Source of the DNA: Promethearchaeota archaeon
GTDB lineage: Archaea > Asgardarchaeota > Lokiarchaeia > Sigynarchaeales > SOKP01
DNA length: 58,210 nucleotides
Direction of reading: 5' to 3'
Assembly (NCBI GenBank): GCA_019058515.1
Contig: JAHPYY010000212.1
Location: 1-58,210 of the forward strand
The translations under genes and the position numbers were made by a program. The notes under the pieces are model-generated. The model saw nothing but the letters and a program-made list of their open reading frames with translations, did not search any database and had not been told where the DNA came from. Every line of letters begins with the position of its first letter. Position 1 is the stretch's first letter. Shown one piece after another: positions 1 to 58,210 of the stretch.

Positions 1-80
1 ACATAGCGATGAAGAAGCGTGGTTTTACCGACTCCTCCCTCACCCGCAGTGAGTATTTTAAGAATAAATTTCTTAGGCAT
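1..80 (-). CDS. Small Ras/Rab-like GTPase, N-terminal fragment cut by window edge
   Basis: The reverse strand from an ATG at 80 reads 26 codons before leaving the window. The fragment contains a complete Walker A/G1 loop, GEGGVGKT, preceded by a beta strand (FILKILTA) as in Ras-superfamily GTPases. Only the first switchless segment is visible, so the subfamily cannot be assigned. Four other GTPases in this window begin in the same way, which supports the call. The start codon is followed directly by the conserved strand, so the N-terminus is short. Confidence 0.75.
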   Translation of the reverse strand, partial: MPKKFILKILTAGEGGVGKTTLLHRY

Positions 81-401
81 TTTCAAACCCTGTTTTGTTT
101 GTTATCGTCTTAGACATTCAAGGACCTCGTTATCGTTATTTCAAAGGTGCTATCAAATATTTTTGCGATTTAATGGTTGATTAATTTATGTTAAATTAAA
201 GATATAAAAAAAATTATTAAATTCTTTTGTTTTCGTTAAAACGTCGACGGTTACTTAAATTTTACTGTTTAACTGACGTTAATATAATAGTTTTGAGGTA
301 TTTATTTTTTGTTGAAATTAGGGAAACTTAAGTCTTAAGTTATATATTTTTTCATTGGCTAATATATTTAAATAAATATTCTATTCAAAACAAGAGGATA
401 A
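81..401. other. Intergenic, AT-rich, divergent promoter region
   Basis: No open frame or RNA-like fold is visible here. The stretch separates the minus-strand GTPase from the plus-strand cupin gene, so both promoters should lie in it. The A/T-rich block near 355-380 is a candidate TATA region for the cupin gene. The purine motif AGAGG at 393-397 is a plausible ribosome binding site for the ATG at 408. Confidence 0.4.
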
Positions 402-407
402 TTGAAA

Positions 408-683
408 ATGAAGAAAAAAGTACCTACTGAAGAAGAGCTAAACAAACTTAATGTAACGAATTGGGGAACCTGGAGCAAGGAGACTTCAAAATTTCCTTGG
501 GAATACGACGAGACGGAAACATGTTATATTTTAGAAGGAGAAGTGGAAGTAACGGGAGAAGACGGAAAAAAAATTGAATTTCAAAAGGGAGATTTAGTAC
601 AATTTCCAAAAGGTTTGAAATGCACTTGGAATGTTAAGAAACCGGTCCGAAAGTATTACAAATTCGGGGATTTAGAAATTTAA
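408..683 (+). CDS. Small cupin-domain protein (DUF861/EutQ-like)
   Basis: This 91-residue protein is a single cupin barrel. The pattern around residues 30-75 (ETCYILEGEVEVTG, then QKGDLVQFPKG) matches the two conserved cupin motifs of the small DUF861 cupins seen in ureidoglycine aminohydrolase-like and EutQ-like proteins. I start at ATG 408 because AGAGG lies 10 bases upstream; a TTG at 402 would add two residues. Such proteins are cytosolic, and the bound metal or ligand is often unknown. The metal-binding histidines of classical cupins are not obvious, so a catalytic role is uncertain. It stands alone, with no operon partner. Confidence 0.75.
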   Translation: MKKKVPTEEELNKLNVTNWGTWSKETSKFPWEYDETETCYILEGEVEVTGEDGKKIEFQKGDLVQFPKGLKCTWNVKKPVRKYYKFGDLEI

Positions 684-761
684 ACGAGAATGTTTATCTA
701 ATTATAAAATAAGAACTAAGTTTTTATCCTTTTTCTTATATCTTTGTTTTTTAAAAGTATA

Positions 762-1310
762 TCAATCTTCAGCGAATCTTAGCTTATCTTGGTGTTCTTT
801 CACCGTAATTTCGCGATCTACTAACCGATCGTATTTATTAAGAGTATCGGCTATAGCTTTTATTTCAGCTCTAGTTTTCATTTTAACCTTCTTCAATTCG
901 TCGAGTATTTCTTTCTCTGAATAACCTTGCTTGTAAAGTTCGAGGTACTCTTCAATGGTGGATTCGTTGTAGTAGATATAATGCTTATTCATGTAGATTA
1001 CCAAGTTCTCTTTTTTCTCTTGGTTTTGAGAAAACTTGAACAATTTGTCCTGGATTTTATTAACGGGTTTTCCAAGGTTTTTCGCTAATTCCACATCTTC
1101 AACTCTAGGATATTTTTTCAGTTTTCTACCCAACCTTTTTTTTGAAAAAAGTAACGGCACATATGAAAGTAGTAGTAATGCAACACTGATTATTGCTATA
1201 ATTATTGCAGCGACCTGGTTATAAATAAAAACGATAAGAATAACAATTATTAAAGCAACGAACCATAATCTCCATACCGACTTTAAAAATACAATATATT
1301 TCTTTGGCAT
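762..1310 (-). CDS. Membrane protein with N-terminal hydrophobic hairpin
   Basis: I do not recognise a family. Of 182 residues, about 12-60 form two adjacent membrane segments (roughly 14-32 and 34-55). The rest is charged and helical, with many Lys and Glu residues, and should lie in the cytosol. The segment YKQGYSEKEILDELK around 127-141 resembles a short helical repeat but gives no function. It starts at ATG 1310 and is flanked by oppositely oriented genes, so it is probably transcribed alone. Confidence 0.6.
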   Translation of the reverse strand: MPKKYIVFLKSVWRLWFVALIIVILIVFIYNQVAAIIIAIISVALLLLSYVPLLFSKKRLGRKLKKYPRVEDVELAKNLGKPVNKIQDKLFKFSQNQEKKENLVIYMNKHYIYYNESTIEEYLELYKQGYSEKEILDELKKVKMKTRAEIKAIADTLNKYDRLVDREITVKEHQDKLRFAED

Positions 1311-1604
1311 TTACATTTGTACTGTTTTTGTAATTTTCGTAGATTAAATCGAATGTAGAACTACACCCAACAAAATTCATACTCACTTAAGAATTTATCG
1401 AATAGTAGGTCTGAAAAAGGTAATAATTGTTTTCGTAATTATAATAAAAAAGATTTATTACACACTCTAACTGATTGGAGGAAAATTTACATTATTTTAA
1501 TAAAAAAGAAGCCTGTATTTGGCTTTTGGAATTAAATATTAAAATTATAAATTGATTAAATAATAATTAAAACTATTGAAACAAAAAAAAGGAGAAAGAA
1601 AAAT

Positions 1605-3080
1605 TTGCGAACTAAAGAAGAATTTATGAAAGATTTAAGCCGCATGAAGAAAAATCTCTATTACGACGGTGAAAAAATCGATCGGTTGGACGAACGGCAG
1701 ATGCCTACCATAAACACGATAGGAATGACCTTTGATCTGGCAGAGGATCCCGAGTTTAAAGACTTAATGCTCGTTAAATCCCATCTAACTGGAGAAATAA
1801 TAAATAGATTCACGCACATTCATCATAGTACAGAAGATCTTCACAAAAAGCAAGATATGACGAGAAAACTCTGTCAGAGAGTAGGAGGTTGTATCCAACG
1901 ATGCATGGGTTGCGATGCTGCCAATGCGTGTTACAATGTGAGCTACGAAGCGGACAAATTAAACAAAGGAGAAACAAACTACCACGAGAACTTCAAAAAA
2001 TGGTTAGAGCGCTTTCAGAAAAAGGATTTAATCGCAGCTTGCGCCCAAACTGATGTTAAGGGCGATAGAATAAAGCGTCCTGCGGATCAAGCGGATGAAG
2101 ATATGTATGTACATGTAGTAGATAAAAACGATAAGGGCATTATAGTTCGAGGATGTAAATTACACATTTCAGAAGCGTCGGTTTCTGACGAAATCTTGGT
2201 CGTCCCTACTCGAGCCTTAAGAAAAGAAGATAGCGATTATGCCGTAGCCTTCGCAGTACCAGCTGATTACGAGGGGGTTACGCAAGTGGTTACCATCCAC
2301 AATCTCCGACAACGGGAGCATTTCCCGCGAGGTTTTATGCCGGGAGGTACTGATTCTTACATTATTTTTGACGATGTCTTCGTTCCATGGGAACGGGTTT
2401 TTTTGTGCGGAGAGTATCAACACGGTGGTGCTCTTGCTTTGTTATTTGGTTTATTTCATCGACATAGTTACTCGGGATGTAAACCTGCGATAGGTGATTT
2501 AGTGGTAGGCACCGCTGCGTTAGCTGCAGAATACAACAATATCCATAAAGCCTCTCATATTAGAACTAAGTTGGCAGAACTGATCATGGTAACTGAACTT
2601 GGGTATGCTGCAGGATATACGGGTTCAGACTTAGGAAAACCTGAAGTGTATGTTCCAGGCATTGGTCTTATACCCTATGGTCCTGGAAGTTACATCCCCA
2701 ATTCGATTTACTGCAATGTAGGAAGATGTTTAACTGGTGAAAATGTCTATCGCGAGGCTGAAATAATATGTGATATCTCAGGCGGTATTCCTGCTACATT
2801 TCCTCACGAAAAGGACTTTGTAAATCCAGAATTGAAAGACACTCTCCATAAATATATTACTAGGAATCCAAATATAGCCCCTGAAAACGCAGCGCAGTTC
2901 TGGCGATACGTTGGAGATATGCTCTGTTCTGCTACAGGAGGGATCTGGCAAGTGGGAGGTTATCACGGTGGAGGCTCTCCTATAATGGAGCAAATTGCTA
3001 TCACTTCTCAATACGATATAAAAGCAAGAAAAAATATGGTAAAAAAAATAGCTGGAATTAACGACAAACTAAATAAATAA
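1605..3080 (+). CDS. abfD: 4-hydroxybutyryl-CoA dehydratase / vinylacetyl-CoA delta-isomerase
   Basis: The enzyme family dehydrates 4-hydroxybutyryl-CoA to crotonyl-CoA and isomerises vinylacetyl-CoA, using FAD and a [4Fe-4S] cluster. The 491-residue length is normal. The cluster ligands known from the Clostridium aminobutyricum enzyme (Cys99, Cys103, His292, Cys299) align with Cys96, Cys100, His285 and Cys292 here, with identical spacing (C-x3-C and H-x6-C). The start is TTG 1605, with GGAG at 1591-1594 placed 10 bases upstream; the first residues match the family N-terminus. No CoA-transferase or alcohol dehydrogenase of aminobutyrate fermentation is adjacent, so its pathway (4-aminobutyrate or succinate fermentation, or a 4-hydroxybutyrate carbon cycle) cannot be fixed from context. 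Confidence 0.93.
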   Translation: MRTKEEFMKDLSRMKKNLYYDGEKIDRLDERQMPTINTIGMTFDLAEDPEFKDLMLVKSHLTGEIINRFTHIHHSTEDLHKKQDMTRKLCQRVGGCIQRCMGCDAANACYNVSYEADKLNKGETNYHENFKKWLERFQKKDLIAACAQTDVKGDRIKRPADQADEDMYVHVVDKNDKGIIVRGCKLHISEASVSDEILVVPTRALRKEDSDYAVAFAVPADYEGVTQVVTIHNLRQREHFPRGFMPGGTDSYIIFDDVFVPWERVFLCGEYQHGGALALLFGLFHRHSYSGCKPAIGDLVVGTAALAAEYNNIHKASHIRTKLAELIMVTELGYAAGYTGSDLGKPEVYVPGIGLIPYGPGSYIPNSIYCNVGRCLTGENVYREAEIICDISGGIPATFPHEKDFVNPELKDTLHKYITRNPNIAPENAAQFWRYVGDMLCSATGGIWQVGGYHGGGSPIMEQIAITSQYDIKARKNMVKKIAGINDKLNK

Positions 3081-3210
3081 ATTCACCTGTTTAAGTATAC
3101 CATATAGATTTTTTTTGTATTTCTTTATTTTTTCCATTTCTATTCGCTAGTATTACTAAATAGAAGTGTTTTTTTTTATTATAGATTAAGAGTTTATTAT
3201 TCTCTTAATT

Positions 3211-3521
3211 ATGATAAAACAGGTTGAGATGAGAGGTCAAAAAAACCATATAAACGCCGATTTCCGGGTTCTTACCTCTAAGGCTATGACCGTAAACGGA
3301 TTTACAGTTTGGAGTTTCCCACAGATCACAACTGCAGTACTTACACCAACGCCAAAGAGTTTAACTTCCGCGTTCGAGATGTTTCCGGTCAGCGAGAGAA
3401 AATCTCTTGTTTTTATATGGTTTTAACTGCATATCGAGATAACCGTTATATAAGCGAGGTTATTTCCCTTGAAATACCATCTTATATGGTTATTGATAAA
3501 TACAATAATAAAAGCTTCTAA
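3211..3521 (+). pseudogene. Possible small gene split by a frameshift
   Basis: Two overlapping plus-strand frames together read like one roughly 100-residue protein. The first runs from ATG 3211 through RVLTSKA near 3285. The second continues from there in the -1 frame to a stop at 3519-3521, with a plausible beta-rich composition (NFRVRDVSG, VLTAYRDN, EVISLEIPS). Either frame alone is odd in composition. I recognise no family. It could be a decayed gene, a sequencing error near 3285, or chance. The intergenic DNA on either side shows nothing else. Confidence 0.35.
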
Positions 3522-3612
3522 TTAAATTTTGCGTATTAGAAAGGTTAAATTTATTAGTTAAATTGTTAGTTGCGTAGATCTTCGCTTTAGTCGCTCAAGT
3601 TGATTTCGATGG

Positions 3613-5712
3613 TCATAATTTTAAAGTATGCTTGAATTCTTTCGATAAGCTAAACCCTTTTATTAAATAATAACTCAGAATAAAAATGGTTCCAAACAAG
3701 AAAATCACAAGAAGTATGTCAATAAAAGGTAAGGGGATTGTAAACAAATAGCCCTCATTTGAGAGCGTAGAGAGGTTTCCTGAGTTATCTCTGACTATAA
3801 TAGAATATTCGTAAGATCCTGGAGGTAATTTATTCAAACGAGATTCGAATAGATTAGTAGTTTCATTAAGTTTCAAATTAACATAACTTATTCCACTTGT
3901 CGATTGAAGCTGTAGAAGAACGCTTTCTATACCCGACTCTAGATCGTACGCTTGTACTTGAAATAAGATGTTATCTCTTGAGGTGGGATTTACAGGGTTG
4001 CGAGAAGCGCTTAAAACTGTAGGGTTTGTAGGATCGGGAGCTGTGGTAAAAGTAGTGGTAAGTGGAACGACATTGTGTCCTGTAATTGTAAGGTTCATTT
4101 TTATGTTTACTCCAAGAGGGAGTTTAATGTAGGCATTTCCCTGGTCATCGGTGTACTTCGTTACATAAATATTGTCGTTCGAGCGTACATTTACGCGGAC
4201 GTTCGAAACAGGATTACCTTCAACATCCATGATTGTTAGCGTTAGATTTTGACCCGAGTAAATTATTGAAGGTAGGGGATTTCTTACTGATTTTGGTACC
4301 GCAGTATATACATCCAATTCAGGATCTCCTAAAAGGTTATATGTTAGTAATTGTTTTCGTTGGTACTCGTAATTGATACTTGATTGAGAAGTGAAGTATT
4401 CGCTATTCATATACGCAACTTTAGAATCATACAACGCTAAACCCGGTTGGTACTTTTGGTTTTCGAAAAACTCCTTCCAGAATAGTTTAGCGTTACCCCT
4501 GTTTAACTTTTCTAATAACGTGTCGTTGGTGAAATACCATGTGACTCTTAACCCACCTACATAAGCAATTGCTCCCGAATTATTCTTTTTCATTAAGGTC
4601 TCTCCTATGTTGTTATCGTAGGAGTCTAAATCGTAGGAAGAGGTACTACATGCATCTGCGTATATTAATGAAGGCATATTCGCGTTTGCTACTGATGCCG
4701 CGTCGCTGCTCGTGTAAATTGTTCCCGCTTTATCGGTATACTGGCTAAAAGTCCCGTGACCTGCGAAGAGGACAGCAGAATGTCCAGAATTGAGCTCATT
4801 TACAAAATTATTATGACTTAAGGGAAATTTAGGATCGGCAGGAATATAGGAGGCAGAACGCCATAAATGCGTGTAATCCATCTTTCCTGTAACATAATTT
4901 TGAATAATATAATCCGTTAATCGCGATTCGTCTTCTCCATCGGGAGGTTCTTGATTTACGGTATCCGATATTCCACCAGCAAGTAACATGTTATTCATCC
5001 ACTCTCCGATTGTAGGGTTTTTCTCGTAAGTTAGGCTTTTTTCGACCATAATTCTTAACTCTTCGGCGGTACTTGCGGGAAATCTTCCTACATATACTTC
5101 TGGATACCAATCTATTTCGTCTATACCATTTTCGTTCTTCTCAGCAGATTCTCCCCACAAACCATCGCCGTCCTCGTCCCAAGATCCCGTAAGATCGGCG
5201 TAATAATAATCAGTAGGTTTGTATTCCGGATTCCCAACGGTTTCATGTCCTCCATGCTCTACCACATCAGGATTGTAAACATATCTAATTGGAATTAGAT
5301 TTGATTGTGCATCACCTGCTAATAGCACCCACTTAATGTTTTCTCTGTTATAATATTCAATAATTACGTTTCTAATTTTTTGAGGACCATCAATTCCCTC
5401 GTATTCAGTAAAATTGCTAAGAATAATCGTTTTAACCCCCTTTAGGTTTTTCCATTCCATAAGAGGAACTAAAGCGTTGATAAATTCAGGATCATTAGGA
5501 GCGATAATTAGCATCTCAATTGAACTATTAGAGTCGGAAGTAATCTTTGGTAAGTTTTCTGAGATGCTTTCGTCGAAAGTTTGCGAAGGTTTAAGAATTA
5601 TGGGGTAATTAAACGAGTTAGAACTATTAATGGAGAAAGCAATTAAAGAAGAGATGACCATACCACATAAAATTGAACAGACGACTATTCTTTTTAATGA
5701 TACCTTAATCAT
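3613..5712 (-). CDS. Gingipain-like peptidase C25, exported and membrane anchored
   Basis: A predicted cysteine peptidase of the C25 (caspase-fold, clan CD) family facing the cell exterior. Residues about 8-28 form a signal anchor, and 660-685 form a C-terminal membrane helix followed by a short basic tail. The catalytic dyad is visible as His319 (LFAGHGTFS) and Cys355 (YADACST). An upstream aspartate-rich stretch (DEDGDGLWGE) resembles a calcium loop. About 485-650 form two immunoglobulin-like/CNA-B-like beta domains (DVEGNPVSNVRVNV; AYDLESGIESV). C25 homologues are known from Asgard genomes; the substrate is unknown. It is divergent from the small zinc protein downstream of its start. Confidence 0.88.
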   Translation of the reverse strand: MIKVSLKRIVVCSILCGMVISSLIAFSINSSNSFNYPIILKPSQTFDESISENLPKITSDSNSSIEMLIIAPNDPEFINALVPLMEWKNLKGVKTIILSNFTEYEGIDGPQKIRNVIIEYYNRENIKWVLLAGDAQSNLIPIRYVYNPDVVEHGGHETVGNPEYKPTDYYYADLTGSWDEDGDGLWGESAEKNENGIDEIDWYPEVYVGRFPASTAEELRIMVEKSLTYEKNPTIGEWMNNMLLAGGISDTVNQEPPDGEDESRLTDYIIQNYVTGKMDYTHLWRSASYIPADPKFPLSHNNFVNELNSGHSAVLFAGHGTFSQYTDKAGTIYTSSDAASVANANMPSLIYADACSTSSYDLDSYDNNIGETLMKKNNSGAIAYVGGLRVTWYFTNDTLLEKLNRGNAKLFWKEFFENQKYQPGLALYDSKVAYMNSEYFTSQSSINYEYQRKQLLTYNLLGDPELDVYTAVPKSVRNPLPSIIYSGQNLTLTIMDVEGNPVSNVRVNVRSNDNIYVTKYTDDQGNAYIKLPLGVNIKMNLTITGHNVVPLTTTFTTAPDPTNPTVLSASRNPVNPTSRDNILFQVQAYDLESGIESVLLQLQSTSGISYVNLKLNETTNLFESRLNKLPPGSYEYSIIVRDNSGNLSTLSNEGYLFTIPLPFIDILLVIFLFGTIFILSYYLIKGFSLSKEFKHTLKL

Positions 5713-5810
5713 ACTTTCATTATTTATTAATGATAGCTTATATATTTTTATTAGTAAACTTCTAGTAATAATAATCTATGGATTTTAATTGATAACCATC
5801 TAATATAACT

Positions 5811-6035
5811 ATGGTCATTCGATACAACTATTGTCCTATATGTCAGAAGCGGATTACTTTTAAAATTGAAATGGATGATATTGATTCAAGCCAATATCCT
5901 GCTCCAGTTTACATTTTCCATAAAGATCCAGAGTGTAACCAAGTGTCGACTTTCTATGTGGACAGCCTTCTTAGAGTTTCTTACAAAGAACTCGAAAAAA
6001 AACCTGGTGCAATTAAAACCATTGAAACGTTTTAA
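5811..6035 (+). CDS. Small Asgard-type protein with CPIC zinc-binding motif
   Basis: A 74-residue protein opening with a CxxC knuckle (NYCPICQK), then YPAPVYIFHKD and a late CNQVSTFYVD segment. The C-x2-C pair plus His/Cys near residues 37-43 could bind one zinc ion. The compact pattern resembles small conserved proteins I associate with Asgard genomes, but no function is known to me. The ATG lies about 100 bases from the divergent peptidase start, with no clear Shine-Dalgarno motif, so a leaderless transcript is likely. An overlapping frame at 5866-6117 looks like a shadow. Confidence 0.65.
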   Translation: MVIRYNYCPICQKRITFKIEMDDIDSSQYPAPVYIFHKDPECNQVSTFYVDSLLRVSYKELEKKPGAIKTIETF

Positions 6036-6188
6036 GAAAATTAGGAGATTCTACTCGAATGATTGCTATAATTTGCTTTTAAACTGCCAATATAGAGATA
6101 GAAACCTAAAATTATAATTAAATTGCTTTTTATAAAAAGTAAAAGATTGATTGTATATAGTAAGTATATAGTAAAAATATTTTTAATG

Positions 6189-7064
6189 TTATTTTCTTCG
6201 CTTAATTAGCAAATAGATGAATATCATCGATACTCCTCCAATGGAAATTGTGATAAATAATGTTATCAAGAACTTATAGAAAAAATTATCAAGAATATTT
6301 GAAATATTCATAGACGCCTTTCCATATGGATAATAATCATCTTCAGTAGAAAATATGAACCAGGCATGTAATTCAGTAAGGACAATATTTGCCGCAGCAA
6401 TGCTTCCAACGCTATTTGAATAACCATAAGCTTGAAAGCTTATCACAACTTTCCCATTTTCATTTGGTTGTTCGTATGCATTAACCGTAGCGTTATAGTT
6501 TCGTTTATTATTTATACTACCAACCAATCCATTATCTATAATGTGGTTACATTTAAAAAGATCCAAATAACTTATGTCATTCGAAGAATTGACAACTGTA
6601 GAGGTTGGATGCCCATTTTGACAAATTAAAAATCGATTGCTTAAACTACCAAGGAAATCACTTCCCCTCGTGGTGAAATTTCCATGCCTTCCATACGGGG
6701 CTAGAGTAAATTGTAATTCAATGTATTGTAATTGATTGGTGGTAACAAGATTTTCCCAGTTTCTAAGTTGAAATTCAACCGTTATAGATGCAAAAACCTC
6801 TCCTAAGCCCCATTCTGCAATCGATATAGCAGCAATTTCATCATATTGACTGTCCTGTAAAAGTTGTATATCAAAACTTTTTTCAGGTAATATTTCTCCC
6901 CAAGTCTCTATCGACACAGATGTGATTTCAGAATCTATTCTTTGTAGAACATCAGGATTAGCTATAGTTGGTAGGTAGGGAATGGCTAGGATTATAATAA
7001 GAATAAAAAGTGTCAATTGTTTTTTTTTTGTAAAAATTTCTTTAATTTTAGATTTTGCAATCAT
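6189..7064 (-). CDS. Exported membrane-anchored protein of unknown function
   Basis: The 291-residue protein has a signal anchor at about residues 17-33 (LTLFILIIILAIPYLP), a mostly beta extracellular part, and a C-terminal membrane helix at about 263-287 ending in KRRK. The outer part has several N-glycosylation-like sequons (NFT, NSS, NAT, NIS). This architecture (signal, beta domain, C-terminal anchor) resembles the C25 peptidase and the 594-residue protein at 11308-13092, but no domain family is recognised. The gene has noticeably fewer CG dinucleotides than the housekeeping genes nearby. Confidence 0.7.
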   Translation of the reverse strand: MIAKSKIKEIFTKKKQLTLFILIIILAIPYLPTIANPDVLQRIDSEITSVSIETWGEILPEKSFDIQLLQDSQYDEIAAISIAEWGLGEVFASITVEFQLRNWENLVTTNQLQYIELQFTLAPYGRHGNFTTRGSDFLGSLSNRFLICQNGHPTSTVVNSSNDISYLDLFKCNHIIDNGLVGSINNKRNYNATVNAYEQPNENGKVVISFQAYGYSNSVGSIAAANIVLTELHAWFIFSTEDDYYPYGKASMNISNILDNFFYKFLITLFITISIGGVSMIFIYLLIKRRK

Positions 7065-7473
7065 TTTATTAAGTTGAAAGTAACCCGATTTTACTTTAGA
7101 TAAATTAGAGATTCATATAAATGTTTGCGACTGATTTATTTCAATTGTAGTTACCTTTAATCTAATCAGAGTTAGATGAAGAGAAAGAGATAATTTTCAA
7201 GAATTGAAATATTTTTTGTCTAAACCATGTTATTTTTAGACTAAAATCTTTAAAGGAATATGTCATAAAGGTCTATTTTTTTGCCAAGAATGACCATTAC
7301 ACGCGTTAAATGAATCATTTCCTATACTCAACAAATTTTTTAGTATCAGAGGGAGATTAGTCAAGAATTTTGTAATTTTTGCATTGTCTTTGTCTTATTA
7401 TTAAATATTTTACATTTTAGCGGGGAGAATTTAACTAGTTAATTAAAACTTTTAAATTAAAAAGAAAGTTATG
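7065..7473. other. Intergenic, no feature seen
   Basis: AT-rich DNA with stops in all frames. I see no repeat or stable RNA fold. It probably holds the promoter of the minus-strand exported-protein gene near 7070-7120. Confidence 0.4.
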
Positions 7474-7767
7474 TTAATCAAGGATAATGTCAATATTATT
7501 TAATATTTCAATTAATTTTCTACTTACCTCAATTCCTTTTTGAGTTAACTTAATTAATACAGAATTTCGTTGGTTTTTTGTTTCTTTTAATGAGATTAAA
7601 CCCAATTCCTCTAAAAGTATGATGTGTTTTTCGGTTGTATTTTTACTTAATTTAGTAATTCTTTCTAGATTATACTTAGATTCTATTGAATTTTGATTTT
7701 AATATAAAATAATTAATATTAAAGTTAATCCCTTTTTTTCAAGGATTTTAATTATCCTTTCTCTCAT
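7474..7767 (-). pseudogene. Winged-helix regulator with one in-frame TAA
   Basis: From an ATG at 7767 the reverse strand reads 97 codons in one frame to TAA at 7474-7476, broken only by TAA at 7699-7701 (codon 23). The read-through sequence is a typical ArsR/MarR-like winged helix: KYNLERITKLSKNTTEKHI (recognition helix), ILLEELGLISLKE (turn and wing) and KLTQKGIEVSRK. A single base change in the TAA would restore the usual LILYLYEN-like helix. Either the gene has recently decayed or the stop is read through. The protein would be a small DNA-binding repressor; its target is unknown. Confidence 0.6.
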
Positions 7768-8174
7768 GAAATGAGGAAAAAATTATAAATTATTGAATTA
7801 TGGCTGGAGTATGTAAATTTTTATCTTATTTAAGATTTATATCTGAAATTCGTTAAATAGAAGCCATTGCAAGTCTTAGATGCACATAATATTTAGTTGA
7901 AAGATTTTATTCTTTAAAAAGTGAAAATTATTTCTTTAAATAGTGTTCGTTTATTTCCACCTTATATTCCGAAATCTAATTAGAATCTATATAGATCAAT
8001 GGTAAAAATTACAAATTATCCACTTTTTCTATATAAAGGATAAATTTCCAATCAATTATTTGAGCAAAAATATAAATAACTCATCTTATATGGTTCATAT
8101 AAGTTTCTTTTTAAAAATCACTTAGTTTAATAGTAAACTTCTGAATGAAATAGTGACAAAAGGAATGGAAGCAT
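7768..8174. other. Intergenic, no feature seen
   Basis: AT-rich DNA between the winged-helix pseudogene and the homing-endonuclease remnant. I find no coding frame of useful length and no clear repeat or fold. Confidence 0.4.
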
Positions 8175-9124
8175 TTGGTTAAATTTCGCAAGATATTAAG
8201 ATTAAATACTAAGATAGGTGAACGGACTAAGGAAATTGATGGAAAGAAGTACGATTTGGTTTATATAATCTTTACATGTAAACCCATGTACAAAGATCTG
8301 GTTAATCTTGGATCAAAAGTGTTAAAAGAGGGATCTAGAGTTTCCTTTAATTGAGAAATGACGATTTATCTTATTCCTTTTTACTTGGATTTTATGATGG
8401 TGAAGGGCACGAGGGAACCACACGGATATATTCTACAAACTTCAACCTCTTATATCAAATTAAAAACACATATACATTGAATTCGGAAGTAAGAGAGGTT
8501 CCTGCTGAAGATATTCCAGATGATCTTAAAAAGTATCCTATAGACAGAACCAAACCTATGTATGATTTAGCACTAGGAGCAGAACTACTTAATAAAATGA
8601 TGGATAGTTATCTAGATAGTTTAACAAGAAAACGCAAAATCTTTAGCGAGCAACAAAATGCCATGGAAGTGTTGAAATATAAAGTTAAGGATAAATCAAA
8701 TTTAATAGAATTAATTGAAGAATACGGAAAGGAGAAAGTGACTAAAGAAATGGGTGTTGCTTTTCAAACATTAGATAAATTGTGCAAAGAATGGAATATT
8801 ACAGCGACAAAGTTAATTGGGCTTGAGAGATTAAAAAAATATGTGGATAAAGAGACATTGATTAAAATGATTGAAGATTTTGGCATAGATAATACTGCAA
8901 AAAAATTAAATGCGGGATCCAGAACTGTTAAATCTCTAATGAAAGATTGGGGGAATTAAAACATCTTATTTGTCTGCCAAAGATAGGTTAGCACGGGAAA
9001 TAGGAAGTGAAGAAAACTTAAAAAGACTATTAAAAAGTAGTTCTCTCACAAAATTGAGTGAAAATTTGGTGTAGGAAGAAATACAGTTAAACGATTGTGT
9101 GTTGATTGGGGTATATATTCATAA
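8175..9124 (+). pseudogene. Degraded LAGLIDADG-type homing endonuclease with three HTH repeats
   Basis: Four consecutive frame segments join into one protein-like sequence. The first runs from about 8175 (VKFRKILRL...) to 8350. The second, from 8351, begins LRNDDLSYSFLLGFYDGEG, in which LLGFYDGEG is a LAGLIDADG-like helix. Breaks lie near 8351, 8953 (a run of five G) and 9065. The C-terminal half has three tandem helix-turn-helix units with shared spacing: EYGKEKVTKEMGV...LCKEWNI, DFGIDNTAKKLNA...LMKDWG, and LTKLSENFGVGRNTVKRLCVDWGI. Such repeats occur as DNA-binding tails of homing endonucleases. The intact part alone (8351-8959) could encode about 200 residues. It lies 240 bp upstream of the aIF2-gamma gene. 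Confidence 0.6.
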
Positions 9125-9360
9125 ATTTATTCAAAAATTACTATTTTATATGTTATGATACTTGTATCTGATTTCAAAATTTCCTTCATAATTAAAAAAT
9201 TAGATTAGGATAAATAGGTTTTGTAGCTTTACACAAAAGTATAAAAGCAGATTATTCTCGTTAGAAGCTTTCATTCGAATTAATAAAAATATCTATTATT
9301 ATTATATCGTTTATATGATTTTTAATAAAAATTAATTATGAAAGAAAATAATAAACTAAT

Positions 9361-10934
9361 ATGGAATATCACTTAGAAGATGTTAGTGGTATTGGAAAAG
9401 CTACTGCTGAAAGAATGAAAGAGTCGGGTATAGATTCAGTTGAAAAACTTGCTTCTTTAAATACAAAAGATTTAATAAAATTGAAGATCAAAGGAATTGG
9501 AAAAGCTACTGCCGAAAAATATATTAATGGAGCAAAAATATTACTTAAAGATGTTAGGAAAGTAAAAAAGGAAGAACTCTTGGAAAAAAAAGAGCCACCA
9601 AAAAAAGAAAAACTTGAAAGTAATAGAATTCCTAAAGCAGTAACCAATATTAAGGAACTAGTTAAACAACAGGCAGAATGTAATATCGGTCTAGTCGGCC
9701 ATGTTGATCATGGAATGGATCAGTCATATCGGCTGTTCCCATAAAAACAACCTTAGTAAAAACTCTCACGGGAGACTGGACTGATAGACATTCTCAGGAG
9801 CAGGAAAGAGGAATTTCCATTAAATTAGGTTACTCAAATGCCACTATTCTCTACTGTCCTCAGTGCGACATCTATTTAACAAAACACATGGCAGAAAAGG
9901 AGAGGAAAAAAGGAGAACCTCGCTTTCTGTGTCCAAACTGTAAGGAAAAATTGGAATTCAGGCGAAATATTTCTTTCGTAGACGCTCCTGGACACGAAAT
10001 ATTAATGGCCACCATGCTAAGCGGAGCTTCTTTAATGGATGGAGCGTGTTTACTAATTGCAGCAGACGAAATCTGTCCTCAGCCTCAAACAAGAGAACAC
10101 CTTGCAGCTTTGAATATCGCCGGGATTGATAAAATTATCATTATTCAAAACAAAATTGATGCTGTTTCATACGAGCAAGCTCAGGAAAATTACAATCAGA
10201 TTAAGGAATTTATCAAGGACACTGTCGCAGAAAATGCTCCCATTATACCAGTTTCAGCTTTGTTTGGAGCAAATATTGGAATGATTGTGAGAGCGTTTGA
10301 GGAAATTATACCAACTCCAGAAATAGATATAGACGAGGAATTTCAGTTTTTAATAGCACGTTCTTTTGACATCAATAAACCCGGATATGATATTGAAGAT
10401 TTACGAGGAGGGGTTATCGGGGGCTCCGTTTTAAAGGGACATGTTAAAGTTGGAGAAATTATTGAAATTAAACCTGGTTTAAAAATTAAAGATAATTACG
10501 AACCAATTTCAACTGAGGTTGTAAGCATTAGTCAAGGAAATAATTTCCTAAGTAAAGCCTTACCAGGTGGATTAATAGGATTAGGAACCAATTTGGATCC
10601 TGCTTTAACAAGAGCCGATGCCTTAATAGGTCACTTGGGAGGTAAACCAAATAGTTTACCCGAGATATTATCTGAAGTAAAATTGAAAATTACACTTTTA
10701 GATCGAGTATTAGGTTCTGAAAACCAAATTAAAGTTCACGATCTTAAGCATAACGAAAGGTTATTGATGGTAGTAGGAGCAGAAAAAACGGCAGGATTAG
10801 TGACTAAAATTTTGAAAGATAGCTACATCATTAAATTGACGCCTCCTATATGCCCACCTGAAAATTTCGTATTTGCGATATCAAGGATTATAAACAGGAG
10901 ATATCGACTTATTGGTTACGGTGTAAGGGTATAA
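9361..10934 (+). CDS. Translation initiation factor aIF2 gamma with N-terminal HhH fusion; reading frame interrupted in P-loop
   Basis: aIF2-gamma is the GTPase subunit that brings initiator Met-tRNA to the ribosome. Residues about 1-62 are a RadA-like double helix-hairpin-helix (SGIGKATAERM, KGIGKATAEKY), unusual for this factor, followed by a charged linker. The GTPase begins at IGLVGHVDHG (ending at 9714). A 29-nt insertion at 9715-9743 shifts the frame into a stop (TAA 9742-9744). Exactly after it the gene resumes with KTTLVKTLTGDWTD, the RGIS switch I, two zinc pairs (CPQC, CPNC), DAPGHE, NKID, SALFG and both beta barrels to 10934. Without the insertion the product is 514 residues, and its GTPase part has the normal length of about 410. 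The intact remainder argues for a functional gene. Confidence 0.88.
9715..9743 (+). other. 29-nt P-loop insertion, candidate bulge-helix-bulge intron
   Basis: Removal of these 29 bases rejoins GGA to AAA-ACA-ACC and restores GHVDHGKTT. The borders are ambiguous by one A. A 4-bp helix can form between 9710-9713 (ATGG) and 9739-9742 (CCAT). The adjoining triplets 9714-9716 and 9743-9745 would be the bulges and contain both junctions. The insert side continues as 9717-9720 with 9735-9738 (two GU pairs), or 9718-9723 with 9733-9738 (one mismatch). An outer helix 9703-9706 with 9748-9751 is offset by an internal loop. This matches a relaxed (HBh'-like) substrate of the archaeal tRNA-splicing endonuclease rather than a canonical one. 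Assembly error or a true mutation remain possible. Confidence 0.45.
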
Positions 10935-10976
10935 CCCTTGCTATTTGTCAATTTTAGGGATCAATGAAATAATATC

Positions 10977-11306
10977 CTAAGAACTAAACGATAAGAAAAT
11001 TTCGCGTATCTTACCTTTGATTAACTTTAGTGAAGGATTTACCTTGTCAAAGATTGCTTGCAATTCTTTAATAACTTGTTCATCAACCTTTTCCTTGTTT
11101 TTTTTGCAAATGCTTAAATTTGTTTCGTACAATGTTAAAGAAGATTCAATTTTAGAGAGAAAATGCAAAACAATACTAATGTCTTTGCTACTAATTAAAT
11201 CCGATTCCACTGATTGTTCTTTAAATTCGTAGAAAATTTCATCTTGTACACGTCTATCGAGAAAAGAAACAAAATCTTCGATATTATCAATAAAGATAAC
11301 GATCAA
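10977..11306 (-). CDS. Small helical protein of unknown function
   Basis: A 109-residue, Lys/Glu-rich helical protein with no recognised domain. The TTG start at 11304-11306 lies one base after the stop of the upstream exported-protein gene, suggesting translational coupling and a two-gene transcript. Its end faces the aIF2-gamma gene, 42 bases away. The first residues (IVIFIDNIEDF) are hydrophobic but too short for a membrane helix. A later in-frame start is possible. Confidence 0.5.
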   Translation of the reverse strand: MIVIFIDNIEDFVSFLDRRVQDEIFYEFKEQSVESDLISSKDISIVLHFLSKIESSLTLYETNLSICKKNKEKVDEQVIKELQAIFDKVNPSLKLIKGKIREIFLSFSS

Positions 11307-11307
11307 T

Positions 11308-13092
11308 TTACTTTTTTATACTTCTTTTTTGTTTTAAGTGTAAAAATATCCCAAAAACGATAATTGTACAGCTAACAAGTAAAAACACAAGTAGTACGAG
11401 AGGATTATGAGGGACATCTGTATTCACATAATTGATCTCACTTTCGGGGCTTACAAATTGTTCCGATAATAAAACGGTCCCATCATAGATTCTCACTGAA
11501 TAGTTGCCATTAGGAATATCTTCTAGTTCAATCCTTCCATTGGTTGTTGTTATAACGGTGGATAATGGCTGAGTGAAATTATTTGATACATAAGTTCCAT
11601 ATTCTACTCCAAAATAATATATCTTTATTTCCACATTTTCTAAAGGCATATTAATATCATCTTTTAACTCAACGGTTAATTTGTAATTTGCAGAATACTT
11701 TACGCTAAAAGGAGAGATTTCTCCTTTAATTAAATAAGGCAAAATAATTTTCAATCCTATCAATCTAATGACATTTTCAGTAAATACCAAACTATTCTGA
11801 ATTTCTTCAGTTATAATGGAAATATTAACTTCGTAATACTCAATATCTCTATTAAATAAGCTTTTTACCTCAAGGACCTGATCTGAAGTAATGGTGTTTT
11901 CAATAATCGTTAAGTATTTTACAAGTATTTTCTCTGGACCCGATGTGATGGTAGGAAAATATATTCTTTCCCTGGTATTCCTACGACTGACCAATCTATC
12001 GATAGCCCAAGACTTATCTACCGCATCGAAGAATTCTACAGTATAATTACAAGTGAAATTACACTTAAATTGACTGTTATCTGCTGAAATTAGTATGTCG
12101 AATTCATTATTTGAATCCACAACATTACTCAATTCGTTATTATTAACAGTTCCCTCATGATTATATAGCAAATCTTTATCTACTAGATTTACTTTCAAAA
12201 ATAATCCAAGATCATCAGCCTGTCCTATGTCTGAAAGTGAAGAACTGAGATATTTTATGCCAGTGACATTGAATTGATAATTGAAGTTCACTGTTATGTT
12301 TTGTTCCTTCTGTATTAAGGAAATCTCTTCTTCTCGCAACTGAGACAATTTCCATTCAGTGATTGATACATCATACTTATAGTAGAGATATAAAGTGAAG
12401 CTAAAGGTGTCATTTTTGAAGAAATTTTCGTAGTCAAACACAAAAAAATTCGCATCATCAATAGTATAATCATTACTATTTAGACTTAGATTTTCGGATC
12501 CATTTTGTACTATAGCTGCAGTTAGCGTGGAAGATGCCAATTTTGGAAGATATATGAGGTAACCTTGAAGTCGGTTTGACGCTTCGGAATATTCTACATA
12601 AATTCGATCTCGTAGTTCAATAGTCAATACATCTGACTCTAAAACTCCTTCTTGATCATCTAGATTAGCAGACTTTATTGTACTAATGAAATCAGTTCCG
12701 CTATAGGTAAGATTCAAATAATCAGATGTAATGTCGTAAATTAAATTCGGATACACCTCGGGTCTTGAAATAATTCCAAACGAGCTAAAACTTACTCCAT
12801 ACGCATACATATCCCCAAGTCCTTGTTTTTCTTGGGTTAATTTGGCTGGAAAATCGCTTATAAAAAACCTATTATCGGTGTTATTTTGATTTTGTGAGGA
12901 CAGGAGTAAAGTTTCCTCATTAGTATAATCCTGACGAGATTCACATGTATTATAGGATGAAAAAGAAAAAGTAAAGGAAATAATAATCATAAATACAATG
13001 AAATTGAAAATAAATTGATGAGTTCTTGCATTCTTCGAAAGCATGGTTTTTAACTGATTAAAAATGATGAGCAATGAGATAACTATAAACAT
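11308..13092 (-). CDS. Large exported, C-terminally anchored protein with carboxypeptidase-like beta domain
   Basis: A 594-residue protein. The N-terminal hydrophobic segment at about residues 26-46 (FIFNFIVFMIIISFTFSF) is a signal anchor; M17 may be the true start. The long outer region is beta-rich with many N-x-S/T sequons. About 460-545 look like a CNA-B/carboxypeptidase-regulatory-like fold (LKDDINMPLENVEIKIYYFG; IPNGNYSVRIYDG), commonly seen in surface proteins. A membrane helix at about 565-585 is followed by KQKRSIKK. It is probably a cell-surface protein exposed outside. No catalytic motif is visible. Confidence 0.75.
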   Translation of the reverse strand: MFIVISLLIIFNQLKTMLSKNARTHQFIFNFIVFMIIISFTFSFSSYNTCESRQDYTNEETLLLSSQNQNNTDNRFFISDFPAKLTQEKQGLGDMYAYGVSFSSFGIISRPEVYPNLIYDITSDYLNLTYSGTDFISTIKSANLDDQEGVLESDVLTIELRDRIYVEYSEASNRLQGYLIYLPKLASSTLTAAIVQNGSENLSLNSNDYTIDDANFFVFDYENFFKNDTFSFTLYLYYKYDVSITEWKLSQLREEEISLIQKEQNITVNFNYQFNVTGIKYLSSSLSDIGQADDLGLFLKVNLVDKDLLYNHEGTVNNNELSNVVDSNNEFDILISADNSQFKCNFTCNYTVEFFDAVDKSWAIDRLVSRRNTRERIYFPTITSGPEKILVKYLTIIENTITSDQVLEVKSLFNRDIEYYEVNISIITEEIQNSLVFTENVIRLIGLKIILPYLIKGEISPFSVKYSANYKLTVELKDDINMPLENVEIKIYYFGVEYGTYVSNNFTQPLSTVITTTNGRIELEDIPNGNYSVRIYDGTVLLSEQFVSPESEINYVNTDVPHNPLVLLVFLLVSCTIIVFGIFLHLKQKRSIKK

Positions 13093-13181
13093 AGAAAATA
13101 ATACATGAAATATTAAATTTTTCTAACTAATGCTTGATTGAAGCTTGAGATTGGGATGAGTGAAACTTATTAAGGAGATTT

Positions 13182-13196
13182 TATATACTGTATATA
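13182..13196 (+). promoter_or_regulatory. TATA-box-like perfect palindrome
   Basis: TATATACTGTATATA is a perfect 15-base palindrome around its central T. It begins 78 bases before the RecJ-like start codon, between two divergent genes. It could be a TATA element or an operator overlapping one. No other copy was noticed. Confidence 0.35.
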
Positions 13197-13259
13197 TTTA
13201 GTGTCGATTCTTTTTGCTCTATTTAAATTAATTAGGAATTCATCAACTAGACGAGATAG

Positions 13260-14657
13260 ATGGTTCAACAGCCTAATAAGGAGAAATTCTTATCAGATCT
13301 TTTCAACGCTGCCGATATTTTCGCAGATGACGCAAATAAATACAATAAGATCGTTTCAATCTCCCACAACGATGCAGATGGAATAAGTAGTCTTTATATC
13401 GTTCAAAATTTACTCCATAAAATGAATATCAATTGTGAATACGATTATTTCATATACAATCGTTCCGTGTCTTGGGCAAATTACTTGCGTGGAATTATAT
13501 CAAAACGCCAATCGGAAAGAACTGCTTTTATATTTACTGATGTTGGATCTAATCTAGATGAATTAGTACCGATTATTAAGAATCGCAAGGAAATTTTTGT
13601 TATTCTAGATCATCACGAAGTGGACAACGATTTAGAGCTGCTGACTTTCCCTGAAAATCTTTATTTCGTTAACCCTACTATTTACGGGTTCGATGGATTA
13701 GACCACATTGCAGGAGCGAGTCTAGCTTATCTATTTGCAAAGAGAATAAGACCCAATGTTATTAATCAAGGTTGGTTAACGATAATTGGCATCGCCGGAG
13801 ATTCTTTAAAAAGCATGGACAAGCTTACGTCGTTTAATAAAGAGATATATGAAGAGCTTTTAGATGAGGAGATCTTTTTGGATAAAAAAGGATTGATACT
13901 ATTTGGTTCTATGCACGATACAGTTAAAAATTCCTTAAAGTACTCTATTCTACCGTTTATTCCTTCTTTTGGTGGAGACGAAAAAAAGATTAAATCCTTT
14001 TTAAGCAATATCCAAATCGATCCTAATAAAAAACTTGCAGATTTAAATGAGGAGGAGACGGAGAAGATCCTTTCAAACATGGAGAATCCTAATGTCGAGG
14101 TTGGTCACTATGCAATATTACCTCAAAAGCAAGAGTTGTTACAATTTGCGTTTGAACACGCATTACTATTAAATGTGTTATGTTTTAAAAACATCAGCGC
14201 AGCTCTTTCTATTATAAAGCTTCAAAAACCTACGAGATACGCCAAAAATATTTATATCGAGTATGTGGAAAATCTTGTAAGAAACTTGAAAATTTTATCG
14301 GACGAATTATCAACGCTAGAAACAAACAACGCCATTTTTATTGAAGTAAAGGGAAGAATACCGCCTAGTAATTGGAGCGATACTGCAAGTTTTAGCGCTG
14401 TTAATGAGATATTTGATCCTAACAAATTACTTTTATTGGGAGGAGTGGAAAAAAAGTCGAATACGATTAAACTAAGCATTCGTTGTACCCGTAAATTTCT
14501 TGAACAACACAACGGTTATGGTGTTAATAAAATCATTAGTAATATAAAAGAAAGGTTAGGAGGGCAGGGTGGAGGGCACAAACTAGCTGGAGGTATAAGG
14601 TTATCAAAAGCCTCATACAAATTCCTCAAAGAAAAAGCAGACGAATTCATTCTCTAA
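13260..14657 (+). CDS. DHH-family phosphoesterase, archaeal RecJ-like (GAN-type)
   Basis: Archaeal RecJ-like proteins (GAN or RecJ) associate with GINS at replication forks or act as single-strand exonucleases. Motif I is HNDADG at residues 36-41, an aspartate of motif II is at 94 (TDVG), and the DHH motif is at 117-119 (LDHHEVD). The C-terminal DHHA1 domain ends with GGQGGGHKLAGG at about 434-445, the glycine-rich substrate loop. The 465-residue length fits. All metal-binding residues that I can align are present, so it is likely catalytic rather than a Cdc45-like dead copy. Eighteen bases separate it from the DUF167 gene, so the two are probably co-transcribed. Confidence 0.85.
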   Translation: MVQQPNKEKFLSDLFNAADIFADDANKYNKIVSISHNDADGISSLYIVQNLLHKMNINCEYDYFIYNRSVSWANYLRGIISKRQSERTAFIFTDVGSNLDELVPIIKNRKEIFVILDHHEVDNDLELLTFPENLYFVNPTIYGFDGLDHIAGASLAYLFAKRIRPNVINQGWLTIIGIAGDSLKSMDKLTSFNKEIYEELLDEEIFLDKKGLILFGSMHDTVKNSLKYSILPFIPSFGGDEKKIKSFLSNIQIDPNKKLADLNEEETEKILSNMENPNVEVGHYAILPQKQELLQFAFEHALLLNVLCFKNISAALSIIKLQKPTRYAKNIYIEYVENLVRNLKILSDELSTLETNNAIFIEVKGRIPPSNWSDTASFSAVNEIFDPNKLLLLGGVEKKSNTIKLSIRCTRKFLEQHNGYGVNKIISNIKERLGGQGGGHKLAGGIRLSKASYKFLKEKADEFIL

Positions 14658-14674
14658 AAAAAATCCTCAAACTT

Positions 14675-14983
14675 ATGAGTTTCTTAACGAAAATCTCAAA
14701 TTTTGAATATTTAATTCATGTCTTGGTAAAACCAAATTCCATCAAGCAAAAAGTAGAAATAATCGAAGATGAATTGTTTGTTTTTCTCAAATCCAAACCC
14801 GTTAAAAATAAAGCGAATAGAGAACTTATTGAGGTTTTTAAAAAGGCACTGAAATTATCAAACGATGAGCTAATTATCATATCTGGGATAAAATCCCGGA
14901 ATAAAGTCATAAAAATACAATTTAAACACACGACAGATAAAATAAGAATTGAAAATACTTTAAAAAAGCTAAAAAGGCTTTAA
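14675..14983 (+). CDS. DUF167 (YggU-like) family protein
   Basis: A 102-residue protein with the signature of the DUF167/YggU family: VLVKPNSIKQKVE, then LKSKPVKNKANRELIEVFKKAL and a closing IISGIKSRNKVIKI strand. The family fold is known but its function is not settled. It follows the RecJ-like gene closely and is convergent with tfs; the two stop codons are adjacent (14983/14984). Confidence 0.85.
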   Translation: MSFLTKISNFEYLIHVLVKPNSIKQKVEIIEDELFVFLKSKPVKNKANRELIEVFKKALKLSNDELIIISGIKSRNKVIKIQFKHTTDKIRIENTLKKLKRL

Positions 14984-15346
14984 TTAACTCCCTATCTTTC
15001 GCATTGCCCCACACCTCAAGCAGATTATAAAATGCGTCATACCTTCGTCAGCACTCCTAGTCTGGCGCGTCTCTAATTGAGCTTTATTATATCCACACTT
15101 TCTACATTTAAAATCTTTTATTGTACTTCTCAAATTTTCTTCCTTCCATTTCATAATTTCTGCTGTGTTTACAACCTCATTTCTTAGAGGTTGCTCAATT
15201 TTTGACGAAATTTTATAAGATTGTGATGCTTCTTCTGTAAACTGCTTAACATAGCCACAACGGCACTTCAATATTTTTTCGCCATTCTCTGAAGTAGAGG
15301 GGAGCATCATGTTTCCACATTCATCACAAAATTCCAATCTTATCAC
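14984..15346 (-). CDS. tfs: Transcription factor S (TFIIS-like RNA cleavage factor)
   Basis: TFS stimulates transcript cleavage by backtracked archaeal RNA polymerase. The N-terminal zinc ribbon uses Cys7, Cys10, Cys28 and Cys30. The C-terminal ribbon uses Cys81, Cys84, Cys109 and Cys112, and carries the catalytic acidic pair Asp100-Glu101 in RSADEGMT at its tip. The 120-residue length is slightly above the usual 105-115. It starts at GTG 15344-15346. The intact DE pair suggests the active cleavage factor rather than an inhibitory paralogue. Confidence 0.92.
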   Translation of the reverse strand: MIRLEFCDECGNMMLPSTSENGEKILKCRCGYVKQFTEEASQSYKISSKIEQPLRNEVVNTAEIMKWKEENLRSTIKDFKCRKCGYNKAQLETRQTRSADEGMTHFIICLRCGAMRKIGS

Positions 15347-15415
15347 AAATTTCTTTTGTTAATATTCTCTAATATTCTTTTATGAACCATCCTAGAAAAA
15401 CTTTTTCATTTTATT

Positions 15416-16384
15416 TCAAAACCGAAAGCCAAATAATAATGCGCAGAAAATAATACCCGCAGTAATGTCTGCTGTGGTACCTGGATTTAACCTTCCTTTT
15501 TCTTTTTGTAAAAATGTATCTAATTCTATTATGTACTTTCTACCTTTTTTAGATCCCAAACCGTCATAAGATATGATTTCTTTTGCCTTTTGAGATATTT
15601 TTTTCGCTTGATAAATATCAGTTTTACGAGCTATGAGCGTATCAGGATGGGACGCTAATATCATCAAAAAGGTGTTTATTATTGAAATATTTACATCGTT
15701 GAATTTATCGTTCCACATGTAAAAGGTTGGTAAACCCTCTCTTAAAATTAGAGAAAAGCAATTAGAGTATTCTGCACTTATCAAATCGTAAGATTCAGAC
15801 AATTGGAATATTTTTTTCAATTTAATATTATCAGCTTGTAGTTGATTAATTGATTGCTCGTTATTAATATCATATTTCTCAACTGAACCCAATCCTCCAG
15901 GGTGACACAATTTGATTGCTTGGTAAAGTTGAACGGTGTCGTCTACAGTTGCATCGCTTATAATTCTATCGATATTTCGCGTAAAACTCTCAAATGACTT
16001 CTCAGCTTTTTTCAAAGATAAGGTAGCAGCAGCGGCAAGAGGCGAGTGTATCAATATGTGTCCTAGTAATACATTACCTCCATGTTGCCAAGACATCATA
16101 GTTTGAGTTGCTTGAGTGAAAAAAGATCCTAAACTAACATATGAGTAGTTAGGTTGAGAAAAATCATCCACTTCATAAATTCTTTGACAAAATTCGATAT
16201 AATTAGGTTGTAGAGATGCTATTGCTGCTAAAAAATGTTCGTACCGGGTAGCCTCAAAATCCTTAGTCCTATGTACATTTCCTGGCTTTGGATACCCAGA
16301 AACTTCAAGCAAACTGGCTATAGTTAGACATCTCGAAATATCATTTACAGATTCTATATTGAGGTTTAATTCTTTCTTATTCAC
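15416..16384 (-). CDS. CitG/MdcB-like triphosphoribosyl-dephospho-CoA synthase family protein
   Basis: The CitG family makes the 2'-(5''-triphosphoribosyl)-3'-dephospho-CoA prosthetic-group precursor in bacteria. Archaeal members are common but their product is not established. Family motifs are clear: LLEVSGYPKPGNVHR near residue 25-39, HPGGLGSVEKYD near 160-171, and LNPGTTADITAG near 297-308. It starts at GTG 16382-16384. No citrate lyase or malonate decarboxylase genes are nearby, so a different cofactor role, for example in C1 metabolism, is possible. It follows the eL22 gene by 41 bases and may share its transcript. Confidence 0.82.
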   Translation of the reverse strand: MNKKELNLNIESVNDISRCLTIASLLEVSGYPKPGNVHRTKDFEATRYEHFLAAIASLQPNYIEFCQRIYEVDDFSQPNYSYVSLGSFFTQATQTMMSWQHGGNVLLGHILIHSPLAAAATLSLKKAEKSFESFTRNIDRIISDATVDDTVQLYQAIKLCHPGGLGSVEKYDINNEQSINQLQADNIKLKKIFQLSESYDLISAEYSNCFSLILREGLPTFYMWNDKFNDVNISIINTFLMILASHPDTLIARKTDIYQAKKISQKAKEIISYDGLGSKKGRKYIIELDTFLQKEKGRLNPGTTADITAGIIFCALLFGFRF

Positions 16385-16425
16385 ATTTAAAGTACAGAAA
16401 GAAGTGTTAAAAATACTATTAAAAA

Positions 16426-16737
16426 CTAATAATAAGCTAATTGTAGGTTCTTTCTTTCCTTTATTACATATCCTTCTTTTTCAGGATTAATTAAAGCAAT
16501 AGCTCGAAATTCTTCCTTTAATTTCCGTTTGTGAAGGAATTTCTTCAACCTTAACTTTAAAATTCTTTTCGAAAACGATTTAGGAGTAGTTATTATTAAC
16601 TCGTTTCCACTTCTCGAAAGATCGATTTGCGGGAGTAGTTCTGCTAGATACCTCATCAAATCCTCAACGTGGGAATCGCTTTTATAACTAAGTTCTTTAA
16701 CATCGATGATAATATCAGTTTTACCAGTTGTACTCAT
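16426..16737 (-). CDS. Ribosomal protein eL22-like
   Basis: This 103-residue protein resembles eukaryotic ribosomal protein eL22. It begins with an initial beta strand (TDIIIDVKEL) followed by a helix. The diagnostic core at about residues 54-85 (KSFSKRILKLRLKKFLHKRK, then a further strand) matches the eukaryotic FSKRYLKYLTKKYLKK segment. eL22 is absent from most archaea but has been reported in Asgard genomes. It is basic, as expected for rRNA binding. The call rests on motif similarity only. Confidence 0.7.
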   Translation of the reverse strand: MSTTGKTDIIIDVKELSYKSDSHVEDLMRYLAELLPQIDLSRSGNELIITTPKSFSKRILKLRLKKFLHKRKLKEEFRAIALINPEKEGYVIKERKNLQLAYY

Positions 16738-16883
16738 TTTGTGATCACTAATTCATAAAATTAAAGATAAAATAAAATTTTTATCGTTAAAAATTTAGTT
16801 ATAATGATAACAACCCAAGTAAAAAATCTTATATTCCCATCAATTTTTTAGCATTTCTAAACGAATATTTTTCCTTAGAATTA

Positions 16884-17048
16884 TTACTGCTCCCCATTAA
16901 ATTCCTCGGTATCTACTTCAATAAAATAAGCCCCTACATATTTACAATTCGTACACTCGTACATATCTGGACCTAACCATCCAGATACATTGAAGGCTTG
17001 TCGAAGCGTTGCCTTTTTACATCGAGGACAAATTCTAATTGAGGTCAT
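16884..17048 (-). CDS. 54-residue zinc-ribbon protein
   Basis: A short frame from ATG 17046-17048 to TAA 16884-16886 encodes a single zinc ribbon: ICPRCKKATLR, then YECTNCKYVG, giving two CxxC pairs about 20 residues apart. It lies in an otherwise empty 530-base gap and its composition is clearly protein-like. Such ribbons occur in many archaeal nucleic-acid-binding proteins; no specific role can be assigned. It is divergent from the uvrC gene. Confidence 0.7.
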   Translation of the reverse strand: MTSIRICPRCKKATLRQAFNVSGWLGPDMYECTNCKYVGAYFIEVDTEEFNGEQ

Positions 17049-17272
17049 TTTTCGATTTTTGTGATATTTAATAATGCATTAAGCTATCTCATTGCTCAAT
17101 ATCAATCAAGGATGTGTTTTAACATTAAAAAAGTTAATCGTAAATATAATTAATTAGTAATTCCACATTGAATTAAACTTTAAATTTGCAAAATAAATTA
17201 GAAACTTAACTCTACATTATTAAAAATTATTCAAACCATTGCAGATTAGTAGAATTTTAGAAATGCCACTTT

Positions 17273-19123
17273 GTGGCAAGTAACAATAGGATGACCGATG
17301 TAGCATTACAGCGGAAAAGTTTACCAAACGAACCAGGCGTGTACTTATTTAAGGATCGAGTGGGAAAGGTCATTTACGTAGGAAAAGCATCGAATCTAAA
17401 AAAGCGAGTAAACCAATACTTTCTAAAAACTTCTTATATCGATCCTTACTACGAGGAAAAAATTAAAGAATTAGTCAAAAGAATAACTACAATTGAATAC
17501 ATAGTAACCGAAAATGAAAAGGAAGCCTTAATCTTAGAGAACATCCAAATAAAGACTCACAAACCGTTGTTTAATGTTCATATGAAGGATTCCAAGTCCT
17601 ATCCCTATGTGGCAATCTTTTACTCCGAAGAATACCCAAGGATTAAAGTGATAAGAGGCCCCGAAAAATATACACAAAATAATCTCGTGATAGGACCTTA
17701 TACGGATAAAAAGGAAATTCAGCGAATTCTGAGAGATTTACGAAAAATCTTCCCTTATTGTACCTGTAAAAAACCTACATGTGCGAAAGATAGGTCTTGT
17801 ATTTATTATCAACTAAATCTATGTCCAGGACCTTGCATTGAAAAGATATCAAAGCAAGATTATTTGGAGAATATTCGGAATATTGAATTATTTTTGAAAG
17901 GAGAAACAAAAGAGTTATTTAATCAAATAGAAGAAAAGATGAGAATTGCTTCTAAAGCACAAGATTACGAGCTTGCAGCAGTATGGAGAGATAAATTAAG
18001 CGCCATTAAAAGCGCAACAACGCAACAGCATGTCATAATCGACCAACAAACGAACAAGGACATAATTGGAACCCATTTAGAGAATAAATTCGCAGCATTC
18101 GTTATTCTTTACATAAGAGGGGGACGAATTTCGAATAAAAACTCATTTCTTTTCGATTTAAGGGATAAACTGATTCAAAAAAACGACATTTTACCTTCGA
18201 TGATGGAGCAATATTATCAGGACACTCACTTTGACCTTCCCGACGAAATCATAATTCCAAATTATTCTAAGAAGCTAAAATCCATAATCAATTACTTAAA
18301 AGATATTAAACCCAAAATTCGCATTAGATCCCCAATGAATGAGCACGAGAAAGCGTTGTTAAGGATTACAATTAAAAACGCTAAAGTTCTAATCGAGCAA
18401 AAACTCGAGATGGAGGAGCTAAGATTATTAGAGAAATCCCAATTAGAGCTCGCCATGAATTCCTTAAAGGAAAAGCTACATTTACCTCAAATTCCAAAAT
18501 CAATCGAAGGTTTTGATATTTCCAATATAGAAGGAGGTGACGCTACGGGTTCTATGGTTTATTTCTTCGATGGAAAGCCCTTAAAGAAGAATTACAGACA
18601 TTACAAAATTCGAACTAAAACCACCCCAGATGATGTGTTCATGATGAAGGAGGTCATCAATAGAAGGTATAGTTACCTAGTTAAAAATGATAAGGAACTA
18701 CCGGACTTGATTTTAGTTGATGGTGGAAAAGGTCAATTAAACGGTGCTCTTTTGGTTCTTAAAGAATTGGGGTTAGAATCAATCCCTATTATAGGATTAG
18801 CTAAAAGATTAGAGGAAGTTTTTCTACCAAATAAAAAGAACCCAGTCATTCTTTCCCAAGATTCCCCAGAATTGCACCTTCTTCAGAGGATACGGGACGA
18901 GGCTCATAGATTTGCCGTTAGATTACACAAAAAGCAGAGACAAAAAAGAATAAGAGGATCTCTACTGGAAGAAATAGAAGGAATTGGTCCTAAGACGAGA
19001 AATAAATTGCTCAATCGTTTTGGTAGCGTTGCGGGATTGAAACGGGCTAGTCAAAGCGAATTGAGGGAATTACTAAGCGAAAAATTGGTTATCAAGGTGT
19101 TGAAAAAACTAAGAGAAATCTAA
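17273..19123 (+). CDS. uvrC: Excinuclease ABC subunit C
   Basis: UvrC makes the two incisions in bacterial-type nucleotide excision repair. Domains in order: GIY-YIG nuclease at about residues 18-100 (GVYLFKD, VIYVGKAS); a cysteine cluster at about 160-190 (CTCKKPTC, LCPGPC) that binds iron-sulphur in UvrC; a UVR helix pair at about 215-250; the RNase H-like nuclease at about 400-530 (EGFDISNIEGGDATGSMV, LILVDGGKGQL); and a C-terminal helix-hairpin-helix (IEGIGPKTRNKLL). The start may be GTG 17273 or ATG 17291. uvrA and uvrB are not in the window. In archaea the system is regarded as acquired from bacteria. Confidence 0.95.
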   Translation: MASNNRMTDVALQRKSLPNEPGVYLFKDRVGKVIYVGKASNLKKRVNQYFLKTSYIDPYYEEKIKELVKRITTIEYIVTENEKEALILENIQIKTHKPLFNVHMKDSKSYPYVAIFYSEEYPRIKVIRGPEKYTQNNLVIGPYTDKKEIQRILRDLRKIFPYCTCKKPTCAKDRSCIYYQLNLCPGPCIEKISKQDYLENIRNIELFLKGETKELFNQIEEKMRIASKAQDYELAAVWRDKLSAIKSATTQQHVIIDQQTNKDIIGTHLENKFAAFVILYIRGGRISNKNSFLFDLRDKLIQKNDILPSMMEQYYQDTHFDLPDEIIIPNYSKKLKSIINYLKDIKPKIRIRSPMNEHEKALLRITIKNAKVLIEQKLEMEELRLLEKSQLELAMNSLKEKLHLPQIPKSIEGFDISNIEGGDATGSMVYFFDGKPLKKNYRHYKIRTKTTPDDVFMMKEVINRRYSYLVKNDKELPDLILVDGGKGQLNGALLVLKELGLESIPIIGLAKRLEEVFLPNKKNPVILSQDSPELHLLQRIRDEAHRFAVRLHKKQRQKRIRGSLLEEIEGIGPKTRNKLLNRFGSVAGLKRASQSELRELLSEKLVIKVLKKLREI

Positions 19124-19165
19124 TTGTATCTTAAAAATTAAGTGAGATTATAAAAAAAAAATAAG

Positions 19166-20413
19166 TTAGAAATATTTACTTTTAACTCTTGTAAAAATAC
19201 TAACTATTATCAACACTATACCTAGTAGCAAAAATGTGACATTTAAATTTAGCATGACAATTAATCCAATAAGAGGATATAATATTGTTCTCACCAAACT
19301 TCCTATCATGTTAACGGTGCTTAATACGGTTGCTCTATTCTTCGATTCAATCTGATTATTGATTGTTTTTACGAATAAGACGCTTCTAGCCATTCCAAAT
19401 CCGATGCTTATGAATAATAAAAGCATACTGATTGGAGTAAAGTAAATCCACGCCATCAAAATTGCCCCTAAGCCAGGAATCAGTGTATATACTCTTAGTA
19501 GTGCCTTCTTATGCTTAGTCTTACTTTCTAATTTTGGTGCTAAATTTGTGAAGAGTATTTCCGAGAGCGTAATACCTGCTGCGACGAATCCAAAGAACAC
19601 CTCGTTAATGAATAAAGCGTCTAAGTAAAGTTGATATATCCAAATTAGGAAGAACACCATTACTTCTGCCAGTATCATGTCAAACGCTAGAATTCTAAGC
19701 GTCTTGCTACGTTTCATAGTTTTCAGTCCTGAAATCACGAGTTTCAGGTAGTTTTCAGATTTCTGTTTCAGGTCGTGATTTGGTTCGTTAATTAACAGCG
19801 CTATAATCGCAGCCACGGTAAAAGGTATGCACATCGCTCTCATTGCCATCGGTAACGAGGTGAAAAACGCTAGGATAGATCCTATAGGAGCAGATATGGT
19901 AATTCCTGCTAATAGGAACCCTCGACTTATCGCCATTTTTTTTGAGATTTCGCTTTCCTTTCCTATTTTCTTTAACGTATCGAAAAGAACAGCCTGATCA
20001 GTCCCCGAAATTAAGGCGTGACCAAATGCGAAGCAAGTTTCTCCCAATATGAAGAAAACTATACTAGGTGCAATTGTGTATACGATCGATGCTGCTACAA
20101 TTGAAACGCTTCCAAGAAACAGCGAGATTCTTCTTTCAAAATAATCACTTATCGCTCCGCACGGAATTTCGAGTATTAATACACAAATGGTGAAATAAGA
20201 TTGGACCAGCATTATCTCAACGAAAGTTAATTGTCCCCACTGAGTAAAAAACGGAATCATAACTCCAGAAATCAGGAAGAACCCAAACACGAATTGAAAT
20301 ACATACAGCTTTTTCACATTTCTATTCCACTTTCGAATCTCTTTGTGACTCATGGCACGTTTTTCGCTTACATAAGGCTCGCTTATTGTGTTTTCCAATG
20401 CTTTACTTTCCAT
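19166..20413 (-). CDS. Major facilitator superfamily transporter
   Basis: An integral membrane protein with about twelve hydrophobic segments, a typical MFS pattern. The loop between helices 2 and 3 (GAISDYFERRISLFLGS) is the conserved G-x3-D-x2-GRR-like motif A. I use ATG 20411-20413, preceded by AGAGGAAAAG; an upstream in-frame TTG/GTG-type start would add 14 residues (20455). The substrate cannot be inferred; sequence style is closest to drug/sugar efflux members. It is transcribed alone. Confidence 0.85.
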   Translation of the reverse strand: MESKALENTISEPYVSEKRAMSHKEIRKWNRNVKKLYVFQFVFGFFLISGVMIPFFTQWGQLTFVEIMLVQSYFTICVLILEIPCGAISDYFERRISLFLGSVSIVAASIVYTIAPSIVFFILGETCFAFGHALISGTDQAVLFDTLKKIGKESEISKKMAISRGFLLAGITISAPIGSILAFFTSLPMAMRAMCIPFTVAAIIALLINEPNHDLKQKSENYLKLVISGLKTMKRSKTLRILAFDMILAEVMVFFLIWIYQLYLDALFINEVFFGFVAAGITLSEILFTNLAPKLESKTKHKKALLRVYTLIPGLGAILMAWIYFTPISMLLLFISIGFGMARSVLFVKTINNQIESKNRATVLSTVNMIGSLVRTILYPLIGLIVMLNLNVTFLLLGIVLIIVSIFTRVKSKYF

Positions 20414-20455
20414 TTTCTTTTCCTCTTTTGTTTTTAAATATATGAAGACGCGCAA

Positions 20456-20838
20456 AACAAATCATCCCCTCTATTGTTTTAATTTAAAGTAAAATAGCTT
20501 ATTGTTATCTAAGTTAGTAGAATCATTAGTAGAAAATATTATAATATGAAGAATTTAGTAAAGAGAACCTAAGAGAGAATCAAAGAAGGGATAGAAGTTA
20601 AACGCGTTAACTCAATTTTGTGGATACAATACAAGCAAATGGCATGTGGACTACCGTATAAGACATCTGTGTCCCATTCCATACGCAATAATTAGTATCC
20701 ATCATAATCATTTTTTTTAGATTAGTATTATCTATTATTATTTGTAGTTATTTAAACTTATGGGCTTGAGCTTGGTTTCCAGTCAAATAATGGGAATTTA
20801 ATGGGAGAGAGTTTAAAACTTTAATATGAATTAAGTTA
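20456..20838. other. Intergenic, no gene seen
   Basis: About 380 bases without a convincing frame on either strand. It contains the promoter of the MFS gene and the 3' region of the phosphohexomutase operon. A slightly GC-richer part near 20595-20690 has no clear pairing. Confidence 0.35.
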
Positions 20839-22284
20839 TCACGAATTTACTTTGTCGATTACCATTTTTACCAATTCTGCCGTGGTTTCACAATAAACTC
20901 TCGCCAAAGAATCTCTTTTGGCTTCGCTTATAATTCTTATAACTGGTTCCGTATTTGAAGGATGAATTAATACAAACCACTCTCTTTCTTCGCCGAATCT
21001 TAGGTCTTGATCTATTTGATCAACTTTCTCACCCTCACTGTATAGTTCTCGCTTTAGTTTATTAATGATTAAAGGGACATTATTGGATTTCAGGTTAATT
21101 TTTGCGCGATGAGAGTAATATTTTGGCAACTTGGAAACTAAATTCGATATAGGTTGGTTTGTTTTAGATAGAATATCTATGATCTTTGCTGCGGCATAAA
21201 TACCGTCTCGAGCTAGATTAAAAGAAGGATTGATAATCCCTCCACAAGATCCTTCTCCACCAAATATTACTATTTCCTCAGAATCGGAACAAAATCTCTG
21301 TAGTGTGTGCATTTTTTCTGCTAGAAATCTCTCTCCAACTGGGGTTCTAATAAGTTCTGCACCATGTTTTATGGCGAGAGCTTCAAACCTCATAGAAGAA
21401 GCTACATTTGTCACAAATATTACTTTTTTCCCCTCTCGCTCCATCTCTTCTAAGTAATGATCGGTAATGATTGCAAGACCTACATCTTCGAAATAACATT
21501 TGTAATCATTTCCGACTATCGCCAACCTATCCGCATCGCAATCATGGGCAAAACCTATGTCGGCTTTTTCCTTCCAGACCTTGATAATCAAATCCTGTAA
21601 ATTTTCCTCAATGGGTTCAATTTCTCTTGGAAATTGATCGTTTTCGTCTAATTCGTCATTAATCGTTATTACTTCACAGCCTAAGCCCCTCAATACTGCG
21701 GGAGTAACATAATTCCCGGCTCCGGCTCCAGTATCTAGAATTACTTTAAAAGATTTTGTAAATTCAGTTCTATCTTTATTTAAAAATTCTAAAAGAGCCG
21801 TAGTGTAATCTGCATTGGCATTTACCTCTTTAATTAAACCCGCTTTTAATTTTATAGCTTCTATATTTACTTGTATCGAATTAGATTCTAATTGTATTAA
21901 TACCTCCTCTAATTCGTCATGACCGATAAATGTTCTTTCAGAGATCAATTTTAACGCGTTCCACTCTGGTGGATTGTGAGAACCCGAAATAATTATTCCC
22001 CCATCAAGACCTAGCTTGTTTTTCTCGTAAATAATTGCTGGAGTGGGACTTATCTCGGCATTATATACTTCACATCCAGAAGTAATCAAACCTTTAATAA
22101 CTTGGTCTGATAATTGAACACTGCTTGGTCTAGTGTCTCTCCCGACAATGACCCGCTTCTCTTTCGATTTTAACCATAACCCAAATGCGTGAGAGATTGC
22201 TCTAGCAGTCTCCAAAGTTAAGGCTTTTCCAAAGATTCCTCTTATTCCGCTTAAACTGAATATTAAATCTTGATTCTCCGTCAT
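20839..22284 (-). CDS. Phosphohexomutase (phosphoglucosamine/phosphomannomutase family)
   Basis: An alpha-D-phosphohexomutase that moves phosphate between C1 and C6 of a hexose or hexosamine. The phosphoserine loop is SGSHNPPEWNALK with Ser102; metal binding is DCDADRLAI near 245; sugar binding is FGGEGSCGGI near 325; the phosphate-binding loop is HPSNTEPVIRI near 450. The order and 481-residue length fit archaeal GlmM/ManB-like enzymes. It ends a minus-strand cluster and starts 16 bases after the ROK kinase, so the pair could convert a free sugar to its 6-phosphate and then its 1-phosphate. The exact sugar is uncertain. Confidence 0.9.
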   Translation of the reverse strand: MTENQDLIFSLSGIRGIFGKALTLETARAISHAFGLWLKSKEKRVIVGRDTRPSSVQLSDQVIKGLITSGCEVYNAEISPTPAIIYEKNKLGLDGGIIISGSHNPPEWNALKLISERTFIGHDELEEVLIQLESNSIQVNIEAIKLKAGLIKEVNANADYTTALLEFLNKDRTEFTKSFKVILDTGAGAGNYVTPAVLRGLGCEVITINDELDENDQFPREIEPIEENLQDLIIKVWKEKADIGFAHDCDADRLAIVGNDYKCYFEDVGLAIITDHYLEEMEREGKKVIFVTNVASSMRFEALAIKHGAELIRTPVGERFLAEKMHTLQRFCSDSEEIVIFGGEGSCGGIINPSFNLARDGIYAAAKIIDILSKTNQPISNLVSKLPKYYSHRAKINLKSNNVPLIINKLKRELYSEGEKVDQIDQDLRFGEEREWFVLIHPSNTEPVIRIISEAKRDSLARVYCETTAELVKMVIDKVNS

Positions 22285-22300
22285 ATCTATGTTAATATTG

Positions 22301-23311
22301 TTAATTCAAAACTTTGTGATTCTCAATTTTATACTTAACCAATGCTAACGCTCCTTTTAGGCCTACATCTTCTCTAAATTTCGTCAGTTTAATATTAGGG
22401 GGACGGTTAATTGTAAATAGAATTGGTTCCTCTTGGAATTGTTTCCTTATCGGAGGAAGTATGATTTCATGATCTCGCATCATGGCTCCTCCTACATAGA
22501 TTGTAGTTGAATCGTAATGATTGTTGATAATCCCTATGCCTACTTTGGAATAAAATACGCAGTCATTAACAATTTTTGCTGATAACTCATCTCCTTTTCT
22601 CGCCGCTTGAAAAACTTCCTTCGCAGTTAATGTAGAAATGTCGTTATTTAAATTTTTTTTTAAAACATCGTAATTTAAATGGTTTAATTCGATTTCTTCT
22701 AAAGCTCTATTTCTCACTCCCGTACCTGAGCTAAAAGCTTCCCAACAGCCGTAAGCTCCACAGTTACACTTTGCCTTACTTCTAGGTTTTACTAGAGCGT
22801 GTCCGACTTCTGCTGCGTTTCCATCCTTACCAGTAAGCAAGTGTCCGTTACATATAACACCAGCTCCGATTCCTGTAGAGATCGTGAGGTAGATGAGATT
22901 ATCCTTTTCTTCTTCAGAAGCTTCGAAGAAATGGACTCCTAGCACTGCAGCATTACCATCATTCATGATATGGAATCGTGTATCCGGAAACTCTTTCTGA
23001 ATCGGCTCTCTCAAGGGAATTTCCCGAAAGCCGAGATTCGCATTATTGAAAACAATTCCTTGTTCCGTATTTATAGGACCAGCTGTTGCTAAACCTATCG
23101 CAATTAACTCGTCTTTTTTATAACCATTTTCATTGAGTAATTCGTAAAGGAGCTTACATACGCCTTCGCCTATAGAAAACTTAGTTTCTTTAGGTGTTCT
23201 TCGTAGTTTAACTTTAATTAACGATTCTTTCAATGATAAGTCGCTAATTGCCACCCTTATCCATGTACCTCCTATGTCAACGCCGGCTATACAATTTGGG
23301 CTCATTAGCAT
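22301..23311 (-). CDS. ROK-family sugar kinase (glucokinase-like)
   Basis: ROK kinases phosphorylate glucose, mannose or N-acetylated hexosamines with ATP. The phosphate loop GVDIGGTWIRV is at about residues 10-20, and a second ATP motif, TISTGIGAGVI, is near 143-153. Zinc ligands are His171 and Cys182, Cys184 and Cys189 (KCNCGAYGCWEAF). An ATG at 23303-23305 is better spaced from AAAGGTG than the first ATG at 23311. There is no N-terminal helix-turn-helix, so it is an enzyme rather than a repressor. It sits in the hydrolase-radical SAM-ROK-mutase cluster. Confidence 0.88.
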   Translation of the reverse strand: MLMSPNCIAGVDIGGTWIRVAISDLSLKESLIKVKLRRTPKETKFSIGEGVCKLLYELLNENGYKKDELIAIGLATAGPINTEQGIVFNNANLGFREIPLREPIQKEFPDTRFHIMNDGNAAVLGVHFFEASEEEKDNLIYLTISTGIGAGVICNGHLLTGKDGNAAEVGHALVKPRSKAKCNCGAYGCWEAFSSGTGVRNRALEEIELNHLNYDVLKKNLNNDISTLTAKEVFQAARKGDELSAKIVNDCVFYSKVGIGIINNHYDSTTIYVGGAMMRDHEIILPPIRKQFQEEPILFTINRPPNIKLTKFREDVGLKGALALVKYKIENHKVLN

Positions 23312-23342
23312 GCACCTTTGAGGGGATTGAAGATAGATTACA

Positions 23343-24137
23343 TTAAAAATAATTTATACTAATTGTATCAATATTGACGTAATTCTTTAAAATATTAATT
23401 ATCTCTTGTTTTCTTTTATTATCAATAGAATAAACAAGGTGTTCTGAGGGAATTCGAGCCACAGAATAAATTTGCACTTTATCGGGTCGAATTTTTTTAA
23501 TTGCTAACGCTAAATTTTCGATATTGTCAGCAGAGTTGTTTGATTTAAGGTCGCTTTCGTAAGTATTATAAATTAAACACTGAAGCGTGAGCACATGGTT
23601 TACAGGTTTTTCTTTTCGAAGGTTAATTAACGAGTCTATAATCACGCTAAGTTTAGGAACATCGTTATGGGGACGATTTGCCCATCTATACACGCTTTCA
23701 ATACCAGCATCTACTTTAGCGAGTATGTATTCAAATTGAGATACTTTCGTTCTAATTTCATTTCTAAAAAGCGTACTGGAATTAGTAAATAGAGTTATTC
23801 TTGGAGGATTGTTCTGCCAAGATACTTTTTTTCTTACCTTTTTTGTAATTTCTAAGTATTCTAGTAGATATTTGTTCAGCGTTGGTTCTCCGTTGTAACC
23901 AAATGTTATAGAATCTAGATTTGGAAAGTAGGGAAGTAATTCTATCAATTCTTTGTAGAAATTGTGAGTAGGGGGTTGTTGAATTACATAATAAGGGGAT
24001 ACGAGGTTAATGGTATTACCGATTTCACAATATACACAATCAAATGTGCAATATTTCGTTTTAGGTAAGATATCTACACCTAACGACAACCCTAACCTTC
24101 GAGAGTTAAATGGACCGTAAGTATAGAATCTTGGCAT
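23343..24137 (-). CDS. Radical SAM protein, COG0731-like
   Basis: The cluster motif is C-x3-C-x2-C at Cys30, Cys34 and Cys37 (KYCTFDCVYCEIG), preceded by GPFNSRRLGLSLG, a signature of short COG0731-like radical SAM proteins related to TYW1. The GEP motif (GYNGEPTLN) follows near residue 100 for SAM binding. Length 264 is typical. The reaction is unknown; it lacks the flavodoxin domain of eukaryotic TYW1. Eight bases separate it from the upstream hydrolase gene and 31 from the ROK kinase. Confidence 0.85.
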   Translation of the reverse strand: MPRFYTYGPFNSRRLGLSLGVDILPKTKYCTFDCVYCEIGNTINLVSPYYVIQQPPTHNFYKELIELLPYFPNLDSITFGYNGEPTLNKYLLEYLEITKKVRKKVSWQNNPPRITLFTNSSTLFRNEIRTKVSQFEYILAKVDAGIESVYRWANRPHNDVPKLSVIIDSLINLRKEKPVNHVLTLQCLIYNTYESDLKSNNSADNIENLALAIKKIRPDKVQIYSVARIPSEHLVYSIDNKRKQEIINILKNYVNIDTISINYF

Positions 24138-24145
24138 ACTTTAAC

Positions 24146-24910
24146 TTAAATCTGATATTCTGTGATGAATTTTTGAATTGCGTTATTTACTTCCTCGGGT
24201 TTTTCTATCATAACCATGTGTCCAGCCTGTTCTATCAACACAAGCATAGAATCTTCGATCTTTTCTCGTAAAAATTGCGAATACTTAACGGGTGTAAGTT
24301 TATCTGCTGTACCACATATTATTAAAGTTGGTATCTTTATTTCGCTTGTTTTTTCAAGCGTGTCAAATTCGTCGCAAATGCTAAAGTCTCTAAAAGTAAT
24401 ATCAGCACTTTCTTGTCTTGCTTCGTTTAAGTACTGTTCAATAATTTCTTTAGGTGTTTTTCGATAAAATGCACCATTAGGAAGAGAATTTATAAATTGT
24501 TCGTAATCGGCTTTCAAGCTTTCAAAAATTCGAGGGCTGACTCGAAGTCTAGCTCCTGTATCGCACAAAATCAAGCCAGATACCTCAGAAGGATATTTAT
24601 AATAATACGCTTGGATAACGGCTCCACCTAGCGAATGACCGCATAACACGATATCCTTATACCTACGTACGTTTATTACTGTCCTCACCACTTCCACATA
24701 GAGATCTAAGGATATGTTTGGAAAAATATCTGACTTGTTATGATTTGGGAGATCTATCGCAATAAAATCCCATTTTAAGTCAATTTGAAATTGATTGGTC
24801 CATACTTTGGAATTACCTCCCGAGCCGTGAATAAAGATAATTATCTTCTCACTATTGTTTTCCTTCAGTTGATAGTGAATATTTCTATCTTGAAACTTTA
24901 AAAATGTCAT
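24146..24910 (-). CDS. Alpha/beta hydrolase
   Basis: A canonical alpha/beta-hydrolase of 254 residues. The oxyanion segment is IFIHGSGGN near 25-33, the nucleophile elbow is GHSLGG with Ser93, the acid is Asp203 (CGTADKLTP), and the base is His231 (QAGHMVMIEKP). No signal sequence is present, so it acts in the cytosol. It is the first gene of the four-gene minus cluster. The family covers esterases, C-C hydrolases and thioesterases; substrate not predictable. Confidence 0.88.
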   Translation of the reverse strand: MTFLKFQDRNIHYQLKENNSEKIIIFIHGSGGNSKVWTNQFQIDLKWDFIAIDLPNHNKSDIFPNISLDLYVEVVRTVINVRRYKDIVLCGHSLGGAVIQAYYYKYPSEVSGLILCDTGARLRVSPRIFESLKADYEQFINSLPNGAFYRKTPKEIIEQYLNEARQESADITFRDFSICDEFDTLEKTSEIKIPTLIICGTADKLTPVKYSQFLREKIEDSMLVLIEQAGHMVMIEKPEEVNNAIQKFITEYQI

Positions 24911-25017
24911 ATTCTAAGGAATTATTTATGTTTAAGTTAAATGGAAAAAATAAGATAAAAATTATGGTATTAGAGAATAAAAAAAATAAGAAGAAAAGTT
25001 AAAAAACCAAAAAAAAG

Positions 25018-25800
25018 TTATATATCCTGCATTTTCGAAAAAGATCTTGCACCCGTTAAGATTAACGCGCTACCAAAACCTAAAAGTACTAATAAGTTCA
25101 GCCAAAGTGGAAAGTAAGACACACCAAGAAGTAAATAGCGAAACAAGTCTACTCCGTACGCGAACGGATTTATCATGGTCACAATTTGCATGACAAATGG
25201 GATGTTATTGAAGGCAAATAAAGCACCTGATAACATGAACATTGGCATTACAATAAAGGTTTGGATTAGTCCAAACGCTTGAAAATCCTTTAACTTGGAA
25301 GCAATTGTTAATCCCATTCCAATAATGCCAATACTAATGAATAGCGCTGCCGGAATTACTAAAATAACTCGCCAAATTAGAGAAATATCGTAACCAAAGA
25401 AACCAAAAGCGATACTTAATCCTAGTATTATCATGCATTGAATTACAGTTTGAAGCGACAAACCAAGCGTTCTTCCCACCATTAAAGTCGTTCGATTAAC
25501 TGGAGCAACCAACAGTTCCTTCATAAATCCAAACATTTTATCTCTCATGACTCCCATCCCACCGAATATTCCCGAAAATAGAATGGTCATTGCAGCGATT
25601 CCAGAAGCCGAAAAGGCTGTAGAGCTTATATCCATCCCTTGGATGTTGATATCTATCATAAAGAAACCTCCACTAAACACAAGTAAAAATAATACGGATT
25701 GCGCTATTGACGAAATAACTCGGGATTTGAATCTGAAATATCCCATAATCTCTCTTTTAGCTAATACCCATATTACGGTCCAGTTTGATTTTAAATCCAT
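25018..25800 (-). CDS. ABC-2 type transporter permease
   Basis: An ABC-2 permease with six predicted membrane helices and the characteristic cytosolic loop FGFMKELLVAPVNRTTLMVGR near residues 89-110. ATG 25798-25800 is the likely start; a GTG two codons earlier is possible. The gene starts 24 bases after the ATPase gene and forms an exporter with it. This subfamily (DrrB/NatB-like) exports drugs, lipids or sodium; the substrate is unknown. Confidence 0.9.
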   Translation of the reverse strand: MDLKSNWTVIWVLAKREIMGYFRFKSRVISSIAQSVLFLLVFSGGFFMIDINIQGMDISSTAFSASGIAAMTILFSGIFGGMGVMRDKMFGFMKELLVAPVNRTTLMVGRTLGLSLQTVIQCMIILGLSIAFGFFGYDISLIWRVILVIPAALFISIGIIGMGLTIASKLKDFQAFGLIQTFIVMPMFMLSGALFAFNNIPFVMQIVTMINPFAYGVDLFRYLLLGVSYFPLWLNLLVLLGFGSALILTGARSFSKMQDI

Positions 25801-25824
25801 TTTCACTAATTCTGTTATCCTCGT

Positions 25825-27153
25825 TCACCTCGTTAATTGTCGCATTTGAATTCTTTTCTTTATATTTTTAGCGCGGTTAGCGGTTTCCGCTCTAATTTCC
25901 TTTCCTGTGAAATGTAAAAACACATCCTCCAAGGTTGGTTGATGCATGTTCACATTTTTTATAGAAAGATTGTACTCGTTCACTTTTTGGATGATCTCTG
26001 ATATCTGTTTACTGCCATTCATACATGAAATGGATAGTTTTGGATTGTCGTCGCTTTCGTCTGGTTGTATTTCACCCTTTTTAATTTTAACGAGTTCATC
26101 ACGAATAATTTCTGGTACCTGATTCACTAGATCCTCAGGAATCATATCTGCGATTTTCTTTTTCATTGCGAACGGTGCGTTTGAAAACATTTGAGCAGAC
26201 ATTGGAAATCGCTTCCAAGAATTTATCAGTTTTTTTGGATCTGACATCGTTTCGCGAATGCGAGCTTTTATCATTTCAGGATTTATATTCGGCATGTTTT
26301 TGGGAAGATTCATGCTTATATCAGGAAATTCTTGGGAAACTTGAGGGTTTCCAAGACTCACATTTTTGATTTCGGGTATGGACCTTATTCTTTCTAAGAA
26401 TTCTCGGAATAATAATGGATCAATCGTGTCTTCAAGTTCAAGATCGATAACATCACCCGAAAGTTGCTTCTTTAAGTTTTCTGACGTATCCATTGCAATA
26501 ATTTTTCCGTGATCCATAATGCAGATTCTATTGGCGAGAACATCGGCTTCTTCCATGTAATGCGTTGTTATTAAAATGGTCATCTTCAAGTCCCCCTCGT
26601 TTAGTTCCTTTATTTTATCCCAAATCTTCCTTCTTGTTTGAGGGTCTAAACCCAAAGTTGGTTCGTCTAAGAACAAAACCTTTGGTGCATGCATAAGACC
26701 TCGTGCAATTTCTAAGCGACGTTTCATACCCCCAGAATAGTTTTTTACAAACATATCTGCTTGTTCTTGTAAGTCGACTAATTTCAATACTTCCTCGATT
26801 TTCTCTCGTCTCTGTTTTTTGGACATCCCATACAAAATTGCGTGAAGCTCCAAATTTTCACGAGCTTTCATGTCCCCGTCGACCGAAGGTTCTTGAAATA
26901 CGATGCCAATTGATTTTCTTACATTACTCGAATCTTTAGAAACATCGTAAGAGTTGACGAATGCATCCCCTTTTGTGGGGTTGAGAAGTGTAGCTAGCAT
27001 ACTGATGGTAGTGGTTTTTCCCGCTCCGTTTGGACCCAGTAACGCAAAAATTTCTCCCTTTTTAATAGAAAAGCTTATATTGTCTACCGCTAATACATTT
27101 CCATCATTGTAAATTTTTGTAAGGTTTCTTACATCTATTATATTTTCATTCAT
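25825..27153 (-). CDS. ABC transporter ATP-binding protein (DrrA-like) with long C-terminal extension
   Basis: The nucleotide-binding domain shows Walker A GPNGAGKTTT near 39-48, signature YSGGMKRRLEIARGL near 138, Walker B VLFLDEPTLGLD near 158 and the switch His (ITTHYMEE). After about residue 235 comes a DrrA-type C-terminal domain interrupted by a roughly 110-residue Pro/Met/Lys-rich insertion (about 265-375), before the family ending LSIKNVNMHQPTLEDVFLHF. The insertion is unusual and unexplained. It sits between the PadR regulator and the permease in a three-gene operon. Confidence 0.93.
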   Translation of the reverse strand: MNENIIDVRNLTKIYNDGNVLAVDNISFSIKKGEIFALLGPNGAGKTTTISMLATLLNPTKGDAFVNSYDVSKDSSNVRKSIGIVFQEPSVDGDMKARENLELHAILYGMSKKQRREKIEEVLKLVDLQEQADMFVKNYSGGMKRRLEIARGLMHAPKVLFLDEPTLGLDPQTRRKIWDKIKELNEGDLKMTILITTHYMEEADVLANRICIMDHGKIIAMDTSENLKKQLSGDVIDLELEDTIDPLLFREFLERIRSIPEIKNVSLGNPQVSQEFPDISMNLPKNMPNINPEMIKARIRETMSDPKKLINSWKRFPMSAQMFSNAPFAMKKKIADMIPEDLVNQVPEIIRDELVKIKKGEIQPDESDDNPKLSISCMNGSKQISEIIQKVNEYNLSIKNVNMHQPTLEDVFLHFTGKEIRAETANRAKNIKKRIQMRQLTR

Positions 27154-27190
27154 AATTTTTTAAAGACTGATTTTTAACTGTTGTTATAGT

Positions 27191-27877
27191 TCAGAGGGAA
27201 TCTGAAACAAATTTCTCGATTTGTTTCCGATTTAATTCTTCTTCACTTTCAATTATTACTAGAAGTTCTTCAATTTTGCGTTTTAAATATCTAAATTTCT
27301 CTCTTTTATTTTCTAATCTCGTTATCGCTGAATCTACCCATAGGCTTATTTTTTCGAAGTAGTTTATGCCATCCTTTTTCGACTCCAAGGATTTTATCTG
27401 TTCAATTATCGCTGCTTTTAACATCTCCTTCATGAATAACTTTCCATAACTTTCAATCTCCAGAGGAGCTATTTCAGCCATGAGAGCGGAAGTTTTTGAG
27501 AAGAAGGCTTGTAATTCTTTTAGATGATTTAGACCACTTTCAGTTAGAGAATGAAGTTTATTTACTCTACCCTCAATAACTTCTTCCCGAGTAATAACAT
27601 ATCCTTTTTCCTCAAATTTTTCGATATCCCTTAAAAGTGAACCTCTAGGAAAGTTATATTTCTCTAATTGGTAAGCAGATATTCCTTCTATATTTCTTGA
27701 AAGGATCATTAAAAGGACGAATTGTCTAATCTTTTGAAAATCATGTCTTCCGACTGGTAAAGGAGGATCAACAGGGAGTTCTAAAAAAAAAGGAAATTGA
27801 TATCTCATAGTATTTTCTTTTTCTGATTTCTTTTTGTTTTGTCGTTCTTTAGAATTTATTGTATTTGTGTTAACCAT
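27191..27877 (-). CDS. PadR-family transcriptional regulator
   Basis: The N-terminal winged helix spans about residues 45-125 (LLMILSRNIEGISAYQLEKY, IEKFEEKGYVITRE, HSLTESGLNHLKEL), and a long C-terminal helical dimerisation domain follows. PadR-type regulators often repress adjacent ABC exporters, and this gene is the first of an operon with the ATPase and permease. I prefer ATG 27875-27877; a TTG three codons earlier is possible. The N-terminal 25 residues are Lys/Asn-rich and probably disordered. The effector is probably a compound exported by the pump. Confidence 0.85.
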   Translation of the reverse strand: MVNTNTINSKERQNKKKSEKENTMRYQFPFFLELPVDPPLPVGRHDFQKIRQFVLLMILSRNIEGISAYQLEKYNFPRGSLLRDIEKFEEKGYVITREEVIEGRVNKLHSLTESGLNHLKELQAFFSKTSALMAEIAPLEIESYGKLFMKEMLKAAIIEQIKSLESKKDGINYFEKISLWVDSAITRLENKREKFRYLKRKIEELLVIIESEEELNRKQIEKFVSDSL

Positions 27878-28079
27878 CTTATTCAATTGAAATTTAAAAT
27901 AGTTATTAACGCAAATTCTTTAGTTAAGTAAAATTTATTAGAAAATTTAAACATGATCTTTTGGTCATATGTCCAAAAAAGAAGAAAATGTGTTAATAAA
28001 AAGTGTAAATATGATGGTTCATTATGGTAATTAAGTTAGCTTCCAAGGTAAAATTGCAAAAAAGAAATACCAGAATATA

Positions 28080-28511
28080 ATGAAATCAGAATACATTAAA
28101 AGTGGGATTGTTTATGTTATTTTTATCTCACTTATATATCTACTGTTTTTCATACTTGGAGCAGATAAAATCGATAATTTCACGAATTTTACGATTTATT
28201 CTACAATTTTAATTGGAATCAGTCTGCCTATTGGATTAAGTTTGCCAAAGTTGATGAAAATTTCGAATCTAAGGTATGTAAAACAATTAAATCAGTTAAG
28301 AGAGTTGATAGAGTTTACCGAACGTAAATGTTACAATTGTCACAAACCGTTAGATATTCCAGATTTTTATCGCGTTAATAGACATCTTGGTCCTGAAGGA
28401 GTTGCAAACTTATGGAACAACAGAATACTGGAATTTTACTGCTGCGATTGCATATTGTATCAAGAAGACAAGCTTCAATTTGTATCCTACAATAGGGATT
28501 TCGATAATTAA
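28080..28511 (+). CDS. Two-helix membrane protein with zinc-binding cysteines
   Basis: Residues about 8-27 and 38-58 form two membrane helices. The soluble C-terminal part carries CYNCHKPLD and later FYCCDCILYQ, giving two CxxC pairs about 45 residues apart, suitable for one zinc site. I do not recognise the family. It has its own AT-rich upstream region and no close same-strand neighbour. Confidence 0.65.
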   Translation: MKSEYIKSGIVYVIFISLIYLLFFILGADKIDNFTNFTIYSTILIGISLPIGLSLPKLMKISNLRYVKQLNQLRELIEFTERKCYNCHKPLDIPDFYRVNRHLGPEGVANLWNNRILEFYCCDCILYQEDKLQFVSYNRDFDN

Positions 28512-28728
28512 TTTAGAACTAAGGTTTTCTTCTTAAATGTGAATTTTTTGATAGTATCGATAACTGTGTTTTATAACCCTAAGTTTCTCATGACATTCTA
28601 GCCTAGTCGTTTTTATGTCCGTAGACATAGAACAAATTTTTTTCAAACTTAGATTTTAATGTCAATTTGATTTAAAATCTTATACGTGATAAAGAAATAG
28701 TTTTAAATACATTAACATCGAACCTCAT

Positions 28729-29481
28729 ATGATGGTACTTCGAACAAACTTAATTAAAGTCCAAGAGTTTCTCAACCTTTCCTCGGAAGTGTTCGAATTA
28801 GAGAAGTATTTGAATAGAACTCTACAGAGATTTACCGAAGACCAAAAATTAATAGTCTTGGATATAATTTTATCGTTTGTTCAGAATTTTTCGATGTTCC
28901 GAGACATAAAGCCGTTTATGAAATCGGTGTATAATTGTATCGTGGATTCACTCGAAATTCGGTTTCAAAAACCCGAAGATTATCGCGAGCTTCTAGTTAA
29001 AAGCGCGTTAATGCACTTTATTCAAGAATATATCGATTATTCTCAACTTGAACAAAAAAAGGAAGTATTAAGACTACTTTCTGGCTCCTTGGAAAACCTT
29101 CAATTGAGACCTCTCATTATCAATTTAGGTTTGATGCTAAAACCTATGTATAGTGACGAGGAATACCTCAATAGCGCGAAAGTGTACGAGGAAGAATTAG
29201 TGTGTTACGATTTAAACGACGACATAGAAATACAGATCAAGCAACACATAAATAACTGGTTGTCTCGGCAAGAATTGGATTTAGAGAACCAAGCTACTAT
29301 AAAAAAGAAACTTGAAGAGGAATTTAATCAACTCGTGGAAAATTATAAAATCGCTCGGGAAACTGAAAAATACGACCATTTATGCGTAGAAGTTTCCGAA
29401 ATGCTAAATATGAAACTGACATTGATGAGTTTAATGGATTCGATTGCCGGCGAGTCGTTTAAGCCCGTTCCAATAAAGTAG
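28729..29481 (+). CDS. Helical protein of unknown function
   Basis: A 250-residue, all-helical, acidic/basic mixed protein without membrane segments. Predicted helices about 200-235 have coiled-coil-like spacing (KKKLEEEFNQLVENYKIA). No catalytic motif. It uses host-like codons, with frequent CG dinucleotides, which argues for a resident, conserved lineage gene. A TTTTAAATA element about 25 bases upstream of ATG 28729 may be its TATA box, implying a very short leader. Confidence 0.6.
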   Translation: MMVLRTNLIKVQEFLNLSSEVFELEKYLNRTLQRFTEDQKLIVLDIILSFVQNFSMFRDIKPFMKSVYNCIVDSLEIRFQKPEDYRELLVKSALMHFIQEYIDYSQLEQKKEVLRLLSGSLENLQLRPLIINLGLMLKPMYSDEEYLNSAKVYEEELVCYDLNDDIEIQIKQHINNWLSRQELDLENQATIKKKLEEEFNQLVENYKIARETEKYDHLCVEVSEMLNMKLTLMSLMDSIAGESFKPVPIK

Positions 29482-29513
29482 TTTTTACATTCCTCGATTA
29501 TTGTATTAAAAGT

Positions 29514-30005
29514 TTAATAGTTAATACTAAATCTTAAGAAGCGGTTTAGATTACTGTCCTTTAATTTCTCTCTGTATTTAAGCATCTCAGGATTAATTAT
29601 TCCCTTAAATGTATTTATCTCTCGTTCAAATTTCGAGTAAAAGTCCTGAACAATTTCGTGCAATATAATTCTTTCGATCTGAAGATTGGTCTTTTTTGAC
29701 AAAGCAATACAAATTAACCGATTCCTTCGCTCGTATAAAATGCGAGTGTCCTTAAAATTTATTTCTTGGATTTCGTCGTTTTTGATCTCAAGGATGAATG
29801 AATTTATCGCGCTTAGGAAATTGCTTATTAAATCTTCCTTTAAGTTTAGCTCAGATAATTCTGTATAGCGCTTGCTAACTAAAAGCGAACCAGATACCTT
29901 GTCCACGAAAAATATTACATAAAACCTCGACATACTTCCGTGAATACGATCAATATTGAAGTTGTATTGGAAATTCGTTCCGTCAAATCTCTTTTTATAG
30001 CTCAT
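29514..30005 (-). CDS. Longin/roadblock-like domain protein
   Basis: The 163-residue protein starts with SRFYVIFFVDKVSGSLLVSK, then a helix DLISNFLSAINSFILEI, then EINFKDTRILYERRNRLICIALS and a long helix. This beta-beta-alpha-beta-beta order and the 'visible ligand' hydrophobic strand pattern resemble longin-like domains that accompany small GTPases in Asgard archaea. I use ATG 30003-30005; TTG 30026 would add seven residues. Function would be a GTPase regulator or scaffold, inferred from fold only. Confidence 0.5.
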   Translation of the reverse strand: MSYKKRFDGTNFQYNFNIDRIHGSMSRFYVIFFVDKVSGSLLVSKRYTELSELNLKEDLISNFLSAINSFILEIKNDEIQEINFKDTRILYERRNRLICIALSKKTNLQIERIILHEIVQDFYSKFEREINTFKGIINPEMLKYREKLKDSNLNRFLRFSINY

Positions 30006-30184
30006 TATCTTGTAGAATAAATTCAAAGTAGTTTATAGGCTAAAACTCAAGCTTAAACAAGATCTCAAGATTAAAAAAAGCGAATAATATCAATATGACA
30101 CGAAGATAACATTTAATTTTATATGTAAATTAAATAAAATATATTCCAACTTCTGGTATTAATTACACATTAATTTGAATTAAG

Positions 30185-30640
30185 ATGGAAAATTCTCAAG
30201 AAGAACCAAAAAATAAGATTTCTATTGGACTTGTCGTCTCAAAAAGTCACCTGCAAGAAAATCGATTGTTTCCTGACGAAACCAAACGAGAAATTCCTGA
30301 GGCTCCCTATTATCTTCTCGTGTTCATTTCAAGGGAAAGAGACGTCAAAATGAGTTGCTTACCCACGGACATCAGCGACATCAAAAAGATTCTCATTAAT
30401 CTAAAGGAATTTTCACCCAATCTCGTGAAAGGTATTTCAAAAGTTATGAATCAAATGCAACTTTCAAAAGATATCCTTCATACAACCGGGTTATGCTACG
30501 AAATGGAAAATTGCTTCTACGAAACTTATTTGTTAGGGGAAAAACTACAAGGAGATTTTATTGAAAAGTTAAAGCAGGAATTCTTAAGCGTTCCTAAAAT
30601 TCTTAACGTCAATATTGAAACCATTAACATTCTCACATAA
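30185..30640 (+). CDS. Protein of unknown function, possible ACT-like C-terminus
   Basis: A 151-residue cytosolic protein. Residues about 15-65 contain strands (ISIGLVVSKS, YYLLVFISRE). The C-terminal half, with FYETYLLGEKLQGDFIEKLK and a final strand VPKILNVNIETINI, resembles an ACT-like beta-alpha-beta unit, but the match is weak. It is divergent from the longin-like gene and does not overlap it. No operon partner. Confidence 0.55.
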   Translation: MENSQEEPKNKISIGLVVSKSHLQENRLFPDETKREIPEAPYYLLVFISRERDVKMSCLPTDISDIKKILINLKEFSPNLVKGISKVMNQMQLSKDILHTTGLCYEMENCFYETYLLGEKLQGDFIEKLKQEFLSVPKILNVNIETINILT

Positions 30641-30704
30641 CGGTTCTTTTATTTATTATATTAATTCTAAAACCTAGTTTAAATCCAATCCAAGCGAACT
30701 TATC

Positions 30705-31112
30705 TTAATTACCTATCTCAGTTCTCTCTCCTTTCATGGATAATTTGGATAGCGAACGCCATGTTTTCCAAAATATGAGCCACATAATCACAAAAATAAA
30801 AATCGATGTGAAAAATGTGTATCCACCAATGAAAAGATCAACTATAATTGAGAATGGTATACCAGACGCTGAAAAGCCACCCATATAGCTATAACCCCAA
30901 TACCTATTCTTTAATGATATCAATATTCCAGGTACAGATGTTGTAAATATAATAGATAAATAGGACCAAACTTGCATTGATTCAAGGATTATTATCATGT
31001 TTATCCAGGCAATTATAAAACCTAGCAAGCCGAATAGTATTAATGGTATCCCTATTTTGAATTCTGGTTCCTTTTTCTCCATTTTCTCGCCAGTATGGTC
31101 AGAATTTTTCAT
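30705..31112 (-). CDS. Four-helix membrane protein
   Basis: A 135-residue protein with four hydrophobic segments at about 21-43, 47-63, 85-105 and 100-115, and a basic C-terminal tail. No family recognised. The first ten residues are hydrophilic; ATG at residue 11 is an alternative start. AT-rich codon use differs from the housekeeping genes. Confidence 0.6.
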   Translation of the reverse strand: MKNSDHTGEKMEKKEPEFKIGIPLILFGLLGFIIAWINMIIILESMQVWSYLSIIFTTSVPGILISLKNRYWGYSYMGGFSASGIPFSIIVDLFIGGYTFFTSIFIFVIMWLIFWKTWRSLSKLSMKGERTEIGN

Positions 31113-31398
31113 TTCTATTACTCTCGAACCTCATACCTACAATAACTAAAGCACTTTCGTTTATTAACTCTCAAAAGATATTATATTTTTCGCAAATTAA
31201 AACCATCAAATTATTTTTTTAAAGAAGAGGTTTAGATTTGGATGATTATTCATGTAATTAACTCAAAAGTCTAATATTCGGGTTGAACTTAGTCTTGAAC
31301 ATTAATTATTTAAATTCGAAAAATTATTATAATACTAAGAGAAAGATGAAATCATAAGAGAAGCATCTTTAATACCAAATTAAAAACCATAAAATCAA

Positions 31399-31515
31399 GA
31401 CTTCAGCCTCCACACCCTGGATTTTTGTCTTTTGGTTAGCGCAGTAAATCTGCGTGTTTCGCCCTTTCTCTCCCTTATATGTTTGACCTCTCTTTGGTCA
31501 GTGGTGGCTGGAGTC
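31399..31515. ncRNA. Candidate structured RNA with 15-bp terminal stem
   Basis: Positions 31399-31413 pair with 31501-31515: 14 of 15 positions pair (one G-U), with one U-U mismatch. Inside are two perfect 5-bp hairpins, 31440-31444 with 31450-31454 and 31484-31488 with 31496-31500. The element is clearly richer in G+C than its AT-rich surroundings, as stable RNAs are in such genomes. It does not match 5S rRNA, RNase P, SRP RNA or a tRNA by eye. The strand is undecided because all stems work on both. It lies between the 3' end of the broken kinase and a membrane protein gene. Confidence 0.5.
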
Positions 31516-31548
31516 ACCTTTTAAAACATAAAATTATTGGTTTATATC

Positions 31549-32955
31549 TCATTTATACTCGGGAAATTGTACTATAAAGTTGGAACCTTTAGTATTATCC
31601 CCTTCAATTCTATCTTCCACCCAAATTTTGCCGTTAAATTAATCGATAATTTTTTTGACAACTGATAATCCAAAACCCAATCCTTTTTTCCCTTTTTTGT
31701 CCTTATTCCCCTCTTGAAAAATAACACGCTTCCTCTCGTCGTCAATCCCAATTCCGTTATCGATACACTCGATTCTGACTATGTCTACGTTCTCAATTCG
31801 AAGTTTCGAAATTTTTATGGTAATTTGAATGATGGGTTGATCGTTATATTTTACAGCGTTATTTAACAAATTTTCAAATGTATTACCGAGAAATTGGTCT
31901 CCGTTTATCCACAAATCATAGCTTTCACTTTCCAGTGAAATCTCAATCTCTCGTTCTTTAAAACCTCCTTTGATAAAACTAATGGCTTCGTTCATGCTTT
32001 TAAGCACATTAATTTTGTCTAGCGACGACTGATCTTCATTTTCTAACTTATATAGGTTCCGTACATTAGAAATTAGTAATCTTGCCTTAGCGAGGGATTC
32101 CTCTATTGTTTTGAACAAATCATCTGGGTCGGTATGCACATTAGATTGATTTTTAGATAACGAGTATATTTGGGAACAAGCGTCTATGGTCGTTAAAATG
32201 TTATACATGTCGTGAGAAAAGAGGCTTCTGTAGAATTCAGCCCGTTCGTGCGCCTTGCGATAATTTTGCTCCGATTGTTTTAATTTCTCTTCGGCCACCT
32301 TGCGATTGTGTATATCTTGTAAAATTACTTTAATGACCTTTTCTCTCTCAACTTCGAACAGCGTTGCTTATAATGTTTCCTCAAAGACTTGCGTGTAAGC
32401 TTTCTTTCTTTGAGGCGTTACCCATTTGATATTAAGAAATTCCTTACCAATTAAATCATCTTTATGTAATCCAGCGTATCTTAAGAACAAAGGATTAGCA
32501 CCAATTACAACTCCTTTTGAATTCACTAGTAGTATCATATTAGGGGATGTCTCAAAAAGGTGCCGAAATTTCTCCTCCGATTCTTTTAACTTCAGTTCTG
32601 CTGCTTTACGTTCTGTGATGTCTCTTGAGATGATTAGTATTTTTGATTTTCCATCCTCCGACTTAAATATCTTTCCTTTGGATTCTATCCAGATGTAGTG
32701 CCCCTTTTTGTGCCCAAACCTTACCTCTGCGAAACCAGACCCGATTTTAAAGCTTTCCCTTAACTTTTCAGCCGCCATTTCTACATCATCTGGATGGATG
32801 TACATCAATGCAGATGTTCCAATTATTTCTTCTGGAGTATAACCTAATGTATGCATAAAGGAGTATTTATTGACATATTCGAACTGAAATTTCTCGCTTA
32901 TTACGCTGATTAGGTCGTAGACATTTTCGGAGATGAGCCGATATTTTTCTTTCAA
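31549..32955 (-). pseudogene. PAS-PAS histidine kinase with two in-frame TAA codons
   Basis: One reverse-strand frame from TTG 32953-32955 to TGA 31549-31551 encodes a complete sensor kinase of 468 codons. Stops occur only at 32368-32370 and 31639-31641, both TAA. The first PAS domain spans about 5-115 (VNKYSFMHTLGYTPEEIIG, ending DITERKA) and the second follows directly. Then come FSHDMYNILTTIDA (likely phospho-acceptor His), LLNNAVKYN (N box), DNGIGID (G1) and GLGFGLSVVKKIID (G2). Beyond the second stop the frame continues with FNGKIWVEDRIEGDNTKGSNF, the normal end of such kinases. No response regulator is adjacent. Confidence 0.8.
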
Positions 32956-33235
32956 TTCGATTAATCAAATTTTTAATACTGACTTTATTGTAACAACAAA
33001 CAGGTAAGTGAATACTTTTTTGTATTCCTAATGTAGAGCAATTCAAGAAGGTAAAGTTAAGTCTTAATGTTATGGACTTAGCGTAATTATTCACACAATC
33101 AGTTTAATAACATTTAGGTGAGTTTTTTATAATAACCAACATATTTTTAAAAATAGCATAATCATTTTTATTGAAGTCGTTTTAATTAATTAAATAAGTG
33201 TTTGAATTTTTATTACATAAATAATTAGGGAATCG

Positions 33236-34942
33236 ATGGAAATGACAGAAGAAATAATTAGAAGAACGACAAGTCTATGTCCCGAATGTCTAACTCAGAT
33301 CCCAGCAGAACTTTATGTCGATCCAAAAACTAATTGGGTTATGATGAGAAAGAACTGCAAAGAGCACGGGGAATTTCAAGACAAAATATCAATCGACGCG
33401 CGCGAGTACAAGTGGCAGTTGGAGTTTACGGACGAAATAGGATCAACAATTAATAATTCTACAAAACCAGAATGCGTGTCATCGGGGATAAAACCTATCA
33501 AAAACGGATGCCCCTACGATTGTGGAATTTGTGAAAATCACAAGTCGGCACCCTGCATTTGCCTTATCGATGTTACTAACCGATGTAATCTTACCTGTCC
33601 CATTTGTTTTGCGAACGCATCAGCTAAAGGATACATAGTAGAACCTACATTCAATGAGATCGTCAGAATCATGGAACATTTCAGGTCGATGAAACCTTAT
33701 CCCGCAGCAATGTTACAGCTTGCAGGAGGCGAACCGACCGTAAGGAACGATCTTCCGGAGATTGTGCGAAAAGGCAAAGAAATGAGATTCGTTGAAGTAA
33801 TGGTCACCACCAACGGAGTTCGGTGCGGAAAATCCGTAGAGTATTGCAGAGAATTAAAAGAAGCAGGTACAGATGCTATCTATTTACAATTTGATGCAAC
33901 TGATTCTCCAGAAACTTGGAAGAAGATACGCGGAGTCAATCTATGGCCGTTGAAGAAAAAAGCCATTGAAAATTTTCGGGCTGTAGGCCAAACTGGAGTA
34001 ATGTTGGTTCCGGTCATCGCAAAAGGCGTAAATGACGATCAAATAAAAGGAATAATGGATTTCGCTAAAGATAACGCTGACATTATCGCAGGGGTCGTGT
34101 ATCAACCTGTTTCCTTGTGCGGGCGTATTAGTTTCGAAGAACTGATGGATTTACGCTACACAACCTCTGATTTAAAAGTTGATATTAATCGCGTTACTGA
34201 TAATGTAATTACCAATTTTTATCCTCTCGCCACCACTGCCAAGTTTACTAAATTGCTTGCGTGGTTCGACGATTTACCCGCGTGGAGCCCGGTAAGTCAT
34301 CAAGATTGCGGCTTTGCTACTATCGCTGTAATTAACGATAAGAACGAGTGGGAGCCCATCGAAAACTATTTCGACGTGGAAGGATTAGTCAGATGGTCTA
34401 ATAAGGTTTGGGATATGGTGTGCAATCGCGAATCTCCCAAACCTACGAGCTTTTTAAAGGGCATCAACCTCGAAGATTACGGCGCGATAGCGAAAACCGT
34501 CGGGGACTTTATCGACGACATAACCGATTTAGGATACCGAAACGTGATGAGGGCGTATTATTTCGCAGGTTTATTGCGCTACGTTAAAAATCCTGCCAAA
34601 ATTTTGACTTCTAAAACGCTCCAATCCTTTTCGAAATTAATTTTCCAACCAAGCTTAAGCTCTGCCGGAAATTTCCTTCTTACAAAGAATTTACTCGTAT
34701 CTGCGATGCACTTTCAGGACGCGTACAACTTTGACCTCGAACGAGTGAGTAGGTGTCTCGTACATTACGGAGTAATCGATCCGGATGACCCCAGTAAAGT
34801 TAAAGAAGTTCCGTTTTGTGCAATGAACACCGTGCATCGCCAAGACATAGAAAAGAAGCTCGCAATTCGTGGGATGGAAGCGAAGAAGCCGGAGTTAATC
34901 CAACGGGAAATAGAGACATATCTTGATTCTATTGAGAAATAG
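33236..34942 (+). CDS. Radical SAM protein, tetraether lipid synthase (Tes)-like
   Basis: Tes joins phytanyl chains of archaeal diether lipids to make tetraethers. The 568-residue protein has the family layout: an N-terminal rubredoxin-like pair (LCPECLTQ, Cys15/18), a second cysteine cluster GCPYDCGIC (Cys92/96/99), then the radical SAM motif C-x3-C-x2-C at Cys117, Cys121 and Cys124 (NRCNLTCPICFANA), and a GGEPT SAM-binding motif near 163. The C-terminal region is well conserved in the MJ0619-like family. The start ATG 33236 could be 33242 instead. The gene stands alone. Family assignment is firm; tetraether activity is inferred. Confidence 0.85.
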   Translation: MEMTEEIIRRTTSLCPECLTQIPAELYVDPKTNWVMMRKNCKEHGEFQDKISIDAREYKWQLEFTDEIGSTINNSTKPECVSSGIKPIKNGCPYDCGICENHKSAPCICLIDVTNRCNLTCPICFANASAKGYIVEPTFNEIVRIMEHFRSMKPYPAAMLQLAGGEPTVRNDLPEIVRKGKEMRFVEVMVTTNGVRCGKSVEYCRELKEAGTDAIYLQFDATDSPETWKKIRGVNLWPLKKKAIENFRAVGQTGVMLVPVIAKGVNDDQIKGIMDFAKDNADIIAGVVYQPVSLCGRISFEELMDLRYTTSDLKVDINRVTDNVITNFYPLATTAKFTKLLAWFDDLPAWSPVSHQDCGFATIAVINDKNEWEPIENYFDVEGLVRWSNKVWDMVCNRESPKPTSFLKGINLEDYGAIAKTVGDFIDDITDLGYRNVMRAYYFAGLLRYVKNPAKILTSKTLQSFSKLIFQPSLSSAGNFLLTKNLLVSAMHFQDAYNFDLERVSRCLVHYGVIDPDDPSKVKEVPFCAMNTVHRQDIEKKLAIRGMEAKKPELIQREIETYLDSIEK

Positions 34943-34979
34943 ATTTTTTTTTATTTTTTTTTAAGGATGTCTATTAATG

Positions 34980-35189
34980 TTAAAAATATTGTGTGTAATC
35001 TTTCCTTCCGAGTAATCGGTTTATCCTTTCTGTAGACCGCTTATTGACACACTTTTGAAAGATTTTAATTTGCTGGTTTAGCCTAATCGAACGGTCGTAA
35101 AGAGCTTCGTAAGTTTCCTTAGCAAAATCGTCACACTTGTACTCTAACTCTCCTCTCAACCTTTCAGACTCATTGAGTTCTTTTATCAA
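34980..35189 (-). CDS. Short helical protein or C-terminal gene remnant
   Basis: A 69-residue, charged helical frame with a TTG start. The same frame stays open upstream to 35273 apart from a TAG at 35193-35195, and the upstream part (TKEPDISYYYDVETLTDEF) looks protein-like too. This suggests the 3' end of an older gene broken by TAG. No family recognised. Confidence 0.35.
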   Translation of the reverse strand: MIKELNESERLRGELEYKCDDFAKETYEALYDRSIRLNQQIKIFQKCVNKRSTERINRLLGRKDYTQYF

Positions 35190-35606
35190 CCGCTACATCT
35201 CGGATTTGACAAACTCATCCGTTAAGGTTTCCACATCGTAATAATAAGAGATATCAGGTTCTTTAGTTAAAAGTCAAATCTTAAGACCTTGTTTATGAAT
35301 TTATTATATAACTAATTATATTAAATTACATTAAAAAGCTGTTAGAAAACTTTGTTGATGGAGTACCCATTTTTACCTGAGAAGGGTTAAAGATTACGAA
35401 ATACTTCGAGATAATTACTATTAATAATGATGAGTTTCAATTCGAACAAGGGAATTTAGTAATGTTTTTGATTGTGATAAATATAAAAACGAAATTTTAG
35501 TTTAAGAATATAAGAAAAGAGAATAATTTCCTTCTCGTCTTATTGTAACTATATTTATGTAAATTCTTAGCTCTTAAATTTGAATTACTAAATTACATTA
35601 AGCAAA
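35190..35606. other. Intergenic with possible gene remnant and GTPase promoter
   Basis: The first 84 bases extend the minus-strand frame described for 34980-35189. The rest shows no gene. An ACTATATTTATG block near 35547-35558 is a plausible TATA element for the small GTPase starting at 35607, which lacks a Shine-Dalgarno motif. Confidence 0.35.
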
Positions 35607-36161
35607 ATGACTGAAAGAACGGTAAAAGCGGAATGGGGTCTTAAGTTAGTGATTTTAGGCGATCCTGCGGTGGGAAAGACATCCTTAATCGATAAGTATT
35701 TAACCAGAAGTTTTAAGGAGGATTACCAACCCACTTTAGGGGTTAACATCATTATAAAGGATATTAGCCTCGAACAAGTTGACGGCGTGGTAAGATTAAT
35801 CCTTTGGGACATTGCTGGGCAAGACAAATACGAGCTATCTAGAAACATGTTTTTCCAAGGAGCAGCAGGTGCGTTCCTTGTGTACGACATCACCAGAAAA
35901 GATACTTTCAATAATATTTCGAATAAATGGTTGAAAGAATTCAAGCAATACGCGTTAAAGGACGCTCCTTTTATCCTAATAGGGAATAAAATAGATATGG
36001 TAGATTCCATCCTAGTGAACACTGATGAAGGCTTAAAGCTTTCAGACCAGATTGACGCTATAGATTTCATCAAAACGAGCGCGAAAACGGGAGAAAAGGT
36101 AGAAATTGCGTTTCTCACTCTTGTAAATCGAATTCTTAAAAATTATGGAGTAGAATTGTAA
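35607..36161 (+). CDS. Rab-like small GTPase
   Basis: A Ras-superfamily molecular switch with a complete motif set: G1 GDPAVGKTS at residues 18-26, switch I PTLGVN with the conserved Thr, G3 WDIAGQ with the catalytic Gln, G4 NKID and G5 TSAKTG. Its length of 184 is typical. There is no C-terminal cysteine for prenylation, so it would not be membrane anchored like eukaryotic Rabs. It is 36 bases upstream of the V4R/Bet3-like gene and belongs to a three-gene plus-strand group with a second GTPase. Confidence 0.95.
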   Translation: MTERTVKAEWGLKLVILGDPAVGKTSLIDKYLTRSFKEDYQPTLGVNIIIKDISLEQVDGVVRLILWDIAGQDKYELSRNMFFQGAAGAFLVYDITRKDTFNNISNKWLKEFKQYALKDAPFILIGNKIDMVDSILVNTDEGLKLSDQIDAIDFIKTSAKTGEKVEIAFLTLVNRILKNYGVEL

Positions 36162-36196
36162 GAATAACAACCAAATAAAGATACACATCTAATACA

Positions 36197-36763
36197 ATGA
36201 TTGGAGAATACTCTGGAACGGTAAAGAACAAAGTAGTTACCGCATTGCTCCAGGCGTATTTAGACACCATGGATTACGATGGCATGAAGTCAATTTTAAA
36301 CGAAGCTGGGCTTTTACATTTAAAGGATATTCGCAATATAAACCCAGAGGACACGATTGATTTCTTCTCTTTTAAGAAAATTATAACTGCTCAAAACTTC
36401 CTTTTATATAAAAGTACAAAATTGTTATTTAATTTAGGAATGAAGTTTTCCTTCTACTTGTTCCCTTATGGAGTAGAATTTCCAGAAATCGTCGCTCAAT
36501 TGAATCATCTAATTGACACATCCTGGAAAGTCCAAATAATTAGGGAAGTTAATAATGAGTATTTAATTTCTGTCAAAAACTGCGTTTTTTGTTCAGAAGT
36601 AGGAGTACCGTGCGATTTTTTTAGGGGATTTCTCGTGCATTCGTTAGAAAAAACTCTTACTGCAAGAAAAAAAGTAATATTTCAAGGTAAAAAAGAAGAT
36701 ATAATGGACCCAGACCACAATAATTTTGTCATTAGACTAATCATAATTGATCGAAATAAATAG
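36197..36763 (+). CDS. V4R/Bet3-like domain protein between two GTPases
   Basis: A 188-residue cytosolic protein. The C-terminal half has CVFCSEVGVPCDFFRGFLVH followed by a long helix and closing strands, resembling the cysteine-containing 4-vinyl-reductase (V4R) domain, related in fold to the TRAPP subunit Bet3. The N-terminal part is helical (LLQAYLDTMDYDGMKSIL). It sits between two Rab-like GTPase genes with gaps of 35 and 37 bases, which suggests co-expression and a role linked to GTPase regulation or membrane contacts. The domain call is by eye and moderate. Confidence 0.5.
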   Translation: MIGEYSGTVKNKVVTALLQAYLDTMDYDGMKSILNEAGLLHLKDIRNINPEDTIDFFSFKKIITAQNFLLYKSTKLLFNLGMKFSFYLFPYGVEFPEIVAQLNHLIDTSWKVQIIREVNNEYLISVKNCVFCSEVGVPCDFFRGFLVHSLEKTLTARKKVIFQGKKEDIMDPDHNNFVIRLIIIDRNK

Positions 36764-36800
36764 TTAAATATAACAAAAGACAATATATGAAATATCCAAA

Positions 36801-37355
36801 ATGAATGCTAATGAAATGAGCACGGACAATTTCAGCCGCGAATTTGTATTCAAAATAGTTGTTCTGGGGGACTCTGCAGTAGGTAAGACTTCTTTGATTA
36901 ACATGTATGTAGACCAGACTTTTCAAGCTGATTACAAGCCGACACTTGGCGCGAACATCATCCGCAAAGATGTAAGCATTGAAAACACGAAAACGCGTCT
37001 CATACTTTGGGATCTCGCAGGACAAGAGAAATATAATATCGTTAGGTCTCTATATTTTCAAGGTTGTGTTGCGGCTCTCCTTGTATTTGACATTACAAGG
37101 CACAACACATTCGATAGCGTCGGTTCAAAGTGGCTGAAAGATTTCCAGAAGTTTGTAAAGAGAAAAGCTTCGTTCATTTTAATTGGAAACAAAAGGGATT
37201 TAGAAGATAAAAGAGTTATATCGCCAGAAGAGGGTCAGAAACTCGCTCGGGAACTTAATGCAATAGAATACATTGAAACGAGTGCTTTAAAAGGTGAAAA
37301 TGTCGAAAAAGCGTTTGTTAATTTAGTAAGGCAAATATTAGTTGACCAAGGATAA
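36801..37355 (+). CDS. Rab-like small GTPase
   Basis: The motif set is complete: G1 GDSAVGKTS at residues 23-31, switch I PTLGAN, G3 WDLAGQEKY, G4 NKRD and G5 ETSALKG. It is about half identical by eye to the GTPase at 35607 and likely a paralogue from duplication around the V4R/Bet3-like gene. The N-terminal extension of about 15 residues is hydrophilic. No lipidation cysteine at the C-terminus (ending LVDQG). Confidence 0.95.
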   Translation: MNANEMSTDNFSREFVFKIVVLGDSAVGKTSLINMYVDQTFQADYKPTLGANIIRKDVSIENTKTRLILWDLAGQEKYNIVRSLYFQGCVAALLVFDITRHNTFDSVGSKWLKDFQKFVKRKASFILIGNKRDLEDKRVISPEEGQKLARELNAIEYIETSALKGENVEKAFVNLVRQILVDQG

Positions 37356-37393
37356 GGAACTTACCCTAAAAGTTAATAACGGAACATCTTCTA

Positions 37394-37402
37394 TTTTATA
37401 TA
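37394..37402 (+). promoter_or_regulatory. Candidate TATA box
   Basis: TTTTATATA ends 32 bases before the aminotransferase ATG at 37434. Archaeal TATA boxes lie about 25 bases before the transcription start, so the transcript would be almost leaderless. No Shine-Dalgarno motif precedes the ATG. Confidence 0.35.
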
Positions 37403-37433
37403 CTACCTTATATTAATTTAAATTAGACTAATT

Positions 37434-38585
37434 ATGAAAGATTTGTCTCAAATTGTATCAAACACACCTAAGTCCTCAATTCGAGAGCTTTTCGACCTCG
37501 CTGCTGGACGGTCAGATGTAATAAGCCTTGGAATAGGTCAACCTGATTTTTCTACACCTAACCCTGCAATTCAAGGCAACATTGACGCTCTCAAAAGTGG
37601 GAAAACCATGTATGCACCAACAAGAGGTATCCCCGAGCTATTACAGCAATTAAAAAACAAAATGAAACGTGAAAACAAGATTGATTTAGACTGGAACAAG
37701 AATTTAATATTAGCTAATGGAGGAAGTCAAGCATTAATGCTATCCTTTGCCACCTTATTTAATCCTGGTGACGAGTTAGTGTTATTTTCCCCAAACTTCA
37801 TTTCCTATTTCTATCTTTCTTCGTTTTTCGGAGTTAAAGTTAAGGAAATCAAGCGAAATGAGGATTTTAGTCCAAATGTAAACGATATTAAACGCAATAT
37901 CTCAGAAAAAACTAAAGCTATATTAATTAATTCGCCGAATAATCCCACTGGATACACATTAAAACGCTCCGAGCTAGACGATATTATAGATTTGGTTAAC
38001 GAATACGATTTATATTTAATTAGCGATGAAGTATACGAAAAATACATTTATGAGGATTTAACTCACATCAGTCCAGCCTCGTTAAATGGATTGTTCGATC
38101 GTGTCATTACAATTAATGCGATGTCCAAAACATTTTCTGCAACGGGTTTTCGATTAGGATATGTTGCTGCAAAGGAGGAAATAATAAACCTGATGGAAAC
38201 TTACCTCCAATATACCGCCGCGGGTACCAATCACGCGGCTCAATACGGCTTCTTGGAAGCTATGAAAATAGATAGAGCGTTTTTCAAGCCAATTTTAGAG
38301 AGCTTTAACGAGCGAAGATTATTGGTGTATAATGAGTTGACGAAAATGGGCTTTATGGTACCTAAACCTCGTGGATCGTTTTACATCATGCCCTCTACGA
38401 ATAATTTTAATTTAAGCGGTCAAGAATTTTCTAAAAGGTTAATGCAAGATTACGCGGTTGCAGTAGTACCAGGAAATATTTTTGGATCGTTTTCCAATTA
38501 CATGTTTCGCATCTCATACGCGACTGAAAAAGTAAAACTCGAAGAAGCTATGGAGAGAATAGAGAATTTTATAAGTACGCTATAA
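37434..38585 (+). CDS. Class I/II aminotransferase (aspartate/aromatic type)
   Basis: A PLP-dependent, fold type I enzyme of 383 residues. Signatures: ISLGIGQPDFSTP at about 30-42, NSPNNPTGY at about 160-168, the D-x-VYEKY aspartate region near 190, and the PLP lysine in MSKTFSATGFRLGY near 220-233; the C-terminal arginine is in FRISYA. The family includes aspartate, alanine and aromatic aminotransferases, and the substrate cannot be separated by eye. Stands alone after the GTPase group. Confidence 0.9.
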   Translation: MKDLSQIVSNTPKSSIRELFDLAAGRSDVISLGIGQPDFSTPNPAIQGNIDALKSGKTMYAPTRGIPELLQQLKNKMKRENKIDLDWNKNLILANGGSQALMLSFATLFNPGDELVLFSPNFISYFYLSSFFGVKVKEIKRNEDFSPNVNDIKRNISEKTKAILINSPNNPTGYTLKRSELDDIIDLVNEYDLYLISDEVYEKYIYEDLTHISPASLNGLFDRVITINAMSKTFSATGFRLGYVAAKEEIINLMETYLQYTAAGTNHAAQYGFLEAMKIDRAFFKPILESFNERRLLVYNELTKMGFMVPKPRGSFYIMPSTNNFNLSGQEFSKRLMQDYAVAVVPGNIFGSFSNYMFRISYATEKVKLEEAMERIENFISTL

Positions 38586-38595
38586 TCATATCTCT

Positions 38596-39729
38596 TCATT
38601 TAAAAGTCATTGATATTGCTTTAGTTAAGCGCTCTATACCATTAAATATCTGTTTCAGTTCTATATGTTCGTTTGGTTGGTGAACTATTTTTGGATCTCC
38701 AGGACCATATATCATAAAGGGCACAGGTTTTCTAGGTTTTACAAGGGTAATAGCGTCTGTTCCATAAGGAAATCCCATAATCTCACAATGGGAAAGAGAT
38801 TGCAGATTTTTAATTAAGGGATGATTCCTATCTGTTTGAAGAGCAGGCATCATCGATATTATTTTTGTTTTAAGGGTGCAGGGAGCAACATCAAGCTGTT
38901 TCAAATTCTCAACAATGCGTTTAAAATCCTGTTCGGGTATTAACCTATAATCCAAACTTAGAATAGTCTGTTCTGGTACTATATTCCTAACAGTTCCACC
39001 CACAATTTTTCCAATATTTAAAGTAGATGTGCCTAATACCTCGTTTGATAAGTTATCTAAAGTTTGGTCCAATTGATTAATTATTTTTCCCGTGTAATAA
39101 ACGGAATTTATTCCTTCGTAAGGCATCGACCCATGAGCAGATTTTCCTCTTACTATTAAATCAACCCATAGCACTCCTTTTTCGGCAATTCCTATATTTA
39201 ATTTGGTTGGTTCAGCAATTATAAGGAAATCTGCATCTTTCACTATTCCCCTCCTTGAAAGGATCGCTGAACCACTCATACCGCTCTCCTCATCCGCAGT
39301 TCCTAAGAAATACATCGTGAATTTCCTTAGTAAATCTTCCTCCTCTAAAAAGTGAAATAATACTCCAATTATCATAGCTAAACCGCCTTTCATGTCAGCT
39401 GAACCTCTCCCGTACACTTTATCGTCAACTATTTCAGCTGAAAATGGTTGGTAAGTCCATTGACTTATATCACCAGCGGGAACTACATCAAAATGCCCAC
39501 AAAGTACAATTTTTCTTTTTCCGTTTCCGATTTTAGTAACAAGATTCCTTAATTCTACATTCTTTTTTTTAAACTCAACAATTTGATTTTCAAATCCTAA
39601 TTTTTCTTTGAAAACCTTAGAAATCAAAAAATCTATTATTTCATGAGTTTTGCCTGGAGGATTTTCCGTTTTAAACCGTATGAGATTTTGTAAAATTTCT
39701 ATAAGCTCGGTTTTACTAAGGATTTTCAT
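38596..39729 (-). CDS. M20 family peptidase/deacylase (ArgE/DapE-like)
   Basis: A zinc-dependent amidohydrolase with metal ligands in CGHFDVVPAGD near 73 (His/Asp), GRGSADMKGG near 110 (bridging Asp), and TADEESGMSG near 148 (general base Glu and ligand Glu). The dimerisation domain lies between about 175 and 285. Substrate may be N-acetyl-ornithine, succinyl-diaminopimelate or a dipeptide. It follows the M24 peptidase on the same strand with a 27-base gap, so the two form a peptide-degradation pair. Confidence 0.88.
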   Translation of the reverse strand: MKILSKTELIEILQNLIRFKTENPPGKTHEIIDFLISKVFKEKLGFENQIVEFKKKNVELRNLVTKIGNGKRKIVLCGHFDVVPAGDISQWTYQPFSAEIVDDKVYGRGSADMKGGLAMIIGVLFHFLEEEDLLRKFTMYFLGTADEESGMSGSAILSRRGIVKDADFLIIAEPTKLNIGIAEKGVLWVDLIVRGKSAHGSMPYEGINSVYYTGKIINQLDQTLDNLSNEVLGTSTLNIGKIVGGTVRNIVPEQTILSLDYRLIPEQDFKRIVENLKQLDVAPCTLKTKIISMMPALQTDRNHPLIKNLQSLSHCEIMGFPYGTDAITLVKPRKPVPFMIYGPGDPKIVHQPNEHIELKQIFNGIERLTKAISMTFK

Positions 39730-39756
39730 TGATTAGTTCCATTAATTTGTATATGG

Positions 39757-40956
39757 TCAGACATACTCCACTTCAAATGGTGTTTTCGCGAGCGTTTTTG
39801 CCCCGTTTTTTGTTACATGAGTTGGTACCTCCAACCTTAACCCTCCTAATCCTGGCTTGTTGAATACGATCGCTGCAATTTCTACCATGTTTTCCTTAAA
39901 TTCTAATGGGCCCCATTCTTTTCCGGGTAATACAACTGGGTAGGACTCATTTCCAATACACCCTATTCCGTGCCCAATTCCAAAGAATAGATCGTTTCCA
40001 AATCCTTCTCTCTCGGCCACTTTCCGTACAGCTTGATAACAATCTTCAAAAGTGGTTCCAACATTCATATTTTCTATTAAGGCGTAACACAACTGCTCGT
40101 ACACATCGTTAAATTGTTTTAATTCTGAAGAACATTTACCCAATACGTAATTATGACTCAAATCCCCTAAATAACACCCGTATTCGCTATGTAAATCAAC
40201 TAACAGCGATTCTCCTTCTTCTACAAGCTTATTAGTGGCAGGCGTACATCCATTAAATGTATAACTCGCACGGTAACCGGATCCAATCTCCTGATTACCA
40301 GTGAAAGTCCATTCGTAATTGCTTCCCGCATCTCTCATCGCTTTTGTACCAATCCCTGCAATTTCGTTTTCTGTAAATTTTTTTCCTTCAGGTCGTTCGG
40401 ATAGCGCCTTTTTAACGGTATTTTGTCCTATATCAGTAATTTCACTCGCTTTTTTAAGCATAGATATTTCCTCTGGCTCTTTTATCAATTGAATCTGTTC
40501 CATCTTGTCGTTAAAATCCACTAATTCACATCCGGGAAAAATCTTCTTAAGAAGAAGTCCTTCCGAATACGATAAATTCTGTCCAGTTACACAAATGTCG
40601 ACCCCTAACTCTACTCCTATTCTGGGGGGTTTTCCATTTAGCTTATTTACACCCGCGGTTTTCGCTGCTTTCTGGATTTTCTTTTCCCAGTAGAAACCTT
40701 TCATTGGACCCCAACCACTTACATTCTTTAAACTACTTTCAGCTTTTACCCTTTCCACATCTAATAAAACAGTGAATAATTCTGGTTCACCTGCTCCCTC
40801 CTTCGGTAAGAAAATATAACTTTTCCAGGGCACAAAACATCCAGAGAGATAAGTGATTGATTTGACTCTCGTTAACATGCAAAAGTCTAGATTAAGCTCT
40901 TTCATTGCGTTTTGATATTTCGCTACATGTCCTTTCCAATTGACTTCTGTACTCAT
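39757..40956 (-). CDS. M24 family metallopeptidase (Xaa-Pro peptidase/creatinase-like)
   Basis: A two-domain pita-bread enzyme of 399 residues. The N-terminal creatinase domain covers about 1-150. The catalytic domain shows metal ligands Asp and Asp in VDLHSEYGCYLGDLSHNYV, His in GIGHGIG, and Glu in both MVEIAAIV and RLEVPTHV. The order and spacing fit prolidases or creatinases. Co-directional with and 27 bases from the M20 peptidase gene. Confidence 0.85.
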   Translation of the reverse strand: MSTEVNWKGHVAKYQNAMKELNLDFCMLTRVKSITYLSGCFVPWKSYIFLPKEGAGEPELFTVLLDVERVKAESSLKNVSGWGPMKGFYWEKKIQKAAKTAGVNKLNGKPPRIGVELGVDICVTGQNLSYSEGLLLKKIFPGCELVDFNDKMEQIQLIKEPEEISMLKKASEITDIGQNTVKKALSERPEGKKFTENEIAGIGTKAMRDAGSNYEWTFTGNQEIGSGYRASYTFNGCTPATNKLVEEGESLLVDLHSEYGCYLGDLSHNYVLGKCSSELKQFNDVYEQLCYALIENMNVGTTFEDCYQAVRKVAEREGFGNDLFFGIGHGIGCIGNESYPVVLPGKEWGPLEFKENMVEIAAIVFNKPGLGGLRLEVPTHVTKNGAKTLAKTPFEVEYV

Positions 40957-41187
40957 AATAGAAAATATCGCTTCTTATAATATAAATGTAATTAGATGAA
41001 ACATAAACACTGTCAAACAGGAATTTTTAAAAAAAATCTAATAAAATGTTATAAATAAGTAAAATTTCATGTAAATATCCACAAAATATTCTTGTTTTTT
41101 CTTTAGCTGATATAACAACTAATATATAATTTTTATCTCTATTTTACATGATTTCTAATATAAAATAATCAAAATGAGATAATTTAA

Positions 41188-41340
41188 ATGTCAGAAGAAA
41201 ATTTGATATTATACGAAGCGAAAAGAAAAGTAGCAAGAATCATATTAAATCGCCCTCCTATTCACGCGTTTAACTTAAATTTGATTAAGAGATTATACGA
41301 AAGCCTACTAAAGGCAGAAATTGATGATAAGGTAAAATAA
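41188..41340 (+). pseudogene. Enoyl-CoA hydratase N-terminal fragment
   Basis: A 50-residue frame opens like a crotonase: VARIILNRPPIHAFNLNLIK followed by a short helix and stop at 41338-41340. Full-length family members need about 255 residues, and nothing downstream continues the domain in any frame. It is a truncated remnant, possibly with an intact start and promoter. Confidence 0.65.
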
Positions 41341-41431
41341 TCATAAACAAAGTAATGGAATATAAATTCATTAATTGAGTAAATTTTTAAAATAAATTAT
41401 AAACTAGACAATAGTTAAAAATGAAAAAAAC

Positions 41432-43717
41432 CTATTTATAGAGGTCGGCTGAACTTTCTCGTATATTTCTCGATTGAGTAATTTGTTTTGCCATGTTTTC
41501 GTATTTTTCAACTATTTCAATTGGTAATGAGGATTTGATCTTATATAGTGCAAACTCGAAATGGCGTTTTTCTATTCTCTCTAAAGACATCAACTTTTCT
41601 CTTATAGCTTGCATTCCCGCTTCTCTACAAACATTTTCGATATCTGCACCACTATATCCTTCAGTTTCGCGAGCAATCTTTTCTAAAGAAACATTTTCGG
41701 CTAACGGCATGTTTTGGGTGTGAACTTTAAAAATTTCTAACCGAGATTCGTATTCAGGTGCAGGAACGAATATTAGACGATCGAACCTTCCAGGGCGTAA
41801 AAAGGCGGGATCTACGATATCTGGTCTATTAGTGCTAGCTATTACCACGATACCTTTTCTATTTTCCACGCCATCCATTTCAACCAGAACTTGATTCACT
41901 ATAGAAGAATAAACTTGGGAACCTTCAATTTGTCCTCTACCAGAGGTAATAGCGTCTATCTCGTCGAAGTAAATAATACTCGGGCTAGCCATCCTAGCTT
42001 TTCTAAAAATCTCTCTGACGGCTTTCTCACTTTCTCCTACCCATTTCGAAAAAATCTCTGGACCTTTTATAGATATAAAATTAGAGGCGCTTTCTGTCGC
42101 GATAGCTTTGGCTAATAATGTTTTACCGCACCCAGGTGGTCCAAAGAGTAGTATTCCGTTTAAAGGACGAATTCCCGCTTTTTTGAAGACTTTTGGATAT
42201 TTTAAGGGCCATTCTACCGCTTCTTTTAGTTCTTGCTTTATTTCTGTTAATCCTCCAACTTCGTCCCACCTAACGTCAGGAATTTCTACCATAACTTCAC
42301 GAATGGCTGATGGTTCAATCATGTTGATTGCTTGAATAAAATCATCGTCCTTAATTACCAACTCCTGAATAATATCGCTAGGAATAGGTTCATCTAAATT
42401 AATTTTTGGAAGTATCCGGCGAAGAGAGAACATTGCAGCTTCTCTGGACACCGCCATAATATCAGCACCAACAAAACCGTGAGTTATTTCTGCATAATGA
42501 TCTAAATTAACATCATCCGCTAAAGGCATCCCCCTCGTGTGAATCTGAAAGATTTCCTTCCTTCCTTTCACATTTGGAACGCCAAACTCTATTTCGCGAT
42601 CGAACCTACCTGGTCGTCTAAGCGCCTCATCCATTGAATTTAATCGATTAGTAGCTCCGATTACGATGACTTCGCCTCTTCCCGTTAATCCATCAAGAAG
42701 AGATAACAATTGTGACACAACTCTTCTCTCGACTTCGCCAGATGTATCTACTCGTTTGGGAGCTATTGAGTCGATTTCGTCGATAAATATTATTGTTGGA
42801 GCGTTTTGTTCTGCTTCTCTGAATATTTCTCTTAACCTACCTTCACTTGCCCCATAGAATTTTGACATTATTTCGGGACCATTAATAGTTATAAAATACG
42901 CGTTCGATTCTTGAGACACTGCTTTTGCCATTAAAGTTTTTCCCGTTCCCGAAGGTCCATAAAACAAAACACCTTTAGGAGGGTCTATATTTAACCTATG
43001 GAATAGTTCAGGGTGTTTAAGCGGTAACTCTACCATTTCACGGATCCGCTGTATCTCGTCACTTAAACCTCCTACATCGTCGTAAGTTACCACTCCACCG
43101 GAGACATTGAGTACTGCCACCCGCCTATTAATTTTAATTCTCGTATCGCGCGTTATTTTTACTACTTTACCTGCGGGTTTTGAGTTTTCTACGATTAACC
43201 TTAATGTACCTAAAGTGGGCCGTTTTTTCGCGCCCAGCTTAAAAGGTAAAATTTTCATAAAATCATTCATAGGATTATCTGCGTCGCTTTTCGTTATAAA
43301 CGCACCAAGTACATCAACGATATCTCCAATTACAACTGGTTTATCGATAAGTTTTCCTTTAATTGCGTCAGCTTGTCTCTTTAGGTCGATGTTAGCTCTG
43401 GTTGGAGTCAATATAATTTCTTCAGCGGGATAAACTTCAGCTAGTTGGATGTTAACAAATTCCCCTATAGTCGCTCCCGCATTTAACCTTTGAAGTCCAT
43501 CTAATCGGATTACGCCCAAATTTTTATCAGCTAAACTTGCGACCGCAATACCAGTCGTTTTTTTCTTACCTCTAATTTCAATTATATCTCCTGTGTTTAA
43601 ATTTAGCTGTCTCATAATCTCCTGATCAACATAGCATAATGAGCGACCACTTCGGTTTTTATCCAATCTCTCAATTCTAACTTTCATAAATCGGTTGATT
43701 TCTTCTTTATGGGACAT
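41432..43717 (-). CDS. Cdc48/VCP-like AAA+ ATPase
   Basis: A protein unfoldase of 761 residues. The N-terminal double-psi barrel region spans about 10-195. D1 Walker A is [12 protein letters not shown] with Walker [15 protein letters not shown], and D2 Walker A is [12 protein letters not shown] with Walker [11 protein letters not shown]. Both second regions of homology carry arginine fingers ([20 protein letters not shown]). The protein ends without the usual acidic or aromatic C-terminal tail of eukaryotic p97. It unfolds and extracts substrates, often for the proteasome. Stands alone. Confidence 0.95.
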
Positions 43718-43835
43718 TTTAAATAATGAGTTTTAATGGAATTTTTCAAATATGTTTTCCATTTCATGTTTATAAAGTATTTTAAACTTTATTTGCTTTT
43801 ACGTTATTTTTTATAATAATTTAAAATTGAATTAT

Positions 43836-44630
43836 CTATTCTATTGATATATTGTACCGCTTTAAAAGCTCGGTTTTAAACTTCTGGCTAATTTCATTTT
43901 CATTAGAATCTTCAGTTTGGCATAGTTTAACAAATGAAGTTCTAAATTTAAGAAGTTCTTTTTTAAATCTCCTATTCTTCTTCTGTGTTAACACTTCTCC
44001 AATAATCTTTCTAGTTATAAGATCTAGGGTTTTTTTAATGTTAGTTTCTTTTGGAATAGGGTTATTTTGTAATCTCTTTCCCTTTGTTAACGATGATACC
44101 TCATTTTTAATATATTCCGTAAATTTTTCTCCTTCTTTTTCTAAATTTTCTATTATTCCGGCTAAGTTTAAAGTTAAATGAGGAGAATCCCAAGCATATT
44201 TTTCGAAATAATCGAATTTTTTATGTATTATTTTTATTACTTCTGGTGGTATAGGATTTATTCGTTTCTGGTTCCAATCTAGGCATTTTTCTAAAGGCGT
44301 TGATATATACACGAGGAAATAAGGTAAATTTAGATCACTAGCGATGGTTTTTAACTCATGCCTCATACTTGAATAATAATTTAGATCATCAGCTATAACA
44401 ATTGACCCCTTGTTCAATAGTACTTTAATTAAATCTAAGAATTTTTTCCTAACTTTGTATTCTTCACCAGGAATGAAAGTATTCGGCATAATTTCTTCCC
44501 TTATATCGTCTATATCTATAATATAAGATGGAGTATCGGGAAAAGCTTTTAGAATTTGCCTTTTTAAAATCGTGGCAAAAGTTGATTTTCCTGAGGCAGG
44601 CAGCCCCGTCAGGATAACAAGAAAATTCAT
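43836..44630 (-). CDS. L-seryl-tRNA(Sec) kinase (PSTK)-like
   Basis: PSTK phosphorylates seryl-tRNA(Sec) for selenocysteine synthesis in archaea and eukaryotes. The P-loop is LTGLPASGKSTFA near residues 7-19, an aspartate-rich ribose segment is IDIDDIREE, and the signature VIADDLNYYSSMRHELK near 77-93 matches PSTK closely. The KFDYFEKYAWDSP segment near 140-152 also matches. An unrelated Kti12-like role is the main alternative. It overlaps the GIY-YIG gene by four bases (ATGA), so the two are translationally coupled. Confidence 0.75.
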   Translation of the reverse strand: MNFLVILTGLPASGKSTFATILKRQILKAFPDTPSYIIDIDDIREEIMPNTFIPGEEYKVRKKFLDLIKVLLNKGSIVIADDLNYYSSMRHELKTIASDLNLPYFLVYISTPLEKCLDWNQKRINPIPPEVIKIIHKKFDYFEKYAWDSPHLTLNLAGIIENLEKEGEKFTEYIKNEVSSLTKGKRLQNNPIPKETNIKKTLDLITRKIIGEVLTQKKNRRFKKELLKFRTSFVKLCQTEDSNENEISQKFKTELLKRYNISIE

Positions 44631-44905
44631 GAACTTTTATCAGTGCTTAAATCTATACTTTTTATTAAATTTAGCTTCTGTTGCCTTGAAAGCGATTTAA
44701 TTTCAATTTCTCTCCTCATAGCTTCGGACTGAGTCATGTATGTTTCGAAATACTTTAGTTCTACTTTCTTGCCTTTGCAGTATTTAGCACCTAAGCCCCG
44801 TATATGTTGGTTTAATCGATTCTGTAGGTCTTTTGTGTATCCAGTGTAAAACGAGCGTTTTCCTTTATTCGAAACTTGTAAGATATATACATAATAAAAG
44901 ACCAT
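44627..44905 (-). CDS. GIY-YIG domain protein (UPF0213-like)
   Basis: A 92-residue GIY-YIG nuclease-like domain: FYYVYILQVSNKG and FYTGYTKDLQNRLNQH carry the GIY/YIG strands and catalytic Arg. EAMRREIEIKSLSR holds the conserved Glu. Small free-standing proteins of this type are widespread and mostly unassigned; some act on damaged or recombination DNA. The stop overlaps the PSTK start, so both are likely on one transcript. Confidence 0.85.
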   Translation of the reverse strand: MVFYYVYILQVSNKGKRSFYTGYTKDLQNRLNQHIRGLGAKYCKGKKVELKYFETYMTQSEAMRREIEIKSLSRQQKLNLIKSIDLSTDKSS

Positions 44906-45101
44906 CGTTTATCAACTAAAGATATAAAAAGCGGAAATTTAAATTTTAATCCAGTAGGATTCAATAGTTTGTTAGAACTTTATTTAACAATGTATCACAT
45001 AGATATAATCTAAACTTAATTAATTAAAGTAATTAATCTAGTTAATATATATAGGTAAAATATTTTTTATAAGTTGTAAGCAATTTTAAAAGTGAGGTTT
45101 T

Positions 45102-45752
45102 ATTCCGAAGGGAGTTTTTCTTATTAAATGGGATGCCTTGGAAGGCGGTACGGTTTATTTAAAGTATCCCGGTAATTTGGAAATTCCCGATAATGTAATT
45201 CAGCAGATTCAAATTTCTCATAATTTTGTAGAGGGTAAAACTGCTTCTGAAAATTACATAATTACCGAGTTGAAAGATTGGAATTCCGTAAGTTTTTGCA
45301 ACGTGAGTCAAGAAATAATAATTGTACTCGTTTTAGATAAGTACGACGAAGGGAACGATTTTATTAGCATCTTAGGAGAGTTTAATTCGACTTTCGACCA
45401 CAAAATGGAAAAAAAGGAATTAAATACAAATCTTAAATCGTTTTTCGAATCGCTATCCGATGTATTTCGTACGAAAGATGAAGTGATAGCTAAACTAAGC
45501 AACGATGTTGCGAGATTGAAGATGAGAGAGTACGATTTAGACAGGAAGTTTGAAACGGTTCTTAATTACGATATGAACGTAAAGGATAAGATTTTGTATT
45601 TACTCACGATCAACGAAGGATTAAGTATTAAAGAAATTAGGAAACTTGTTAACACAAGTAATCGATGGTTAGATAGTGTCTTAAAAGAGATGGAGAAAAA
45701 TAAGTTAATTCATTACGATTTTGAAGATGACAAGTACTTCCTAGTTTTCTAA
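45102..45752 (+). CDS. Longin-like/winged-helix Asgard protein with ATT start candidate
   Basis: A two-part protein. The N-terminal domain (about 1-115) begins VFLIKWDALEGGTVYLKYPG and contains EIIIVLVLDKYDEGNDF, a longin/roadblock-like pattern seen in Asgard proteins. A coiled segment (about 115-155) then links to a winged helix (ILYLLTINEGLSIKEIRKLV, VLKEMEKNKLIHYD). The first TTG, 45138, would cut the first strand. Upstream codons remain in frame to 45102, where GAGG 45094-45097 precedes ATT by four bases. I infer an ATT start, giving 216 residues. Likely a regulatory protein linked to GTPase signalling. Confidence 0.65.
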   Translation: MPKGVFLIKWDALEGGTVYLKYPGNLEIPDNVIQQIQISHNFVEGKTASENYIITELKDWNSVSFCNVSQEIIIVLVLDKYDEGNDFISILGEFNSTFDHKMEKKELNTNLKSFFESLSDVFRTKDEVIAKLSNDVARLKMREYDLDRKFETVLNYDMNVKDKILYLLTINEGLSIKEIRKLVNTSNRWLDSVLKEMEKNKLIHYDFEDDKYFLVF

Positions 45753-45813
45753 ATTCATTAAGCTAATCCAAGTCAAAATGGAAAAGTAAAAAACCATTCT
45801 CTTATTCTGTCAA

Positions 45814-46983
45814 TTGAATTATATAGTAATTTATGAAAGTGGGCATATACCTATGGAACTTGGTGAAGAGGAAAAAAAAGAAGTATTAGAGGTATTAGAG
45901 TCGGGCAAATTGTCGTCTCTGGTAGGTGATAAAGTAGAACGCTTTGAAAAAGAGTTCGCAAGCTATGTAGGGGTTAAACATGCAATAGCCGTTAATTCTG
46001 GAACCGCAGCTCTACATGTAGCCCTTGCATCCCTAGACATAGGTCCTGGCGACGAGGTTATAACATCCCCTTTTACCTTTATTGCGAGCGCAAGCTCAAT
46101 AATTCACAATAACGCAATTCCTATATTTGCAGACATAAACAATAAAACTTACACGCTGGATCCCGAATCAGTTGAAGAAAAAATAACAGAAAAAACCAAG
46201 GCAATAATGCCTGTACATTTAGCGGGAATTTCAGCAGACATGCTAAATTTAAGTCGACTCGCTGAGAAGTATAATTTACGCATTATCGAAGATGCCGCTC
46301 AATCTATTGGAACAGATTGTAACGGCAAGCAAGTAGGTTCTATTGGAGATATTGGATGTTTTAGCTTTTACCCATCAAAAAACATGACTACCGGAGAGGG
46401 AGGGATGATTACAACCAATAATGGCCACTTAGCAGACCAGTGCAGGTTGATTAGACACCATGGGGAACCTTCTTGGTACGTGTATAACCGATTAGGGTGG
46501 AATTATAGGATGACCGAACTTCAAGGAGCCATCGGTCTCGTACAATTAAAAAAATTGGATTCGTACATCAAAATACGGAATGAAAACGCTCAATACCTCT
46601 CTAATCAGGTTTCAAACATTCGCGGAATCGATCCTCCTTTCGTTCCAAATTATTGCAAACCTGCATTTAACTACTGGATCGGTAGAATTCACCCAGAAAT
46701 AATCGATTTAAATAAAACTCAATTCCTCGAGAAATTTCCGAGCAGTAAGACTCTGTATCCGATACCTCTCTACGAAACGAAGCTGTTCCAGGATAAAGTG
46801 GCTTACCCAAAAGGATGCCCTTGGTCGTGCCCTTTTTACAACAAGACTATTGATTACAAAAAAATTGAGTTGCCAGTTGTGAAAAAAACGACACAAGAAA
46901 TATTTGCTTTAGACATTTACCCTGGCATTAAAAAGCAAGCTTTGGACGAATTTATTAAGATTATGTCCAATATAGCTAATTAA
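45814..46983 (+). CDS. DegT/DnrJ/EryC1/StrS-family aminotransferase
   Basis: A PLP enzyme that transfers an amino group to a nucleotide-linked keto-sugar. Key parts are FASYVGVKHAIAVNSGTAAL at about 49-69, the DEVITSPFTFIASA segment, the aspartate IIEDAAQSIG, and the PLP lysine in FSFYPSKNMTTGEGGM at about 185-200. The likely start is TTG 45814, with ATG 45853 as alternative. No sugar-nucleotide dehydratase is nearby. The acylphosphatase gene follows after 22 bases and may be cotranscribed. Confidence 0.9.
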   Translation: MNYIVIYESGHIPMELGEEEKKEVLEVLESGKLSSLVGDKVERFEKEFASYVGVKHAIAVNSGTAALHVALASLDIGPGDEVITSPFTFIASASSIIHNNAIPIFADINNKTYTLDPESVEEKITEKTKAIMPVHLAGISADMLNLSRLAEKYNLRIIEDAAQSIGTDCNGKQVGSIGDIGCFSFYPSKNMTTGEGGMITTNNGHLADQCRLIRHHGEPSWYVYNRLGWNYRMTELQGAIGLVQLKKLDSYIKIRNENAQYLSNQVSNIRGIDPPFVPNYCKPAFNYWIGRIHPEIIDLNKTQFLEKFPSSKTLYPIPLYETKLFQDKVAYPKGCPWSCPFYNKTIDYKKIELPVVKKTTQEIFALDIYPGIKKQALDEFIKIMSNIAN

Positions 46984-47005
46984 AAAGACCAGGTTATTTG
47001 AGAGG

Positions 47006-47278
47006 ATGAAAAAAATAATAATCCATGTATACGGAAGAGTACAAGGGGTTTTTTTCAGATACACAACAAGAAAATTAGCTAGAAAGCTTGGCTTAACGGG
47101 TTTCGTAAAAAATATGCCAGATAGCAGCGTCTACATTGAAGCGGAAGGGAACGATAAAGCAATTGAAGAGTTGTTAAAATTTGCTCATAAAGGTCCCGAA
47201 ATGGCAGTGATTGAAGATATAAAATACGAATACTCAGAACCCGATAACAAGTATAAGGGATTCGACTATAAATTCTAG
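47006..47278 (+). CDS. acyP: Acylphosphatase
   Basis: A 90-residue enzyme hydrolysing acyl-phosphates. It shows the signature IIHVYGRVQGVFFRYTTRK with the phosphate-binding loop and catalytic Arg (FFRY), and GFVKNMPDSSVYIEAEG with the catalytic Asn. The length is typical. It starts 22 bases after the DegT gene. Confidence 0.93.
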   Translation: MKKIIIHVYGRVQGVFFRYTTRKLARKLGLTGFVKNMPDSSVYIEAEGNDKAIEELLKFAHKGPEMAVIEDIKYEYSEPDNKYKGFDYKF

Positions 47279-47357
47279 CCATATTACTTTTATAATTCAT
47301 TAATGTAATACCACTATATTACTCTCTTTTTTTTCCGTTTGATTGTATATATTTTCC

Positions 47358-47726
47358 ATGGTCTCCTCAGTTCGTAATTCTAAGTTTCTCGAAAGATTCA
47401 TTCAGCTGCACCAAGACAAAGTAAGATACAACGGTCCTCTAATTCTAAGAATGTTTGGGGAATTAAATAAGTTAAATTTGAGAACTGAAAACAGATATAT
47501 CCTTTGCAACTTTTTAGATCAATACAGCGATGTCTTTCAACTAAAAGACGATATTTATCAAACCAATAACGAGAAATCGTTAAACCAATTATTTATCATG
47601 ACTTATAACATTGCTCAAAAATTCAACCTACTTAAATCGCTTTATGACGAATATTTAACCTCTATAAGAGCGATTAGCGAGAAAAAAGAATTTCAATATT
47701 TCAACGAAAATGAATTACACATATAA
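47358..47726 (+). CDS. Helical protein of unknown function
   Basis: A 122-residue all-helical protein from ATG 47358; TTG 47343 would add five residues. It contains RNSKFLERFIQLHQDK and repeated Leu/Phe-rich helices but no known motif. Codon usage resembles the resident genes. It is preceded by a pyrimidine-rich stretch rather than a Shine-Dalgarno motif. Confidence 0.5.
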   Translation: MVSSVRNSKFLERFIQLHQDKVRYNGPLILRMFGELNKLNLRTENRYILCNFLDQYSDVFQLKDDIYQTNNEKSLNQLFIMTYNIAQKFNLLKSLYDEYLTSIRAISEKKEFQYFNENELHI

Positions 47727-47911
47727 TTGCGTTTTTGGCTATTTCAAATCGTAAAAAAATTATAAAAGAAATTATGGATATCACCACGACGATGAGATTA
47801 AAAGCTTTTTGGATGACGGGCTATACTATGGTTGCAAACTTCTTGAAATCTTGTAGTGATTGATTAAAATAGAGTGTGAATGTATAAATAACTTGAATTA
47901 GTAAAAAACAC

Positions 47912-48445
47912 CTAGTCTAAGTAATACTTGGGATATACAAGAATCCTGCGTTCGCGCGCCGTACGCTTACATTCAGGCGATAAGTCTAATCGAGAATTAT
48001 CAGCCAGAACGATATTTTCTATTCTAGGCAAATTAAACAGCTCTTCTGCGTCCTTTAACCCAGGGATTTTGACATCTACCTCTATTAAAGATTTCATGTT
48101 GCGTATCTCCTTAGGAATCGCATTTATTTGGTTCCCGCTTAACCCTAACCCAGCAACATTTGACAGATCGGCTATTTCGAGAGGAAAACTTTCGAACTGA
48201 TTGTAACTAAGAGATATAGAGGTTAGGTTTGTTAACCGTTTAAAAGAGGAAGGTAGAGACGAAAGTCGATTGTTGCTCAGTATAATTTCTCTTAACTGAG
48301 TAAGGTTACCGATGTTTTCGGGTAACACGCTTATAGAATTATCGTATAACCAGAGGTATTGCAAGTTGGGCAAAGTTCCAATGGATTCGGGCAAAGTTTC
48401 AATTGCACAATCCTCTATTATCGGATGTATTCTAATTGCCCCCAT
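47912..48445 (-). CDS. Leucine-rich-repeat protein
   Basis: The 177-residue protein is made of at least five LRR units with LPxxIGxLxxLxxLxLxxNxL spacing: IETLPESIGTLPNLQYLWLY, then VLPENIGNLTQLREI, SLPSSFKRLTNL, SFPLEIADLSNV and AIPKEIRNMKSL. The last 40 residues cap the solenoid (NIVLADNSRLDLSPECKR). No signal or membrane segment is present, so it is intracellular and probably binds a protein partner. The first unit starts abruptly, so the N-terminus may be shortened. Confidence 0.85.
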   Translation of the reverse strand: MGAIRIHPIIEDCAIETLPESIGTLPNLQYLWLYDNSISVLPENIGNLTQLREIILSNNRLSSLPSSFKRLTNLTSISLSYNQFESFPLEIADLSNVAGLGLSGNQINAIPKEIRNMKSLIEVDVKIPGLKDAEELFNLPRIENIVLADNSRLDLSPECKRTARERRILVYPKYYLD

Positions 48446-48632
48446 TACTATATGGTTAAACTACGGATGGATGTTGAAATTTATCGAAGAACCAGAAAAT
48501 TCACAAGTGTTAATCGCACTTGTTTCTACGGAAAAAAAATTTATAAAAAAATTATTGACTCAAATCAGAAATTCGTTTAACTATAAGACTATAAAGCGTT
48601 AAAAATTAAATTTAAAAGCTGTGTTTGTTATT

Positions 48633-49286
48633 TCAGATAAATGTAATGTCATGGTACTCACTATCAGATATGTCTTTTTTTGCTACCCCTAGGTCTCTAA
48701 CCTGTTGGTTCAATTTAAGCACAGCCTCTCTCACGATTTCTTTCTTTTTTGCTCCGGTACAAACAATTCTACCGGTTGAGAATATAAGAAATACGGTTTT
48801 TGGATCTTGCATCCTATAAATAAGCCCTGGAAATACCTCAGGCTCGTACATGGCATATTCCATTACTATTGCTGCCATATTAAGATCAACATTAGTATGC
48901 AAATCACCACTAGCAACAATATTTTGTATCGTAATTTCTGGATTGGATAATTTGATACCTGCTTTGCGGATATTCTTAACAACTTTGTCTACTACTTTTT
49001 CTGCTTCGCTTGCTTTGCGTAATCCAGTTACAACCATTTTACCTGTAGAAAAAATAAGTATAGTAGCGCGAGGTTTTTCAATCCTCATAACCAATCCCGG
49101 GAATCTTTCCGGATTATATTCCACTTCCGCATGTTTTCTTGCTATTTGATTCAAGTCGATTTTCTCAGTGATTTCAACAGTCACCGTGGCGACGACATTC
49201 TCTATCTTATAATCAAGGTCAGATTCATAATCGAATTCCTCGTCTTCTTTATCCTCTAACTCTTCTTCATCTTCTTCTTCAGACAT
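48633..49286 (-). CDS. tbp: TATA-box-binding protein
   Basis: TBP recruits TFB and RNA polymerase to promoters. Two imperfect repeats are visible: FPGLVMRIEKPRATILIFSTGKMVVTG and FPGLIYRMQDPKTVFLIFSTGRIVCTG. An acidic N-terminal tail of about 25 residues (Glu/Asp-rich) precedes the core; archaeal TBPs more often carry an acidic tail at the C-terminus, so this placement is a mild oddity. The total of 217 residues fits. Stands alone. Confidence 0.96.
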   Translation of the reverse strand: MSEEEDEEELEDKEDEEFDYESDLDYKIENVVATVTVEITEKIDLNQIARKHAEVEYNPERFPGLVMRIEKPRATILIFSTGKMVVTGLRKASEAEKVVDKVVKNIRKAGIKLSNPEITIQNIVASGDLHTNVDLNMAAIVMEYAMYEPEVFPGLIYRMQDPKTVFLIFSTGRIVCTGAKKKEIVREAVLKLNQQVRDLGVAKKDISDSEYHDITFI

Positions 49287-49462
49287 GATTTTTAGATGTG
49301 AAACTTACATTAAATTGGAAAACTTAATTTTATTTAAATAGTTTTTAAAGGTAAAAAATAATTCCCCCTTTATAAAGGTATATTTATTTCGAATTGATCT
49401 AGGGTTAAAACTAGTTTACGGGTAGATTATAACGTTTTTTTCAATTCAAATTTTATTTTTAC

Positions 49463-49990
49463 TTATGTGCTGAACATATCATCTAATATTGTATTAATTA
49501 GTTGTTCAAACGCTTCTTCGACATTTTCACCGCTTTTTGCGGATGTAAGAAGGTATGTCATGTTATGCTGAGACGCATACTCTTTAACTTGAGACTCTGA
49601 AATTTTAATATTATCTTTTAAATCAACTTTATTTCCAATTAGAATCATGGGTTTTTCTCCTCTTACTTGGATAAAACTACCTATCCATTCATCAAGTTTT
49701 TCGAAAGATGCTTGATTCGTTACATCAAAAATGACTAACGCACCATTTGCTCCGTCTAAGTATAATTTTCGAAGCGATTGAAACGATTCTTGGCCTCCTA
49801 AATCCCAAATTTGGTTAGATACGAGCCCATGATTCTCAAAAGATAAGTCTTTTTTTAATAAATTGACACCTAACGTAGCCTTGTAATTTTCCTTAAAGCT
49901 GCTGGTTACAAAGCGATAAACTAAAGAGGTTTTGCCTACGGCGGCCTCCCCAAGCAAACAGATTTTTATAATAAACGAGGGTTCGGTCAT
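49463..49990 (-). CDS. Rab-like small GTPase with GGQ switch II
   Basis: G1 is GEAAVGKTS at residues 14-22, switch I is ATLGVN, G3 is WDLGGQES, G4 is NKVD and G5 is TSAKSG. The GGQ form of switch II is typical of Arf-like proteins, while the rest is Rab-like, so it mixes features of both. No lipidation site at either end. 175 residues. The gene is not linked to a recognisable regulator, though the V4R pseudogene is co-directional 150 bases upstream. Confidence 0.93.
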   Translation of the reverse strand: MTEPSFIIKICLLGEAAVGKTSLVYRFVTSSFKENYKATLGVNLLKKDLSFENHGLVSNQIWDLGGQESFQSLRKLYLDGANGALVIFDVTNQASFEKLDEWIGSFIQVRGEKPMILIGNKVDLKDNIKISESQVKEYASQHNMTYLLTSAKSGENVEEAFEQLINTILDDMFST

Positions 49991-50141
49991 GTTATTACAT
50001 CTCGAGGTATTAGATTTATTTTAATATATTTTCAATAGTTTAATCCTTTTAATATTTATGTCTTAATTACGATGGATAGTAAAATATCATTAAAAATACT
50101 AGATAATAAGCAATTAGAATTTAAATAAAAATATTTAAGGG

Positions 50142-50651
50142 TTAATCCTGTTGAAAAACGATCATAAATTCGCAGTGCTCATCATCTTTTTTTAAACTAC
50201 AACTGAGTTCTTGAGCAAAACAATGAATTGTAGACATTTTTTCAACAATCCCTGCTAATAATCCCGCCTCAAAGGAGCTGAAATTCGTGGGATTATCGAT
50301 TTCAATTCCAATTAAATCCTTAATCGAAGAATGTCCACTAAGTTTTAATTGTATAATTTCTTCAGTGGCTTCGGTTATTACGGCTTCTCCGATGTGATAA
50401 TTTTTTATAACATTCTTTAATTGATCTGGAATTTGAGAGACATTGTTTGTTGTCGGTACATTTAAAATCGTGCCTAATTCGTGCCCTAGGTAGTAGAGTC
50501 CATAAAATCTAGGAGATCTAGAAAATTATATGGCTTCAAGTTGGTGACCTAGAGCTAGAAGAGCTGCTAACTTTAAATTCCCTATACTTTTATTATCATT
50601 TAGATAATTCCTCATAACCATTAATATCTTTGATAAGAGTTTGCGATCCAT
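50142..50651 (-). pseudogene. V4R-domain protein with an in-frame TAA at codon 42
   Basis: One reverse frame of 170 codons from ATG 50649-50651 to TAA 50142-50144, broken by TAA at 50526-50528. The first 41 codons (MDRKLLSKILMVMRNYLN and onward to GHQLEAI) recur at 57144-57266. After the stop the protein-like frame continues (RFYGLYYLGHELG). The end (FEAGLLAGIVEKMSTIHCF, then DDEHCEFMIVF) fits a V4R sensor domain with its late Cys. V4R domains bind small hydrophobic ligands. The stop lies exactly where homology to the second copy ends. Confidence 0.7.
50529..50651 (-). repeat. Direct repeat, left copy (V4R 5' end)
   Basis: By hand alignment this 123-base stretch matches 57144-57266 at 99 positions, in the same orientation, and 37 of 41 encoded residues agree. 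Most differences are synonymous, so the copies diverged under protein-level selection and are not a fresh target duplication. Confidence 0.75.
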
Positions 50652-50930
50652 AATAATCTTGACATATTGTATAATTTTATAATCTTATTAATTATCTTAA
50701 GATAACCTTATTGAAAAATGATTTTAATGATATATTATAAAAAAGTATTTTTCTATATTTAAAATATTTTTCAGACGGTCTCTAAATTAAGATTGTTTTA
50801 AATATTACAAAAATTTAAAAGAAATCGTTCTCAATTGTAGTAAGTCCTCCAATCTATGATATTTTAAGTAATACGGTATATTTATAGAGTAGTTGTAATA
50901 AATTCCAAAATACAGAAATAAAGGATGTAT

Positions 50931-52406
50931 ATGTACGATTTAGTAAAACTAGCACCAGGTCTTATTGATGCAATTTTAAAATATAAAAAACGGAAGAAAA
51001 TTGAAAAGATTTCTGATATTCTTATTGAATATCACGATAAAACACCTGAAACTTTTGCTAAATTTCTCCTTTTCGGATACTTACAAAAATCCATAAAAAA
51101 GAAAAAAATAAAGATTTTGAGCGACGACTTTAATCCAAGTTCGCTTGCAGGGTCTTCTGCTTTAAATAATATCAAAGATGATTTGAGATCTTATTTCTAT
51201 TTGCTAATAGAAATAATTAGTAAAACTGATTTGCCTATTAAGAGAGAGGATAAAAAAAAAGGTTTATTGAAAGAATATGTAAAGCTGAAGAAAATGTCTG
51301 CAATGCAGTTTTATAATACTTGTTTAAATACTTTAAAACTGCCTGAAAAAAAAGACATTGATGCAAAAATAAGGATTTCGACAGACAAAATAGAGGGTAA
51401 AGATAATTTAAGTAATCTCTTACCAGAAGAAAAATCAACACTTGGATATTTCTTGATTAGAGATGATCTTTATGGAGATGATAGTTTCAACAAAGACTAT
51501 TTTTGGAGTCCTTTTTATGAAAATTTTTTTCCTTCGGATTATGTTGAACTAAATGCTCGTCATGATTTATTAATTCGAACCATATACCCGAAAAATAGTC
51601 TATTTAACCCAGTTGAAGTAGTAAAATCACTTATATCAAAAAATCTTTTAGAAATAACACCTGGAAGTTGGTCGAGTACTGGTAAAACATATTATTTGTC
51701 AACGGTATCTGCTAATAGTCAACTAAATATCGAAGATGAATCTCTTAAAAAAATCATTTTCAAGGTATCACGCTTCATCTCAAACCTAATTCAATCAGTC
51801 GCTGAGGACGATACCATCATGGTAGGAATGTATCTATTAGAACAGAAAGTGCCTTTGGAATCCATAGCGAAAATAATCGGGCCTGAATGTAAAAGATTGG
51901 TGGAGATTGGTTTTAAAAATCAGCATTTTATTCCTAATTCATGGAGGGTTATATTTAATCCAGATCATAATGAATATAATCTGATAGAGGAAGTATTCAA
52001 AAAAAATACTTTACGATTAATAGCCAAAATAAAACAAAGAAAGCAATCTTTATTAGAGTCTTTAACCGCTCTTGAAAAGCATTATATCTCGATTTTCTCA
52101 GTTGGTGAATTAATTATTGACAAAAAGATGGGACAAGATTATACTGAGAGAACTATTAAAAAATATAGAGCTAAAATTGAAGAAATCGTTTTAAATTACT
52201 ATAAAGCTCTCAATGTATTAATTACTTATACTGGAGAACCAAAAACATCATTTAAATCCATACATAATAATTTAATCTCAAGAGGAATTCTCTGGCTTCA
52301 ACAAATAAGAATACCTGGTTATCTAGATGTACATAAAACTATTGTAAACTCATTTTTAAAAATAGAGCCAACATTAGAATTGAAAGAGAAACTCACTATA
52401 CTATAA
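50931..52406 (+). CDS. Orphan island protein of 491 residues
   Basis: No domain recognised. The start is probably ATG 50931, five bases after AAAGGA; ATG 50925 is too close to that motif. It is Lys/Ile/Asn-rich, without membrane segments, mostly helical (KYKKRKKIEKISDILIEYH near the N-terminus; QRKQSLLESLTALEKHYISI near 380). Short central strands (NSWRVIFNPDHNEYNL) break the helices. Codon use is AT-richer, with few CG dinucleotides, than housekeeping genes, suggesting foreign origin. It is the first gene of the accessory island and faces the nuclease-like gene tail to tail. Confidence 0.7.
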   Translation: MYDLVKLAPGLIDAILKYKKRKKIEKISDILIEYHDKTPETFAKFLLFGYLQKSIKKKKIKILSDDFNPSSLAGSSALNNIKDDLRSYFYLLIEIISKTDLPIKREDKKKGLLKEYVKLKKMSAMQFYNTCLNTLKLPEKKDIDAKIRISTDKIEGKDNLSNLLPEEKSTLGYFLIRDDLYGDDSFNKDYFWSPFYENFFPSDYVELNARHDLLIRTIYPKNSLFNPVEVVKSLISKNLLEITPGSWSSTGKTYYLSTVSANSQLNIEDESLKKIIFKVSRFISNLIQSVAEDDTIMVGMYLLEQKVPLESIAKIIGPECKRLVEIGFKNQHFIPNSWRVIFNPDHNEYNLIEEVFKKNTLRLIAKIKQRKQSLLESLTALEKHYISIFSVGELIIDKKMGQDYTERTIKKYRAKIEEIVLNYYKALNVLITYTGEPKTSFKSIHNNLISRGILWLQQIRIPGYLDVHKTIVNSFLKIEPTLELKEKLTIL

Positions 52407-52500
52407 ATCAATTTAAAATAATATTAGGAGATACTGTCTACTTTCACAAATTCCAGTTTCTTTCTTTAAATTAGAAAAAAGTAAAATCTTAAATAACAAA

Positions 52501-54372
52501 TTAGAAATTAAAATAAACTAGACGATATTGTCCAAAATCGGGATTTCTATGATCAAATTGAGGTAAGAAGGATATATCTATACATGAATGGGAGATGATA
52601 TAATTCTGGATTTTTTCAGGGTTATCCATTTTTAGATCTACCCAATATGGAAAAACAATTAGAAAAATATTATTCTGAAAACTTAATCTCTTTTTAACAA
52701 GATCATTAACTACTTGATTAAAAAAATTTAAAATATCATTATGAAAGGCGTTAGGATACTCATAATGTTGCCTTCCGTTGAATTCAAAAGCTATTTTAAA
52801 TACATCGGTTATTATTATCGAGGTTTCTTTATCATTATATAACTTAGATCTAATTAAGATTAGCTTATTTTTAGTATAGAGAAAATCAATGTGTCCATAA
52901 GACATATCCAAGGTAATTTGGTCCCCGTCTTTGAAGTACATGGCTCTAAAAGCTCTAATAAAATCTTTTTCTCTACCATGAATGTATTTAAATCTTCTCG
53001 AAATGTTAACACCGGAAGCAATAGGGTTATACGGTTCTTTAATAAGATAATATGGATCTAGAGAGACCCTATCGTCATTTATAGTAAGACAATTATCATT
53101 TACTAATAACTCATTATAACCATCATATTCTAGTCTACCCGAATAGTTAGGTATAACATTAGTTAATGACATATGATTAAACCTAACTCCAAACAATTTA
53201 TAAAAGTACCAACCTACAATAGACTCATATTTAAGGTTTATACACGTACACGGAAAAATACCTGTCTGAAGGTATTGTGCAGTAGAATGAACATTATTGC
53301 CACAGTTACCACATCTAATAGCCAACGGAATTTGTGATGGGATATAATCGTTAGCCAATGCTTTAAATTCCTCCATATTACGAGGATATATTAGTTTTCC
53401 TTCAACTCCAATCACATTCATAGTAATTTCTCTTACCAAATCAATTATGCGTTCATATTCATATACGCGCGGATCTGTACACCTACCACACCAGTTTTCT
53501 TGATGAACTAATGAGGTGACAGTTGTTTCCCATATTTTACCACATTTATTACATTTAACTTTAATTTTCAATTGGGTTGGACTTCTATTCTGCTCGAACC
53601 GCATTTGATTAAACTCATCCTCGTTAGCAGGCTTGACAAGTGTTGCCTTAGTCCCTGTATAGGTTATTCCTAATTTTTCTATTTCGTCTTTAAGCCGATA
53701 ATAATCATATGTGGACTCTGATGTATACAGATTTTTTCCACAATCACAAGGCCATCTACCTCTTTGTATGTAATTATAAGTGGTATCATATTCACCTTCA
53801 CATTTCCCACATTTAATTTTAATTTTAATTTGGCTTTTCTTGTTTTCACCTTCAGACATCGTTTGCCATTCTTCTTCGTTTTTAGGTTCGATTAAGGCAC
53901 ATTTTACTCCCGTTATCTCGAAACCTAAATTTTTGGCACTCTTTTCGATAATGTCGTAGTCTATAGATTTAGAAATAGGTAACCATCTTTCTATTTCTGA
54001 ATTTAAAAATTTAAGATAGGGAATATACTTCTTAATGTGACCCCAAATTGTAGCGTCTGCTAACCCAGTCATGAACTTAAGTTTATTAAAAAGTTCAGTA
54101 TAATTATCACATACTAAGAGTGCAAGACTGATTACTTGAATACAACGCTTCGCTTGACTTAAATTTGACTTATTAATATTTATTTTAACCTTTTCGAGTA
54201 ATTTACGAATAGAAATAGGATGTAATAATTTTTTAATGATTAAATCAGTGGGAGTACCCTTTATTTGAAGATGTGACCTATATTCTCCAAATGAATAATT
54301 AGTAATCCCGATTTGTTTTTGAATAACTCCTATAAGTAACCTAATAAAGCTTTTTGGTAAAAAAAATGACAT
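52501..54372 (-). CDS. Triple zinc-module protein with Vsr/EDxHD-like nuclease C-terminus
   Basis: The 623-residue protein has an N-terminal helical part (1-140, possibly helix-turn-helix), then three repeated modules of about 85 residues, each ending in a zinc site: C188/C191 with C209/C211; C274/C277 with C295/C298; C354/C357 with C375/C377. Each module also has a GxKAxLxxPxNEEEF-like lead. From about 380 comes YESIVGWYFYKLFG and later AFEFNGRQHYEYP (E530, H536) with DLVKKRLSFQNNIFLIVFPY, a pattern of Vsr-like/EDxHD nucleases found in homing enzymes and phages. Role inferred: DNA-targeting endonuclease. Confidence 0.65.
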   Translation of the reverse strand: MSFFLPKSFIRLLIGVIQKQIGITNYSFGEYRSHLQIKGTPTDLIIKKLLHPISIRKLLEKVKININKSNLSQAKRCIQVISLALLVCDNYTELFNKLKFMTGLADATIWGHIKKYIPYLKFLNSEIERWLPISKSIDYDIIEKSAKNLGFEITGVKCALIEPKNEEEWQTMSEGENKKSQIKIKIKCGKCEGEYDTTYNYIQRGRWPCDCGKNLYTSESTYDYYRLKDEIEKLGITYTGTKATLVKPANEDEFNQMRFEQNRSPTQLKIKVKCNKCGKIWETTVTSLVHQENWCGRCTDPRVYEYERIIDLVREITMNVIGVEGKLIYPRNMEEFKALANDYIPSQIPLAIRCGNCGNNVHSTAQYLQTGIFPCTCINLKYESIVGWYFYKLFGVRFNHMSLTNVIPNYSGRLEYDGYNELLVNDNCLTINDDRVSLDPYYLIKEPYNPIASGVNISRRFKYIHGREKDFIRAFRAMYFKDGDQITLDMSYGHIDFLYTKNKLILIRSKLYNDKETSIIITDVFKIAFEFNGRQHYEYPNAFHNDILNFFNQVVNDLVKKRLSFQNNIFLIVFPYWVDLKMDNPEKIQNYIISHSCIDISFLPQFDHRNPDFGQYRLVYFNF

Positions 54373-54834
54373 AATTTTGATAAATTCCTATCAAAATGAG
54401 TAAGAAAGGTATTTTAACTCAAAATTTTTTTTGCTGTTTTTCTATAGAATTTCTAAACTAAAAATTATATAAAAATCCATATATTTATATTTTTTCATCT
54501 AAGATTAGGTATAATTTATCCTTTAAAAGGATCCGAGATTAGATTGCATAACCTAGCATTTATCTAGACTTACCATTGTCTAAAATTAGATTGTAAAGCG
54601 GAAATAACCGTCCACTATTTAAAGGAAAAACTTGTTCTTTTTAAAGGAAAAAAAATTCTATAGAAGGAAATTTAGTTATTTATATGTCTAAAATTTTGTT
54701 TTTATATATAGCAATAACTCCAGTTTTTATTTATATTTATGAGGGCTATACCTTATGATATATTTTCCAATCTCTAGATATGCGGAATCATCAATATTTA
54801 AAAAAAAATCGTCTCGAGTGTATATGATGATTGA
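54373..54834. promoter_or_regulatory. Non-coding region with short repeated motifs upstream of the nuclease-like gene
   Basis: No gene is visible. The region holds a 15-base perfect palindrome, ATCCTTTAAAAGGAT (54518-54532), and two direct copies of TTTAAAGGAAAAA (54618-54630 and 54640-54652) that share its core. TTAGATTG occurs twice near 54540 and 54585. These lie upstream of the minus-strand nuclease-like gene and could be operator sites; this is inference. Confidence 0.3.
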
Positions 54835-55158
54835 TTAAATTAAAAAACACTCTTCTGGATCTTTTATAATTATTTTGTTTTCTCCAAATTCTTCAATAAT
54901 ATTTAAATCATCAAGAAATTTTTTTACTCTTAACCATACTTGGTCTACTTTTAAAGAAATTTCTTTAGGTAACTCTTTATCTTTCTCAAGAAAATTATTT
55001 AATTTTACAAGGTAATTGAAATGTTTTTTTTCTAAAATTCCTTCATTCGCCATAGCAGCTCTAAATACTCCGATAGGTGTAATTAAATCTCCTTTTCTTA
55101 GGAGATACTTTTCACATAAATTTATGTCGTCCTCTTTTCTTTTAATAATATCTAACAT
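54835..55158 (-). CDS. Small orphan protein divergent from the HD hydrolase
   Basis: A 107-residue, helical, Lys/Glu-rich protein of unknown family (KYLLRKGDLITPIGVFRAAM; VDQVWLRVKKFLDDLNII). It ends in ECFLI. The ATG is 142 bases from that of the HD hydrolase on the other strand, sharing an AT-rich promoter region with TTTATATAAAA near 55242. The pairing suggests a functional partner, for example a regulator or inhibitor, but nothing in the sequence proves it. Confidence 0.5.
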   Translation of the reverse strand: MLDIIKRKEDDINLCEKYLLRKGDLITPIGVFRAAMANEGILEKKHFNYLVKLNNFLEKDKELPKEISLKVDQVWLRVKKFLDDLNIIEEFGENKIIIKDPEECFLI

Positions 55159-55300
55159 TTCATTTTCTCTTTTGTTTTTATATTTAACTAAGATTGATAT
55201 CTTATAAAAAATATCGGATTAGTAAATTAATAATTTAACAATATTTATATAAAAAAAATTTATTACTTAACTGTCCGAAATTTAAATCATTAGATAAAAA

Positions 55301-57109
55301 ATGACTGATGTATCAATAATAAAATCAAATAATGAAGCATTAGACCAGTTTCATCAACTTTCCAACAAAATTAAAGAGGAATGGAAAAAGGGATTTGAAT
55401 TATTAAAAGAAACTTTACAACAATTTAAAACTATTACCAACCTAAGCACCGAAAAGCATACATATATAAGAGATCCTTTATGGGGTGAAATTTCTTTAAA
55501 CAGATTGGATACAGTATTTCTTGATTCGTATTTTATCCAAAGACTAAGACATATTAATCAAATGGGTGGAACGAGATATGTTTATCCTTCAGCAAATCAT
55601 AAAAGGTTTGATCATTCTCTGGGAACATTTGGAGCAATCTCTTTAATATTAGATGAAAAATTGTTTAAACGTAGAAGTGAATTTTTTGTAGAAAAATTAA
55701 GAAATTCCTATCTTGGCTTAAAAGAATATTTTAAAAAGGAAAATCTAGATTTTAGCAAAATCTTACCATTTGATTTGAAGGATTTGGATAATATAGATGT
55801 TCAATTAAATTTAAGAAAGTGGATAAATATTAATCTAAAAATTAGTATGCTCCTGCATGATATAGGACATTATCCATTTTCTCATGCTTTTGAAGTACTT
55901 CTTAATAGGAAAAATAATTTAGTGAAACAATATAGGAAAAATTGGAAAGAGTTTCCTAAACATCCCCATGAAAAAAGAGGAAAAGAAATTATTCTAGGGC
56001 AAGATGAGTTAATCAATGAAATATTTGAAGACTATTCTACAACATTTAAAGAATTTTTTGATCGAGTGGGATTGGATAGTATTTTAATTTCAAAAAGTAT
56101 TACTGGTGAAAGTGGTTATTGTCTTTCTGAATTAGTAAATGGTCCATTAGATGCCGATAAAATGGATTATTTAGCGAGAGATTATTATTTTACAATGGCT
56201 CCTAATCTAAATATCTTTGATCGAATTTATAGGCTTGCTAGTATTGAAAAAGTTGGAGAAGATTATAAATTAGTTTTTAAAGAGAAAGCAATTAGCGCAA
56301 TATTAAAAATAATTTTAACAAGGACATTTGAATTTAATGATGTTGTAAACCACCCAATTCAATTATGCTTTCAAGGAATGTTTATAGCTTGTTTAGAAAA
56401 AATTCTTCAAAGATATGAGGAGGATATTCAAATTGAGATTTTAAAATGCTGGGAACTAATGAATGATGACGAGTTATTAAAAAGCATTTCAATACTCTCA
56501 CAAAATGAACCCCTCATTGAAAACTTATTATATGGGATCAAGAATCGAGTGTTTTATAAAGAAATTATTACATTACAAAAGACAGATTACTATGAATTCA
56601 TATCTTCTATGAAGGAAAGTGATTTAGATTCTATTTTTATTGATGAAAACCTAATGAAGGAAATTTACACAACTGATAGGTTAAATAAAATGACGCCAAC
56701 ATCTCAGGAAATTGTTAAAAAATTAATCTTAAGCATGAATAACCAATACGGCATATTAGTATTTTTTAATATTGAGAATGAAAGATTCTTAAATTATTTA
56801 GAAAAAATTTTGATATTAAAATCTGATTCGGGATTTTCCGTTTCTTTAAGTGAATATATAACAACTATATTCGAAAAAAGAGCTTCTACATCTACTGATT
56901 TCATAGAAATAAATTATAAACAAGTTGCTGATACTTTAAATATTCTTGAAAAAATAGATAATTGCGTAATGGTGTATTCAGATAGACATATCAAAAATGA
57001 AGTGAATAATTTCTTTAATATATTGAAGAAGAACCCAAACATATTGAAGCACTTTCTAGCACAGACATTAAGAAGTGAAAATGAGACCGAGAAGTGCTGG
57101 CAAATATAA
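55301..57109 (+). CDS. HD-superfamily hydrolase, SAMHD1/dGTPase-like
   Basis: The 602-residue protein carries the SAMHD1-type HD signature. It begins IRDPLWGEISLNRLD and RLRHINQMGGTRYVYP, then FDHSLGT with His105, LLHDIGHYPFSH with His186/Asp187, and GPLDADKMDYLARD with Asp284-289. These are the metal ligands of dNTP triphosphohydrolases. The C-terminal 250 residues are helical and unassigned. SAMHD1-like enzymes deplete dNTPs and can restrict viruses. Low-CG codon use and its place in the island suggest an accessory gene; an antiviral role is inference. Confidence 0.82.
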   Translation: MTDVSIIKSNNEALDQFHQLSNKIKEEWKKGFELLKETLQQFKTITNLSTEKHTYIRDPLWGEISLNRLDTVFLDSYFIQRLRHINQMGGTRYVYPSANHKRFDHSLGTFGAISLILDEKLFKRRSEFFVEKLRNSYLGLKEYFKKENLDFSKILPFDLKDLDNIDVQLNLRKWININLKISMLLHDIGHYPFSHAFEVLLNRKNNLVKQYRKNWKEFPKHPHEKRGKEIILGQDELINEIFEDYSTTFKEFFDRVGLDSILISKSITGESGYCLSELVNGPLDADKMDYLARDYYFTMAPNLNIFDRIYRLASIEKVGEDYKLVFKEKAISAILKIILTRTFEFNDVVNHPIQLCFQGMFIACLEKILQRYEEDIQIEILKCWELMNDDELLKSISILSQNEPLIENLLYGIKNRVFYKEIITLQKTDYYEFISSMKESDLDSIFIDENLMKEIYTTDRLNKMTPTSQEIVKKLILSMNNQYGILVFFNIENERFLNYLEKILILKSDSGFSVSLSEYITTIFEKRASTSTDFIEINYKQVADTLNILEKIDNCVMVYSDRHIKNEVNNFFNILKKNPNILKHFLAQTLRSENETEKCWQI

Positions 57110-57125
57110 GTAAAAAAATCCTGAG

Positions 57126-57266
57126 TTATGATAGATTGTAAAATATAGCTTCTAATTGGTGACCTAAAGCTAAGAGAGCGGCTAACTTTAAATTTCCGAT
57201 ACTTTTATTTTCATTCAAATAATTCTTCATAATTGCTAAGATTTTCGATAGAAGCTTTCGATCCAT
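57126..57266 (-). pseudogene. Truncated V4R gene copy (5' end only)
   Basis: A 46-residue frame from ATG 57264-57266 to TAA 57126-57128. Its first 41 residues match the start of the V4R pseudogene at 50142-50651 (37 identical), then it diverges to FYNLS and stops. The V4R domain is missing. The stop lies 16 bases from the end of the HD hydrolase gene, so the truncation point coincides with the island edge. Confidence 0.7.
57144..57266 (-). repeat. Direct repeat, right copy (V4R 5' end)
   Basis: Partner of 50529-50651 in the same orientation. Together the pair brackets about 6.5 kb that contains the four accessory genes. The 80 per cent identity is too low for a recent attachment-site duplication but could mark a recombination-prone locus. 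Confidence 0.7.
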
Positions 57267-57350
57267 TTTTTAATACACTTTTTTTACGATATTTAGATTT
57301 TTTTTTAATTTTTAATCGCTTTTTTTTTAATTAAAAGCTATAACTTTTCG

Positions 57351-57638
57351 TTAAATTTTAACGGACGAACAAAACGCGTATAAAATTGCGTCGATTATGT
57401 CCTCCTCTTGAATATTCAGAGATAAACGCCTATCTGCGATAATAAGTGTAGGTAAAGAGGTAACTTTATATTCACTGGTAAGTTTAGCATTCTTTTGAAC
57501 ATCGATTTTCTCAATTTGCAATTTTTTTCCAAACATGGAGATATTCACCCTTTTCAAGATCTCTTCCACTGGAGCACAGGGAGCGCAGTGATTGGATGAG
57601 AAAAACAATATTTTTGGATAATCCTGATTATCATACAT
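57351..57638 (-). CDS. Thioredoxin-like protein with CAPC active site
   Basis: A 95-residue thioredoxin fold from ATG 57638 (a TTG two codons earlier is possible). The redox motif SNHCAPC follows strand PKILFFSS. The second half carries KIDVQKNAKLTSEYKVTSLP with the family cis-proline and strand TLIIADRR. Small proteins of this type reduce disulfides in archaea. It is 29 bases downstream of the GTPase at the window edge on the same strand, with no known partner. Confidence 0.85.
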   Translation of the reverse strand: MYDNQDYPKILFFSSNHCAPCAPVEEILKRVNISMFGKKLQIEKIDVQKNAKLTSEYKVTSLPTLIIADRRLSLNIQEEDIIDAILYAFCSSVKI

Positions 57639-57672
57639 AGGCAAATGTTTATCTGGTTATATAAGGGTTAAG

Positions 57673-58210
57673 TTATCCATCTTTATTCTTCGCATACAAA
57701 TCTTTTATAATTGCTTGAAAGGCTTCGTAAACTCCTGCACCGGTCTTAGCGCTAGTTTTGTAGTATCCTAAAAACTTTCTATTGGTTACGATTTCGTTCA
57801 CTTTGTCGTCGTTTAAATCATTTTCATCGACCAAATCCGTTTTATTTCCAAAAAGTACAATTGGTAGTTCTCCTAAATACTTTTTTATGTCATCGTGCCA
57901 TTCGAAAATGTGTTCAAGACTTTCAGGATCCGTGTGAGAGAATACAATTATCGCGGCTTTCGAGCCCTTATAGAAGGTTGGGCGCATAAAATCGAACTCT
58001 CGTTGGCCTGCGATATCCCAAAAGAATAGTTTTATATTGTTACCATCGATATCTTCGTCATATTTCGAGAATTGAGCTCCAAGTGTCTTTATGTAATCTT
58101 TTTGAAAACTTCCTTGCGTATATTTCTTGATAAGTGAAGTTTTGCCAACTGCCCCGTCCCCTATCACCGTTATCTTGAAAACATAGCCCTTTTTCGACTC
58201 TTCTTCAATC
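57673..58210 (-). CDS. Rab-like small GTPase, start beyond window edge
   Basis: The frame is open from the right edge. 179 residues are visible, including an upstream part (EEESKKGYVFKITVIGD) that continues the first beta strand, so the GTG inside G1 is not the start. Motifs are complete: GDGAVGKTS, KTLGAQ (switch I Thr), WDIAGQ, NKTD and TSAKTG. No prenylation cysteine at the C-terminus (ending KNKDG). It is the fifth GTPase in the window and stands next to a thioredoxin gene. Confidence 0.93.
   Translation of the reverse strand, partial: IEEESKKGYVFKITVIGDGAVGKTSLIKKYTQGSFQKDYIKTLGAQFSKYDEDIDGNNIKLFFWDIAGQREFDFMRPTFYKGSKAAIIVFSHTDPESLEHIFEWHDDIKKYLGELPIVLFGNKTDLVDENDLNDDKVNEIVTNRKFLGYYKTSAKTGAGVYEAFQAIIKDLYAKNKDG

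Follow-up and report, generated by a model that had tools for sequence, protein, structure and literature searches.

A putative 29-nucleotide bulge-helix-bulge intron in the aIF2-gamma gene of a Lokiarchaeal contig and similar candidate mini-introns in conserved codons of other genes

The analyzed DNA, hereafter the window, comprises 58,210 nucleotides of contig JAHPYY010000212.1 (assembly GCA_019058515.1) and is Lokiarchaeal as judged from the closest relatives of its aIF2-gamma gene (72-80% identity, best 80 of 161 relatives). This gene lies on the forward strand. Its reading frame is open from position 9361 to the codons of the P-loop residues GHVDHG and open again from those of KTT (9744) to 10934. 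The 29 bases between the two motifs introduce an in-frame stop, as a preliminary description of the locus had claimed and as the reading frames bear out. Upstream of aIF2-gamma, on the same strand, there is a degenerate LAGLIDADG homing endonuclease gene (HEG; 8157..8959), which consists of two out-of-frame pieces (8157-8351 and 8351-8959) and lacks its N-terminal portion, including the first motif; weak remnants of it could be followed by eye to approximately position 9125.

Excision of exactly 29 bases, likewise proposed in the preliminary description, restores both the frame and the consensus. This holds for three placements, i.e. 9714-9742, 9715-9743 (the one originally given) and 9716-9744. 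Only the last carries a 4-bp bulge-helix-bulge (BHB) core and for this reason it was chosen as the position of the insert. The gene is thereby divided into exon 1 (9361..9715, +), the putative 29-nt BHB intron (9716..9744, +; 9715-9743 is an equivalent placement), assigned on the basis of its core and of homologues at the same site, and exon 2 (9745..10934, +). Exon 1 encodes an N-terminal helix-hairpin-helix extension (Pfam HHH_5, E=2.4e-12 over 9361-9714), continues to ...CNIGLVGHVDHG and ends with the first base of the Lys codon. Exon 2 supplies bases 2-3 of this codon, continues with TTLVK to the stop and matches Pfam GTP_EFTU and eIF2_C. The HHH_5 extension (9361-9600 in the window) is also present in the listed relatives that were inspected. 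With up to 3 mismatches allowed, the 29-mer was found once in the window, and in 0 of 100 shuffles.

In the predicted BHB fold, the 5′ strand of the central helix is the exonic AUGG (9710..9713, +), which belongs to the His-Gly codons CAT GGA, and the 3′ strand is the intronic CCAU (9739..9742, +). The two 3-nt bulges are AA^U (9714..9716, +) and AA^A (9743..9745, +), with predicted 5′ and 3′ cuts between 9715 and 9716 and between 9744 and 9745, respectively. The remainder of the intron forms an internal hairpin, or inner helix (9717..9738, +). Cutting after the second base of each bulge would remove 9716-9744 and leave GGA AAA ACA, encoding GKT. The preliminary description had proposed a relaxed BHB motif; the motif is indeed present, but its core in the window is the canonical 4 bp, and cores with 3 of 4 bp occur in some relatives (L008, L021 and L047). 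For the window segment, the energy of the BHB fold is -15.4 kcal/mol, i.e. 1.3 above the minimum-energy fold (-16.7 kcal/mol). The BHB is the best fold in 4 of 12 sequences (L008, L021, L050 and L057) and elsewhere up to 6.7 kcal/mol worse. Single sequences folded with modest z-scores, from -2.2 to 0.0. For the BHB to prevail, it would have to be favoured by co-transcriptional folding and by the enzyme.

Comparison with the aIF2-gamma genes of close relatives, a check suggested in the preliminary description, was carried out with one genome per species. Among the best 80 of 161 relatives, 79 loci span the P-loop (L053, in which it is not covered, was left out), and an insert at GHVDHG^KTT is present in 16 of them and absent from 63. 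The 53 closest Lokiarchaeal loci comprise 16 with an insert at the identical site and 37 without, and the 26 more distant aIF2-gamma loci contain none at the P-loop. The aIF2-gamma inserts are 29 or 30 nt long, alike at their ends (GGN-A...YATA-A or nearly so) and different in their middles. A covariance model built from them (R1) detects the insert of aIF2-gamma in 19 of the 83 class genomes. A scan of 227 genomes of the phylum, the class included, gave no full-length match outside the class at E<=1e-4; the filters were strict, and the model favours the P-loop of aIF2-gamma.

A second, intact aIF2-gamma gene, which the preliminary description had named as evidence against an intron, was sought in relatives of the window. 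The 19 intron genomes are metagenome bins whose completeness is not stated. No aIF2-gamma other than the interrupted one was found in 18 of them, the further hits being paralogues with 27-34% identity (E ~1e-12 to 1e-10). The remaining bin is G066, to which L009 belongs and in which a full intron-less aIF2-gamma and the start of an intron copy lie on different contigs (G066:C106 and G066:C165; L119 and L197). Because the intron copy abuts the end of its contig and shares 93.7% identity with the contig of L005, this bin likely mixes two organisms; its organism could conceivably carry both copies. As the 18 other genomes are single-copy and G066 looks mixed, the odds for an intron are unchanged by this case.

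An error of sequencing or assembly, or decay of the gene into a pseudogene, would explain the broken frame, and the intron-less copy in the G066 bin would also be compatible with it. However, the identical site is occupied in 16 of the 53 close loci, which come from different studies and many separate assemblies, so the insert is due neither to chance nor to assembly error, and the artefact considered in the preliminary description is excluded by this recurrence. Against a pseudogene stand the failure to find another aIF2-gamma in 18 of the 19 intron genomes and the state of the exons, which are otherwise intact: the spliced product shows 99-100% length coverage and 69-74% identity in the best 120 of 7154 protein matches. 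We regard the probability of this explanation as negligible. No near-identical full-length protein occurs among these 120 matches (from a database clustered at 90%), and the matches listed therefore give no indirect sign that a spliced transcript exists.

The predicted fold is accompanied by covariation in 17 aIF2-gamma sequences, from which the inner helix was assigned. Both sides have changed at 7 of its 8 pairs, which corresponds to 7 of 12 pairs overall. Paired cells amount to 89.2% (77.8% after shuffling), and the covariation score is 0.362, compared with 0.153 for shuffled and 0.05-0.16 for slid alignments. The central helix varies little across these 17 sequences, and its compensation is seen in other genes: in P-loop introns of five genes (n=30), the His codon CAT is paired with A in 28 cases and CAC with G in 2, with no mismatch. 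Signs of constraint extend into the exons. The His codon is CAT in 17/17 intron genes and in 11/37 intron-less ones (Fisher p=5e-7), and the outer duplex between exon 1 and exon 2 has a median energy of -15.3 kcal/mol in intron genes versus -9.2 kcal/mol in intron-less genes (Mann-Whitney p=1.6e-5); both p-values are optimistic because the sequences are related. In the window (-4.5 kcal/mol) and in L057 (-4.2 kcal/mol) the outer helix of the exons is weak, and one intron-less gene, L010, has a strong one. In L042, which has a G in bulge 2, the P-loop Lys is restored by the BHB junction only.

The putative intron of the window is a member of a Lokiarchaeial family of mini-introns located in highly conserved codons. 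Together with those of aIF2-gamma, the inserts found number 55, at 15 sites in 7 gene families. Two of them measure 50 and 65 nt, respectively, and all others 29-33 nt. R1 also matches same-position P-loop inserts in other translational GTPases, and the same P-loop site is occupied in five GTPase genes. Censuses of the EF1A, aEF2, IF5B and rpoA1 families were conducted over the 83 genomes and the loci were then fetched. Gene names derive from family searches except in the case of the glycosidase, which we take to be GH38-like from its motif. The P-loop of aIF2-gamma accounts for 20 inserts. EF1A has 5 at the P-loop and one each at GH^IDHG, NLV^IIGH and PGHAD^FVKN; EF2 has 2 at the P-loop and 1 at DTPGH^VDLT; the EF2 paralogue has 1 at the P-loop, 3 at AH^IDHG, 9 at DSD^DEEQ and 2 at a neighbouring TD site; and IF5B has 2 at the P-loop. 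The remaining ones interrupt RNA polymerase A′ (1 at a DEDG site and 3 at GHFGH^IELARP) and the GH38-like glycosidase (3 at HWDRE^WYLPF). One EF2-paralogue gene, L140 (G048:C4), harbours two mini-introns, at AH^IDHG and DSD^DEEQ. L126 contains a 30-nt insert and a separate single in-frame TAA, and the quality of its sequence is doubtful owing to the latter; L186 reaches a contig end.

For each insert, all motif-restoring junctions were listed and then checked for a 4-bp BHB core, the motifs having been picked by the analyst from intact relatives and paralogues. A 4-bp core is present at a protein-restoring junction in 49 of the 55 inserts, and one of 3 bp in the other 6. Where only a single junction is possible (19 inserts, 7 sites), the 4-bp core occurs in all 19. 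At 14 of the 15 sites at least one insert has a 4-bp core, and at the remaining site the core is 3 bp. Sliding the 3′ side by 1-6 bases retained the core in 0-3 of 50 inserts, versus 45 of 50 in register, and when introns were shuffled, for one insert from each of 14 groups, 0.6-19% of the trials produced a 4-bp core. The set of 50 used for sliding and shuffling omits L119, whose 84-nt site is identical to that of L005; the full set consists of these 50 together with L119, L185 and L190-L192. The core sequences vary by site (AUGG/CCAU, UCAG/CUGA, GGAC/GUUC, GCGC/GCGU, CGUG/CACG and others), so they do not represent one copied motif.

The junctions also bear on two other ways of reading the gap. 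In programmed translational bypassing, exemplified by gene 60 of phage T4, the ribosome would skip the 29 bases of an unspliced mRNA. Both the length of the gap and the hairpin within it fit such elements. Bypassing, however, requires matching take-off and landing triplets, and at codon-boundary junctions these are present in only 2 of the 55 inserts (L138 and L192), the window not being one of them; and neither the BHB core nor the cut positions nor the CAT/CAC-to-A/G compensation would be expected from it. We therefore consider it highly improbable. The second alternative is a remnant of a self-splicing (group I or II) intron or of an intein. The P-loop and other conserved motifs are favoured sites of inteins and group I introns, and LAGLIDADG genes go with such elements. 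Yet 29 nt is far below the size of a ribozyme or an intein, positions 9300-10200 of the window have no Rfam match at E<=1, and the BHB cores recur from site to site as described above. The chance that such a remnant is involved seems minute.

A BHB intron would depend on enzymes of tRNA splicing. Genes of the tRNA-splicing endonuclease family (PF01974) were identified in 82 of the 83 class genomes, mostly as two genes. RtcB was detected in 15 of 16 intron genomes among the relatives of the window (one match being partial); in the search of these 16 it was not found in G014. The enzyme types of archaeal splicing endonucleases are treated in PMC12397907, and passages of PMC2738675 tie the hetero-oligomeric form to unconventional motifs and cbf5 introns. 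The presence of two PF01974 genes in most genomes would fit a two-subunit endonuclease of this kind.

The short archaeal intron put forward in the preliminary description is thus supported by presence and absence at the same site in relatives, covariation, a BHB core at the frame-restoring junction, exonic constraint and the enzymes encoded by relatives. According to these lines of evidence, the 29 bases very probably constitute an archaeal BHB intron of the aIF2-gamma pre-mRNA. In the proposed sequence of events, exonic AUGG and intronic CCAU would pair in the folded transcript, the tRNA-splicing endonuclease would cut behind base 2 of each 3-nt bulge, and RtcB would ligate the exons; splicing would precede translation and yield an intact P-loop, GHVDHGKTT.

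The endonuclease gene in the window has homologues upstream of intron-bearing aIF2-gamma or EF1A genes. In L013 there is an intact HEG with both motifs, a 490-aa ORF ending 112 bp upstream of aIF2-gamma, to which the two window pieces show 58% (60 columns) and 49% (201 columns) identity. PF14528 (LAGLIDADG_3) was recognized in 9 of 14 alignment members, L013 not among them, and the L013 endonuclease alone received no Pfam name. Sequence searches of the PDB returned only weak LAGLIDADG matches (E 0.07 and 0.033). With an AlphaFold2 model of the L013 ORF (pLDDT 82, pTM 0.52), the top 21 Foldseek matches were homing endonucleases, I-DmoI included, LAGLIDADG maturases and one endonuclease-bearing intein; 6 of the matches have E<=0.001, and the TM-scores, at most 0.61 by target length, are moderate. 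The model points to a LAGLIDADG-like fold.

The occurrence of HEGs was compared at aIF2-gamma loci with 1.9 kb or more in front of the P-loop. A HEG or its remnant lies upstream of 5 of 14 intron-bearing genes versus 0 of 31 intron-less ones (Fisher 0.0016, again an optimistic value given the relatedness of the sequences); the other 9 intron-bearing loci have none. The HEG family is present in 40 of the 83 class genomes, and neighbours were inspected by eye at 30 loci. Eight of the 12 best-scoring HEG places adjoin an insert-bearing gene (G003, G007, G050, G063, G067, G058, G068 and G006), as do three lower-scoring ones (G002, G012 and G016); beside the other 4 of the 12 (L193-L196; G045, G048, G003:C96 and G019) no insert was seen by eye. 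The HEG neighbourhoods also revealed introns that had not been searched for, namely that at the rpoA1 DEDG site (L153) and those of the GH38-like gene (L151, L154 and L155). Two of the HEG relatives, in L193 (G045:C75) and L195 (G003:C96), are longer (912- and 562-aa frames, respectively) and are located near a ribosomal protein S6e-like gene, in which no insert is visible. In L151 (G067:C65), the end of GH38-like exon 1 (NNIIIVPETHWDRE / NHIIIVPETHWDRE) appears on both sides of the HEG, at ~1440-1490 and 2900-2990, as if part of exon 1 had been duplicated around the HEG insertion.

A small clade around L013 shows how intron and HEG may have travelled together. L019, a near relative, has neither, and positions 3920-5542 of L013 are unmatched in it, with ~116 other bases standing in their place. 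L005 and L119, which possess the intron and are HEG-less, keep the bases that flank the 3′ end of the L013 HEG, a probable deletion scar. The exon 1 sequences of L013 and L005 are more alike than those of L013 and L019; this is not so for exon 2. Co-conversion of HEG and intron followed by loss of the HEG would leave such a pattern, in this one clade. According to the model that we propose, a LAGLIDADG endonuclease encoded outside the intron, in a gene adjoining the host gene, would cut intron-less alleles, and repair would then copy the endonuclease gene together with the intron. The endonuclease gene would subsequently decay, which would be the state seen in the window, and later be lost, whereas the intron would persist because only its exact removal is tolerated.

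The principal alternative concerns the origin of the introns. They could be ancient BHB introns that were inherited vertically and lost many times, the adjoining HEGs being unrelated bystanders. The lack of a HEG at 9 of 14 intron loci would agree with such a history, and cbf5 introns behave in this way according to passages of PMC2738675. In a tree of 59 aIF2-gamma proteins (L051 contributed 44 aa only) the intron label is moreover somewhat clustered, an equally low number of changes being obtained in 6 of 500 shuffles. The same tree, however, calls for 11 changes at best, at least 8 of them forced by well-supported branches. It also has to be set against vertical inheritance that among aIF2-gamma loci HEGs lie beside intron alleles only, that two HEG-less intron alleles retain the putative scar, that an identical P-loop site is used in five GTPase genes, and that the rpoA1 and GH38 introns were located through HEG neighbourhoods. 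Inheritance of this kind appears possible but rather unlikely. Spread of the mini-introns by free-standing homing endonucleases is the probable course, although this is a weaker inference than splicing itself. The fuller reading is that Lokiarchaeia, a lineage close to eukaryotes, possess genome-spread, mobile ~30-nt BHB mini-introns of mRNAs in invariant codons, catalytic ones among them, of essential genes, moved between cells and paralogues by free-standing LAGLIDADG endonucleases, and that tRNA-splicing enzymes serve in routine mRNA maturation; on balance we favour it, with some reserve.

Several known systems resemble parts of this arrangement. The cbf5 pre-mRNA introns of Sulfolobales and Desulfurococcales (Crenarchaeota) are likewise short BHB introns of a protein gene; as described in passages of PMC2738675, they have a predicted cut between bulge residues 2 and 3, interrupt the codon of a catalytic residue and have been gained and lost. 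They differ in being restricted to one gene and one site in a different phylum, whereas the Lokiarchaeal inserts occupy 15 sites in 7 families and other motifs. We know of no endonuclease gene that accompanies cbf5 introns. In the 83 class genomes, cbf5 itself was matched in 80, a few matches being partial, and no listed match contains a stop. Small hairpin BHB introns (<50 nt) of Thermoproteales 16S rRNA are ORF-less and, according to parts of PMC4496867, hitch-hike on a nearby endonuclease, which brings about their co-conversion; that enzyme is encoded within an adjacent rRNA intron, unlike the free-standing Lokiarchaeal enzyme encoded outside the protein gene. Collaborative or trans homing in phages (mobE/nrdB) shares the endonuclease gene beside the intron, the conserved target and co-conversion, as outlined in sections of PMC2988022, but involves group I ribozyme introns and HNH/GIY-YIG enzymes in place of BHB introns and LAGLIDADG enzymes. 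The rRNA and phage systems serve as precedents for the proposed mobilization by an adjoining endonuclease gene. Archaeal tRNA introns have the same BHB motif and presumably the same processing enzymes; in contrast to these, the Lokiarchaeal introns reside in mRNA and coding exons supply the RNA context.

According to a 2016 review (PMC4810243), introns of archaeal pre-mRNAs occur in cbf5 of some Crenarchaeota and nowhere else, and introns in other archaeal protein genes are mentioned in PMC2738675 as predicted and unconfirmed. Text from the same source refers to cbf5 introns of 36 bp and to putative viral introns of 12 bp; it is plausible that the window insert is among the shortest archaeal mRNA introns, as the preliminary description had supposed. 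A 2024 paper on Asgard archaea (PMC11291895) reports many tRNA introns, and its passages on intron, BHB and splicing name none in protein genes. No earlier report of such introns in Lokiarchaeia was found in open-licence PMC papers. If the interpretation is true, essential genes of this Asgard lineage rely on mRNA splicing by tRNA-splicing enzymes. The intron genes would be split or truncated by gene callers, with effects on completeness scores of bins and on marker-gene trees. The endonuclease-beside-intron layout offers a testable origin for small spliced introns, and the findings bear on two wider questions, namely how introns might have invaded archaeal genomes close to the eukaryotic root and how mRNA splicing is reconciled with coupled translation.

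Some interrupted or apparently interrupted genes were rejected as intron carriers. The EF1A genes of L122-L125 are continuous, the reported TAA being the natural stop. EF2 of L144 (G073:C89) contains a single in-frame TAG instead of an insert; a single in-frame TAG was likewise indicated by the family search for EF2 of L111, L112 and L146, with inspection of L144. In the window, a gene resembling PAS-histidine-kinase genes (31639-32955, -) is split by one in-frame TAA with the frame otherwise open and has no BHB insertion, and was not considered an intron gene. As a separate observation, the rpoA1 genes of G009:C31, G018:C111 and G040:C88 each have a single long open frame (1496-2317 aa) in which the match to the model falls into two pieces, and the break, near model position 446-454, is intein-like.
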